From NCBI GenBank assembly GCA_963931925.1, contig OZ007579.1, positions 29,382,477 to 29,446,476 of the forward strand: DNA of 64,000 nt, written 5' to 3'. The notes under the pieces are model-generated. The model ran no database searches, had not been told where the DNA came from, and saw only the letters and a list, made by a program, of their open reading frames with translations. This DNA comes from Onchidella celtica. Its lineage: Eukaryota; Mollusca; Gastropoda; Systellommatophora; Onchidiidae. Below, in pieces: positions 1 to 64,000 of this stretch (the stretch's first letter is position 1; the number at the start of each line of letters is the position of its first letter). The translations under genes were made by a program, and so were the position numbers.

Positions 1-7
1 CTCGCAC

Positions 8-1400
8 ACGGTGGACCCAACATGAAAGAAACACTCTCAGAGTTTTTAGCCTTCATAACTGATGTTACTATATCATTCTATTTCTTTTATCACTCCACGC
101 CTGAAGGTGTGGATAAATAGCATGGAAAAGGCGGTTTTTGACATCAACTTCAGTTGACTTTGATGGAAACTGAAACTGATGAAAAATATCTGCTGTTTTT
201 GCACTTTTTCTTTTCCTTTTTTTTTCTTTGTTCATGGGAATTTGATTAATCTTGTGCCGAAAATAATATCACATGTTTTTTTGTCTTGCAGTGACTTCTT
301 CTGTACAGTTGCCAAGTGTATTCGGCCGTATTCCACTGGTTCACCTGGACTGTCGTTTTGCTTATTACTCAATAAATCTGTTGCTTTTATTTCTCAATAG
401 AAATTTCTTTTTACCCGTGCAGGTTGTCATGACTTCTATTCAAAGTATCGAGGTGGAAGATTGTATTGATAGAACTAGGTTGCAGTCAAGATTCTTTCAT
501 TAATGATCAAACATTTCAATTTTTGTATATTGATAACTTTGCAGATAATACGAAAGTGTCACAAATTCTCAATTTATATGTTAATAAAATAAAAAACCAA
601 AGTTCTTTGTGTACGGTTGACGCTAAGAGTAAAGCCAGTAAAATTTCATGGAATACATCATTCTTCTGTCAAGTTTCTCTTACAACAATCCAGAAGAGTT
701 AAAACATTACACAAAACATCCAGACTTTTTCAGGCGTTTATGTTTATTCTCCATATTCATGAAAAACACAGATTTTTATCTAAAAATTCAATCGAAACAT
801 CTGACATAGCTAGGAATGACAAAACTTTTTTTGTGATGTACAGTGTCCATTATGCTTTTGGCCTCTAAGAAATCCACATACGCCTAGTGCTATACTTGAT
901 AATTGTAATAAGTGAGCATGCAGACATATGAGTCTATAATGTAAAGTAGCATGTTTTCAATAAACTGGATATTTATAAGCATATTTATATCATTAGAATA
1001 TTTGTGTATCCATCTCTCTTACTAAAACTAAGATCTCCAGAAACATTAAAAATATTATTATTATGTAAATTTTGGTTTGTTCAAATCTATGCATACAAGA
1101 ATGGGTGTATTTTTGGTTCCGTTTAAATGTCTGACTGATATTTTCTCTCTTATTTCCCAAGCATCTTTATAAGCAGGCTAAAAGTCACTGGCTTCACCAC
1201 CAATATCTATGTATTTAAACCATGTCTCTATTTGTCCATTGAATTGCCCCAAGAAGGACATTTTTCAAACCTGGAATGGAATGAATATCAAAATTAATTA
1301 TTATTCTACTCAGACTGTATTATCTTCAGAATAATTGTCTCTCCATTCATAATTAATTCAGATCTTTTTAAAAACCCACAATAAAAGCATTCAGATACCT
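8..1400 (+). repeat. Dispersed non-coding repeat, copy A (partner at 16298-17389)
   Basis: This stretch matches 16298-17389 in the same orientation over most of its length. Shared blocks include the region around 'gacccaacatgaaagaa', 'tttttgacatcaactt' (about 138 and 16411), the stretch around 'tgacttcttctgtac', and the end block with 'aattaattattattctac' (about 1293 and 17285). Identity is patchy by eye, with indels that make copy A about 300 bp longer. No credible coding frame runs through both copies; the short frames inside are not conserved between them. It could be an old transposon or a segmental duplication of a gene's 3' flank. I cannot name a family. Confidence 0.75.
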
Positions 1401-1889
1401 AGCAATGCATACAAGTTCTATGACCAAGGCGTGGCTATTCGCTTAACGACAATAGAGTACAGTATGGTAACACAATAATTATCTAGAGAAATTTTACAGT
1501 AAAAAATGCATTCATATCCCTTGATCAAAACATGAGTGAATAAACTACTCGGTTTCCATTCTAATTAATATCTTGAAATGAATTTGTCGAGATATACATA
1601 ATACTAAATTATACAAATTTCAACGTTTCTACAACAGTATCTCATCCATAATAATTACAAGACAGCAAATTTTTCATTCATATTATTGACATAACTATTA
1701 AATGTATGGCAAACATCTTTCCTAAAACATTCACACACTTTACACAAGCTGAAATTTGTGTACACTGGCATCTAATGAATGCAGAACAGAGCAAATAACC
1801 AAAGAAAGACAATAGAATTTGTCCTTTAAATGAACACTCTACTGGACGACAATCTTCTGCATAATGAAATAAAACATACCATAGGCAAT

Positions 1890-4600
1890 CTATTCTGTTT
1901 CTGCCTGCACTTCTTCTTCAGCATAGAAAGGGAATTGGATTTTGCAGCAGCCTACACCTGTCATACTTTGGGGAAGAGCACCCACTACTTCCCAAGTGTT
2001 AGACAAGACATTATATTTGCTGACCATCTTCTGTCCTGATCTGGTCTGCATATTATAACCCCCCATCACATAAATATTGTCACCATAGGCCACACATGAA
2101 GCTTCTTTGTGGGGTATGAGGATAGGAGCTACGATGGTCCACTGATTTGTAGCTGGATTATAGCACTCAGACTCCATAACTGCTTGAAATCTCTGGTTTA
2201 CAAAGTCAACGTTACATCCACCAAATACATAAAATTTATCATGACAAACACACATCACATGCCATGCTCTTGGTATAAGCATTGGTGCCATTTCCTCCCA
2301 TGTGTCAACCCCTGGGTCATAACGCTGCATTTCTGAGGTGAGATGATCGGCTGAAATCCCTCCTGTGATGAAAATATGATTTCTATAAACTACTCCTGCA
2401 TGTGCACGGGAAGGCATGGGCATAGAAGAAATGAACTCCCACGTGTTTTCTTCTAGATTATAGCACTCAACTGAAGCTAGGGTTATTTCATTGGAACAAC
2501 CACCTATGGCATAGATCTTATCTTTGAATGCACATGCAAAGAAACCGGCTCGTCTCTCTAACATGGAACAAACTCCAAACCATTTATCAATTCGAGGATT
2601 ATAGCGAAGCACTGAATTAACTGCGTATTCACCATTTGGAGACTGAAAACCTGTGATGCCACCTAAAACATACAGAAAATTATTGTAAACAATCACCTGC
2701 ATGTGGCTGAGTGGACCAGGCAATGTGACTGTTTGGTGACATTTGAGCATGTTATCGGAACTTATCTTGGAGTCCAATATCAGCATTTGATCATGCATGC
2801 TGGGAGTGGAATGAATTTCTATACCACCAACACTAACTAATCTCTCAACACAGGAACGCAGACGATTAGAGTCTGAGTTTATTAATGGCTGTGAGTGAGG
2901 ATAAACGTGGTAATTAAGAGCAGCCAGAAGTATTTTGCGCAGTTCTGGGTGGGTCTTCATCAAAAGCACTTCTTGGCTCTCATAAGACAGATCAGTATCT
3001 CTGATCAGAGGAAAGCGGATCAACTTCATAAGGGCTGGAGCATGAATATACCAATCTGGATCCATTTTTAACCATTGCCAGGTGATGTCAAAAACATCTT
3101 TTTCACGGCAGCGTAAATTGTCACTTTCCAAGCAATTCATCATCTGTTCAAATGTCAGCAGTTTTAGAGTTCCATCCTTAACAATTTGCATCAAATTTCT
3201 TGCAATGAACACATCGATTTGTTGCAAAACCTTCTCCATATAGTAATGATTTGCAATGAAAGCAAATTCGTGGAAATTTGTAGTTGTCATGAAGAGTAGG
3301 AAATGTCTTTCACAAAATTCGATGGCAGGCGTGGCTAACAAATGCATTGCTGCGTCAATAGTATCCAAGAGGTAATCCCTTTCCAGAGTTGTTGTAGACG
3401 TATACATTACTTCCAAAACCTTTTGGAGCCCTTTAGCAGTTATACCTTTCAGTTCAATTTCTTTTTGACTGGATTCTTGCATGCCATTTGTAAACATGGC
3501 AAAGAAGTAATCTGAGCAAGATGCCAAGACAGCCCGGTGGCATTTGAATTCTGTACCTGCAAAGAGAAAGGAACAATTTGTAAAGGACATTGAAAAGAAA
3601 AATGAAAACAAAAAGGCCGTGGGGTGGGGGGAGGGAGTAGATTAGAAATAAACAGCAGAAATAAATCTGAAAGTATTTCATAGTTTATTAGTCCTAGATC
3701 ACCTCCGTGCAATAATAATAATGTTCGATATTATAAAAATAAAATGTCAAACATGTAAAACAGAATAATATGGTAAACAATGACTGATTATACATGTCTA
3801 ACATTCTTACACTGGAACTGATATAAGTACAGGCAAGATTTAGACAAAGGGACAGAACTGGTTGAAATTCCCAGTAAATATACCAAAAGTCAGGAATTTT
3901 ACAAATCGGTGGGGTTTATAGAAATGGTTAACAATTACGCAGAAAAGCAATATTTTTTTATTTACAAAGATGTTTCAGGCATGAGCAAATGAAGTATTAT
4001 GAGCGTTGGATGGTGCTTCATAACAAGTTTACATTTATTCTTTTGTGATGTAAAATGCAGAGCAGAAAATGATATTGTATTTAAGTTGATTTTCTTTACC
4101 TTACAAATTAAATGAAGAACTAACAATGCCATTTGATTGCAGATATTATATAACTAAACTCGAGAATAAGAATGATAAGATGCCAATATGATAATATATT
4201 TTTTCTTCTTATATCTCTTTTTATTACATAAATCCTGGAAATGTAACTTAATGAGATTATACATAAAAGGTTATTTCTAGGGATTATAATTCTTAGCTAT
4301 CATCTATGATAAAATATGGGGAAAACCATTTTATAACCAATGTGCTCTCGAAACGCAGAGAAAGAACTCTTGCCTATGAAATGAACTGTTCTATATAAAC
4401 CATATTCAGTAGAAGTAACCCTTACCATCTGCAATAAGTGTGACATCACAAAGTGCGTCATCTTCTCTGAGCTTGTTGACTCCTTTCAGGATCTCCAAGC
4501 CAAGCTTTGGGCACTCCTGTACCCGAAAGATATCAGTATCACTACCAGAAGACATTTTCTCTTCCTGAGTTAAGGTTTGGAATTTTCTGTATTCCATCAT
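1890..4600 (-). CDS. BTB-BACK-Kelch (kelch-like) protein, two coding exons
   Basis: Probable substrate adaptor for a cullin-3 ubiquitin ligase (family role). The coding exons are 4600-4426 and 3556-1890, on the minus strand. The donor GTAAGG starts at 4425. The acceptor, a pyrimidine tract ending TTTGCAG, ends at 3557. The join falls inside a glycine codon (LIAD-G-TEFKCHRAVL) and restores a canonical BTB core. The product is about 613 residues: BTB about 38-145 (DVTLIADG, HRAVLASCSDYF), BACK about 150-255, then six kelch blades with GG doublets (VGG, VLGG, AIGG, ITGG, VFGG, VMGG), a normal length for the family. Two adjacent ATGs open the frame. A splice acceptor (TTATTTCAG) ends at 4635, so a 5' UTR exon probably precedes it. 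The blades resemble the KLHL9/13/26 group, but I cannot fix the orthologue. The gene looks intact and is the only clear host gene here. A CR1-like LINE lies just upstream. Confidence 0.93.
3557..4425 (-). other. Intron of the kelch-like gene
   Basis: This 869-bp intron is bounded by GT (4425) and AG (3557) on the minus strand and splits the BTB domain. It is AT-rich with a G-rich patch near 3618-3640. No transposon or RNA gene was recognised inside it. Confidence 0.9.
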
Positions 4601-4801
4601 CTGGTTAGTGTATGATAAATGGTCTACCAGACATCTGAAATAAGGATAGTTTCACAAAGACCATGATGCCAACGCAGTGCAGGGACAGCTTGTTGTTTAT
4701 TTTTTAAACACCACTCCATGTAAGGAATTTCATGTGCTAAAACCTCAGTGTAAACTTCTACAGCTTTTGCAAAGTTCTAATCTCGATAATTTTTGGGTAA
4801 T

Positions 4802-5660
4802 AATACCGACAAATGGCAACTTCGCTTCAACGCAGACAAGTGCAAAATCATCCACTTCGGCAGAAACAACCCAACACATGAGTACACAATGCGGCTGCAC
4901 CACTCACAAGACAGGAAGGTGTTGAGTACAACAGTGTTAGAAAAAGACCTCGGTGTTCTGATTGACGACGAATTAAAATTCAGCAAGCACATCGAAACAC
5001 AAGTAAACAAAGCAAACAGAATACTTGGACTCATCAGACGATCGTTCCAGTTCTTGGATGGTGAAAGTACAAGAATCATGTTCACGTCACTTGTAAGACC
5101 TCATCTAGAGTTAGCCAACGTTGTGTGGTCACCTAGGTACCAGAAAGATAAAAAATTAATAGAAGGAGTACTGAGGAGAGCCACCAAGCTGGTGCCAGGT
5201 ATGACAGCACTGCCCTATGAAGAAAGACTTCAAAAGCTCAGCATACCAAGTATGCAATATAGAAGAGACCGAGGAGATATGATTGAGGTGTACAAGTTCA
5301 CACACGACATGTATGATACTGAATCACCACTGACACCAGAAGAAGACACCAGAACAAGAGGACACACCTATAAACTCAAAAAGAACAGAGTCAACACAGG
5401 AACCCGACAGGGTTTCTTTCCAATTAGGACCACGGACACATGGAACAATCTGCCACCTGAAACTGTGAATGCACCAACACTTAACAGCTTTAAGAACAGA
5501 CTAGATACCCACTGGAAGAATAGAATGTACCAAGTTTGAACTTAGTCAGGGGAGATCACAATGTATAGAATAGAATGGTAACGATCAAAAGATCGGACAA
5601 AAGGCCAAAAAGGCCTAAAAAGCCCGAAATATATCATATCATATCATATCATATCATAAC
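4802..5660 (+). pseudogene. 5'-truncated CR1/Jockey-like LINE: RT C-terminal part and 3' tail
   Basis: The open frame 4793-5539 encodes the thumb and C-terminal part of a non-LTR reverse transcriptase. Visible landmarks are WQLRFNADKCKIIHFG, LGVLIDDELKFSKHI, a stretch with RPHLELANVVWSPR, and the closing WNNLPPETV...FKNRLD block typical of CR1/Jockey-type LINEs. The catalytic palm (YxDD) and the endonuclease are missing, so the copy is dead by 5' truncation. It has no internal stop over about 245 codons, which suggests a fairly young insertion. The stop is followed by a short 3' UTR and a tail of ATATC pentamers (5630-5657), the simple-repeat tail such LINEs often end with. It sits upstream of the oppositely oriented kelch-like gene. 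Confidence 0.88.
5630..5657 (+). repeat. ATATC pentanucleotide tail of the LINE
   Basis: Five to six tandem ATATC units directly follow the LINE 3' UTR and mark its 3' end. Confidence 0.85.
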
Positions 5661-6287
5661 ATGTATTGTTAAACCTGGAAAGTGTCTCACCACACGAACA
5701 GCCTTACTTATTCCGCACATCTGAAAGTGTGTTAAGGTAAAAAAAAAAATCGTTAAAAAGATGCATCTGAACAAATTAAATGGAAAGAAAAAAAGAAAGA
5801 AACTAATAGAAAATTTTTAACTAAAAATGTTTAAATAGCATTGTGAAAAATATTACATACTTACATGTTTATAATAGATATCCAAAGAATAAACAGCTAC
5901 CACTGAAATGACGAACACCTTTCTAGCTGGTCATTGCGGAAAGAACACTAACAAAAGGGCGTCACGGCGGTATTTACACTGGAGAAATGATAACATCGAC
6001 CAATCAGATCAACCACAGGGACGCCCGAGGCCATGAGATCGTGTAGTGAATTTCAGTCTCGAAACTAGACAATAATGCAAACGATGAAAGAAAACTGGAC
6101 ACCCATAGTCTGTTCTGACTGACCGTAAGTGGCAGTTTAAAAGAGAAACACACACACAGACATAGAAAGAAAGAGAGAGAGAGAGGGGGGGAGACATATA
6201 TAGAAAGAGAAAGAGGGAGAGATAGAGAGAGAGAGAAACTAAGAGAGAGAAAACAGAGATTTATCTATATAAAAGGATGCTAAACAA
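5661..6287. other. Upstream region of the kelch-like gene, no gene seen
   Basis: No coding region was recognised. A GC-richer patch at about 5930-6060 contains CCAATCA (about 5999) and could hold the promoter or first exon of the kelch-like gene; this is only a positional guess. A purine microsatellite (mostly GA) fills about 6165-6250. Confidence 0.4.
6165..6250 (+). repeat. GA-rich microsatellite
   Basis: Interrupted (GA)n/(GAAA)n low-complexity tract of about 85 bp. Confidence 0.85.
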
Positions 6288-6745
6288 TTTTTTTTTTTGT
6301 TGTTGTTGTTAGGAACTGTTCCTGTCATGAAGTGATCTAGCTGAGGAGCCCTATTCAAAGAAAGAGAAATGTGCCTGCCAATACAGTCATTTTATCATGG
6401 CTTACGGAATGCCAAATTCCTACCGATTGATGTAGGGTATATTGACACGATCACCGATATTAGTAAAGCTGTGGACTATATCATACGACGAAACTTTCAG
6501 TTTGAAATAGGGTAATGCTCTAAAATGGAGGGAATTTAAAATAGTTTTGTTCTGGCTATTGCATGAGTAATGAGAATTGCCATGAGGACTGATCTATTAA
6601 GCTCCATACTGTGAAAAAAAAATATATATAATGGGACAAAGATAACTGAATTGTCGAGCATGTCACAATGTGCAATTTGATTCCACCTGATTGAAAGAGG
6701 GGAAATTTGAAACAGTTTTTCTGTGGCTTATATAAAATCGACCGC
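6288..6745 (+). pseudogene. Decayed copy of the exon-like repeat seen at 52748-53168
   Basis: This block aligns with 52748-53168 in the same orientation. It starts at a T-rich tract ending in AG, runs through the exon body (a shared stretch encodes KEK at the same place), and continues past the stop into a downstream block with 'aatgctctaaaat' and 'taagctccatactgtg'. In this copy the frame is broken: stops follow within ten codons of the acceptor, and several small indels occur. The 52.8-kb copy is still open. The origin of the exon is unknown. Confidence 0.8.
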
Positions 6746-9130
6746 ATTTGTATTTATCATTATGAATTATCTTCTCAGTAATGCTGTTGATATGAATTAA
6801 TGTCATCATACAGTGTGACTATTATATAGTTTTCCATTGTTATATAGTTATCATTTTTTATGTAAAAGATTTTGGGGGGGGGGGGGGACAGGGGTGTCAG
6901 GTCTTTTTTTTTTTTTATGTTTCAGCCTCAAGTGTAGTTGGCTCCCTGTAGTATCTTGTAGTATGTTTTTACTTATGTTTCATTAAAAAAAAAAAAAACA
7001 CTAATCAAAAAAGCCTATTAACATACATTTCTTTTTGGGTGGTGGTATCACCATTGTTTTGAGGCCTGCCTATTTATAACAAACAGTAGGCTCTGAAAAG
7101 GCCAAATATCTCGTCTGTTATGGTCTGCAATTGTTGAGCCCTGCCTTGTCGTACCTGAACATCTGGGCAACAAAGCAAATCACCATCTTGATGACAATAG
7201 TAGGCTGGCCTTAAAACCCTTTGACACACCTCTGTTGTTAGTTTTCTTTCTATCGCTGTCCTGACCATCTTGTCTACAACGAGACTCAAGGATCTAAGGT
7301 CCCACTATCACATTTAGTCATATTGTTCTTTGAAGCACTTCTAGTGGTGACTATCTATGCTTCTTATTGTCATTGTTTCACTATGTCTTTTACTGACGTG
7401 TAAATATTTGTCCTTTTTTATGTCTAAAAAGGTTTTCATTATCTCTTCGTGGCCACAGTTAAGACAAAACACTTGAATTTGAAGCATGAAAATATCCATT
7501 GGGTTTGTTCCATGAAATAATACAAGTTTTTGACAACATGAAAAAAAAACTATGCTGTAATACAGTTTTCTAAAGGCTCAGTTATTTTCCAAAACTGGGT
7601 ACTTCAAAATTTTAAATAGATTATAGAATAACAAAAATTACATAAAAATCACTGCCCCCGCCCGAACTCAAAATGGCATTGTAAAAAAAACAACAACAAC
7701 CGCTCGCATACTAAATATTAATTAGATTGTCCAGAACTACCGACTCGTGTGTCTGAGGAGCAAGAAACACATAAGGGAAGGCTATATAAAATGTAAAAAA
7801 AAAAAAAGACTAAGTACACAGTTTACTTAAAAAAAAATTCCTTTTCTGCATGTATTAAAATTTAAACATTAGATCAAAACTGGATAATCTGAAGTTATCA
7901 GAAGTTGTTTTTCATTATCAGATCTCTCTAATTCATAACTCTTTTTTTTCAACTCTGGTACATCTATACATTTGAATGAGAACAGTAAATATTGTTCTCA
8001 TAAAATTTGGCTATTTTATTTTTTATAGCAACACCGATGGATAGGCCCACATTATTTTAGACCCCATTAACAAAGTAAGGAAGACCAACTATGTAAAGTT
8101 CACCACAGATAATCAAAGTGATCACGAGCCTCAGCAAGCGACCGGCATTTATCCTCCACTTGTCGCTGTGTCATGCCTTAGGACAGTTCAGAATCAGAAT
8201 AATGAGACGAACAGAAGTCAGTGTTTATGTTTGTTTAACACCGCCCAACTTGCTTTTTGGCAAAGATATTATTGCCAGTGAATGTCAGATTATTGTGCGG
8301 CCAAGATGGTAATGAGCGACTGTGTAGTGCTCTGGGACACGCTTGGTCGTTTTGAAAGATCAAGTTTTGTGCTAACAATGAAGTGGCCAGTGACTCGCCT
8401 CTAAACAATTATTTATAGGAATTTACCAACAGTCGATAAAAAAGAGAAATAGATGGGAAACAAGAAGGTAAATTGTTCAAGTCTCAAAAAGATTAGATTT
8501 TCACTGAAGTTTTTCACCCTTTGCAACACAATTAATACAATATCTCAAATTAGTCTCGATTAATTTCAGATCCAAATTTCAAGTAACGGGGACTAAAGAC
8601 CAGTAAACGAAGATGTGGGTGGCTACATCCAACTTCTTCAAAAAAAGAAACAGTCGCAGGTGATTTTTATGAACTGTGTTATAAAAGAGTTATTGGTCAT
8701 TGTTTAGTCTATTGTACTAGAGCCAACAGCATAATAATGATAAGGTCCTGGTAAAAAAAAAATAAACAAATAGATAAAAAACTGATCAATGCACTGGACA
8801 TTGGGTGCCATTTTATATGCAAGAAATCTATATAAAAAAACAGCAAGGAAAAAAAATTCATCCTTGCGAGGAAGAAATGCCCAGACCTGAAAAAATTACA
8901 TGTGAAAGATAGTTCTTTTTGCTACTATGTCTATTCCTTTGACATGAAAGCGAAGTATCGTAATTTTGTAATAAATGAAAATAGGCCTAACAATATTGAA
9001 TAATGCTTTCTCCTCAACAATGATGGCCTCCCTCCTGCCTTTGTTTTGTTTCGACTTTAAACTTCCGGTTGCGTTTCAAAGTTAGAAGGCATGCGTTTCT
9101 GTGCCGTCTGCCTTATGCACGGGCCATGCG
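6746..9130. other. Non-coding stretch with homopolymers
   Basis: No gene can be supported. It holds a G run (about 6875-6888), several A and T runs, and a 71-codon open frame on the minus strand (7289-7074) that begins at TTG and has no recognisable domain. The segment 8183-8330 matches the repeat flanking the LINE insertion at 53.2-54.0 kb. A CG-richer zone (9000-9130) leads into the P-type transposon. Confidence 0.5.
8183..8330 (+). repeat. Segment homologous to 53169-53240 plus 53961-54010
   Basis: The part with 'gaacagaagtcagtgttta' matches 53.2 kb. The adjoining 'ccgcccaactt' and 'attattgccagtgaa' match 53.96-54.0 kb. At 53.2 kb the two halves are separated by a LINE fragment, so this copy shows the uninterrupted arrangement. 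Confidence 0.7.
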
Positions 9131-9138
9131 GGTGTTAC
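9131..9138 (+). repeat. Left 8-bp target-site duplication of the P element
   Basis: GGTGTTAC; an identical copy follows the element at 15094-15101. Confidence 0.93.
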
Positions 9139-9385
9139 CATAGATATAGTACACTAGATCGCCGACTCTCATTGGTCGGTGGAAAGGAAACCGACGCTTC
9201 CCAGGAAGTCCGGCCGCCATTGTTTAAGCCTGATAAACAGCAGACGGCCTACTCTTCCTGTGCAGTTTCACTTTCGTTTTTTTTTGACATCGTTATTGTT
9301 TCAAGATCGACTGCAAACTCCAGCTGACAATTTGAAAGGTAAGGAATCACAAGATATTTATTTGATTGGTTTTATTATCTTGTTT

Positions 9386-9675
9386 ACCAAGAGTTTTAGT
9401 CTGTTTGTTGCAAAGTTAGTGAGGAACAGGCTCTCGTTCTGCCAGCAGTAGCAGCGCGTCATTGACCGCTATGATCTAATCTAGATCTAGATTTATGTGG
9501 GTGCAATTAACCGAATACAATGGGCCTGGCAAGATTTTTTATATAGACTAGATCTATATTATATGAGAATGGCTTTCTGATGTTGTTTGTCAAAAGTTTG
9601 TGTTAGTTTATTGCAAATTTAATGAGGAACAGGCTCGCGTACCGCTAGCAGTCAATAGCGTGGCGTCATTGACCC
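9386..9675 (+). repeat. Diverged tandem duplication in the P element 5' region
   Basis: The block around 9405-9463 ('gaggaacaggctc', then 'gcgtcattgacc') recurs at about 9614-9672 with substitutions and small indels, about 210 bp apart. It lies in the presumed first intron of the P element. Confidence 0.7.
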
Positions 9676-10627
9676 AAGTACAGCAGTCAGCATCACTGTC
9701 TGCTAATGCTAAATAACGGTATTGATAACAGAACAGCTAGAAATCTAGTGTGGTTTGGCTAATCAGATTTCGTTTCTTGAACTGCTTTCGTAACTTCTGT
9801 TTTGGCTGTGCAACTTATTATTCTCAGCCCGGACATCTGGCACAGTACATTAATGTCTGATGTAAATTGATGCTCAGTGATGAATATGAGTAGGCTACTG
9901 AGGGAAAAAAAAGTTAAGAGAGGTGTGCTTACAATTACATTTGCTTTGGGTAGCTATGTAAGCAATTAAAAAGGCCCATTATGAAGAGCTAGCACAGTAG
10001 GTGATAGAGGCAAGGATGAAATTCATATGTGAAATAGACTTAATACTGATAGTGTAGCTGTTCCTCAGTCAGTCAGTGTTAACTATGAAGATATATAGGC
10101 CTATTATATTTTTAAAAAAAATAGATCTAGAGTTTGTAAAACAGGACAAAAGACTAAGTCTGTTGATCTGATAGTCTGCTGAGACAGAGATAATCAGAAA
10201 CAAAGTAGCATTTACAAGATCTTGCAAATAATGCTGACCAGAGGAAACTGATAATAATTTAATTAACCAACATAATTGCAAAATTCTGGGAAAATTCCAA
10301 GCACTATTTACAAGAAGAGATCTGTCTTTTTAGTGTGATCCTGATTATAGATAAATTATAATTGTGCTCTAGTGTTTGCAGTCCTCTGAAAGGTAAGGAT
10401 TCGTGTTTTCGAAACATACCAAAGCAGCATAAAATGTCCATAATCTTTTTTATACCTCTGATGCTATGGTGGGTAGGACTGAACTCCAGGTTCTTTTTGG
10501 GATAGCAAAATTCAGAAGTCATGCACGCTCATTGTGGATATTAAGGCTGCCACATGTATTCTTTGCCATCTGGAAATTGAAAAGAGAATGCTGTTTGGAC
10601 CATTGCTCAGGCAAATGTATCTGTGGA

Positions 10628-10800
10628 TGTCACAGGACAAATTACGATTCAGGATGATCCGGGATTGTCCTAGTACAAATAAGGATCTGCATTTTTCCTA
10701 GAAAAATCAAGGATCCATGATTATCCTGGAAATAACCCAGTAAAAACGCAGAATCCTGTTTTTCCTAATGTCTAGTACAAATGAGAACTAGTACAAATGA
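10628..10800 (+). repeat. Left terminal inverted repeat of the Ginger/KRBA2-like element
   Basis: It is almost identical to the reverse complement of 12967-13167 apart from the extra block in the right arm. It contains repeated AGGATC/GGATCC and CTAGTACAAAT motifs, possible transposase contact sites. Confidence 0.93.
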
Positions 10801-11734
10801 AGATTGTCTTGGCATATGTACTAGTGTTAACAGGACTAACCTCAGTTCAAATTTGCTTGCATGATGTGGTTAGCTGTGCTCACTTTCTTTATCTTCTTTT
10901 TTCTGGTCAAGTCAGTCAGCTCACTTCTCAGTTGTCTTCAAAGTTTAACCAGTCCTCTGTGCAGCGATTGTTGAGTCAACATGGCTCAAAAGGAGACTTT
11001 TTACAGACTCATGGAAGAATATGCAAAGACTCTGAAATCTAAGAATGAACATTTCAGTGTGACAACAACGAAATACAGCAATATTGTTCAAGCTTTGGGA
11101 TTGCAGAAAGGAGAAAGTTGTCCAGAAGGAGCTAAATTCAAACTGTGGTGCAAGAAACATTTCAAACTTGAGCAAATTGGATCAAAACAGATAGTGTACT
11201 GTTCCAAAACGTCTTGTCCACTTGTTACATACGAGGAAATATTTGAAACGGTAAAGAAGTGTCATGAAAAAGTGGGCCACTCTGGACGTGATAAGACTTG
11301 GAATGAAGTTCATACTAACTATGCAGGAATTAAGCATTCCGTCATAGACATTTTTCTTAAAACTTGCACAGCATGTAGTCAGCGACAACCTTCAAGAACC
11401 ATTCCAGCAGGGAGACCGATGATAAATTTGGAGTTTCTACTGCGACTACAGATTGATCTGGTAGACATGCGGAGTCAGTCTGATGGAGAGTTTAAATGGA
11501 TCCTTCATGCCAGAGACCATTTCACCAAGTTTAGCTGGCTCTATCCAATGAGAACAAAAATGGCTGCAGAAGTAGCTGACCATCTGATTACTCAGTTTTG
11601 TGTCTTTGGACCTCCGAGAATCTTACAATCTGACAATGGAAAGGAGTTCACTGCTCAAGTGATCAACAATTTGTCGCTTCTCTGGCCTGGCTTGGTGATC
11701 ATTCACGGAAGACCAAGACATCCTGAATCACAAG

Positions 11735-11818
11735 GTAAAGTTTGATCCATAATTTTACTCATTGACAACAATCTCTCCCAGTTGTTCTTACCTTGTTACT
11801 GGTTTTGTGGTTTTGTAG
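11735..11818 (+). other. Candidate intron in the integrase gene
   Basis: CAAG|GTAAAG opens it and TTTTGTAG|G closes it, 84 bp. The position is notable because the intron ends immediately before the codon that could supply the third DDE residue. Confidence 0.5.
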
Positions 11819-11840
11819 GATGCGTCGAGCCATACATCCT

Positions 11841-12050
11841 GCTGTGCTGCCGCCTGATCCTGCTACACCTGCTGTGTTGCCGCCTGATCCTGCTACACCT
11901 GCTGTGCTGCCGCCTGATCCTGCTACACCTGCTGTGGTGCCGCCTGATCCTGCTACACTTGCTGTGCTGCCTCCTGATCCTGCTACACCTGTTGTGCTGC
12001 CGCCTGATCCTGCTACACCGGCTGTGCTGCCGCCTGATCCTGCTACATCT
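11841..12050 (+). repeat. 30-bp minisatellite, seven units, in coding sequence
   Basis: Seven consecutive 30-bp units begin GCTGTGCTGCCGCCTGATCC and differ by only a few substitutions. In the long downstream frame each unit encodes PPDPATPAVL. In the alternative frame it encodes a Leu/Cys-rich repeat. Confidence 0.95.
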
Positions 12051-12966
12051 GACAATGAACTTTCACTTACAACAGACAGTGGGTCTAGCCTAAACGCAAG
12101 TAGTACCAGTTCCAAAAGAGGAAAAGAATTTATACTTCTTAATTGTAATAATTTGACTGTAGCTACTGGAACAGAGGTTAAAAACCGTCCAGTCATTCAT
12201 GGAAACAGTGTCAACAGTGCATCGCACACAGTAATCCTCATAGATGAAGTGATGGATCCATCCTTTGTGCCAACAGATGCCAATCCAGCAGAGGAACCAC
12301 TTGAAACTGGTCAATTCGTTTTGTGGTCCCGATCACAAATGGTGGAAATGGAACATGACAGATCGGGTCATAAAGAGGCTCGATTTCATGCAAGAAAAGC
12401 GTACCTTAAAGCTGCAGAGCGCCAACAAAGTCGGTATGAAAAGCGAACAAAAAAGTTAATAATATCATTCAAAGAGGGCGACACAGTGGGCATTAAAATT
12501 CATAAACTAGATAGGACAAACACTAGTGCAAAACTTCTCCCTTCCAAGGTACTTACAACAAAAACACAGGATCAAAGTATTAAGTTGTTCAAAGTGTACA
12601 CAACGTCAGGTATTATCAAAAACTGGTTCAGATCAGAGGAACTTGTTGACATGAACAACGTGCATTTTCCAGCCCTAAATCGTGTTGAAATGAGCAGTCT
12701 CACAGAGATTAGCCTCATACAAGCATCACGAACATGCACTGGGTGGCAGGCATCTGCTAATTCTGACACATCAAACGTCTGCAAATGCAAGACGACTTGT
12801 TTGACCAACAGATGTTGTTGCAAGAAGGCAGGCGTTATGTGTGGAAGCAAATGTCACCCATCAAGATCATGCTGCAAGAATTGATTTTTTGTCTGTGTGT
12901 GCATTTGTCTAACAAGTACATATAAATTGGTAATCTTCAGATTTGCAAATTGGCTATTGGTCATCC

Positions 12967-13167
12967 TCATTTGTACTAGTTCTCATTTGTACTAGACATT
13001 AGGAAAAACAAGGATGCTCGTTTTTCCTAGGAAAAACAGGATTCTGCGTTTTTACTGGGTTATTTCCAGGATAATCATGGATCCTTGATTTTTCTAGGAA
13101 AAATGCAGATCCTTGTTTGTACTAGGACAATCCCGGATCATCCTGAATCGTAATTTGTCCTGTGACA
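12967..13167 (-). repeat. Right terminal inverted repeat of the Ginger/KRBA2-like element
   Basis: Complement of 10628-10800, with about 28 additional bp near 13010-13040. Confidence 0.93.
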
Positions 13168-13286
13168 TATCTATTCTACTCTATAGTAATCACTTGCAGA
13201 AAGTTTTTTTGAAGATTTTATTGTTTAGAGAAAAATTTACCTGTATTTTATCGAATGGAAATTATTAATTTATTCATTTATTTCAG

Positions 13287-14081
13287 ATTCGTCAAAGAAA
13301 TGGGTGGAATAACAACCCAACTGCACAACAGTTTCGGGCTTCAGTTCGCACACTCATGATTCAGAATGATGTGAAAGCATCCGAGTATGCTAATTGCCTT
13401 CAACTGGATGGCACAGAGGAGTTGCAGTTGGACTGTTTTCTTTTGAAGGCACCGGCAAAACCCCAAAACCTGCCTGATTTCTCACAGGATGACATGTTTG
13501 CTGCTGCGGTTGACAGGCTTGAGTCCACCTTTACACTCCCGGATAATGAGTGGAGATACTCATGCTTGACCTACACAGCAGGATTTGTGTGCGCACGTCT
13601 GATTCCAAAAATAAAATGTTCAGATTGCAGGGCTGTCTTGACATGTGCGGAAACTCCGGAAGATATTCGTTTCTCCTTTCTGAGGAGAAGAGATCAAGGC
13701 GGTCTTGTATGCCCTTCCGACGGTGTTGTGCAGCTTTTGTTGGCAACAGAAAAAGCATTCAGGGTTGTGATGCCTAGCCCAGATGTCATGCAGACCTTGC
13801 CACACAAGAAATTCATTGATGTCCAGATTCAAAACCTCGTCCTCACATATGTAAAGGAGAAATATTTTGATCTATTCCCATCTCTGCGGGATCATTTCTA
13901 TGACCACGAGATGATTGTAGAGGAGGACCACATCACTAGCCTCATCAAAAGTGTGGCATCTTACTACTTGCGGATGAGACTCTTTAAGGCTGGCAAATTG
14001 CACCAACAGAGAATGATCCTTGGAGGCAAAGCAGCCAAGAGGATGAAACTGAACAAGTTGGTACTGTTTAGTGGACAGTAG
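13287..14081 (+). pseudogene. C-terminal exon of a P-element (THAP9-type) transposase
   Basis: A pyrimidine tract with TTATTTCAG ends at 13286 and opens a 264-codon frame to the stop at 14079-14081. It begins IRQRNGWNNNPTAQQFRAS, a recognisable P/THAP9 transposase block, and later has YTAGFVCARLIPKIKCSDC, the conserved C-terminal YxxGYV-like region with a CxxC pair. The exon itself is open and looks functional. I found no convincing upstream exon for the THAP DNA-binding domain or the catalytic core between 9139 and 10627, so this copy is probably internally deleted. The nested integrase element lies about 120 bp upstream of the acceptor. Confidence 0.87.
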
Positions 14082-15069
14082 TTTTTTTTTGTGCTGCTCC
14101 TCATCCCCGTCTTGGAATACATGAACACCGGTGGTGAGTACAATTTTATGTATTTATTGTTTCTTGGTTCCTTGTTAAACCTGAATAGAAAATTACTCTA
14201 TATGTGGACTTGCAATTTCTCTTGCGACCCGAGTTATTAGTGTTACAAAAGTGAATGTTTCATTTAACGTCCTCAAGAGATGTAGACTATCCTTACTGTG
14301 AAACATACGACAGCGTGTGGAGTTTGCTTTTTTAACAGGATGTATATGTGTTACCTCTCCTCCTTCCATCAAACTGTTTACTGATTTCCATCTTTCCTTC
14401 TGTACCTCTTCTTCTTTCTTTCAAGAAATACTGTGTCCCGTGGGTGTGTCGTCCCCATACATTCTTCACGTTTGACTGATATTCAGTTGGATTAACTGAT
14501 AATAAGGCTCTCTGTCTCATTCCTTTCTCCATTCTTGAAATGTTGCTTTTTTTGAATGGGTGACTGTGGACATCAAAATCATGAGTCGCTAGCTGGTCAA
14601 ACCATTGTTTTTTAAACATCACTGTGCGTCGTTTTGTTTTGTTTTTTGGTGGGGCGAGGTGGGTTGTATAGCCCATTGAATGCATATGCGGTATGTATTT
14701 TAATTGAATTCCGCCAAGATTAACATTGTAGATGTAGATAATTTTTTCAACATTTATTTATTTTTTTTTTTTTTTTTGAAGGTCGATATACATAGCACTA
14801 TGAAAGTATAAAGCTGTCTCATAATGAGTTGTTTCAATGCTCAAAAACTTCTGAAGAGCATTTAGAACAGTGATTTGTATATTATTGTCTCGCAAACTCA
14901 CACATGGTAAACCCCCTCCCCCCCCCTCCCGAAAACAAAAAACAACGCACGCCCGCAACATTACTGCTATACTCCTTGGCTGGCACGACTGTACAGCATC
15001 GGCGAGCTTCAGGCTTAGCGTAATGGCGGCCTCGTTTTCAATTCGTTGCGTGGGCCGCTGGCTGGCTCA
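14082..15069. other. 3' non-coding part of the P element
   Basis: No coding region is supported. It contains a T run (about 14760-14777), a C run (about 14914-14930) and the subterminal inverted repeat at about 15009-15031. Confidence 0.6.
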
Positions 15070-15093
15070 GCGATCTAGTGTACTATATCTATG

Positions 15094-15101
15094 GGTGTTA
15101 C
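15094..15101 (+). repeat. Right 8-bp target-site duplication of the P element
   Basis: GGTGTTAC, identical to 9131-9138. Confidence 0.93.
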
Positions 15102-16297
15102 TGTGTCAGTTGTGAGTTGTTTTCTACCTAGATCTACATAATCTGTGTGCGGATTGTGCGTGTTGTTTTCTAGATAAAGATATTTCTCCCGGGCAGGGCC
15201 GGGTAACTCAGCTAGTACTATAAATAGGAATAACTTTATAAAATCCTAGCCTTTAAAAGCACTCCCTTTTCTCACTCGACCAGTATATAAAATCCACACT
15301 GGATTAACCATTCACTAATCTCCCTTACCTGAAAGGATATACACATCCATTTTCAAATCATTGGAACAAGTTAGGACTAAGTCCGTGTATGCACTGTGTG
15401 AGTAAACTCATTCTAATGCTATTGTTTCCTGTATATCATTAAAGATATATACACATGTATGGCCATGTCGGCCAATTTATGCTCTCAGGTGAGTCGGTAT
15501 TTCACTCCGAAATTCATTTCATGTAGCCTCCCGATTCAAACACACCAATATTAAAGTAAGATCTATATTTGTTTGCTTTATTAGCAAATTGCTGTTTAAT
15601 TTTTGCCTCTGTAATACAGTTTCTAACTCCACTTATTAATAATCTCATAGATATTCGTTTAAGATCGGTTACCTGATCAAGGCTGTGTGATAAATTCCCT
15701 AAATTGCAATGTGGACGTTAATGTACATTTATGTATTGTGTTCTTACATCTGTTCTATAATGTATTTCTATTTCTTTCATACACTATATTGCCTAATTCC
15801 CAAAAACTATTTCCCTTTGTCACTTAATAATTTAATCCAAATATAACTCTCTCATCTCTTGTGTATTCTGATAAAATGTGATCTCAATGTATTCCTATCA
15901 GCTTTAAATGGTCATCTCATTTTGTTTGGCCTTGAATCTAGTCATTCTAAAATAATACCGAACTGAGATCTCTCTACTTGTGTAATCATTTGTCTAATAA
16001 ACTTAATTCTTGGCCAGATATTTAATTTGTACGTTTTATTCTTCATTTTTCATGTCAAAACTCTCTACTTATGTCCTGGTATTGCTCAATCATTGTTGAA
16101 GGGCACAGAAACTGATTTAAAATCAAAGTCTTACTGTAATGAAATAAATTTACCATTTCATTTATCATCAGTAGTATTTTTTATTTCTTATCTCATGTGA
16201 GATTGTTATGATTGTGAATGGATCTACCTCGTGATAAGATTTCAGTTCAGTTGCCAATAATCTCTTTTAAATTAGCATCACAAAACGTTGTCTGGCA
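15102..16297. other. AT-rich stretch, no gene seen
   Basis: No open frame of note, repeat pair or RNA gene was recognised. Confidence 0.5.
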
Positions 16298-17389
16298 CCC
16301 GGTGGACTCAACATCAAAGAAGAACTCTCAAAAAGATTTTAACCTTCAATATTTACAGAAACACATCTAACTCTGTGTGACATCACACTTTCATAGTATG
16401 GAAAATGCGCTTTTTGACATCAACTTGAATTGGCTTGATGGACATTCAAATTGATGAAAAATGTCTGGTTTTTGCACTTTATTTTATTTTCTCCCCATAT
16501 AATATCACATGTTATTATGTCTTTCACTGACTTCTTTTGTACAATATTCGTGTGTATTCGAGTGGGTTCTGCTGGACTGTCATATTGCTTGTTTATAAAT
16601 GTGTTTTGTTTTGTTTTTCAAAATCGACATTTCTTTTTTTCTCTTGCACCATTCTTCTGTCAAGTTCTCTTACAACAATCGAGAAAAGTGAAAACATTAA
16701 ACAAAACATCCAGTCTTTTGCATGGGTTTATGCTCCATATTCATGTAAAACAAAGATTTGATCTTAAAATGAATTCAAACATCTTACATAGCGAGGGATG
16801 AGAAACGTTTTAGAGTAACATGTGATGTACAGCTCCATTATTCATTTGGTCTGAGAAATCCATATACACGTCTAGTGCTATCCTTAATATTTTTAATAAG
16901 TAAGCATACAGACATCGGAGTGTAAAATATGAAGTAGCATGTTTCCAAGAAACTGGATTGATCCAAGCATATTATTTAAATCATTAGAATATTTGTCTAC
17001 CCATCGCTAATGCTAAAACAAACAACTTCAGAAAACCTGAAAAAAAAATTTAAGAATTATGAAAATGTCGGTTTGTTATGTCCATAAGAGAGAGTGTGTT
17101 TTGTTTCCTTTTAAATGTCTGATGTTTTTAAAAATCTTATTTCACAAGCATTTTTATAATCAATCTGAAAATCTTCGGCTTCATTATCAACATAATAAGC
17201 ATTTAAATATGATTATGCATATATTTGTTCATTTAATTACCCCAGAAATGAAAATGTATAAAATTGAAATGTGATGAATATCAAAATTAATTATTATTCT
17301 ACTCAGATCGTATTATCTTCTGTGTAATTTGTTCTCCACCCATAGTAATACAGATCCAGTTAAAACCCACCACAAAAGAGTCCACATAC
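16298..17389 (+). repeat. Dispersed non-coding repeat, copy B (partner at 8-1400)
   Basis: Same-orientation partner of 8-1400; see that entry. The match stops at the donor-side boundary of the candidate minus-strand exon at 17467-17390. The repeat may therefore be the intron or flank downstream of that exon. Confidence 0.75.
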
Positions 17390-17467
17390 CTATCAAAAGA
17401 TCCGCGGGGAGCGCAACAGCCACATCGGTCTCCAAAGGAATGCCAAATTCCAGGGGTATTCCTTTAG
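17390..17467 (-). CDS. Candidate isolated 78-bp exon, unknown product
   Basis: On the minus strand a pyrimidine-rich acceptor (TTTTTCTCATTGCAG, ending at 17468) and a donor ATAG|GTATGT (from 17389) bracket 78 bp, a multiple of three. The enclosed frame reads GIPLEFGIPLETDVAVALPA without a stop and has higher GC and CpG content than its surroundings. I do not recognise the peptide, and no partner exon is obvious within several kb. It may be an exon of a long-intron gene or a relic of one. The splice signals are the main evidence. Confidence 0.3.
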
Positions 17468-17579
17468 CTGCAATGAGAAAAAAAAAGACATGCAATAAAT
17501 GCCCGTTGTGAGTGTGCTCAGAGTGTGACTGCTGATACTGGCGTAACTCATAATTACCTGTACTATGATATTGATGCAA

Positions 17580-19781
17580 TCTAATGATATCGATGTATTA
17601 CATAGATCTACTAAAAAAAATATCGCTTACTCGAGGACCTGGAATAATAACAAAGAGCCTTCCTGGATCCTAAAAGAAAAAGGCCAGTCGTTCTTTCTCA
17701 CGGCCAATGACTTTGAAAATACATGTACTCCAAATTTCTGAAATTCTCAACAAACAAATAAAACAAAACAAAACTCAGAGTTCGTGCCATTGAAAAAGAC
17801 ATGTCCAAAGGAATGTGAAATTAACATGCCTCTAGAGCCAACAAAGTTCAAATTGTCATTTCCATATTTATAGTGGGAGAAGGGGACTGTCAAGCGGGGT
17901 TTAACTAGTGCACGTTGTATCCAAAACCTTTACGACACGCACTTGCAAAATCCGATTTAAAAAGTCAACTGAATGCAAAAACAAACAAATACACAAAAAT
18001 TACCATAAAACAATTCTTCACCCACCTCATGAACTGGAATATCAACAATGTTGTCATTTCAAAGAGAGCATTTCATAGTTTTGGTGAGGTTCCTTACGTA
18101 CACACAAGAATTTGGCCAAAAAAACCTTATAATTCCAAAGCTATTAGACATATCGATACGTCACTTTGTGCAATGACACGGGGACGTTATTCAAATAAAT
18201 CAAAATCATCGATGTGCTGGTATGTGAGGTGGACCTGGAATTGATGGGGGATACTTCTATACCATGTTTAAGTCCATCTAAACTCCAAAACATACACTGT
18301 ATTGTGCATGAAGATCAGCGAGTATACTGTTTTCTGTCCAAAGCACACTAACCTGGGAGTGTTGTGATTATTAGATAAGGCATCTCGGCAGAGCTGATGT
18401 TTTCAAGGTCACATTATGCGCGGGAAAAAATTGTTTGCCCAGTGTCTCAGTTTAACTTTTTTTTTTTCTTTACGTGTGTGACAGAAGCTTTTCAATTTGT
18501 CGTCTGTCTCACGTGCTAGCATGTCAATGATTTTCATAGTTTGGGGGGGGGGGCGAGGGGTTTGACTACCTTATCATTGCTCACGGTGAGATCTATATTT
18601 AAAAAGTGACGTAGGCTATCGACAACTTTAATAGTTTTAAACAATGAACAGAAACATTTTTGTCACCACATGCTTGTCTGTACATAAGAAATTTCCACTC
18701 TCACCAAAAAGCTCTTTTTAAACGTGGGAAAAATTGTCGATACACCAGTCTGTGAGATGGATGACGAATTATGTTTGTGTAGCACTAAGAATCCGAGACT
18801 TTTGAACGACGGCCCATACTACAAAAACTATTGTCTCGTTGTGAAACTGTAGACGATGTGTGCTGCACGAAATTAATTCGTTCTTTTTCTCTTCATTCTT
18901 CGTTTATGTTCCTTCCTTTATCGTCATTGCCAATGCAAAGCCAATGCAAAGCAGATCACATTCAACGTGCAGGTTAAGTCTAGAAATAAAAGTGATGTGT
19001 AGTCTTCGCCTCAGATAAACATTGATCGCACTGCGAATGCGCGTGGGATGCGCCACTGATGACCGTTTTGTGGAACCGCTGACGCGCGTTGGAAATTTTT
19101 AGTTTCATTTTATTGTGTGTTCACAGCTTTTGGAGATACGACTTTTGTTTCATTTTAGTAATACAAATTACACACCGAATCCGCTTAATACTTTGACACA
19201 CAGTGGAGAAGACCTGTGGATGTAGCGTATAGTGGTGTAACTCAGCTCCGGCAAAAAGTGGAGATAGAACCTTGTCATTTTAAGGGGACGAATGGTTGTC
19301 TACCATAATCGTTGTCGGAAATGAAAGAGATTAATGCAGCTGACAGAGAAGATGATGAAAGACAACAAAATGAAAAAAAAATAAATTATTATTATTACTG
19401 TTAGCAATATTTTTCATTGTAAATTTACGTCACACACAACCACGACAAATAAGATTTTTTTCTTTTCTAAATTATATAATAATTATGTAGTTGGCTGTCA
19501 TGGGTTAAAAGGTTACACTTGCGGTGGGTCACAGAAGAGTTAAATGTCACCTATAAAACAAAACCTGGGAGTGAGTTTATTTGTGATGCTCCACAATGCT
19601 AGACGGAGTCACGAGAAAACTGAACTGCTCACCACCAAACCTCTCTCACAAGTCCGTTTTATCAGCTGTACTCAATTTGTTTCATGTGTTTCACAAAATC
19701 TTCTCAGATCAAGTCGTCTTCCTGAAATTTTTATGGGGAAACTGCACGGCCACTCCTTATAATTATTTTTAACGCCTAAAC
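17580..19781. other. Non-coding stretch
   Basis: No gene is supported. An open frame of 109 codons at 17915-18244 begins at TTG and has no recognisable domain. A G run occurs at about 18543-18552. Confidence 0.5.
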
Positions 19782-20220
19782 CAGTGGTTCTCAACCTTTT
19801 TCAGGCATTCGTTGCCCTAGACCAAATTTTCTATCATCCCCCCCCCCCCCCCCCCAAATCCCTAGGCCTTACTAAAATCAAAAAGATGTAGTTCATAAAA
19901 AGACATATTAATTACTACACACTAATTATGATGTTAAGTTTTTCAAAGCCATATTAATATCAACAGGCGCGTTGATTATTCATTATAAAACAGAAAGCAT
20001 TATTTATATATATTCATAAACCCATCTACGCATGCTTTTGAATATGCACTGTATTTGCCCCCAAATCGTTCTCTTGACGTAATGTCGTTCCCCTCCCCCT
20101 CCCCCCATCCCCCTTCATCGTGTTTGCCCCTTATCTTCATTTCCTTCGTATTTGCCCCCCCCCCCCCTCGAATTCAAAATCGCCTCCCAGAGGTGATATC
20201 ACCCACGTTGAGAACCACTG
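19782..20220 (+). mobile_element. hAT-type non-autonomous element (MITE)
   Basis: It begins CAGTGGTTCTCAACCT and ends with the complement CGTTGAGAACCACTG, the hallmark termini of hAT (Charlie-like) elements. The flanks share CTAAAC (…gcctaaac | …atctaaac), an imperfect 8-bp target duplication with 6 of 8 matching. The 439-bp interior is C-rich with several poly-C tracts and has no transposase. Confidence 0.87.
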
Positions 20221-20596
20221 TATCTAAACCAAGGGAGATGTCAGCTGTATGTTGCTCACGTGAAATGCATTCTAAGCAAAAGCGAGCGGGTCCTTCAAGC
20301 AAGGCAAGATTACCTCATAGGGTTAAATTATAAATTACAAGTACTTTGAAACTCTTCGTTACAAGGTGAGGTCCAGGAGGATCTGAGATTGTATTTATTG
20401 TACAAGACCAAGAGGTAAATATTCCATGGACTGATTGTTTGACTGACAGTTTGTCCCTGATAGTACACTGTAAACCACGTAATTACGTTACTGTAAAATA
20501 AATTGAGTGGATTAAAATTACAAGAGATCTACGTGCCAATGACATTTTCACCCCTACTAATCCCTTCAACTAACCTAATAACTGAATGAATAAATT

Positions 20597-20840
20597 GATA
20601 AATAAATAAATAAATAAATAAAAGTCAGCATGGAGAAAGGAGGCTTGTTTCTAAGTAGGCCTATACCGGGTATGTTTAAATTTGATCTCTTTTGCTTACT
20701 CTCAACCCCCCCCCCCCCACACACACACATTTTCCCTGTTCCTCTCTCCTCTCTCTCCCTGCCTTTGTCTCTTCTTTCTTTCTTTCTTCTCTCCTCCTCT
20801 CTCACACCCTTTCTCTCTCTCTCTACTTCCACTTTAAATA
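20597..20840 (+). repeat. AAAT microsatellite, C run and CT-rich tract
   Basis: An (AAAT)n block at about 20600-20622, a C run at about 20707-20719 and a pyrimidine-rich tract at about 20740-20825. Open frames across it are low-complexity artefacts. Confidence 0.85.
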
Positions 20841-22302
20841 CTTTCACACAGCATGCCGGGATATTTACTACCGCGAATTTCATCCTCCCCTTTTCCCTCA
20901 CATAAATAGCGGTACCTCAGTATGTTTCAAGCGTAGTTCAGATTTGTAAAAAGATGATCTACTGGTAGATCAGATCGCTGTGGCACTGTTATCTGACATG
21001 CCAAATTGAGATTTGAAATCAGACTTAAGAAAATTCTACTCAACTTTAAATTTCATTTTTATTCCGTTACATGCGTTGTTTCTCTCATTTTATATACTAT
21101 GCAGTTGTGAGCTAAGAAGAATTGTTTCGTTAGTTTTAGTTTTAATTTGGATGCAAATAATACTTTCAAAAAAACCGTAAAGATTATCTTCTGAAACGAA
21201 GATGACACATGCACTATGTTGAAGCTTTAAAGTGAATGAAATGGCGTAAATGAAAATGCCGATGAATGATATTGAATTTAGAGACAAGATCAGGAGGAGT
21301 GCTGCTTCTGCATACACAGAAGCATGTGAGTGTTTCTACAGGTGATTATCGTTTTTTTTTTCTTCCATACACTGATTTTTGTTGGAGTCTTGACTTTATA
21401 ATGGACATTACGATGGTGTTGTACTCTGTGTAACTGGTTTTGGGATTGTTTTCCGGGAGACGAAAAAAGCCATCTTTTTGCGAGTTTTTTTATACAGGAC
21501 TATATCTTTTTGGTCGTATTAATCAAACAAAACGTGTCTTTCCGTCGTAATAAATATTTTTTTTAAAAATGCAGGTCTTTAAGCCGGTTAATCCTGTTAC
21601 ACGGTTATCACACAAAGTATACACACGACTAGGGCACGACAAAATTCCGCCACAGAAAAATCAGTTACACGATTAGAACAGCCATATACACGGTCAGAAT
21701 TGGAATTCTTGAATGCTTGAAGCCTTTTTTGCTATTTATAGTGTGTGTAGACTTCCCATTTGAATAGGGAACCCCTGGAAAGGCATAGTGGGAGTGGCTA
21801 TTTTTAGCTAAAAAAATGAGTTGGTCAATTTTTTCCAGACTTTACACGGTTAGAGCACAACACCATCGAAAACTTTCTCTGTTTCATCCAGAACGGAAAG
21901 AATTAACGAATCTGGTTATCTCCGGAAAACACACTAAGGAGGGTTTTATTAGATGTGCTTGGATAAAGAGGGCTTAGGATTTTGGGGTGTGGAAAAGAGG
22001 GTTGGGGGGGGGGGGGGAGGGGGCGGGAGAATCACTAATGAAAGGAAAGCAAAAGCATGGTGTTATTTATAGGTCTAGTGTCAGCTCTCTCTATCTTTAT
22101 ATGCTAATCGAGTCATGATTGAGATCAGGCCATTAATCATCAGCATGGTTGATACATCCAATGTCAACATACAATGCAAATTATATTTATACAAAAACAG
22201 AAACCGGAGAAAGAAAAGAAGTGTGAGTCACGGCAGACACCCATGAAGAGAAGTTCTGGAAACTGAGGACTTAACCACTCAGCCAACTGTGATCTGGATT
22301 GA
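20841..22302. other. Non-coding stretch
   Basis: No gene was recognised. It contains a G-rich tract at about 21998-22026 and a repeated 'acacgg/acacga' word between about 21595 and 21850 of unknown meaning. Confidence 0.45.
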
Positions 22303-22746
22303 CCCAGCACAGCATACCCACGTCAGTCCAACGTAGATTTATCTGGAATAGTGTTGTTAGGATTACCGCAGGGGCAGATTCCCTGCATCAAACTAATGTT
22401 GGTGTGACGTCGTGGACAGCAGATTTGCATAGGAACAATGCCATTCCTTGTGCAAACTTGAGGGCAGTCCTACATGTAGATTTATCTAGAATAGTGTTGT
22501 TTGGATTACCGCAGGGGCAGATTCCCTGCATCAAAACAGACAGTACAAAAACCCACCAGCAACCTTATGGAAATGGACGCATGGGATTGATGTCAAATTT
22601 GCACATAGAAATGATGTCATTTCTACCCAGATGCACTGGTTACAACATTGCACCAATATCAATTTGACGTAGGAAAACTGCTCGTATGATAATCCGACCA
22701 ATTCTACAAAAATCTACATTAGATTGATGTAGGGTCGCTGGCTGGG
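22303..22746 (+). mobile_element. MITE with CCCAGCCAGC-type ends, copy 1
   Basis: The left end (from 'cccagcacagcatacccacg') and right end (to 'gatgtagggtcgctggctggg' at 22746) are imperfect inverted repeats of about 40 bp. An internal tandem duplication repeats 'attaccgcaggggcagattc' (about 22361-22380 and 22504-22523, about 143 bp apart). Relatives occur at 36137-36471 and, as partial copies, near 23930-24125, 33895-34090, 35890-36096 and 37905-38100. No coding capacity. Confidence 0.75.
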
Positions 22747-24122
22747 AATGGTTTTATCCTCTTCTAGTATTAGTGTAAGAAACTGCCTGATGTTATACAG
22801 TTTTACTGGTGTTTGCTATATTAAATGGGTATACAGGAGAGTATTAAGCCAAGAGAATTAGTCTCAACAACTGGTTCAACAATACATGTATGAATCATAG
22901 TTTACCTTTGTAAGAAGATAACTTAATTCTCCCAAAGGACTAAATAAATAATATTTACCATTTAGCAGATTTTTTAACTTATGTGTTACACTGGGAATGC
23001 TGTTGTACTGGAGACTGGTAAATAGGTCTAAACTGCAGAATTATACTAAGAGAATTATTTTCAATGGTGTATATGTTAACTTTTATAAGGCAACTGGTTA
23101 ATTCCTCAATGCGTTTAAATAATGTTTGCCATTTTTCAATCCTTTATTCACACAGGTGAGGTCAAATCCACACAAAAATGAAATGGGATCATCTCACAAT
23201 ACTAAGTTGTAGCTTTGGCAGTAAGTTCTAGGATTTAGATTTATGGATAGATTAAGGTTAGACTTATTATTATCGGTATGCAGCACTAACATCAATAAAC
23301 CAAGGCTCAAAATTAGAGATTGAATCAACACAATTTGTGTGATGTGAACCAACACCTAATTATGAAATGAGTATCTTGTAGGAAATTCCATGATATCAAA
23401 TGGATGCTGTAAGCATTCGTCTCAGTAAAAAAAAAAAAAAAAAAACTTGAGAAAGGCTGTGGTGAAAGTGTGAATCACAATACATAGTCATCAGTGATAA
23501 TTGTAATTGTGTGAATTGAAATACTGTTTCTTATTTCTTTCTGCAGACACTTATCTTCATGTTCTTGAATGGCCCGGACGTGTTCTGAAATTGGACTTTC
23601 TTCCAACAGTGATAATCCCACATTTTTTGATAAGTGTGAAATGGTGAAAGAGAATTCACATCAGAAACTGTAACTCTTTGCTTTTCACTTTATTTAGCTC
23701 AATTTGTTTTTTTTGTTTTTTGTTTTCATTTTTCCTCATATCCCTCTTTCTCCTTCCAAATCACACCAGTAACAGTGCGAGTGTAAAATATAAGATACAG
23801 TATAGGGATGCTTCGCTCACGGACAGTTTGCGAAACAAATTATTCACTAATGAAATATTAGAGCTGAGGTTAAACTCTTAACTGTAAACTAAACTGAGTC
23901 TATGTCTAACGCTAATCCATCTGACAACCCTACATCAATCTGGCAGTTAAGGCTGACCTCAAGTTTGTTCATAAGGATGACATCATTCCAGTGAAGGTAC
24001 ATTGGTGTTTATGACATCACGCTGCCATCAGTTGGATGTTGGAAGTCCACTGTTATGATAATCCTACCAACCCTGAGGAAATCATATACAAAATGTAGGT
24101 TGGATCAATGTAGGGATACTGG
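22747..24122 (+). repeat. 1.3-kb monomer array, monomer 1 (least interrupted)
   Basis: This monomer runs from just after one 'gctggctggg' word to the next. Its parts recur in order at 24123-24382, 29040-34085 and 34086-36096. Landmarks are 'tttgccatttttcaatcc', 'gaggtcaaatccacacaaa', a T-rich tract with 'tttctgcagacac' (about 23540), 'gagctgaggttaaactct', and a MITE-like end. It carries an A run at about 23429-23447. No coding function is evident, although the splice-acceptor-like TTTCTGCAG is conserved in three monomers. Confidence 0.8.
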
Positions 24123-24382
24123 TTGGAAAATTGCAGCAATATACCATTGGAAAATATTTTCACTAGTGTATAGGTTTACTTTTATATGACAACTAGGTGA
24201 TTCCTCAATGGGTATAAATAATGTTTGCCACTTTTCAATCCTCGAGTCTTGTATATGAGGTCAAATCCACACAAACAGGAAATGGCATCATCTCCTATAT
24301 TACATGTGGTCTTTTGTTGCTTTTGCAGTAAACGATAAAATTTAGGTTTAAGAATAGATTACAATTAGACTTATATATATAT
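24123..24382 (+). repeat. Monomer 2, truncated by the transposon at 24383
   Basis: It matches the start of monomer 4 (34086-34345) closely and monomer 1 (about 23055-23270) more distantly. It breaks off in a TA repeat where the 4.66-kb transposon begins. Confidence 0.8.
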
Positions 24383-24395
24383 GAAGGGTTTGTCT

Positions 24396-24592
24396 GCAAA
24401 ATGCGATAAGCGCCATTTTTACAAAATCTGAGTTAGGACCATGATATGATACTTCGATGTGAGTTACATGATGTGATTAAAAAAAAATTCCACAAAAAAC
24501 GATATATCCAATGGTAATGATCCAAGAAAGTTATGTTTTTTGCAAAACACGATAAACGCCGCATTGGTTTTTGGACAAAACTCGACAAATCC
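24396..24592 (+). promoter_or_regulatory. Left subterminal repeat cluster of the TIR transposon
   Basis: Four related words of about 19 bp: GCAAAATGCGATAAGCGCC at 24396-24414, a variant at 24491-24509, GCAAAACACGATAAACGCC at 24542-24560, and a looser copy at 24575-24592. The array resembles transposase-binding subterminal repeats. Confidence 0.7.
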
Positions 24593-24674
24593 AAAGGGGA
24601 ATCCCCTGGTGGCCTCATTTCTTGTTTTGACCAATCACTGGCGATGAAGCTCGTAAGTCTGCACTAGCTTCAAA

Positions 24675-27600
24675 ATGGCGGCGCTCAGTGCTATTACAAA
24701 TACGTTCGATGACTTTTTTGAGTTTGCTTCTCCATCGCCTAGCAGGAAGAGAAAAAGAAAGTCAACGAATCCTAGTAGGGACTCCTTGAAGCATGGCAGA
24801 CACTCGGGTGTAGGAATAAATGCCCTTAGTCAGTTGCCAACATGACGAGAAGTTATTTTGCCAAGCAGCACTTTTGACTCCAGGTAAATTAACAACCGGA
24901 CCAAACAGGCTTTTATTGTATCTAGATGTGTACCTAAAATAATGAATTATGGACAAGATTATACATTGGAATCTACATCTAAATTGAAGTCAGGTTCAAG
25001 TTCTAGATCTAGAGACTAGGTAGAAATTAAGATGCCATTCAATCTGTGAGGATCTCGTACAGATCTTGATCGAGGCTAGATCTAGATCTGGATGTTGGCT
25101 TAAAATATAGACTTTAAAAGTTGGGTAGATTTAGTAGAATTTAACGGGTAGTTTCATGCTCTATATTTATCATTTCACTTGTCTCTAATATTTAGAGGGC
25201 ATCGCCTTGTTGTTTGACAAAGGATGTTGTTAGAGGAGTGTAGTCTATGCAAAGCCGAATAAAGAAAATTCGGAATTGTTCACTGTTCAGCAATAATGAA
25301 AATTAAAAATTTGGGTTGCAGACAGATCACTCTGCATTACCTTTATCTAAGCAGTTAAAAAATAAATTATATCTTTTTATTATCACAGTAGCCTATGTGC
25401 TACATAATTTTAACTGCATTTTTTAAAATGACTGTTGCTCAATCCCCAGATGATCTGCAGTTAAACTGTGAAAAGTTCTATGCCACATCTATACAGACTG
25501 AACAAGATGCACATCTGTTACGGCAGATGTCGACTGGCGAGGTGAAATGGACAAGGATTAACCCCAGTCCTGCAGGAGGCCACTATCTTGGCCTCCCAGC
25601 GCAACACACGAGGCCATTATTTTGTCCGACACGCTTAACCGTGGGTCCTGCGGGAGGCCACATTTTGGTATAGCAATGGTGCGCCTCGTGCTTTGTTTAT
25701 TCGGTTGCCGCGGCTGTCGTTTTTTTTTCACTTTTTTTTCCACACTATTTTCACGTGTTTATCTTTCCTGTCACCCCTACTATATCTAACAAAATGGTAT
25801 CGCCCGATTACATTTATTATGATGCAACTATTCGTAACTATTCATCATACTCGTGTAATAGTACTGACGGTCTGAAGTTCGAACTGGGGAAAATCTTGGG
25901 GAAACTTTTACTTTGATGCTGGTTGTTGTCCACATGTGAAATGAGAAGAAAGGGGCCATGTGCGTATCTACGTCTGTAATTATGAATTCCGATGTAATAT
26001 TAGGACATGCTGCATAAGGGCGTCTGTCAGTAGGTTTTTCATCAGGGAAAACTGGGAGAAAAAGACCGACTTTGTTGTTGATCGTGGTCTTTATTTGATG
26101 TGGTAATTAAAGAGATATTGTGTTCCTTTGATTAAACTGCTTTTCAGTACATGTATGTGCTCTACGACCTGGAAATCAAATCTCTCGCTTAAACTAACAT
26201 TATAGTAAGTGGACGCTTTACATAGTAGAGGAGGGAGAAGGCAATGTTACGATACATGTGGTTAATAAATTAAGTGAATGGCTAAAAAATAATGTGTTCA
26301 CATGAATGGCCTGACTTATGACTTAGTGACAGAAAAAGCGCAGAGGTCTTGGGAAAATAATAAAATGTGTGTTAAACGGCATGTGAATGCAGAAAATTCT
26401 TGATTTGGGGCCTTCCATTTCTCAATAAAACTTACTGCATATCATCACAAGTACTGTATCCAAATATCATAGGGGTCACTTACGATTTATCCACCACTAT
26501 TGTTGTTATTGGGTCCTGAAGTATACTCGATACATGTGTTCACAAGGACCCGATTGACCCGACCGCCGAGGTTATCGGCAACACGCGAACAATTGGCTGA
26601 CTGGCCGCTGGCTATCCTCGCACGGGGATTTACGTGGACGGGTTCACTCATCGTGGGACGAGGGTTAAAGATGATTCAGAGAGACATAAAAAGCGGTCCC
26701 TTTCTATTGTCTACAACATCCAACAGAAAGATACAGCCAGATCAATCCCTGTCTACAAGCAAACATGGGAAACATTCATGGGAATCTTCAGTAAGTTGAG
26801 AGCATAGTTGGGTGTGAATGGATTAATTTATTGGAATGTTTTTCTTCCAAACCCCCCACTCAAATAATGAATCCTTCCATGCTGACTACTGTGGTAAAAA
26901 TAATCTGAATATTTTTAAAGGCATTTTTTTTAGTTACCGTATCGTGAAACCCATGTTACTATCACAGACCTGTGAATTAAGGTAATTTAGAAATTGCTTG
27001 TTTAGAAATTTCTAGTTACGTGAAATTAAAAACTTTTGGGTTACAGGGGGAGATGAAAATGTGGTTGTGGAGGAAGAACATAATAAAAAATACTGCTAGT
27101 GATTTCACTCAAGCATTGATAATGTCATAGCTTAATTATAATGCAAACAAGGGAACAGAACTTAGATTATTTAGTTTAGGTAAATGAAACAATTATGCCT
27201 CTGTCTCAGGCAGATTATTTTGCTATGATCTCATAAATTTTATTATAACACAGACGTAAAGACCTTTCGAAAAGAGTGTTAAATCTTATGTGTGCCTGTA
27301 TGTTTCAAAAGATCGACTGCCACAGAGTGCTGCTCACTACGCAACCCATACCGAAGCTCGTCTAGAGACAAAGGGAGGTTGCAGGTAGCAGGAAAGAAAG
27401 CAAGAGCTGAGAGAAGCAATCAAGAGCCACATTTCACAGTTGATGTGCCGCACAAGCCACTATGGTCGAAAAGACCAATCTGGGAGGAAATACTTACCCT
27501 CAGATCTCTCAGTTGCAAAGATGCACAGGCTCTTTCTTGAGCAAAACCAGGCACAGATTAGTTATGCCCTCTACTACAGTGTGTTCAAATATGATTTCAG

Positions 27601-28653
27601 TCTTGGCTATGGACATCCCGCAACAGACATTTGTGCAACCTGTGTTTCGTTTAAGAATAAAATCAGAAACAATGACATCGCGCAGCAGGAAAAACTCATT
27701 TCGCAGCAGAATTTCTGTTGCATCGGCGTCATGCCAGGGCCTTTTATGATCTTCTGAAGGATGTTGAGAACACAGTTATGGTTTGCTTTGACATAATGGA
27801 AAATCTTGTACTTCCTAAATCTCCAATCGGCCAGACATTTATTCTTACAGCAGACAGCTTTACCTATATGTAATGGGCATTGTATGGCATCATGGTAAGA
27901 ACAGTCGACAAGGCAAAGAGGATGTGAGTCTCTGTGTTCGGTCAGAGTGGGAGAATCGTAAAGACAGCAACATGGATGCTTCTGCTCTAAAGCATTACCT
28001 AGAGCACATAATGTCGACACAACTCAGGCTGAGAGGCAGAAACTAAGATTGTTCAGTGATGCATGCCCTGGGCAGAAAAGGAACTCAACTATGCTTTGAG
28101 CAAGGAATATCCAAACCTGCAGATCACTCATCACTTCCCTAAACGTGGACACTCATTTTTGCCTGCAGATCGTGTTTTCGGCAGAATTGATCAAAACCTA
28201 ATGCAACACGATACCATCATGCTGCCAGAGGATTACTACAAAATTCTGTCAAAACATGGGGAGCTACATATTCATGGGAAAGACTGGGAAGCAAATGACT
28301 TCAAAACTGCTGTGTCCTCCATTTTGAAGAAAGCCAACGATTTCAAAATTTCAGAAGCAAAAGTGCTGGAGATTATGCTGGGCTGTGACAAAATTGGATT
28401 CAAACCTGCCTACACAGGTGAACCCTGCCTTCATTCCCTCTTGAAGAAAGGCAAACAGTGGTCAATTGTAGACCCAGGGCAACTGACACATGAATCCACA
28501 GTATCTGAGGCAAAGAAGAATGATGTTCTTAAGCTTCTTGATACACAGGCAGTGAACGCAGAGACAAGGACATTTTACATGCGAATACTTGCTGGCACTG
28601 TCCCAGAGGACAAGATTACCTCATCTGCAGGGTTAAATTATAAAGACAATTAA
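24675..28653 (+). pseudogene. Transposase pseudogene with SDACPGQ and RGHSFLP motifs
   Basis: Pieces of one protein appear in order. An N-terminal basic peptide starts MAALSAITNTFDDFFEF (24675-24845). An exon at about 26660-26792 ends in a GTAAGT donor and encodes a VYNI...IPVYKQTW block. A longer exon from about 27310 carries TSHYGRKDQSGRKYLPSD and a CATC pair. Around 28033-28070 is a SDACPGQ-type motif. An intact tail at 28063-28653 contains HHFPKRGHSFLPADRVFGRI and closes the protein. I associate these motifs with a widespread uncharacterised family of DDE-like invertebrate transposases. Between about 27760 and 28070 there are several stops and frameshifts, so this copy is dead. The RGHSFLP tail has stayed open for 196 codons. 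Confidence 0.75.
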
Positions 28654-28774
28654 ATTTTAAATTTGGTGAAATTTTATTAAAAATCTGCGGGGCATCTAAA
28701 TCTTGATGTTGAATACAGCTGGTTTATGTTTAGAATGATTGTGGTGTGTTTGGAATGATTCTTTTTGCTTGACT

Positions 28775-29026
28775 GGATTTGTCTCGTTTTGCACAAAAAG
28801 TACTTTGGATTTATCTCATTTTGCAAAAAAAAACAAAAAAAACCCATTTAATCATGGCTATCTTCAAAAGCATGCAAATAATATTTTAGTTTGTTTTTGG
28901 CATTTGAATGAAGCATATTTAACATTTATGATAAGCTCCATTAACAACAGTTAACAAAAATATTTTATTTGGAACAGAAATTGCTGTTTTTCTCAAAATG
29001 AGAAAAATGGATATATCTCATTTTGC
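28775..29026 (-). promoter_or_regulatory. Right subterminal repeat cluster of the TIR transposon
   Basis: Three copies of the same word in reverse orientation: 28775-28792, 28807-28824 and 29009-29026 (plus-strand form GGATTTATCTCATTTTGC). This mirrors the left cluster. Confidence 0.7.
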
Positions 29027-29039
29027 GGTCAAACCCTTC

Positions 29040-29379
29040 ACATGCATAAATCATAGTTTACCTTTGTAAGAAGATAACTTAATTCTCCCAAAGGACTAAA
29101 TAAATAATATTTACCATTTAGCAGATTTTTTAACTTATGTGTTACACTGGGAATGCTGTTGTACTGGAGACTGGTAAATAGGTCTAAACTGCAGAATTAT
29201 ACTAAGAGAATTATTTTCAATGGTGTATAGGTTAACTTTTATAAGGCAACTGGTTAATTCTTCAATGCGTTTAAATAATGTTTGCCATTTTTCAATCCTT
29301 TATTCACACAGGTGAGGTCAAATCCACACAAAAATGAAATGGGATCATCTCACAATACTAAGTTGTAGCTTTGGCAGTA
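29040..29379 (+). repeat. Monomer 3, 5' segment, nearly identical to 22882-23221
   Basis: About 333 bp (29047-29379) differ from 22889-23221 at only two or three positions by eye. The rest of monomer 3 (32079 onward) is clearly more diverged from monomer 1. This segment ends exactly where the LINE begins. Confidence 0.9.
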
Positions 29380-32057
29380 GGGGATGGGAACCCTACGGAA
29401 GGAGAATTATATTGGCATCATTTACTACTAAGAACAAGAACATCAACATGAACATTGTGCAGATATACGCCCCAACAAATGAAGCAACCGATGAGGACAA
29501 GGACGACTTCTACAACCAGCTTCAGGAAATAGTTGACACATTGCCAAGAAAAGATGTGAACATTATAATGGGAGACGCCAATGCCAAGATAGGACAGGAC
29601 AATACAGGGTATGAGGACATTATGGGGTGCAATGGTTTAGGACAAATGAATGAGAATGGAGAGCGGTTTGCAAGTTTCTGCGCATTTAACAGCTATGTGA
29701 TTGGAGGTTCAGTATTCCCACACAAGAGGATCCATAAGGCCACTTGGATTTCACCGGATGGAGTAACTGAAAATCAGATTGACCACTTTTGCATCACCCG
29801 ACGATTCAGACGCTCACTAGAGGATGTCATAGTACAGAGAGGAGCAGATGTTGGATCTGACCATCACATGCTGCTGGCAAGACTCAAACTCCGCCTCAAG
29901 AAACAAGGTACCAGAGCAGGAACAAAGAGGAGAAAGTTTCAAGTGAGCCTTGTGGATGGAGACAAGAAGGAAGAGTTCCAGCTGACACTCAGGAATAGAT
30001 TCAAACCCCTTGTTGACCTCGAAGAGACAGTAGATTTGGAGACTCACTGGGCTATGGTAAAAGGAGTATTTACATCGACATGTCAGGATGTTATTGGGGA
30101 AAAGAAAGTGGAACACAAGGAATGGATCAGTCAAAAATCACTGGACTTGATAAGGATAAGAAGAGACCTAAAAGAACGGGTAAATGCAAGTCGTACAAGA
30201 AGCTCAAGAGTTGGTAACCAGGAAGAGTACCGAGCATCAGCTAAAGAGGTCAAAAAATCAATTAAAAAAGACAAAGAGGAGTTCATAGGAATGTTAGCAG
30301 AGAAAGCAGAGAAGGCAGCAACAGGAGGACACATGAGGATCCTCTACCAGACTACAAAGACTCTTGCTGGAAAATATGGAAAACCTGAAGTTCCTGTCAA
30401 GGATTACAACAGGAAGGCTATTTTTGGAAAGGAAGCTCAGGCAAAAAGATGGATAGAACATTTTAACAGCCTCTTGAACAGACCTCCACCAAGCAACCCA
30501 CCCGACATTCTACCCGCAAGAAATGATTTACCGATCAGTTGCGACCCTCCGACTAAAGCAGAGATTAATGATGCCATAAAGCAGTTAAATCGAGGCAAGG
30601 CAGCTGGACCAGACCAGATCCCACCAGAGGCGCTGAAGGCAGATGCTGCTGGGGCTGCAGAGGGTCTGCACTCACTATTCTCGAGGATTTGGATCGGAGG
30701 CAAGTTTCCAAAGGACTGGAAGGAAGGACACCTCGTGAAGCTCCCAAAAAAAGGGGACCTCAGCAATTGTAGTAACTACAGAGGAATCACACTTCTCTCC
30801 ATCCCAGGAAAGGTTTTCAATCGGATTATTCTCAAGCGAATACAGAATGCAACAGACCAAAAACTTCGCGAGGAGCAAGCTGGTTTCAGGAGTAATCGAT
30901 CAACCACCGACCAGATCGCCACGCTGAGAATCATAGTAGAGCAGTCGCTAGAGTGGAACTCCCAACTGATAGTGAACTTCCTTGACTACGAGAAGGCCTT
31001 TGATAGCATCGATAGAGAAACACTGTGGAGAATATTGAGACATTATGGAATCCCAGAGAAGATGGTGAATCTTATCAAGAGCATGTACGAGGGGACAAGT
31101 TGTAGAGTCGTACATGATGGTGAGCTTACTGACAGCTTTGATATCAAGACTGGTGTTAGGCAGGGTTGTTTGCTGTCCCCATTTCTGTTTATCCTGGTGA
31201 TTGATTGGCTTATGAAAGAAACCACCAGTGGAGGAAGAAATGGCATACAATGGACCCCATGGACACAGCTGGACGATCTAGATTTTGCAGATGACTTGGC
31301 ACTATTGTCGCACACACACGACCAGATGCAAGCAAAGACTACAGCTCTAAACAAAATTTCAGAATCTATTGGATTGAGGATACATCCCGCGAAGTCGAAG
31401 GTCCTAAAAATTGTTGCACCCCTAAGCGAACAAGTCACAGTAGGAGATCAACCACTGGAAGATGTAGAGTCCTTCTGCTATCTTGGTAGTATCATTGACA
31501 ATAAGGGAGGAACAGAGGCAGAAGTCAAAGCACGAATTGGAAAGGCACAGGCAGCTTTCACATCCTTAAGCAAGATTTGGAGAACCAAGGATATATCTCT
31601 AAAAACAAAGCTGAGGATATTCAACTCGAACGTGAAGTCAGTCCTGTTGTATGGATGTGAGACTTGGAATGCGTCCCAGGCCTGCATAAAGAGAATCCAA
31701 GTTTTCATCAACAGATGTTTGAGGAAGCTACTTAAGATCAGATGGACAGACAAGGTCAGCAATGAAATTGTATGGAAAAGAACAAGACAGAACCCAGTCA
31801 GAGAGGAAATTGGTAGGAGGCGATGGAGATGGATCGGCCACACTCTCAGGAGGCCAGGAAACAGCATCACGAAGAAGGTATTGGACTGGAATCCCCAGGG
31901 CAAGAGATCAAGAGGAAGGCCGCGCGGAACGTGGAGAAGAGCCAGAGAAAGTGATGTGCAACGAAGCGGAAAGACTTGGAATAATGTAAAGAGGCTGGCC
32001 CATGATAGAGAGGGATGGAAGGTGTTTGTTGGTGGCCTATACCCTGATCCAGGGTGA
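29334..32057 (+). CDS. RTE-type LINE polyprotein: endonuclease (partial) and reverse transcriptase
   Basis: A 907-codon uninterrupted frame. Its first 15 or so codons (from ATG 29334) come from the flanking monomer and are a chance fusion. The LINE protein begins near GWEPYGRR. The apurinic-like endonuclease keeps IIMGDANAKIG and GSDHHMLLARL but lacks its N-terminal catalytic strands. The reverse transcriptase follows at about residues 400-740: PKDWKEGHLVKLPKKG, NYRGITLL, EEQAGFRSNRST, FLDYEKAFDSI, TGVRQGCLLSP, and the catalytic FADD at about residue 651. The C-terminal part has RRRWRWIGHTLRR and GRPRGTWRR, common in this LINE group. The function would be target-primed reverse transcription, but the truncated endonuclease should leave the copy immobile. 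The lack of stops implies a recent insertion. Confidence 0.92.
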   Translation: MKWDHLTILSCSFGSRGWEPYGRRIILASFTTKNKNINMNIVQIYAPTNEATDEDKDDFYNQLQEIVDTLPRKDVNIIMGDANAKIGQDNTGYEDIMGCNGLGQMNENGERFASFCAFNSYVIGGSVFPHKRIHKATWISPDGVTENQIDHFCITRRFRRSLEDVIVQRGADVGSDHHMLLARLKLRLKKQGTRAGTKRRKFQVSLVDGDKKEEFQLTLRNRFKPLVDLEETVDLETHWAMVKGVFTSTCQDVIGEKKVEHKEWISQKSLDLIRIRRDLKERVNASRTRSSRVGNQEEYRASAKEVKKSIKKDKEEFIGMLAEKAEKAATGGHMRILYQTTKTLAGKYGKPEVPVKDYNRKAIFGKEAQAKRWIEHFNSLLNRPPPSNPPDILPARNDLPISCDPPTKAEINDAIKQLNRGKAAGPDQIPPEALKADAAGAAEGLHSLFSRIWIGGKFPKDWKEGHLVKLPKKGDLSNCSNYRGITLLSIPGKVFNRIILKRIQNATDQKLREEQAGFRSNRSTTDQIATLRIIVEQSLEWNSQLIVNFLDYEKAFDSIDRETLWRILRHYGIPEKMVNLIKSMYEGTSCRVVHDGELTDSFDIKTGVRQGCLLSPFLFILVIDWLMKETTSGGRNGIQWTPWTQLDDLDFADDLALLSHTHDQMQAKTTALNKISESIGLRIHPAKSKVLKIVAPLSEQVTVGDQPLEDVESFCYLGSIIDNKGGTEAEVKARIGKAQAAFTSLSKIWRTKDISLKTKLRIFNSNVKSVLLYGCETWNASQACIKRIQVFINRCLRKLLKIRWTDKVSNEIVWKRTRQNPVREEIGRRRWRWIGHTLRRPGNSITKKVLDWNPQGKRSRGRPRGTWRRARESDVQRSGKTWNNVKRLAHDREGWKVFVGGLYPDPG

Positions 32058-32079
32058 GAAAGGCAATGATGATGATGAT
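29380..32079 (+). mobile_element. RTE-type LINE, 5'-truncated, with TGA/GAT tail
   Basis: The body starts inside the endonuclease domain at 29380 and ends in a GATGATGATGAT tail at about 32067-32079, the short tandem tail seen on RTE-type LINEs. A second, shorter copy of the same family lies on the minus strand at 54389-55118. Monomer sequence resumes at 32079. Confidence 0.9.
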
Positions 32080-32819
32080 TTTTCAATCCTTTATTCATGC
32101 AGGTGAGGTCAAATCCACACAAAAAGGAAATAGGATCATCTCAAACTACCATGTTGTAGCTTCGGCAGTAAGTTCTAGGATTTAGATTTATGGATAGATT
32201 AAGGTTAGACTTATTATTATCGGTATGCAGTACTAACATCAATAAACCAAGGCCCAAAATTAGAGATTGAATCACCACAATTTGTGTGATATGAATCAGC
32301 ACCTAATTATGAAATGAGTATCTTGTAGAAAATTTCATGATATCAAATGGATGCTGTAAGCATTCGTCTCACTACAAAAAAAAAAACTTGAGAAAGGCTG
32401 TGGTGAAAGTGTGAATCACAATAATATAGTTATCAGTGATAATTGTAATTGTGTGAACTGAAATACTGTTTCTTATTTCTTTCTGCAGACACTTATCTTC
32501 ATGTTCTTGAATGGTCCAGACAGGACCTGAAATTGGACTTCCTTCCAACAGTGGTAATCCCACATTTTTTGATAAGTGCGAAATGGTGAAACAGAATTCA
32601 CATCAGAAACAGTAACTTTGCTTTTCACTTTATCTCTCTCAAGTTTATTTGTTTTTTATTGTTGTTTTCCTCACATCCCTCTTCCTCCTTCCAAGTCACA
32701 CCAGTAAAAGTGTGAGCGTAAAATATAAGATACAGTATAGGGATGCTTTGCTCAAGGACAGTTTGCCAAACAGATAATTCGCTAATGAAATATTAGAGCT
32801 GAGGTTAAACTCTAACTGC
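32079..32819 (+). repeat. Monomer 3, middle segment
   Basis: Corresponds to 23129-23880 of monomer 1, roughly 4-10 percent diverged by eye. It includes the conserved 'tttctgcagacacttatc' word near 32482. Confidence 0.85.
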
Positions 32820-33837
32820 GTAGTCCAAACTGCTCCGTTGAAGGGGCGAAATCCTGTTTTGGCATAATTTTAGGCCAGCATTACCTGGCTACAACTGCTA
32901 TGTGTTCATGTAAAACGACGTGTATCCTACATTAAAATAAAGTTCAATTCTTCCTCTGTCAAAGTATATTATCTTTTGTATTGTTTAATATGTGTAGCCA
33001 TGTGTTTTTATTGCTTGAACAATACACAGTCTTGCTGTTTTCGCCCTGAGCCGCACATACCAATTTTACCCCCACATAACAAAGGATCGCGGAGCGTCGT
33101 GCCGATGTAGCGCACGTTTGAAAATAGATTACACAGACAGCCAGATAAATGAGGTATAATTCAGTGTATTTTTCATCCTGTTTTAAGTTGAAATTCCTTT
33201 AAAAATCGTTTGTTGAAAAGTTTGTTGATAGAGAAACTGGCAGAAACTTTAATAGATCAGGATCAAAATTATAAGCAAATGGACCTCAGCCTTTGTATTT
33301 TCAGGGTGTGCCAAAATTAGACTTGGGGCATGTTTTGGTGCTTTTTATAGACCCACCTAATGCTTAATTTCGTCACCTTTTTCTGACACTCAGTGCTAAG
33401 TCAATGGCGACGTGGCTGACCTCCTTTTCAATTAAAAAAACCCATTATTTTTGTCTCCCTTGTAAGAGTTCACACAATATTGACGACGGGTGAAGTTTGA
33501 TGAGTAGAAAAAGTAAAATGAGATGCTTCTACTATATTTGTACCCCTCAAAAAAAAATTGAGCGTTATGTACACCCCCTTACTTGGAAACTGATAATTTT
33601 TAATGCTGTGACTTGTTAAACAATCATTTTATGGGCGGTCAAAGTTGGACAATTGTGCAATTTGCAAAAGGTAGCAAATTCGAGGTGTTTTTTCACTTTT
33701 GAAAATACCATAACTTTCAAACCCTTTAAGCCAGAATGACAAATTTGGTATCAAAATATTTCTTAGAAAAGCAAGCTCCATCAGATTAGACAATAACTGG
33801 TGAGTTGTGATAAAAAGTAAAAATCAGTTTGGACTAC
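32820..33837 (+). mobile_element. 1.0-kb TIR element inserted in monomer 3
   Basis: The ends GTAGTCCAAACTG (32820) and CAGTTTGGACTAC (to 33837) are perfect 13-bp inverted repeats, and the element splits the monomer at 'aactctaactg'. No transposase. The interior 33346-33780 is shared with 43530-44000, but one flank there is rearranged (see findings). The target duplication is not clear. Confidence 0.75.
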
Positions 33838-34085
33838 CTACTTTGAATGTAAACTAATCTAGGTCTATGTCTAACACTAATCTACCTGACAACCCTACAT
33901 CAATTTGCAGTTAAGACTGACCTCAAGTTTGTTCATAAGGATGACATCATTCCAGTGAAGATCCACTGGTGTTTATGACATCACGCTGCTGTCAGTTGGA
34001 TGTTGGAAGTCCACCAGTATGATAGTCCTACCAACCCTGAGGAAATCATATACAAAATGTAAGTTGGATTGACGGAGGGATACTG
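33838..34085 (+). repeat. Monomer 3, 3' segment with MITE-like end
   Basis: Matches 23883-24122: 'ctacatcaat', 'gacctcaagtttgttcataa', 'atcctaccaaccctgagg' and a close in 'tactggctgg'. Confidence 0.8.
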
Positions 34086-36096
34086 GCTGGAAAATTGCAG
34101 CATTATACCCTAGGAAATTATTTTCACTAGTGTATAGGTTTACTTTTATATGACAACTATGTGATTCCTCAATGGGCTTAAATAATGTTTGCCACTTTTC
34201 AATCCTTTAGTCTTGTTTATGAAGTAAAATCCACACAAACAGGAAATGGGACCATCTCCTATATTATATGTGGTCTTTTGTTGCTTTTGCAGTAAATGCT
34301 AAAATTTAGATTTAAGAATAGATTAAAATTAGACTTGCATATATATATATAAGTACTGTATATATATATATAACATATATGTAAGTACTAACATCAATAA
34401 ATCAAGATGATGAGCAGGATCAAAACTAGGACTGGATCAACATAATTTGTGTGATATGAACCAGCACCTAATTATGATCTGTGGTCTTGTAGAAAATCCC
34501 ATATCTGTTGGATGCTGTAAGCATTCGATGGGTTAAAAAAAAAAAACTTGGAAAAACTCTGGCATGAGTCAGAACTACAATACAGTAGTCTCCGTCTAAG
34601 AACCCGGTCAGCGGGAGACAGAAAAAGCGGGTTCTTAGGCGGACCGGGCACATAGGTGGATATCTAAAGATGCCACTCATATTTGACTTCCCGCGTCCAT
34701 GGCTTATCCCCATTGATTGCTCGGACCTGAGTCGTGGCCTCGTAATGAAAATTAAGCGTTGAACATTTTAAAAATTTATTATTTTTTGGGGGGGAATGGT
34801 CAAAGAAACGACTTATGGCTAGCAGAATGCTCTTTTCTTAGTTATGATTGTGTAACGAATGCAATGTTTCAGACTGAACAATCAAGTTGTGAATCACAGA
34901 TGCCGATTTTAGACGACACGAGGCCAAAGAGGGGTTGCACGAGGCCCAGTGATACCCTGTGTAATAACCACAATCAGCCACAAGTACATGTGCCATGCAA
35001 ACCAAGCACGTGGTCAATTACGTATAAAATTCTGCCCCTCGAGTCAGACAACAATAGATGTTAGGTAATGACTATGCTAATTTAGTCTAGGAGTGGCCTG
35101 CTGGCACACGAAAGACGTAACTGGGCTCCATCCTTTGTACGGTTCGCCTCCCCCTACCTTCCCTCCATCCGTTCTCCTTCACTGTACTGTGTGGCTTTGT
35201 TCTATCCCGTCACTTGAAAGAGAATTTTGCGTAATAATATGGACATTTCACGTAAAAGTGTGCTCGTCTCTCGGTAAAATGCAGGGTTCTTAGGCGGATT
35301 TTTCGTTTCAGAGCGGGTTCTTACGCATGTAAATTACAGTGAAAAAATTCAGTTTCGTGGCAACAGCGGGTTCTAAGGCGGATCGGGTTCTAAGGCGGCG
35401 AGTTCTTAGACGGAGACTACTGTACTGATTGTCAATTATAATTATAACGGTGTGAATTAAAATGCCGTTTCTTGTTCCTTTCTGCAGACACGTGAACAAC
35501 AGAATGGTCAAGACATGATCTGAAATTGACTTTCTGCCAATAGTGATAGTCCACAGGATGGTAATATACAAAAGCAGCAACGAATCCCACATTTTTTGGT
35601 AAGTGCAAACAGGTAAAACAAAATTCACATCAAAAACAGTAACTTTGCTTTTTACTTTATTTACCTGAAGCTTATTTCTGGTTTTTTTTTTTTTTCATTT
35701 TTCCCCACATCTCACTTCCTCTTGCCAGATCACACCAGTAAAAGCGCAAGTGTAAAATGTAAGATACAGTATAGAGATGCTTCGCTCATGGACAGTTGGC
35801 TAAACTGAGTGCTGATGAAATATTAGAGCTGAGGTTAAACTCTAACTGTAAACTAAACTAAGTCTATGTCGAACACTAATCCACCTGACAACCCTATCTC
35901 AGTCTGGCAGGTAAGACTGACCTCAAATTTGCTCATAAGAATAACATCATTCCAGCATAGATCCACAGGTGTTTTATTACATCACACTGCCATTGGTTGG
36001 ATGTAGGAAATCCGCCACTATGATAATCCTACCAACCCTGAGGAAATCTTATACAAATCTACTTTGGATTGACGTAGGGATATTGGCTGGGAAACT
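34086..36096 (+). repeat. Monomer 4, interrupted by a Tigger-like MITE
   Basis: Follows the same order as monomer 1, with an expanded TA tract at 34340-34380, then the MITE at 34583-35422, then the 'tttctgcagacac' word (about 35480) and the MITE-like end at 35890-36096. Confidence 0.8.
34583..35422 (+). mobile_element. pogo/Tigger-like non-autonomous element with TA target duplication
   Basis: It starts CAGTAGTCTCCGTCTAAGAA at 34583, directly after TA (34581-34582), and ends with the complement at 35422, directly before TA (35423-35424). Terminal CAGTAGTC and a TA target duplication are typical of the pogo/Tigger branch of Tc1/mariner. The word GGGTTCTTAGGCGGA and close variants recur near both ends (about 34629, 35284, 35316, 35364, 35385). 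The 840-bp interior has no transposase frame. Confidence 0.9.
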
Positions 36097-36175
36097 TAAT
36101 TGCGACATGTTATCCCAATATGTCACAATCAGGTTTCCCATCCAGCATCTCCATGTCAATCCAGTTTAGATTTGT
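36046..36175 (+). repeat. Head-to-head MITE ends (inverted repeat)
   Basis: The right end of the monomer-4 MITE (to 36096, 'ggattgacgtaggg...ggctggg') is followed after about 40 bp by the left end of another copy from 36137, its reverse complement. The two would pair as a hairpin. Confidence 0.7.
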
Positions 36176-36471
36176 ATTGATCAGTTTTTCCTCAGAACAT
36201 CACAGCAAAGTATCTAGTCACTGTAACGTACTTGCAGCAAGCCGAATCATAATCTAAGAACCATAAGGAGACAGGATTATCAACAGCAAGGCAGCAGCCC
36301 CATAGAAATTAGATGCGTAGGATTGATGTCAAGTTTACAAATAGGAATGTCATCATTCCTATGTGGATCCACTGGTTACAATATCATGCCAATACGTCTG
36401 ATGTAGGGAAACTACCCCTATAATAATTCTACAGAAATCTACGTCAAATTGTCATAGGGTTACTGACTGGG
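36137..36471 (+). mobile_element. MITE with CCCAGCCAGC-type ends, copy 2
   Basis: It runs from 'cccatccagcatctccatg' to 'catagggttactgactggg'. The inner sequence 'gatccactggttacaatatc' parallels the copy at 22303-22746. Non-coding, 335 bp. Confidence 0.7.
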
Positions 36472-36949
36472 TACATTTTATTCATCCATCGTGGGCATTT
36501 TCAGGCCCAAAGTCTTTGTCAATAATTCACTAGCTGTTATTGATTATTCTCTGTCAACAAACCGAAATGAGAAAAACATATTTAAAGTGTGTCCATGAGG
36601 TCAACAGTGGGATACACCAATGATGTAAGACTATATGAGCAGGTAGCATGTATACTAGCACTGCACTGAAGTAATCGAATTTGAATTCAGATCAACTCAT
36701 GCATCGTTATTTCTGTGTTATGACAAATAACTCAACCTGCAAATTGGATATATTCCAGTTAAACAATACACTTTACATCAAGTGATGGGAGTCCCTCTGA
36801 ACACACACACAGCCTTTGCTCAACCCCTGTGAACATACACCATGAACTGCTGAACTTCGAAGTTAAGGACTCTGCGCAAGGCATTTACTTGCTCACTAGA
36901 AGTGATGGCAAGGTAATTAACCTAGCCTGACAGAAAGCCTAGACCAAAG

Positions 36950-37340
36950 TTTGGACAGTCTAAATGCTGTTTGTAGATTACGTAGCTCTGATATGGCACA
37001 TCAAGGAGGACCTTCAGCAACTGATCTACAAATTTTTCCAGCTTGCATGGGAGTTTTGGCTGGCCATCAGTATCAAAGAAACCACTGTCATAAGTCAAGT
37101 GGTCCCTGCTATACCATCGATCATCATCGGAAATAAAATGCTTTAAGTCAATGACCACTTCACCGATCTGGGCTGTACCATCACCAGCAACTTGTCACTC
37201 GACAAGGAAACAAAACTAGCGAAGAAATAAACAAGTGCACTGCTCAAGCTGTATCCATGAAACAGCTCACAGACGGCCGCAGCCCTTGGTGCTTAGTCAC
37301 ATCAGACTCTGCTTTCAATGCAACTGACATGACCAAATCA
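36950..37340 (+). pseudogene. Degenerate LINE reverse-transcriptase fragment
   Basis: Starting near 36967 the translation reads FVDYVALIWHIKEDLQQLI, a decayed form of the FADD catalytic region followed by the thumb (…GLTISLKKTEV-type block, here LAISIKETTVISQ). In the next frame segments come VNDHFTDLGCTITSNLSLDK and further RT thumb-like sequence with stops. The second aspartate of the active site is replaced by tyrosine. An old, dead relic unlike the CR1-like and RTE-type copies in this window. Confidence 0.65.
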
Positions 37341-38606
37341 AGGTGCTACCATTGTCCCTTGAGACAGATGAATATCTACTATTCACCATACGTCCCAAAA
37401 CTGACAATGTGAGTGTGCTGTGGATATTCAATTGATAATGTAAGTGCGCTATTAACATGCACTGTACGTCTTATTAAAACCATGTAACCTTTTGCAGTAA
37501 GCGCTAAAATATCATCCACTGTACACATTTTTTTCAGCATGGGGCTAGGAAATACATGTAGCAGTGAAAGTGTCTGGGGAGACTGGTGTAGATTAATTTT
37601 ATTTTAGACAACCAATGTTAATTATGTATATTCAGAGTTTGTGGGTGCTTTTGGCTTTCTCTCACAAAGTCAGTACAAAATTGGCTGCTTTGGAATCTGA
37701 CTGACAGTCTATAACATAGTAATCCATGTTGCATTGCTAACGATAATGTGACATATAAGGGAAGAAATTGTGGATAAAAAGAGTCATGTTTACATTAGCC
37801 CTACAACCAAAGAATGTCACTGTCAGAAAAGAAGGGAGTTTCATGGATTCAATCAAGAGAAATTTATTTATATTATGTCATTGATCAGTTCAGCAAAGGT
37901 CAGGTAGCAATCTTACAGAAATCCAACGTACAAGATTGATATCAAGTTTGCTCATAGGAATGACATTGTTCATAGGTCGCTGAGTAGGGCATTGCGTCGA
38001 TGTCAGTTTGATGTGGGAAATCCACCCTCACAGTAATCCTAGCGACCATGGGGAAACACAATAAGAATCTACATCAGACTGATACACTGATAGCTGGGGA
38101 TTGATATACAGCGTAACGAACGTTTTGCTCCATTTGTAGTTTTGACTTCAAACTGACAGAGCTTTGGGAATGAAAGTAGGATGGAATGAACACATTTAAA
38201 GTACAAATGTACTTAAGTTTTTATGTTTGATATGTTGAAAAATATTGTGCATTGGTTATACTGCTAAAGATTGCTCTGAATATACGCAAATTAGCCCTAG
38301 TAATCTGTAACCGTGTACCCATCCCATGTAATTCAGCCAACGTCAGCATATTCAAAATGGATTGGCAGAGGAGAGTCTCGAAAAAGATAAAGTGACGTTT
38401 GCTATATATACTTCACTGCTTGGTGAAAGGGTGGTATCAATATTAGATATATCTGATAGCAGCAGTAATGATCACTATAAAGTGAGGGAAATTGGGAAAA
38501 AGAAAGAAAATGGAATGCGTTTATCGCGACCTTAGTTCCTGTTTGTTCTATCTCCATGTTCTGCAAAACGGATTCTTATTATTAGAAGAGGTTTAACAAA
38601 TTGTCA
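37341..38606. other. Non-coding stretch with a partial MITE
   Basis: A partial relative of the CCCAGCCAGC MITE lies at about 37905-38100. Nothing else is recognised. Confidence 0.5.
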
Positions 38607-38927
38607 GTTTCATGATGAAGGGGTGAATAGATAATAGCTGTAAAATGAAAAGGCGAACACTTGATTTATCTGTATAACGCAGGGGTGAACAGGTCAAATT
38701 TGAAGCATTTACTCTTTTGTGGTTATCAAAACATGAGCAATATTGTTAAATGTCATTCGATTTTTATATTATGTAGTATGAAAAAAGGTGAGAAATCGAT
38801 GATGACAGTAGCACAAAATTTTCAAAATATTTCTTGCAATTTTGGCCCCTTCGTCATACAGAGAACTTAAGAGTTTGCCTTTTTGTTGTACTGCTGTAGA
38901 TATCTATTCACCCCTTTGTCATGAAAC
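38607..38927 (+). mobile_element. Short MITE with 27-bp or longer inverted repeats
   Basis: The left end GTTTCATGATGAAGGGGTGA pairs with the complement of the right end (TCACCCCTTTGTCATGAAAC, to 38927). The similarity continues inwards for about 50 bp with mismatches. Total 321 bp, no coding frame. Family unknown. Confidence 0.75.
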
Positions 38928-39047
38928 CAATAAAATGCACATTTTGATGCTTGTTTAAAATCCGTTGTAGGACTTAATATGTTTCAAAGTTCCAATTTAT
39001 TTTTATCCTTATCATAATAGTTGATTGCTATTGGATGCTAGTCTATA

Positions 39048-40570
39048 GTCCGTTCACCGAGGCATGATCACAGAAAACTGCTCGTAGCGTTGCAACCGTC
39101 GATGATATTTGAATGTAATTTGGCGTGAAGTCTTAGATTTGTGATGACCCTAACCCAGATTTTTGCCCCCGAATAATTCAAGTAGTTTTCGAGTTTATTT
39201 GCGGTATATAAATAAAGAGAGCACCGACAAGGGTAAACATATCGGTGCTTTACTGTAATAATTTAACACAGGGTTCGGAGTCCCACTAAAATGTGGTACA
39301 GCACGTGATTAAGGTGAGTTTAAAAACAAACTCTTGTAATTGTTCACTGGTGGGCCAACACAGAGTCAGAGGCGTTGTCAGAGATCTTTCAATTTCAGAA
39401 TTCCTTTCATCGTGGATTTAAACATCAAAATCAATACGATGCGGAACATTGGAGAACAAGACCTTCAAACTGTCAGACATACAAAATCTAACTCATGCAG
39501 CATTGAAAACAGTTGCTGCAGAATTATTCTCCAAGTGAGAGGACCATGTATCGCGGTTGGAGGAAGAATACTGGCTAAACGAGGGCCTTCATTTTATTCA
39601 ACCGAATATCGTCATCAATCCAATTGAGACATCCGACATAATAGTGACTGAGATGATAAAACATTAAAAAACATCGAAAAGTGCTTGCCTTTTTTGAAAT
39701 GAAAAAAAACAACAAAATTTTTTATGGCTAAACTTTCTAATGGGCCTAAGTTTGTCCCAAGTCCGCAGCCTGATCATTGTACCCACAATGCTCTTGCAAT
39801 GACAGGGACTCGGAGGGGAAAGGATGGTCATATCTCAATAATATGTATATTTCTCACAACTTAATACAGATTGGAAAGCCTAGCTACTTTACAAACTTTA
39901 TCTTTCATAGAATGTTACCATTTAGCATAACTAGAAGGCTGTTGCTGTTTTCAATTGATAAGTAATGAATCTGTAGTAGCTTTATCTTACAGGAAAGGAA
40001 CAATAAATGCATTCACATGTAAAGCAAACCTCAAGTCCGTAACGTGATGCTACGCCACTGCAGTTCACCACAGATTGTTACCATATTTAGGAATTTAGAT
40101 CAACTACAGGGGAACGAGAAGTGACAGATCATGTTGGAACACACGTAGACTGTAAACATGATTAAGTTTGGGGCCTTACTTTGGTGTAGAACCAGCCTCC
40201 TCGCACTCGGGACACACCCATACGTGCTCAGCTGTCCGCACCATCACGTCGGACAAGGTCTTCTTACAACTCCAGTAAGATGTTGATTGAACAGTCGTCT
40301 TGCAGTACCACACAACCGGCTCTTGACTCCACAGCCTCTCCGATGCCCAAACAGTTTTATATGTTCGTTAGTTGGGGCCTATTCAATTGAAAACAAAGAA
40401 AAGATCAAAGGAATTCGCCGCTTTGAAAGAACAGTGCTGTGCAGAGACTTCAAATTCAAGATTTGTAGGATCATGATAAATATAACACTGCATGCAAAAA
40501 TTCAGGACTCTGTATTTCGTAATAGCTGAGAAAATCCAACTAAACCGTGATCACGCCTCAGTGAATGGAC
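39048..40570 (+). mobile_element. 1.5-kb TIR element flanked by TA
   Basis: The left end GTCCGTTCACCGAGGCATGA at 39048 matches the complement of the right end (TCACGCCTCAGTGAATGGAC, to 40570) over about 23 bp with 3 differences. TA stands directly outside both ends (39046-39047 and 40571-40572), as with Tc1/mariner-type insertion. No transposase frame is recognisable in the 1523 bp. Open frames inside are short and unconserved. Confidence 0.75.
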
Positions 40571-40572
40571 TA

Positions 40573-40630
40573 TTATTACAAAGCCGAATAAAGAAAATAC
40601 TGAGTTGTTTCCTGCTCATCAATAGATTAC
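40573..40630 (+). repeat. Short dispersed word shared with 25245-25310
   Basis: 'aaagccgaataaagaaaat' and neighbouring bases occur here and at about 25252, each followed by related sequence for about 40 bp. Confidence 0.55.
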
Positions 40631-41300
40631 TGTTTGAATACCTAACAACAGCATATTAACCTTTTCACATTACCATGCACATTTCAGTTGCGGTCTGTTT
40701 TACAACCCATTGATACACCGGTTGCAGCCCCCTGCATCGTATGAGATAACACGTGGTTTTGTAGCGCACACCATTTTTGTTTGTCTTTGTAAACATCCGA
40801 ATGTCATTTTTCTCCTCCAAAGAAACTTTCCAATGATACCAAATACTCTTAACTTTATGAGAAGATTTTAAATGAATTTTCAAAATTGTCCCCCAAACAG
40901 TGCCTACACAGGAAATAGCCACTATAAAAAAAGAATGTACATTGAGCATGCGAGAGCTGCAAACCTCGAGATGCAAAAAGGATAACTAAAACAGCAAATA
41001 TTTAACATCGAATTCCTCTGTTGCGCAGAAAGTGGAGTTTGAACAAACAAGAACTATTGTTGCGATATTCTCTGCTTTATGCTTTATAATATTTTAATTT
41101 GGTCCGGTTGTTGTGTAAATTTTATATAATAATATATCCTTATTTTTTTAAAATCTCCATTCTGGTATTTCTATTTCTAGAATGTTTAGAAATGTACATG
41201 TATAGTGCCGGTCAAGTTTGTGTGCATGTGAAAAATTAGATAAATGTCAGTTATATTTTGTAAATCTTGCTTGGTATGGCCGTTAAGACCGGCAAATTTG

Positions 41301-41811
41301 TATGTCATCTGTGTCGTGGCCAAACCGTCTCTCTCGGAAAATTTTCAGTTTTCTAATTTTTTGGCTCCCTGAACCCAGAATGCGGAAATACATTCACCAA
41401 TGCAGTATTATATGATTTTTACATAATAAAATTCTAAGATACAACAAAAATTTTTAAATCCCATTCTGTGCCTGACATTTTCTGTAACACATAAACTGCA
41501 TGAAATCATACACAAAATGTGCTTGTCCCATGACCGGAGATGCGCAGAACAAGCTTTTTTTATTTGGCTGCCAAATTGCAGCTAACCACAAATCTGCTGA
41601 CAATAACCCTTGCAAAATCTGCCGCCTGACTGCGTAACTGCTACGCTATCCACAAACCAGTCATCACTGTGTAATACAAGAAACGAATGTTCCGAACATG
41701 GAGAAAGCACGTCTCTGTTATCAGTTAGTTTGTAATGTAACAGTTTTTATTTTCCTCTGTAAAATTTTGTTTTCATGACAAAGGCGGTTTGGCCATGACA
41801 AGGACGACATG
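41301..41811 (+). repeat. Possible MITE: 30-bp imperfect inverted repeats
   Basis: The left arm (41301-41330) contains TGGCCAAACCG preceded by 'tatgtcatctgtgtcg'. The right arm (41781-41811) carries the complement. No open frame lies between the arms. Whether these are true ends is unsure. Confidence 0.4.
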
Positions 41812-43009
41812 TAACATGATTTAGAACTTACAGGATTTTCGTGTTAAGCGTGGTGAATTCATTTCCTTGGTAATGGATCTATTTGGTATCGATTTTAGAA
41901 TTCTAAATAGTGGCTTTCTTATAATATCAGAGATAAAGTGGTTATGAAATCATACTTACGTTTTGTTAGACATATTTTATTTCATTCACGAGGATCCCAT
42001 AAAAAGTATTCAATCTGTTGTGACATTTAATTTAAATGAGAGTAAATAATGGTATCGATTCCCACTTCCGCTTCCGGTTTTTAGGAAAGTGTCAAGGGGA
42101 AAGGTAGGTAATCATGTGTGTAGTTTATACAATTTTGAAAAAATGATATTTATTGCGCTATTTCTTGTAGAAGGCTTTTATGTTTTGCTTATGGTGTTTC
42201 TCGAACCTTTTTGAGGTAAAACAATGTATTTTAAGTATGTTTGGGGAAGAAATGGATTTGTTATGCGAATTTATGCATGTTTGGCCACACCTTTGTGGAC
42301 CCAACAGGTGTTGGTTTTGCACCATATAAGAAAAACCCGCCATATTTATAGTACAGAACAGCCGCCTTCGGGAAACCTGGGTGGTTACTGGCCCCTTTCC
42401 CATGCAGCGTTGAGGTCGCAGGGCGACCAAGGTACTCGCACGGTTAGTCACGCCCAACTAACCTGTAATATAGCCTAGGGTCTGGCGAGTTTCCTCCCTT
42501 AAGATGCTGCTGAGGGTCTGGATGCTGGGGTGGAGTTTGGTCGGTGGTAGGCCGGACAAAACATACGGATTAGAACCTACTTCCTTAGGTCTTAAGGGGC
42601 AACTGGTACAATAGTATTAGACTTAGGATCGTCCATGTCATGGGAAAAGTGCTCTCGCAACCACATATTCAAACGGCACACTTAGTGTAGCTATATGTAG
42701 GGTAATGTGTGCTGGAGTCCCCGTGCCACTTTTTTTACACCTTTTAATCTAGTTTTTTTTGTAAAAAACTTTTTTTGAAGAGAAGTCAGTGTACAAAAAC
42801 AAAATAGTTGAACTATTTTTAACGTGAGCACTCATTACAGAGTTCACGAAAGTAGTTTTTTGACATTGTCTCTGTTCGGGGAATTCTTATTGCAATAAAG
42901 GAAACATTTTCATTGTTAAACGTCGGGTTTTGTTTATTGTCTTGTCGAAATGCAACGTTTCAAAACGTGTTGTGTTGAACGCCTGCTGAGTTATATGATT
43001 CTTGATTTA
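41812..43009. other. Non-coding stretch
   Basis: No gene is supported. A GC-richer segment at about 42290-42560 is unlike its surroundings but has no recognisable feature. Confidence 0.4.
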
Positions 43010-43432
43010 TTCAAGAGTAGGAATTCAACTGACATGGCTTGGCGTGATCAAATAAAAAATATAATTTGAAAAGTTTGGTCTCAGCCTGTCGCAATGTTTC
43101 ATGAAGCAGAGCGAACACACCATACTGTGTTTCTGCCTCTGATTACAAAATGGATCCAATCGGTCCTGTGCTTTTTTTTTTTATTTTAACTTTTTAGTTT
43201 TAAGTTTGACCTTGAGTTGACGTGTAACACGGCGCGATGACAAGATAACAACCACTTTGCACCTATCACGGCGTTTTGTTTATCTCACTTTGGGTTAACT
43301 TTCAGCCCTCAGATTCCTGTAAAATGAAATATCAACATGAAGTGAAAAATTTAACAGGAATAGGCCTATAGTGCAAAGCCCGGCTCTATGAATCTTGCAA
43401 AAAATGACAAAAATCTGTTAAATCTAGTAGAT
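43010..43432 (+). repeat. Block Z, copy 1 (partner 44018-44442)
   Basis: About 425 bp repeated in direct orientation about 1010 bp downstream with moderate divergence. Shared landmarks are 'gagtaggaattcaactg', 'atggcttggcgtgatcaaat', 'caccactttgcacc'-like text and 'tctatgaatcttgcaaaa'. Confidence 0.85.
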
Positions 43433-43529
43433 TTCGGCTTCCCTCAGAAATGACAAGGTGCACTGCGGGTCCACGCCAGAAAATCTATCTTTCGTGGAGT
43501 TTTTGAACTTCAGCAATTCTGTTAAAATT

Positions 43530-44000
43530 TGGCACAACGGAACGCAGAAACAATGGACGTTGGATGAAGTTTGGTGACTAAAAAAAGTAAACTGAGATCT
43601 TCGTCCTATATTTGTACCCGTCGAAGAAAATTGAGCGAAATGTACACCCCCTTGTCTTGGAAACGAAGAATGTTTAATGCCTTGACTCAGTAAACCGTCA
43701 TTTTATGGGCGGTCAAAGTTGGACTATCGTGCAATTTGCAAATGGTAGCAAATTCGAGGTGTTTTTTTCACTTCTGAAAACGTCATAACTTTCAAAGCCT
43801 TTAAGCCAGAATAATATATTTGGTATAAAAAAATTTGGAAAAAGCTTCGCCAACTTTTGTAAACTCTTACAAGGGAGACAAAAATAACTTTTTTTTTTTA
43901 CAATTGAAAAGGAGGTCAACCGTGTCACTATTGACTTTAGACCTGAGTGTCGGACAAAGGTGACGAAATCAAACATTGGATGGGTCTATAAAAACAGTCG
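43530..44000 (+). repeat. Core shared with the TIR element at 33346-33780
   Basis: 43560-43840 matches 33485-33770 in the same orientation ('tttatgggcggtcaaagttg', 'agcaaattcgaggtgttttt', 'ctttaagccagaat'). 43870-43998 matches 33346-33470 in the opposite orientation. The two loci thus carry the same core with a flanking arm on opposite sides. Confidence 0.8.
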
Positions 44001-44017
44001 TCCTGTGCGCTTGATTT

Positions 44018-44442
44018 AGACAAGAGTAGGAATTCAACTGTCATGGCTTGGCGTGATCAAATGAAAAATAAAACTTGAAAAGTTTGGTCTCAGCCTGTTG
44101 CAATGTTCATGGAGCAGAGCAAACACACCATGCTGCGTTTCTGTGTTTCACCATGCTCTGATTATAAAATGGATCCAATCGTTCCTGTGCTTTTTTTTTT
44201 TTTCAACCCCTTAGTTTTAAGTTTGACTTTGAGTTCAGTTTTAACACTGCGTGTCGACACGATAACGGCCACTTTGCACCTATCACGGCGTTTTATTTAT
44301 CTCACTTTTGGTTAACTTTCAGCCCTCAGTTTCCTGTAAAATAAAATATCAAAGCGAAGTTATAAAGCTACATGTAACAGGAAAGGGCCCGTAGTGTAAA
44401 GACCGGTTCTATGAATCTTGCAAAATATGATAAAAATCTGTT
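44018..44442 (+). repeat. Block Z, copy 2
   Basis: Direct repeat of 43010-43432. Confidence 0.85.
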
Positions 44443-44484
44443 AAAGCAACTAGTGCTCCGAGCCAGGACTTAAGCCAAATATCA

Positions 44485-44758
44485 GGAGCCGGGCTCCGAG
44501 CCAGGACTTAGGCCAAAAGGCGCCTGAAAAAATAATTCTCTCAAGCCAATGGTTTGACTCGGTAAACTCAAAATTAAAACAAACATGAAACTTTTTCTTT
44601 TTTGTTTTGGCCATTTTGATGACTAAATCGGGAAAAGCAGCAAATTCACCATCGATTTGATACCAAACACCACTCTCGCGCGATGGATAGAACGGTTTAA
44701 TAAATTACTGACTTTTCATCAGTTCTCACCCTTCAAACCGTTCTCCCCCGCCCCCCCC

Positions 44759-44819
<61 letters not shown>

Positions 44820-44905
44820 CGCTCGCTCGCTCGCTTTGCATGTGTGTGTTTGGTGGGGATAAAGAGTTGGAAAGAGAGATAGATAGGGAGAGAGAGAGAG
44901 GTTTT
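44485..44905 (+). repeat. Block X, copy 1, with CT microsatellite
   Basis: Begins near 'ccgggctccgagccaggact' and contains 'attcaccatcgatttgatac', a (CT)n tract and 'gtttggtggggataaa'. The same order recurs at 45783-46250. Confidence 0.88.
44761..44835 (+). repeat. (CT)n plus (GCTC)n microsatellite
   Basis: About 27 CT units followed by about five GCTC units. Serine/leucine and arginine/glutamate frames here are artefacts. Confidence 0.95.
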
Positions 44906-45289
44906 TTTTTTCCTCAACCTGTGCGACCCCGCTTAAACGACCGTGCGGCTGTGACGATAAACAAAGTTACCTCATTGTATTGTTGTAACCTTTTTATTCT
45001 ACTCATATCCAATCCTCATAACATACATATATGACATGTATCGATAATTTTATGCTTTAATAAGTCAGTCTGATCAATATAATGTGATTTTTTAATCTTG
45101 TCCTGTCTCATTTAAAAAAAAAAAAAAAAAAGAAACTAAAGGCACCAATGAAATATAGCTGGTAGATAAAAATGTGCTCAACTGACAAGATCAGGCCTGG
45201 GTCCCCAACTCCCACCGGTACCACTGGTCCGAAGATCATTTGATACGGGGGTGCAAAGAAAAACTTGTGATTAAAAAAATTTTTTTTTT

Positions 45290-45690
45290 TCATTTGTGTC
45301 TACCCAGCCCGCAGAAAAGCTTCATGCATGAAATCTGTCCCTGGAATATAAAAAAAAAAAGGTTGGGGACTGCCGGGCTAGATTATTTAACGGTTAGAAC
45401 CGCCATACCGGAACAGGGAGGTTGAGGGTTCGAGCCCCGGTCGGGTCACACCTAAGACTTAAAAATAATTGGTAATCCAGTGGCTTGTCTCGCCTCATCA
45501 CCAAAGTGCAGGGATTGGTCAGGTCGGTGTTAGTATACTGTGATTGGGAGGGATAATATTATAATTATGTGAGTTGTACTAAACTTGGTATCCCTGCCTG
45601 GCGGCCCATACTCGTAAAATTGTCCAAATAGCAAGGTTACTTTAATAACCAACTTGTGTTGAAAGTGACGTTCAACCCAAACCATTCACC
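45290..45690 (+). repeat. Block Y, copy 1: flank plus tRNA-derived SINE
   Basis: 'gtgtctacccagcccgcaga' and the following 80 bp precede the SINE here and, with changes, at 47435. The SINE and flank were therefore duplicated together. Confidence 0.8.
45375..45683 (+). mobile_element. tRNA-derived SINE, copy 1
   Basis: The head looks like a tRNA: an A-box-like stretch near 'taacggttagaacc' and a good B box GGTTCGAGCCC (45427-45437), closed by 'ggtcgggtca'. A tRNA-unrelated body follows ('acctaagacttaaaaa', 'agtatactgtgattgggagg') and a conserved 3' end 'gtgttgaaagtgacgtt'. It would be transcribed by RNA polymerase III from the internal boxes. It is not a functional tRNA gene because the acceptor stem does not close. 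Confidence 0.85.
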
Positions 45691-45782
45691 CTTAAGCCCC
45701 CCACACACGTTCAAGCCCGGCTTACAGCCTCACCCAGATTCTGTAAAACTTATAAAAAACTGAACGTGTATGGGCGATTTCA

Positions 45783-46249
<467 letters not shown>

Positions 46250-46250
<1 letters not shown>

Positions 46251-46540
46251 CACATGTCCCCCTCTAAGCAAGTGCTTACAGAGGGACATACACACCTGTC
46301 CCCCTCTAAGCAAGTGCTTACAGAGGGACACATGTCCCCATCTAAGCAAGTGCTTACGGAGAGACACATGTCCCCATCTAAGCAAGTGCTTACGGAGGGA
46401 CACGAGCCCCTCTAAGCAAGTGCCTACAGAGGGACACATATCCCGCTCTAAATGTATGCTTACAGAGGGACACATGCGCCCTCCCCCCCCCCCCCCTTCT
46501 AAATGTGTGCTTACATTTACTACAGAGGGACACATCACAT
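46250..46540 (+). repeat. 36-bp minisatellite, about seven units
   Basis: Units read GACACATGTCCCC followed by 'tctaagcaagtgcttac' and 'ggagg', lengths 34-42 bp, decaying towards the 3' end where a C run interrupts one unit. About 1.5 further units lie at 47350-47409 in reverse orientation. Confidence 0.92.
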
Positions 46541-47349
46541 TATTTTAATGTCTCTAAGCACAGGATTTAAGATATCTTTCAGCGCAGGATTTAAGAGGGG
46601 CAGTTGCAATTATCAGTTCTTTTAGCACGGAGGGGCATAGTTAGAACGTATTATGCAGTCACTGTGTGGGCTCTGAAACAAAATAAATATTTTTGAAGAT
46701 CTAGATCTAGTTCTGGATCTCACAGATGCCGGAGCAATAATATGCGCTCCAAATTTAATCTGTTTGTGTGGCCAGTACGTTTAAGTTTAAGTTTGAAGAC
46801 AAGCACAATGACACGATAACAGCCACGTTGTGCTGGGAAAAGTCAGATGATAGACAGAGGTAAAAGAATGACAGGATAGAAAATGAGCCTACCACTACCA
46901 GGGACATGCACCAACCGCTGTGCTAGCCTATACGTGTGAGAAGAATCACAAGGTGACAGAACATCGGAACGTCTATTTTACGTATGGCGGCAAATAGGAT
47001 ATTTTACTTATTTCGAGAGTGCGGAATGTCTATTTTACGTATGACAGCAAATAGCCTGTAGGCTGTTTTACGTATTTCTGCAAAATATTCCTTTCACTAT
47101 TTTACGCACGATGGCGTATGACCATGCGCTGTCAAAGTCGGCATGGCAATTGGTGTTAGGGGTAGGGTGAGATTTAGGGTTGGGAAGATCTTTCGATCTA
47201 GTCATACATAAAATAGCCTACAGGCTATTTGAGGGCGCCGCCATGTTGGACGATCGAAATCAAAAACAGGCAAACTTCCCAAAATAGAATATCCGTCGGT
47301 TGGCTGAGTAAAAATAGCAAGTCACCATATTTCGATGACGTTTTTCACA

Positions 47350-47409
47350 TATATGTCCCTCTGTAGGCACTTGCTTAGAGGGGGACATGTGTCCCTCTCT
47401 AAGCACTTC
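47350..47409 (-). repeat. Inverted copy of the 36-bp minisatellite
   Basis: 'gtccctctgtaggcacttgc' is the complement of the unit at 46250-46540. The ~800 bp between would form the loop of a foldback. Confidence 0.9.
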
Positions 47410-47434
47410 CTAAAAGGAATAGTTATTTTTCTAT

Positions 47435-47810
47435 CATTAGTGTCTACCCAAGCCGCAGAAAAATTTCTTGCATGAAACCGGTCTCTGGGACAAAAACGGT
47501 TGGAGGCCGTTGGGCTAGATGGTCCAACGGTTAGAACCGCCATACGGGAACTGGGAGGTTGGAGGGTTCGAACCCCGGTCGGGTCACACCTAAGACTTAA
47601 AAACTGGTAATCCAGAGGCTTGTCTCGCTTCATCATCAAAGTGCAGGGATTGGTCGTGTCGGTGCCAGTATACTGTGATTGGGAGGGATATGTTGTGCTA
47701 CACTTCGTATCCCTGTGTGGCGGCACATGCTCGTAACATTGTCCAAATCAGCAACGTTACTTAAATAACCAACTTGTGTTGAAAGTGACGTTAAACCCAA
47801 AACCCAATGT
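47435..47810 (+). repeat. Block Y, copy 2
   Basis: Direct repeat of 45290-45690. Confidence 0.8.
47512..47805 (+). mobile_element. tRNA-derived SINE, copy 2
   Basis: A-box region 'tagatggtccaacgg' (47516-47530) and consensus B box GGTTCGAACCC (47565-47575), then the same body and 3' end as copy 1. It is the better preserved of the two. Confidence 0.87.
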
Positions 47811-47814
47811 ACTT

Positions 47815-48480
47815 TGTAAGGCAAGTATAAATTGCCCTGCATGTCTCTGGTGACAGTCCACCTAAAGCTTGAGGTGAGATGCAGATTAAAAATTTCAGGT
47901 CTTCATATTATGACCTTCCTGTGACCGAAAACCTCGAGGTTGCTGTCAGCCGTTCATGGGGGAACACAGCTGTCCTCATCACCGTATTTTCCCTCTCGAC
48001 CAACGGTGTTACAAGTTCCAAGGGTTTTAAATACGTGTCCTCGTCCATTCGCAAATAATTACGAAAATCACTAGGATAAAATCTCAACTCATTCAATAAA
48101 TTGATGCAAGTGTGAGTCGCTCGATCCAACAGCCACTGTTTGACACAGTATCGTTTCTTTATGCTCAAAATCTGTTTCCGTTTCCGGATGACTGAATATA
48201 TTATGATTCCACATGGAACCTGTTGTTAGTTGTGAGATATTGTGAATGGGCTATGGTCCAAAATGAAGGGATCAAACTATGTACACAGGAGCCGAGGGCA
48301 CTGTTTTCAAGTGTTTTGTGTGTCAGTGAAACATCTATTCTCTTTCTGCACCTCTGTCTGCAATCAGTTCTCGTAGTGGCGGGAAAAAAATTCATACAGC
48401 CTGGCCGCAACGTGTGTGTGCAAAATTCGAATTAAAATCTGTCCGTGAAGCCCGGATTTATGGGGGGCTTTAGGTAGTTC
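47815..48480 (-). repeat. Block W, copy 1 of a 0.67-kb tandem duplication
   Basis: Runs from 'aaggcaagtataaattgccc' to 'aagcccggattta'. The whole block is repeated immediately downstream at 48485-49105. Each copy carries a Harbinger-like transposase fragment on the minus strand. Confidence 0.92.
47908..48168 (-). pseudogene. PIF/Harbinger-like transposase, N-terminal fragment, copy 1
   Basis: The 86-codon frame reads LLNELRFYPSDFRNYLRMDE, then a leucine-rich segment, then ERLTATSRFSVTGRS. This matches the N-terminal helical region of HARBI1/ALP1-type nucleases (…ELR…F..Y.RM…F..L…ERL...L.FLATG). The DDE catalytic domain is missing and a stop follows directly after the fragment, so it is a relic. 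Confidence 0.65.
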
Positions 48481-48484
48481 TCTG

Positions 48485-49105
48485 CAAGGCAAGTATAAAT
48501 TGCCCTGCATGTCCCTGGTATCAGCCCACGTAAAGCTTTAGGTGAGATGCAGGATGAAAATTTCAGGTCTTCATAATTATGACCTTCCTGTGGCAAAAAA
48601 ACTCGAGGTTACTGTCAGCCGTTTATGGGGGGACACTGCTGTCCTCACCACTGTATTTTCCCTCTCGATTAAAGATGTGACAAGTCTCAAGAGTTTTAAA
48701 TACGTGTCCTCGTCCATTCGCAAATAATTACGAAAATCACTTGGATAAAATCTCAACTCATTCAATAAATTGATGTGAATGTGAGTCGCTCGACCCGACA
48801 GCCACTGTTTGACTTAGTATAGATTTTTGATGCTCAATTTCCGTTTCCGAATTACAATATATATTATGATTCCACATAGAGCCTGTTGTTGATTGTGAGA
48901 CATTGTGAACGTGCTATGCTCCAAAATGAAGTGATTAAACTATGTACACAGGAGTCGAGAGCACTGTTTTCAAGTGTTTTGTGTGTCAATGAAACATCCG
49001 TTTCCGTACCTCTGTGTGCAATCGGTTCTCGTAGTGGCGTAGAGCCTGGCCGCAACGTGTGTATGCAAAGTTCGAATTAAATTTGTTCCTAAAGCCCGGA
49101 TTTAG
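48485..49105 (-). repeat. Block W, copy 2
   Basis: Direct tandem repeat of 47815-48480, roughly 10 percent diverged by eye. Confidence 0.92.
48577..48840 (-). pseudogene. PIF/Harbinger-like transposase, N-terminal fragment, copy 2
   Basis: Tandem partner of the fragment at 47908-48168. It shares NELRFYPSDFRNYLRMDEDT and ends with a SSFFATGRS block closer to the family consensus. Its upstream part contains a stop. Confidence 0.65.
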
Positions 49106-49162
49106 GCGAGGCTGTGAGCCGGGCTTGAACGAGTAAGGGGGGGGGGGAGAGAGAATGGGGGA

Positions 49163-50160
49163 GGCTTACAACTTTCAACATTTGTTCCACTTTCATTCTC
49201 TCCTTTCTCTCTTTCATGGCCATGGCAAACCTCTGCAAGAACCTCAGGTAAATGTCTGTCCATATAGAATGACACCCTTTTCCTTTCCACCACATGGCAT
49301 GAAATGGGTCATGCTCTCTCCAGGCACTTCTTCCACCTCACACCACGGATTCTTCTCCTTACTGCACTCATCAGTTTCTTCCTGCGACGTGTGGACAACT
49401 TTAACTTTGGACATCAAGTTTCTGTCCTCTTTTGCAAAATCATTTGAATCCTGCACAATGACACCACCATCCCTTGACATCAACTTTTTCCGTACCAAAC
49501 TTATCGCTGACCCTCCGATTCCATCAACCACTCCTTTGCCACGTGACGTGGTAAAATACATCCACGTGACTTCACGTTCATCAGGCACCAACCCAAGTCA
49601 ACATGCAATTTCACCATAATATCTGTTTTTTAACTTACCTGGCGGACCATAAGTACAGACAATACGTTTTTCCTTCAGGTGTTCAGTGTTCAATAGTGGC
49701 CAATTTCGTGACAAAATTATAAACTGTGTCTTTATTCATATTCTGTGACTCTGTGACTAAAGGTAGAACTTGCATGGTGCCTCTTTACCAAGATAGAATG
49801 CGGCAGTGAACGTGTTCACTTTACCCCATAAAGCACTCTATACTTCAGCTACACTATAGCGAAATCACACTGAAGCACAGAGGTTTGTGGGTCAACTTTG
49901 TCTTTACTAAAGGCCTGTCTGTACCCTTTTCACCGAACAAGCTCTTGGAAATGTGGAACTTTTTCAATAACGTTTTCTAACAACTCCCATTCATACCCAC
50001 TTTTGACTTCAACTCTAAGCCTACCAGCCTCGTACTTGTCCCATACTTCCCAATAGATATCCTGGTTCTCAATCTTTAAATTATCAGCCAGTTTCTTCCC
50101 TTTCCTATATTTCTCACATTCACATTTCTAACAACTCCGGGCCAAGTCATCACTATCAAA
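49163..50160 (-). pseudogene. Decayed transposase-like gene of the TSHGKG...DGIGG family
   Basis: Reading leftward from about 50110, fragments in changing frames give LKIENQDIYWEVWDKYEAGR, then VKSGYEWELLENVIEKVPHF, then short conserved-looking pieces between 49900 and 49640. A 115-codon frame (49591-49244) follows, with TWMYFTTSRGKGVVDGIGG. That last block matches an (A)TSHGKG.VDGIGG motif that I recall from repetitive invertebrate proteins of probable transposase origin. Several stops and shifts separate the pieces. I cannot assign a superfamily. Confidence 0.5.
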
Positions 50161-50269
50161 TAAACTGTGAATCCAAAATTGATTTGTGTGTCAGATTTTT
50201 AAAAAATGAAAAAAAAAAAGCTCCTGTCTCTGACTTTACTCTTGCATTTATTTAAAGAAGCATTCTTAA

Positions 50270-50780
50270 TGTTAATCAGAAGCACACGTTTTGGTCTTTA
50301 GGAACAAAATTTAGATTGTAACTTAAAAAGTGAAATCCTCACTTTGAACATGTAACACACGTCACGAAAAAATGTAACATACGTCACGCCACGTCTTTGC
50401 CTATATCAAAAAAAAATAAAATGTAAGAGTCATGAAATACAGAATTTGCTACATTCATAGCAGTCATTTATAAGTATTATTTAAGAATTTGTGAGAAATT
50501 CTTAGCCTACTTTCACAGAAATTCCAGAGAATGTTACTTAAAATGAAAAGCCACTCTTTGTGCATGTAATACACGTCATGCCAAGATAAGCACCATTTTG
50601 ACTTAGACCTTACCTATTAGTTTTTAAATTAAAGGTAAAAACTTGTAAAGTAACCATTTTTTATTGTCAGGAAAGTTTGAAGGATAAACTTCTCTTTTAA
50701 CGATTCGTTTAGAAAGCTAAGAAGGTGAAAAACTGGTCTTCAAGTGTAACACACGTAACATGGAATGGGCATTTAACCTT
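50270..50780 (+). repeat. Degenerate ~200-bp tandem units with GTAACACACGTCACG
   Basis: The word GTAACACACGTCACG or a close variant occurs at about 50352, 50372, 50566 and 50738, each after a similar AT-rich stretch ('cttaaaaagtgaaatcctc', 'cttaaaatgaaaagccact'). This suggests three old units. Confidence 0.5.
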
Positions 50781-51399
50781 AAATATGATAGATCTTCAAA
50801 AATACTTTTAGCCTATCAAAACACCTGGCATCTCAGATATCACTTTAAAAAATAACCATGAATCAAAGTGTGTCAGCAAAATGTATTAATACAGAAGGAA
50901 TTAATTGCAGTAGAACCATACAGAAGTATGCATAATTTTTTTTTCTCCCTGATGTAATTCTACCAATAAACTATTTGTTCGTAAGGAAAATGATAGACAG
51001 TTAGACAGACAAGAAAATTTTAGGCAGAATTATATTGTGTTTACTTGAACACATTGTGTTAAAAGTGTACTATATAATAATTCTTCAAGTTATGACTATG
51101 TTCTGGTGAATAATATTTAGTTGGTCAGAAATTGATTTTGGACAAAAATATTGCTTGGATGCATCAGGAAAAGAACCAGTTTCTTATCATTTACGCACTT
51201 CACAGACTCAAGAAATCAAGATATTATGTTGTTAAGAAAGAAAAAAAAGTTCTCAAATAAGATATATTTGAACTGAATAACTTCAAAGAAAAAAAAAAGA
51301 AACTAAAAAAAAACTTTAACAAAAAAAACAATGTTTCAAATATAGCACTTTAAGATTTTGTGATGTCTACTATGGAAAAGTTCTCCTGTAAACCACAGT

Positions 51400-51483
51400 C
51401 CGCGACGGTGCAATGGCTAGCATCTGCTGTTATCGGTCGGAGACTATGGGTCCGGTCCTGGGTTCAAACTCACGACGGAGCAT
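51400..51483 (+). other. tRNA-like sequence, probably a SINE head or pseudogene
   Basis: 'gacggtgcaatggctagcat' resembles an A-box region and 'ctgggttcaaactc' a weak B box about 45 bp later. The acceptor ends pair only partly and the B box deviates from GGTTCGANNCC. No functional tRNA is claimed. Confidence 0.35.
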
Positions 51484-51941
51484 TTTTTTTTAAAACCTAG
51501 GATTGCTCATTTTTAGGGAAAATTTTTTTTTTTTACGGATTTTGCAAATTTGATGTCGTGGGGAAATTGATCGGTGTTACTACGCGTGCTCCAGATTACT
51601 TTATTCCTGTTCATTTCATTTATTCCTGTTCACTGAACAGGACAGAAATAAAAATTTAAACCTAATTTTAAACATGTAAATGATTTCTTTTAGTCAGTGT
51701 GAACTGGACAGCTCATCTCTCTCCACGGTAACCTGGATCTATTTGTCATGTTTTATTTTATTACATTTTTTATATTTCCATGGAAATTTAATAATTCATT
51801 TTTATTTGCAACAAAATTGGATAATAATAATAATTCATGTAAAACAATTAGTAAAAAAATATTTTAAAATCCTAATCACAATTTTATTCTCTGGAGCAAA
51901 GCAACGATGATCAGTGGTGGGAAAACGCAGAAAAAAAATGA

Positions 51942-52014
51942 CCCCCCCCCCCCCACCCAAAATAAAAGTCAGATCTGTCGGAGCCTCGACCCCCCCCCCT
52001 CCCCCCCCCCCCCA
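51942..52014 (+). repeat. Poly-C tracts
   Basis: Two long C runs (about 51942-51955 and 51989-52013), which form G runs on the minus strand. Confidence 0.95.
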
Positions 52015-52281
52015 ACTCGGCAGGTGACTTTACCTCTGATAGTGATAGCTTTTTAGAATAGAAAAAACGAATGAGCGGCGTCCTCTGGCTTTCCGATTTC
52101 CCCACGCCACGCTGTTTGTTTACTCTGGTCCGTTTTCTGAATGAGTAGTGATGCGCTTCGTTTGTTTTGGTCATGTGATTGAGATGGACACTCGGGTGGC
52201 CGATGCTGGCCTCTCACTCGTCGAGCGAAGGAATTGTTCGTTTCAGCTTTTCAATGTAATATGTGAAGTTAATCTGATCTT

Positions 52282-52302
52282 ACTAATAATAATAATAATA
52301 AA
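52282..52302 (+). repeat. (TAA)n microsatellite
   Basis: Six to seven TAA units. Confidence 0.9.
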
Positions 52303-52763
52303 TAGAATTTCTATAACGCATTTCTAATAAAATTATTACTCAATGCGCTGTACATTGCATCAATGATTCATGCATACACTTTCCAAATCTCATACTAAAA
52401 CACGCACTCTCATCCATACAAACTTTCAGTTTCACACACATAGATTCCCTTAGTCATATGGCACTAGGTAAAAGTACTAGACTTTTATCACTCGCTAAAA
52501 TTCAGAGGGTTTGGTTCCCGCCTGCTTGTTATGGTACTTAGGCGATTGTGTATCCCATAGATAGCTCTGATCATCAAAAATGTTTAGATGAAAGTTTCAC
52601 TGATAGCTCGACCGAACCTCATTTTACACCGAGAAGGTTGTCACGTGACGCATAAGGAACTCTTCCTAAATAAAAATCACAAACAGAAAATTAATCTGCG
52701 AATAAGATTCTGATCTTATTCCCAGAAGTCTGCGAAAAAGCATGGCCATTTTTTTTTTCTCAG

Positions 52764-52954
52764 GAACTTTTCCTGTCATTGGTGCTCTAGCTGACGAACC
52801 CTACTGGAAGAAAGAGAAATGTGCCCGCCAATACAGTGTTTATCATGGCTTACAGTATGCTAAATTCCCACAGATTGATGGAAGGTACATTGACACGAAC
52901 ACCGATATTCATAAGGTGCTAGGCTATATAATCCGACGAAAACTTTCAGTTTGA
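52764..52954 (+). CDS. Terminal-exon-like frame, unknown product (repeat copy 2)
   Basis: A T-rich tract ending TTTTCTCAG at 52763 opens a 63-codon frame to a stop at 52952. It contains ALADEPYWKKEKCARQYSVY and a basic end (YIIRRKLSV). A decayed copy with the same acceptor position lies at 6311-6500, and similarity continues beyond the stop for about 215 bp. That fits a 3'-terminal exon plus UTR spread as a repeat, or part of a transposon gene. I do not recognise the protein family. The open state of this copy contrasts with the broken 6.3-kb copy. Confidence 0.45.
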
Positions 52955-53240
52955 AATAGGGTAATGCTCTAAAATAGAGGGAATTTAGAATAGTTTTTGG
53001 TCTGGCTATTGCACGAGTAATGACAATTGTCATGAGATCTATTAAGCTCCATACTGTGAAAAAAAAAAAGGGACAAAGATAACTGAATTGTGGAGCATGT
53101 CACAATGTGCAATTTGATTCCACCTGATTGAAAGCAATGGAATTTGAAATAGTTTTTCTACGACTTATATAAAATTTTGTCACTTGATGCAGTGCACTTT
53201 AGAAGAATGAAACAAACAGAAGTCAATGTTTATGTTTGTT

Positions 53241-53962
53241 TTCTTCTTCTTCTTTCGTTCACCAATCTAAATCTGCAGATTTGTTCTTTTAATAAAATCT
53301 ACGGTTTTCTGCAGTTCTGGCAGAGCACCATAGAGTTTGATATTCAGGTCGGTGGGTTGGGGCCAATATGTTTCTCGCAGTGCTGAGAGGAGTGTGCAGT
53401 TCTGCAATATATGCTCCGTGTTTTGAGGAGACTGGCTGCACTCGCATATGGCAGATGTTCCTATTTTGAACTTGGTGAACATGTGGTGGTGGAGCCTATT
53501 GTGACCAGTTCTTAGTCTGAACAATAGTACTTGATCCTCTCTGTTCAGGAGATGATATTTATCCTGTTGGTTTATTTGCTGCCGTCTGTTGTTTTTGATG
53601 AGGTTTTTCTTCTCATAGTAGTTTAGGAGGCACTGTGGCTGCTCCAGGCCGGAGCCCTCCTTGGCCAGTTGGTCTGCCTTCTCATTGCCTGGGACTCCAC
53701 AATGTGATGGTATCCACTGTAGGACTATCCTGCTTCTATTTCCAAGCTGTGTAAAACATTTCTTCAGGTCGTCAAGCTTGCCAGCTTGAAGGGCCTCAAG
53801 GACTGATCTTGCATCTGTGAGGAAGACGATGTTGCTGTCCTCTACTTGAAGCTCTGTGGCAGCTGTCATGAGGGCTTTGGCTTCTGATCCATAATTATTG
53901 CAGAAGGTTCCGGTTGGCATGCTAATTGCCGTTCTTGTCGAGTCTGGATACTCTATATAAAA
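53241..53962 (-). pseudogene. 5'-truncated LINE fragment: RNase H domain
   Basis: The minus-strand frame from about 53962 to 53267 encodes most of a ribonuclease H domain as found in I/Jockey-like LINEs: the second acidic residue in YGSEAKAL, the third in FLTDARSVLEAL, and the closing WIPSHCGVPGNEKADQLAKEG. A conserved C-terminal region follows with RLRTGHNRLHHHMF and a CECSQSPQNTEHIL...C motif. The first strand with its initial aspartate is missing, as is the RT. A GAA-rich tail at about 53241-53255 marks the 3' end. It interrupts the repeat that appears unbroken at 8183-8330. No stop over about 230 codons, so fairly young. Confidence 0.87.
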
Positions 53963-54388
53963 CCCGCCCAACTTCTTTTGTGAGAAAGTTATTATTAGTC
54001 AGTGAACTTCAGTGCAGGTCAGAACAATGGGAACGAACGGAGTACCATACAAAGAGATATAGTCGGCAGCTATAAGTCCAGTTTTGCAGCAAATGTAGTC
54101 GCCATCACTGGATCAATATTATACAATAACCCTATAATACCATTATGAAAAATCTTTATGCGACGAGTCACAAAGCAGGAGGCAACAATGAGACTGTACC
54201 CACCTAAATTGTCGTCCTCGATGCACTTGTACACAAATATTTATGATTTCATTGCTCACGGCGTTTCCTGATTGCTTCGATTAGGCAATTTTAATTTTTC
54301 TCTGGTATATATGAGTGTGCATGGAAAAACCCGGCATAAGTCGGCCACATGACATTTTGAGTTTTGTACATATAATAAAAGACAAGAC

Positions 54389-55118
54389 ATCATCATCATC
54401 ATTGCCTTTCTCACCCTGTATCAGGGTATAGGCCACCAACAAACACTTTCCATCCCTCTCTATCATGGGCCAGCCTCTTTACATTATTCCAAGTCTTTCC
54501 GCTTCGTTGCACATCATTTTCTCTGGCTCTTCTCCACGTTCCGCGCGGCCTTCCTCTTGATCTCTTGCCTTGGGGATTCCAATCCAATACCTTCTTCGCG
54601 ATGCTGTTTCCTGGCCTCCTGAGAGTGTGGCCGATCCATCTCCATCGCCTCCTACCAATTTCCTCTCTGACTGGGCTCTGTCTTGTTCTTTTCCATACAA
54701 TTTCATTGCTCACCTTGTCTGTCCATCTGATCTTAAGTAGCTTCCTCAAACATCTGTTGATGAAAAATTGGATTCTCTTTATGCAGGCCTGGGACGCATT
54801 CCAAGTCTCACATCCATACAACAGGACTGACTTCACGTTCGCGTTGAATATCCTCAGCTTTGTTTTTAGGGATATATCCTTGGTTCTCCAAATCTTGCTT
54901 AAGGACGTGAAAGCTGCCTGTGCCTTTCCAATTCGTGCTTTGACTTCTGCCTCTGTTCCTCCCTTATTGTCAATGATACTACCAAGATAGCAGAAGGACT
55001 CTACATCTTCCAGTGGTTGATCTCCTACTTTGACTTGTTCGCTTGGGGGTGCAACAATTTTTAGGACCTTCGACTTCGCAGGATGTATCCTCAATCCAAT
55101 AGATTCTGAAATTTCTGA
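54389..55118 (-). pseudogene. RTE-type LINE, 3' fragment, copy 2
   Basis: On the minus strand 730 bp match the last part of the LINE at 29380-32079, from ISESIGLRIHPAKSKVLKIV to the end of the protein and the ATGATGATG tail. About eight amino-acid differences in about 230 are visible, so the copies are close relatives from a recently active family. It starts inside the RT C-terminal region, is therefore a short 5'-truncated insertion, and lacks the catalytic domain. Confidence 0.92.
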
Positions 55119-55222
55119 TAAATTGAAGTCAGTGACCCCCCTAAAACAAGATTTTGAGAAAACGGCATTTAATCCTATAAGTGGCAATAGCTAACTGACC
55201 AAGTAATGTTGGAGTGATTGCT

Positions 55223-55482
55223 GTTAGGAGACCGTAGTCTAATAACTAAGCAGCTATAGAGATCATCGTGAGTAGTGTGCACTGCTCATCTACAGTTTAC
55301 CCTGTAACATGCCACGGTCCCCTGGCAACAGCCAAGTCGGAAGTTTTTGGATCTCGTTAGGAGACCGTAGTCTAATTACAAAGCCGTTATAGAGATCATA
55401 GTGAGTAGTGTTCACTACTCGTCTACAGTTTACCCTGTAACATGCCACGGTCCCCTAAACAACAGCCAAGTTGGAAGTTTGT
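55223..55482 (+). repeat. 133-bp tandem duplication
   Basis: 'gttaggagaccgtagtctaa' starts both units (55223 and 55356). 'cagtttaccctgtaacatgc' and 'cacggtcccct' follow in each. Confidence 0.92.
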
Positions 55483-55541
55483 GTCGGACCCATATTTTCA
55501 CTTCAAAGCCGTTTTTCTCAAAATCAGCTCTGCCGACTAGG

Positions 55542-55738
55542 GTAGCCACGCAAAGGCCACCGAATTCGGTCACCGAGCCACTAGGCGCTTTAGGTGAGAA
55601 GAATTGCACTATATAATTTCAACAACTGCACACAGAGCCCACCTAGATTCGGTCCGTTTAATATTATGTAGTGCAATTCTTCTCACCTAAAGCGCCTAGT
55701 GGCTCGGGGACCGAATTCGGTGGCCTTTGTGTGGCTAC
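55542..55738. repeat. Long hairpin (70-bp arms, ~55-bp loop)
   Basis: The left arm (55542-55614) and right arm (55669-55738) are reverse complements with very few mismatches. They contain AGGCGCTTTAGGTGAGAAGA and ACCGAATTCGGT, itself palindromic. Confidence 0.93.
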
Positions 55739-55762
55739 CGCCGGGTTTTCCCATGCACACTC

Positions 55763-56111
55763 ACATATATGACAACTACTTCCTTTTGTTTATAAACGGG
55801 ATTATATAAAAGTTGCTGTTTATTTTTTTAATCAAATGCACTTGAGCCAACCTCATTATGATTACTCCCTTGTAAAAAAAACAACCAACAAATACGACAA
55901 CAAGAAATGTCCAGTGTGCTCTAGGTGGCTTTTACTGCTAAAGTGTGTACTGAGATAGAAGCCACAGTAAAACTTACACACTGAATGTAGCAGTAGAATG
56001 GAATGATCTTCAGATCCAAATACTGAGGTATGGGAAATAAATCCAAAAGTGGATATTTATTACAATATGCAGGAATCAAGATGGTTGAAATGTGTCTGCT
56101 TGATAATCATT
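55763..56111. other. Host flank between the foldback element and the LTR element
   Basis: Nothing recognisable in this AT-rich 350 bp. Confidence 0.5.
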
Positions 56112-56116
56112 TATCT

Positions 56117-56421
56117 TTTAAACTTTTCTGAACTAGTCGGTCTACAAGTCAGGACTTCAACATGCAGGAAAAGCATTCCAAAACGAGTCAATGCAAACAA
56201 AAACTTTATTCCACATTTTCCCCGTGGCCACCATCTTCGTAGCTCCGAAATCATGACGACAAAGACATGTGACCAATACGTCACTCATATTGCGGGGAAA
56301 CGCTTACTAATCAAAGAAAAACAACCAAGAAATAAAGACATAAAATCCAAGCAAATCTTGAGTTGTCCCTCTCAGATCAATAATAATACGTAATGGTGAT
56401 ATATATATATAATTTTCAACA
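56117..56421 (-). repeat. 3' LTR of the BEL/Pao element
   Basis: 305 bp. Flanked on its outer side by TATCT (56112-56116) and on its inner side by the polypurine tract. Confidence 0.95.
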
Positions 56422-56434
56422 TTCTCCCCACTTT
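56422..56434 (-). other. Polypurine tract
   Basis: The purine-rich AAAGTGGGGAGAA on the minus strand lies immediately upstream of the 3' LTR and would prime plus-strand synthesis. Confidence 0.85.
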
Positions 56435-57702
56435 GATTTATACCGTACATATAAATCAACCCAAAAGAAAAGGTATAATAATAAACTCTTTTAACTCTAC
56501 CAGTTTGACACTAACTCATAATCCAATCTTTTCTTTGTATTTAGATGACAAACTGTCACTCACCACATAGAAGAATTAATTAGAAACACAAAGTGAATAC
56601 TTAGTCGTAAACATATAATTATGTCCCTTTTAACAAAATGAAATAAAATAAATGAAACATTAAATTAAACTTATAGCATAAAACTAAACTAAAGTATAAG
56701 GGTACTAACTTAACCAACTAAGCTAATTAACACTAAAGACCTAAATTGTCTTCACCCAAAGGAGAGCGTTATTATGGCTTTGTTTTCCTTTGGTCCCTAC
56801 ACAATGATTAATTAAATAGCCTACTGGAAATCCACCTAACAAGGCTTAATCTAAATTAAATCACAAAATGTGCAGGTCTATGGTAGTAGTAGTATCTATA
56901 ACACGAATCCCTAACTTCCTACCAGAATCTAAGTCTGTCCTTACAACGATACCGGTAAGGTAATAATAATGGTAACTTAACTCTAGGCTACTCTCTAGGG
57001 CCTAGGCCTAGGCATTGTTGATTCTACACACAATGTAGGCCTACTGCAGTTCACCATAGACCAGAATGTAGAAAGGACGTAAACTGGGCTAACACTGACT
57101 TGACTGACTTAGGCCTAGCCTACAGTTATCGCGAAAACCATGACCTAGTCTGTGACCTATGAACCGGGTCAACAAATCCGAATTTTACAATCGGGTTTTT
57201 CCGTACAGAGTAAGGTTAAAACAAGCCTGCTATTGGCTAATCCCGACTCTAGTTGTGATAAAAATAGAAATGACCCAATTTACTAGGCCTACGTTTAGGT
57301 CTCTGGTTAACTACGTGAGCCCACATTATCCTCTATTTAAGTAGACTACCAAGTTATTCTCACATAATTAAGATACTTCTTTACAGCGTACAGTCTAAAG
57401 TTAAAGACTTATGGGGTGTTAATCAATGTTAGGGCTACAAATTACAAGTATCATGTCAAAACATATATCTCAGTCTCATGTTAAACTCACACTGAGTACT
57501 GTGATTAATCTGTTATTGAACAGAGATCTTGAGCCTTAACTTAAATGGTACAGACATTAAATTCAATAAGAAATGAAATCAAGAGGCAACGATAATGTAC
57601 ATGTATCATAGTCACAAATGGAAAATACATATGAAAACATAGGCTACAAATCAACGGTGTTGATTACCAAATGAGAAAATTCCAATTTTCCCATCTACCT
57701 TC
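56435..57702 (-). other. Long 3' non-coding region of the BEL/Pao element
   Basis: About 1.27 kb between the integrase stop and the polypurine tract. AT-rich, with several TAGGCCTA-type palindromes (about 57000-57120 and 57285) and no conserved frame. An env-like gene is not present. Confidence 0.8.
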
Positions 57703-59661
57703 TCACAAATCAAGTTTCTCCCTGGGTTTTATCAGTCGCCCCCTGCGTGAAGTCATTTGCCCCCTATGGTTGGAGACGGCCTCAGTTTCACTCGTTTCTT
57801 TCCCTTTGTCAGAATTATTAGACTGACAAGAAGTCTCCGCTTCGCTTTGATCCACAATTGAATCCTGAGACATTTCCAGTTTGTGAAGCTTCTGAACAGC
57901 CCTACATATCAAACCTTTGTTTGTTTTCAATTCAACTGCTCTAATGTGGCCGTCTTTACCAGGAAACAGTTTGGTTACTATACCCATGGGCCAATGAAGT
58001 CTAGGCTTTGTTTCATCTCTCACAAGTACTACACTACCAATTTTCAGATCTGAGGTGGGCTTTCTCAAACTCATAGGGGGCAAACTTCTTAGATAATCAT
58101 CTTTCCAAATGTCCCAGAACAGATTGACATAGTGAGACCGACATCCATCTCTGAGTGAAAGGTCATTGACCTCTTCACTACACTTCCCAGGATCTACAGA
58201 GTTCATTGGGGTACTTCTTCCAAGCAAAAAGTGTGAGGGAGTGAGGGGGATCCCAGTCTCACTAACATAGGTCAGAGGTCTTGAATTGATGCAAGCCTCT
58301 ATTTCATGCAACACTGTTTCTAATTGAGATCTTGTTACCAGACTTTTCCCCAGTGATTTCTTCAATGCTGACTTTATTGATCTGATCAACCTTTCCCACC
58401 ACCCTCCCCACCATGGAGCAAGTGGTGCACTGAATTTCCATGTCAATGTGTTCCCTGCTTTCTTCTGGAGAAAGCGATCAGCAGCGTGAAAGGTCTTAGC
58501 GTTGTCCGAATACATCACTGAGGGTGTTCCTCTTCTAGCCGAAAACCTTTTGAAGGCTAACAAAAAATCCTCAACTGACAGTGAATCAACCAATTCAACA
58601 TGAACCGCCCTAATCACTGCACATGTGAATAACAAAATGTACAGTTTTCTATCTCCAGTGTCTGAGCAAAACAATGGTCCGGCATGATCAACCCCACTGA
58701 CAGAAAATGGTGGTGCTTTCTTGAGTCTATCCTCTGGAAGAGGGGAGATAACTTGTTTACAAGTTCTGCTGTCTTGTTTTTGACAGTCAATGCACATCTT
58801 GCAAACCTTCTTTGCCATTGTTCTGAGTGACTGAATCCAGTACTTGCTCCTTACTGCCGTCATCAGGGTGTTCACTCCAGCATGTTTCATCCATACATGT
58901 TGAGCCCTAACAAGCAGATATGAAATGTGACATTTAGGCAGCAGAATAGGATGTTTTTCATCATAAAGCAGAGCAGGGGCCATCTCTATTCTCCCATAGA
59001 TCCGTAGCAGTCCTGCCTCTCCAATGAAGGGTGACAGCTGGTAAATGGATGAGGTCTTTCTAACAAACTTGCCTGCCTTTAGATCAGAGATTTCTTCCTT
59101 GTAAAACTCATTCTGCACACAAATCAGCACCATGATTTTCCCTACCTCAATTTCTGTCGCTGACAAGTCTTGTGATGTTTCTCTATCTCGAGGACGTCTG
59201 ACATTTTCCACAAACCTAAGAACCCAAGCCATGACTCTGACTATCCGAGTGAATCCAGAAAACCTATCAAAGTCCATCAATCCCTTTTCTTGGGAATAAA
59301 CAGTTGGCATGATGTGCACAGAACTCTCAAGCTCTTCACCCACTCTGTCCTCCCGTGTCTCTGGGACAGCTATTTTCTCGTCAGTGGTGTCTGGCTTTGT
59401 TACAGTAAGCCAACTTGGGCCATTCATCCACAGTCTTGAAGTCGCTAAATCCTTAGCGCTGAAACCACGGGTCAACAGGTCAGCTGGATTTTCCTTCCCG
59501 GGGCAGTGTTTCCAATCAGCTGGGTCTGTTAGCATTTGAATTTCCTGAACTCTGTTTCTGACAAATTGCTTCCATCTGTGTGCATCACTCTGTATCCAGT
59601 TTAGGACAATTTCAGAGTCCGTCCAACAGCTACACAGACAGGTCAAAGGCTGATTTGACAA
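57703..59661 (-). pseudogene. BEL/Pao RNase H remainder and integrase
   Basis: 652 codons continuing the polyprotein in another frame. RNase H resumes at CWTDSEIVLNWIQSD. The integrase has an HHCC zinc region at about residues 254-293 (HVWMKHAG…CKMCIDCQK) and the DDE triad: D in SGVDHAGP (about 322), D in YSDNAKTF (about 383) and E in WWERLIRS (about 422). A C-terminal domain with LKIGSVVLVRDE and GIVTKLFPGKDGHIRA follows, typical of BEL/Pao integrases. All catalytic residues are present, so the defect lies only in how the frames connect. The stop is near 57703. Confidence 0.93.
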
Positions 59662-62242
59662 ATTTCATCAATCTGGCAGCAAGTAATGCAACCAGCAGTT
59701 CCAATCTTGGTAAAGTGATTCTTTTCAAGGGAGCAATTTTCACCTTGGCCATTACCAATGAAACAGTTGAGTATTTGTCCACTGTTGTTCTTAAGTAGAC
59801 ACAGCATCCGTAGGCCTTCTCTGAAGCATCAGCAAAGACAATCAATTCCTGTTTTTCGATGGCATTCCATGCTATCTCCGTGATACGTCGAGGTATCTTC
59901 CAACTTCGAATCTCCGTCAGACCATCAATCCACTTCCTTAGTTGCTCCTGATATTCAGTAAGTAAAATGTCATCCCAATTGTAGCCTCTTTTCCATAGAT
60001 CCTGAAATAGAATTTTAAGAGTGATAGTGAAAGGGGTGGCAAATCCAATAGGGTCAAACATTCTGGCTATCAGACCAAGCAATTTTCTCTTGGTGAACAA
60101 AACTGGTTGTTCTATTTGGAAGGTTTCAAAACAGAAACTGTCTTCATCAGTAATCCATGATATTCCCAGAACCTTTGTAGACAACACTTCCTGGTGTTCA
60201 TTGAAGGATTTACTCAGTGAGTCCTTTGTGTTACAATTTGATGTCCATTTGGCAAGTGGAAACCCTCCTTCCTTCATGATGCATGTTGCCTCTGACATCA
60301 TGTTCATAATCTCTTCTTTCGTGTCAGCTCCACTTAACCAGTCATCAACGTAAAGGTTCTTGGTCAGTTCCTCAACTGTCCTTGTCTTTTCAAACCTCGA
60401 CAAATGAAACTTCAGTGTAGCATTTAAGAGAAAAGGACTACTTGAATTTCCAAAGATGACTCTTTCAAATCTCATTGTTCTGATTTGGTCATTCACATCC
60501 CAGAGGAATCTTTGTGTGTCTCGATCACATTCATCCAACTTGATCTGCAAGAACGCTTTAGTGATGTCAGCTGTAAGTCCATATGTCCATCGTCTAAATC
60601 TCAGCAGGACCTGTACCAGATTAGGGTTCAAGTTCGGACCTGGATCCATACAGTCATTTACAGAAACCCCATTCTCACCCTCACAGGAAGCGTCAAAGAC
60701 AGGCCTCACTTTGGTTGAGGTGCTTGCCTCTCTAATGACAGGCCTATGAGGGAGATAGAAGGTCGGATTCTGTGTTTCCTCATCCCGCTTCTGAACCTCT
60801 GAAATGATTCCATTTTTCTCTAAATTTTCCAACACCGCATCGTAACGAGCCTTCATGTCAGGATTCCTCTTTAATCTCTTCGATAAGCCGTTCAGTCTGC
60901 CAAGGGCTTGTGCTTTGTTGTCCATCAGAGTTTCCTTACAACAGGTGTCCTTCCAGGGTAATTTCACTGTGTATCTCTCACCATCCCATGTGATCTCTTT
61001 GTTGGAAGTGTCCAACATCTTGTCATCCGTTGGTTCCTCAGGACCTATTCCAATTGAGTCCAACTCCCAAATTCTTCTAACTTCTGTCTCTAACATTTCA
61101 GTTTGACAAAGTAAAGTCCTCGAGGGGTTCCTCATGCCTTGATCATTGACCCTCCCAGATCTGGACCTGCCTTTGTCACCATGCCAAACCCCAGAAAGCA
61201 TCCACCCAAAACTGGTCTCTTGGGCAACCAAGCCCCCTGCAGACCTTACACAGCTGTTCTTCATCAAGGACCAGTAACAGTCTAGACCAATCAAAATGTC
61301 GATTTTGACAGATCTACCTGTACCGTAATTTTCCTGAAAAGGAATGTCAGTAAAGTTATGCAAAATATCATGTGGAACACAAGATCTATACATTGAACCA
61401 CACAAAACCTCCATGCCAATCAGTCTCACTGTTCTTTCATTCACTTTCAACTCAAAGATCTCTCTCATTTTCTCCTCACGACCCATTTTTTCTTCAGCGA
61501 AACAACAATATGACAAATTTTCACTTCCAACATTTTTCAGCCTCAGCTTTTCTGCACAAGATTTGGTCACGAATGACCGATCAGCTCCACTGTCGAACAT
61601 GACATTGACATCCTCGCCATTTATTTTTGTCTTCACAACCTGCATGACTGTCTTCAAAGTTTTTGAATTTGTATACGAAATTCCAAGGTGCGACATGCCA
61701 TTGTCCTGTCCGACAGTGGTCTGCAACACAGGTGATGCATCATTTTTCTTTGGCTCTGTCTTAATGTCTAAAGTGCCTCTTTGACACAAAACAGCATGAT
61801 GCCTCCCTTTACAAAAGTAACAGGTTTTCTTACAAGTGTTAGCAAGATGCCTTCCTAAGCAACGAAAACACAGTCCTAATTTTTTCACTTTTTCTTTCCT
61901 GGACTCGAAGTTTAACCCACTGATATGGTAACATTTGTCAGAAAAGTGTCCTCCCTCACAGAATGCACAGGTCCTCCTCTTGGTATTGGGACCGCCATCG
62001 ACATCTTGGGTCAACAGAGATGCTGCCGTGTATCTTCTTGGTGTTTGGGAGGGACCGGATTCCACTTTTGATGATGCAACGCTGTCAAATGTCTGAGACC
62101 TTTCTCTCCGTCTAATCTCAGACTCCAGAAAGGCAAGTAGAAATGTCAGGTCTCCCTCATGCCCTTCTCCGGTACGAATGGGTTGTGGCAGTTGGTGGAG
62201 GATAAGTGGCGTCAAGATGACTCCGTATGTATCGCCACCCAC
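59630..62242 (-). pseudogene. BEL/Pao gag C-terminus, protease, reverse transcriptase, start of RNase H
   Basis: 870 codons in the same frame as gag; the 34 codons upstream to the TAG are also open, so the ATG at 62242 is not the natural start. Three CxxCxxxHxxxxC zinc knuckles lie at residues 92-145 of this part (CAFCEGGH…, CFRCLGRH…, CYFCKGRH…). The aspartic protease has MFDSGADRSFV at about 215. The reverse transcriptase carries the Pao-type block LTADITKAFLQIKLDECDRD and the catalytic YVDDW at about 631. RNase H starts with VFADASEKAYG at about 801. The frame ends in a TAG at 59630 within RNase H, overlapping the next frame by 32 bp. This is a frameshift, since BEL/Pao elements normally use one long frame. 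Confidence 0.92.
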
Positions 62243-62344
62243 CCCCAGGTTCTCTAGACTTCTGACCTTGGTTTGGATTGCATCATGAAGCCTGCAAAGA
62301 TTCGACGATGAGTTGCCCTTGGAAAAGTTGACATTGAGTAGACT

Positions 62345-62972
62345 CTATATGTGACCAAAAATGATCCGTTCTTTCCTTCCAAACCTCTCCTCGATGATTC
62401 TTTTAGCTGTTTCGTAGTTGTCTTCCGTCAGGGCAAGTCCTTTGATTGACGTTGCTGCATCTCCGATTAGCAGAGATTGCAGATAAGTGAATTTATTCAC
62501 TGTAGCAAGGCCACTGTTGGAATCTACGACGGCCTTAAATTGATCCCAGAAAGTCTGAAAATTAGTATACTCTCCTGAAATTTTTGGAATTTCCAGCTTG
62601 GGCAGCCTCGTCTGTGACTGCGCTGTTCCTCTGGGTCTCCCAGTTCCGTCATCTTCAACAACACTTCGTTTCTCTAGATCTAATGATTCTAACAGTTTCT
62701 TGGCCTCTACTAATGCTAGGCACTTTTCATCTCTATATGCTGCTGCATTGTCAATATCTGTTTCTAAATCTGCTTCTTCTTCAATCAAGGATTCTACATG
62801 AGCTTGGCACTTGTCATGTGCCTGTAAACGTGTCTCAAACTGTTCGATAGCAAATCTTACTTCTGTAACTGTGAGGGTTGCATCCTCCGCAGTTTCCCCT
62901 TTCTGAATAATTTGCTTCAATGTCTTTTCTACTCTTGTAAGCTCTTTGATGAAGCTCTGGCTATTTTTGCCG
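62345..62972 (-). pseudogene. BEL/Pao gag region, broken by a frameshift and a stop
   Basis: The gag frame shows a helical, acidic N-terminal region (TVTEVRFAIEQFETRLQAH, EEADLETDIDNAAAYRDE) and the BEL gag core (LEIPKISGEYTNFQTFWDQF, NKFTYLQSLLIGDAA, AKRIIEERFGRKERI). An ATG near 62972 starts a short frame that stops after about 16 codons. The main gag frame is offset from it, consistent with a small indel near 62930-62945. At 62345-62347 an in-frame TAG interrupts gag, and the same frame continues into the nucleocapsid and polymerase part. One substitution would explain this stop. The region would form the particle and bind the genomic RNA. Confidence 0.85.
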
Positions 62973-63186
62973 TTTCCATTTCAGTGTTCAGGTTTCACCA
63001 CTCACTGAATCAGGATTCTAGATCTAGATTTCTAATCTCAAATGTTCATAAAGTCAATTCAATTCAAGGTTCTGGACGAGACAATGTAAGCCAAAACAAA
63101 GCAGCAAAGCATTCCACTCTGCTCTCTTCGATGTCTTCTGGTCTATGTTCTTGTCTGGGTCTTTTTGGATCCCCAACTTACATGTC

Positions 63187-63204
63187 TCCCGGGTTTCGGC
63201 ACCA
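63187..63204 (-). other. Primer-binding site
   Basis: TGGTGCCGAAACCCGGGA on the minus strand begins with the TGG expected to pair with a tRNA 3' CCA and directly follows the 5' LTR. Confidence 0.88.
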
Positions 63205-63509
63205 TTTAAACTTTTCTGAACTAGTCGGTCTACAAGTCAGGACTTCAACATGCAGGAAAAGCATTCCAAAACGAGTCAATGCAAACAAAAACTTTATTCC
63301 ACATTTTCCACGTGGCCACCATCTTCGTAGCTCCGAAATCATGACGACAAAGACATGTGACCAATACGTCACTCATATTGCGGGGAAACGCTTACTAATC
63401 AAAGAAAAACAACCAAGAAATAAAGACATAAAATCCAAGCAAATCTTGAGTTGTCCCTCTCAGATCAATAATAATACGTAATGGTGATATATATATATAA
63501 TTTTCAACA
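63205..63509 (-). repeat. 5' LTR of the BEL/Pao element
   Basis: 305 bp, minus orientation. It differs from the 3' LTR at one position (about 63309, A here versus C at about 56221 on the plus strand). Confidence 0.95.
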
Positions 63510-63514
63510 TATCT

Positions 63515-64000
63515 AAAATAGATTTAACGTATGCTAAGCCAAATGACTCTGATATGGATGTCCAAATTCCTCAATGGTAGGTGATGAATAGATTCGTAAT
63601 CTCTCAGAATGCAAACAAAAAGGAGAAATGTATAGTTTTCAAGGTCAAGTTCTTTAAAGTACTTCTTCGACATTGAGTCCACCGCGTGCGAAACAACAGT
63701 TTGTGATGTTAGATTAAATGGGATTATTGGAAATTAAATTGAAGTCCCAGATATGGCAACCTCACAAGAAATAAAAATTCACTGCGATCTTGAATAGAAT
63801 GGCAAATAATTATAATTCATAGTGTCATGATTCAGATGTTGTTAAAACTCACGCAGAGAGTGAGTTGTTGTTGTTTTACCAGGGCCATGAGAAATTGGCT
63901 GGTGGCCTTGAACGGTCCTCGCCAAATTATAGTTGGTGAGTAAATAAATGTAAAGTTAAACTGTTAGATTCACGCTTGTGGGTTTTAATGTTCGTGATTA
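63515..64000. other. Window end, no feature seen
   Basis: AT-rich flanking DNA of the BEL/Pao insertion. No open frame or repeat was recognised. Confidence 0.5.

Follow-up and report, generated by a model that had tools for sequence, protein, structure and literature searches.

In a 64,000-nucleotide stretch of the Onchidella celtica genome (the window), a decayed gene lies between inverted termini, and the question is whether these ends belong to the gene and to which group of transposons the two should be assigned. The sequence-only reading of this locus had proposed a terminal inverted repeat (TIR) transposon with defined inverted ends. Both proposals held: GAAGGGTTTG occupies the two tips in inverted orientation (24383-24392, +; 29030-29039, -), with no third exact copy of this 10-mer in the 64-kb window, and the boundaries of genomic copies coincide with those of the window element (Table 1). 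The termini are contained in an inverted pair of 35 nt with 83% complementarity. Across the family, the target duplication measures 4 bp; the one flanking the window copy is imperfect (ATAT on the left versus ACAT on the right). The nested repeat within the element was matched elsewhere at two loci (L030 and L048). The window element is an inactivated copy of a TIR transposon.

Table 1. Features of the transposon and its immediate surroundings, in window coordinates
Feature	Position	Strand	Remark
Target duplication, left copy ATAT	24379..24382	.	One mismatch versus right copy
Whole transposon, 4657 bp	24383..29039	+	Termini common to genomic copies
Left TIR, takes in start of first binding word	24383..24409	+	
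Word L1, 14 from tip	24396..24414	+	Predicted binding site
Word L2, 110 from tip	24492..24510	+	Predicted binding site
Word L3, 160 from tip	24542..24560	+	Predicted binding site
Word L4, 193 from tip	24575..24593	+	Predicted binding site
Transposase exon 1, N-terminus, broken frame; GT donor after 24883	24675..24883	+	tblastn, P0002 residues 13-70
Transposase exon 2, first part	25449..25559	+	P0002 residues 72-108
Nested independent repeat, TTAA at each edge, splits exon 2	25558..26668 (about)	.	Matches elsewhere
Transposase exon 2, second part; helix-turn-helix-like region starts	26669..26789	+	P0002 residues 107-146, tblastn segment 26661-26789
Transposase exon 3: DxCxxC motif and RNase H core	27302..28653	+	P0002 residues 148-584, matched to 28599
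Word R3, 248 from tip	28774..28792	-	Predicted binding site
Word R2, 216 from tip	28806..28824	-	Predicted binding site
Word R1, 14 from tip	29008..29026	-	Predicted binding site
Right TIR, takes in start of first binding word	29013..29039	-	
Target duplication, right copy ACAT	29040..29043	.	

Copies were collected by terminal sequence, as the sequence-only reading had proposed. The left terminal 258 bp matched at least 40 loci, including the window (42 stretches), in the 1.14-Gb genome; scoring covered the best 40 of 185 candidates, which makes the locus count a lower bound. Identity between the window left end and the other copies ranged from 72 to 88%, which suggests that the copies are old. 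Some left-end loci had an upstream flank in common, indicating that they were copied within another repeat. Most of the fetched copies of the ends were short and without the catalytic region. A recurrent form of ~1.2 kb (L030, L031, L038, and others) has lost the interior, with element positions 1-811 joined to 4190-4657, and further copies were shorter still.

An automatic caller placed a right end in 29 of these 40 loci (39 plus the window) and none in the remaining 11. Exact repeats of 4 bp flanked 12 of the 29, of 2 bp 5, and of 3 bp 1, and a scan from 5 to 8 bp detected no exact duplication of 5, 6, 7, or 8 bp in any of the 29 copies. In a control in which left and right flanks were taken from different copies, 56 of 812 pairings (6.9%) were exact at 4 bp. 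Several of the 17 non-exact cases had an implausible right end from the automatic caller. At L043, for example, the caller picked a wrong end, and ends defined by BLAST gave AGTT/AGTT; other non-exact cases were true copies one mismatch off, such as the window, L044, L057, and L062/L063, which are duplicates of each other. In total, 23 exact 4-bp duplications were obtained across the loci: every one read ANNT, 17 read AWWT and 6 did not, and none was TTAA.

Several known groups were ruled out on these grounds. Kolobok elements target TTAA, hAT elements duplicate 5 to 8 bp, and P elements duplicate 8 bp. The piggyBac target is described as TTAA (PMC7351741), the Zisupton duplication as 8 bp (PMC12730594), and MULE duplications as 7 to 12 bp (PMC10741241). 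PiggyBac and Kolobok were therefore dismissed on target (0/23) and hAT, P, MULE, and Zisupton on length, over the scanned range of 5 to 8 bp (0/29). IS3EU elements are likewise eukaryotic TIR transposons, but the fungal families are described with 6-bp duplications and TAYGG..CCRTA ends (PMC12730594); the 4-bp duplication here, with none of 29 exact at 6 bp, and the GAAGGG ends ruled them out.

Turning to the gene, the sequence-only reading had described a transposase relic with an SDACPGQ block and a RGHSFLPADRVFG block. Both blocks are present (from ~28055 and ~28144, respectively) and the gene is indeed decayed, but its extent had been missed. A tblastn search with P0002, a relative described below, found residues 13-584 of 594 in order through the element. 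The locus holds a near full-length interrupted gene and not merely a 3' relic, for exon 1 begins at ~24675, only a short way in from the left end. The exon 3 frame is open to 28653. Since the gene contains at least one in-frame stop (exon 3) and several frame changes, the window copy cannot make transposase.

The protein query, a joined read-through of the window gene, retrieved 216 relatives at E up to 0.001, and Pfam family PF25273 (DUF7869) was found on ~100 of the best 120. Among the matches listed, the nearest relatives were P0001 (442 aa) and P0002 (594 aa), 66% identical over the query. P0002 is the Elysia chlorotica protein EGW08_021756, compared as a protein alone; it carries the same motifs, is annotated only as a hypothetical protein, and matched the PF25273 profile at 37.8 bits (cut-off, 26). 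The profile also matched 62 of the 65 members of alignment A1 (E up to 1). Four short, decayed reading-frame pieces from the window gave no PF25273 match against Pfam, only sub-threshold ones, and one short piece touched DDE_1 (E 0.16; 12 bits versus a cut-off of 22). The window gene is thus placed in DUF7869 via its 66% identity to P0001 and P0002. The earlier view that the protein could not be placed gives way to a named domain, although one without assigned function.

The predicted fold of the protein is an RNase H integrase/transposase core, as in Tc1/mariner and retroviral integrase. Conserved acids are D312, D399, and D440, the last being the third residue of helix 438-451, after the last core strand. 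Because E447, 7 residues past D440, is almost as conserved, D440 is given only as the likely third acid of a probable DDD core. The top Foldseek match was TnsB (E 5.7e-4, at a TM-score of only 0.16), and the best matches had low TM-scores; Argonaute matches were read as an RNase H fold in common. A BFVD structure search returned no match at E ≤0.001, and PDB sequence searches returned nothing relevant.

A genome search yielded 25 DUF7869 matches, 20 of which were assigned loci; 18 of these loci were examined after the window and one locus coinciding with another were set aside; flanks were 1.5 kb, except for the wider L049 to L052. A right end of the GAAGGGTT type lay downstream of the gene at 14 of the 18 loci, a left end was present at 13, and both ends were present at 11; the left end of L010 was found in its wider version, L049. 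Exact 4-bp duplications bounded 10 of the 11 loci with both ends, and L025 was one base off. By end sequence, the 14 right-end loci represent four lineages: B (n = 10; L014, L017-L021, L023-L026), C (L010, L013), D (L016), and A (L028). Nine of the 11 two-ended loci belong to a single family, lineage B, and have internal deletions; as relatives, they count for the duplication and hardly as separate tests of linkage, and independent lineages are few. A convincing right end was not found at L011, L012, L015, and L022 (4/18). The 1.5-kb flanks limit the view; in the wider flanks, L050 had a right end only, and no ends were found at L052. The tie between this protein and defined ends, claimed earlier for the window, therefore extends beyond it, and in this genome the termini are linked to the transposase.

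At least seven mirrored 19-bp words had been reported in the element and taken as probable binding sites; seven were found, four forward at the left end and three reversed at the right. Enrichment of the pattern CAAAA-N(1-6)-GAYAW was assessed in 260-bp terminal slices against 2000 shuffles. The left slice held 4 matches (shuffle mean, 0.06; reached in 0/2000 shuffles) and the right slice 2 (shuffle mean, 0.05; reached in 2/2000), the third right word extending just past the slice. In the rest of the window, 2942 overlapping segments of 260 bp each held at most one match per strand. Weaker lineage A matches with three or four mismatches, among them left 39 and right 67, 146, and 272, were set aside.

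This layout recurred across lineages. Lineage A, that of the window, has the distances from the tip listed in Table 1. In the lineage B consensus, words lie at 14, 110, 162, and 194 on the left and 14, 206, and 240 on the right; in lineage C, they lie at 14, 105, 157, and 190 on the left (L049) and 14, 209-213, and 247 on the right (the last in L013 only). The lineage C word itself differs: ACAAAATGCNTTAT stands at the two L049 ends and also in L013 on the right. Other copies depart from these distances: the right side of L017 (14, 175, 209), the degenerate A-type L028 (left 107, 172, 212; right 14, 210, 234), L016 of lineage D (right matches at 14 and 32, without the inner pair), and the left end of L012 (a single match, at 190). 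Weaker matches at 47 and 256 on the lineage B right end and at 232 in L013 were set aside. Word spacing as multiples of the DNA helical repeat was considered and dropped, the fit by eye being only rough.

Over residues in common, protein identity was 230/518 for A-C, 84/242 for A-B (L014), 74/228 for B-C, and 154/310 for A-D; among lineages A, B, and C, the proteins are 32 to 44% identical and the word distances nearly equal. Left-end identity in words versus between words was 50/72 versus 47/124 (A/B), 42/72 versus 32/120 (A/C), and 36/72 versus 34/121 (B/C), and right-end identity was 45/54 versus 88/188 (A/B) and 32/54 versus 66/195 (A/C). When words were placed at random, all three inner ones on the left fell no more than 2 bp from the lineage A positions in 0.011% of trials, and no more than 5 bp away in 0.12%. 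Common ancestry alone could retain word positions. Because between-word sequence in a gapped comparison agreed about as well as shuffled sequence for A/C and, on the left, somewhat better than shuffled sequence for A/B (0.59, 0.50, and 0.47 versus 0.48, 0.48, and 0.41), selection on site and spacing is the simplest reading of the kept layout, if not a proof. Distances kept despite mostly diverged between-word sequence, together with the changed word of lineage C, support the words as probable transposase-binding sites in an asymmetric layout.

Taking the ends, duplication, gene linkage, conserved acids, and word layout together with the predicted fold, we consider it very probable that the element is an inactivated cut-and-paste DNA transposon whose intron-containing gene would have encoded a DUF7869 transposase of ~590 aa. 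The N-terminal part, with its helix-turn-helix-like segment, would bind the GCAAAA-type words; four left and three right words at near-fixed distances would support an asymmetric multimeric complex in which the two ends are paired; cleavage at the GAAGGG tips would be carried out by the RNase H core (D312, D399, D440); and joining of the cut tips to ANNT targets, staggered by 4 bp, would leave the duplication. The mirrored words, which are predicted sites, might instead be promoter, silencing, or structural repeats surviving in the ends, given that the left array sits immediately upstream of the start codon. However, the words are mirrored at the right end too, the first overlaps the TIR, spacing is kept between lineages whose remaining end sequence has mostly diverged, and the lineage C word is changed at both L049 ends and the L013 right end, making such an origin very unlikely. 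A union of ends and coding relic by chance or nesting would suit the predominance of short copies without a catalytic region, but it is scarcely credible: the recurrent short form derives from the long one by loss of its interior, and ends of this kind also enclose divergent DUF7869 genes, which refutes it within this genome.

The cut-and-paste element is classed here as a DUF7869 transposon, probably of Sola2 or a sister group, with Sola compared by printed traits. We put at about even the chance that the family is Sola2, already classified in Repbase and hidden behind the name DUF7869. Sola elements are described as encoding DDD transposases, duplicating 4 bp, and varying greatly in their ends (PMC10741241), and Sola2 duplications are printed as AWWT: ATAT, AAAT, and ATTT (PMC3627910). 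The window element is alike in its 4-bp AT-rich duplications (AWWT in 17/23), TIRs, and size inside the printed 2 to 9 kb (PMC3627910, PMC10741241), and its core is probably DDD, with D the likely third acid. Against Sola2, a mollusc survey with Sola1-3 profiles that included five gastropods describes Sola in bivalves only (PMC10294476), yet DUF7869 is present in this genome and in Elysia, Plakobranchus, and Gigantopelta; since the survey is described as requiring long open frames, this absence weighs little. Sola is said to occur in bacteria (PMC10741241), but none of 50 pattern matches in bacterial and archaeal genomes was confirmed as a DUF7869 relative, nor was any of 68 pattern matches in viral contigs. 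The insect-rich profile A2, aimed at Dictyostelium Sola2, returned only insects among named rows in the best 120 of 527. That DUF7869 elements instead form an unnamed superfamily of eukaryotic cut-and-paste transposons is plausible, at somewhat less than even chances: DUF7869/PF25273 was not named among the matches listed in the literature searched, no DDE family appeared in the best 25 of 30 Pfam families of the 65 A1 relatives, the DDE_1 touch was sub-threshold, and IS3EU does not fit by duplication or ends. Against this, the Sola traits do fit, and a family so common in insects and fish is likely in Repbase under some name. More tentatively, and with less than even probability, DUF7869 may define an unnamed animal-wide superfamily of this kind with a hallmark of asymmetric 4+3 words, kept at near-fixed distances among proteins 32 to 44% identical while the word itself can change.

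Tn7 carries several words per end, as does the window element, and duplicates 5 bp versus 4 bp here; asymmetric ends and an RNase H core are also alike, but no sequence kinship between TnsB and DUF7869 was found and the TM-score was low. Hermes has an 8-bp duplication, BED domains, and a different transposase, and resembles the multi-contact asymmetric end predicted for the window element. Tn7-type left and right ends are described as asymmetric (PMC13370975), and the octameric Hermes (hAT) transposase as contacting its left end extensively and asymmetrically via several DNA-binding domains (PMC10368747). By analogy, we infer that DUF7869 ends may be paired in a multimeric asymmetric complex like those of Tn7-type elements and Hermes. 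If the superfamily is unnamed, it would offer eukaryotes a counterpart of Tn7 and its asymmetric multi-site ends, with geometry outliving sequence.

DUF7869-related proteins form hundreds of clusters, with members from fish, molluscs, insects, Hydra, and a starfish. This widespread domain gains a probable function as a transposase, to which precise ends, probable binding sites, and a target duplication can now be attached, and its genes could be masked properly by annotators. Biochemists gain a testable eukaryotic transposase with asymmetric multi-site ends, for which the words and proteins differing between lineages A, B, and C constitute a natural specificity experiment. In a tree that left out lineage B, the window protein grouped with P0001 and P0002 (100/100), and five rows of this genome fell in four places (the window; L050, adjoining the window at 93/93; L049 with L013; and L052), interspersed with proteins of molluscs, fish, and other animals. 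Nine insect proteins formed one separate group, with cockroach P0147 outside it.

Largely common upstream flanks were observed in two groups of loci matching the left end of the element, one comprising L047, L059, L064, and L069-L071 and the other L053, L061, L067, and L068. An element copy therefore probably spread inside another repeat, being carried along with it. For two further copies, L062 and L063, which lie 40 kb apart, the ends and the target duplication are identical and the 56-base flank compared is common to both, pointing to a putative segmental duplication.

The element in the window lies between two direct repeats (99% identity over 223 bp), and additional, more diverged repeats were also found around it; these surrounding repeated segments are probably LINE-derived. 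Judged by eye, the neighboring open frame seems to belong to a non-LTR retrotransposon and to encode its endonuclease and its reverse transcriptase. The repeat nested in the transposase gene has CCC..GGG-like tips and resembles an insertion of the piggyBac or Kolobok type, and its sequence was also matched in loci L030 and L048.

Positions of repeats, open frame, and paired element copies
Feature	Position	Remarks
Nested repeat	25558-26668	Inside exon 2; TTAA at both edges
Direct repeat, left	23001-23223	
Direct repeat, right	29157-29379	
913-codon open frame	29316-32057	Directly right of element
L062	C10:36278639	Element copy
L063	C10:36238362	Element copy

In the protein tree, seven relatives of the transposase (P0008, P0012, P0045, P0050, P0036, P0038, and P0041) formed one group (support, 100/100), within which fish, Gigantopelta, and sea spider proteins were interspersed. 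Horizontal transfer may be considered for this mixed group, a possibility worth a test.
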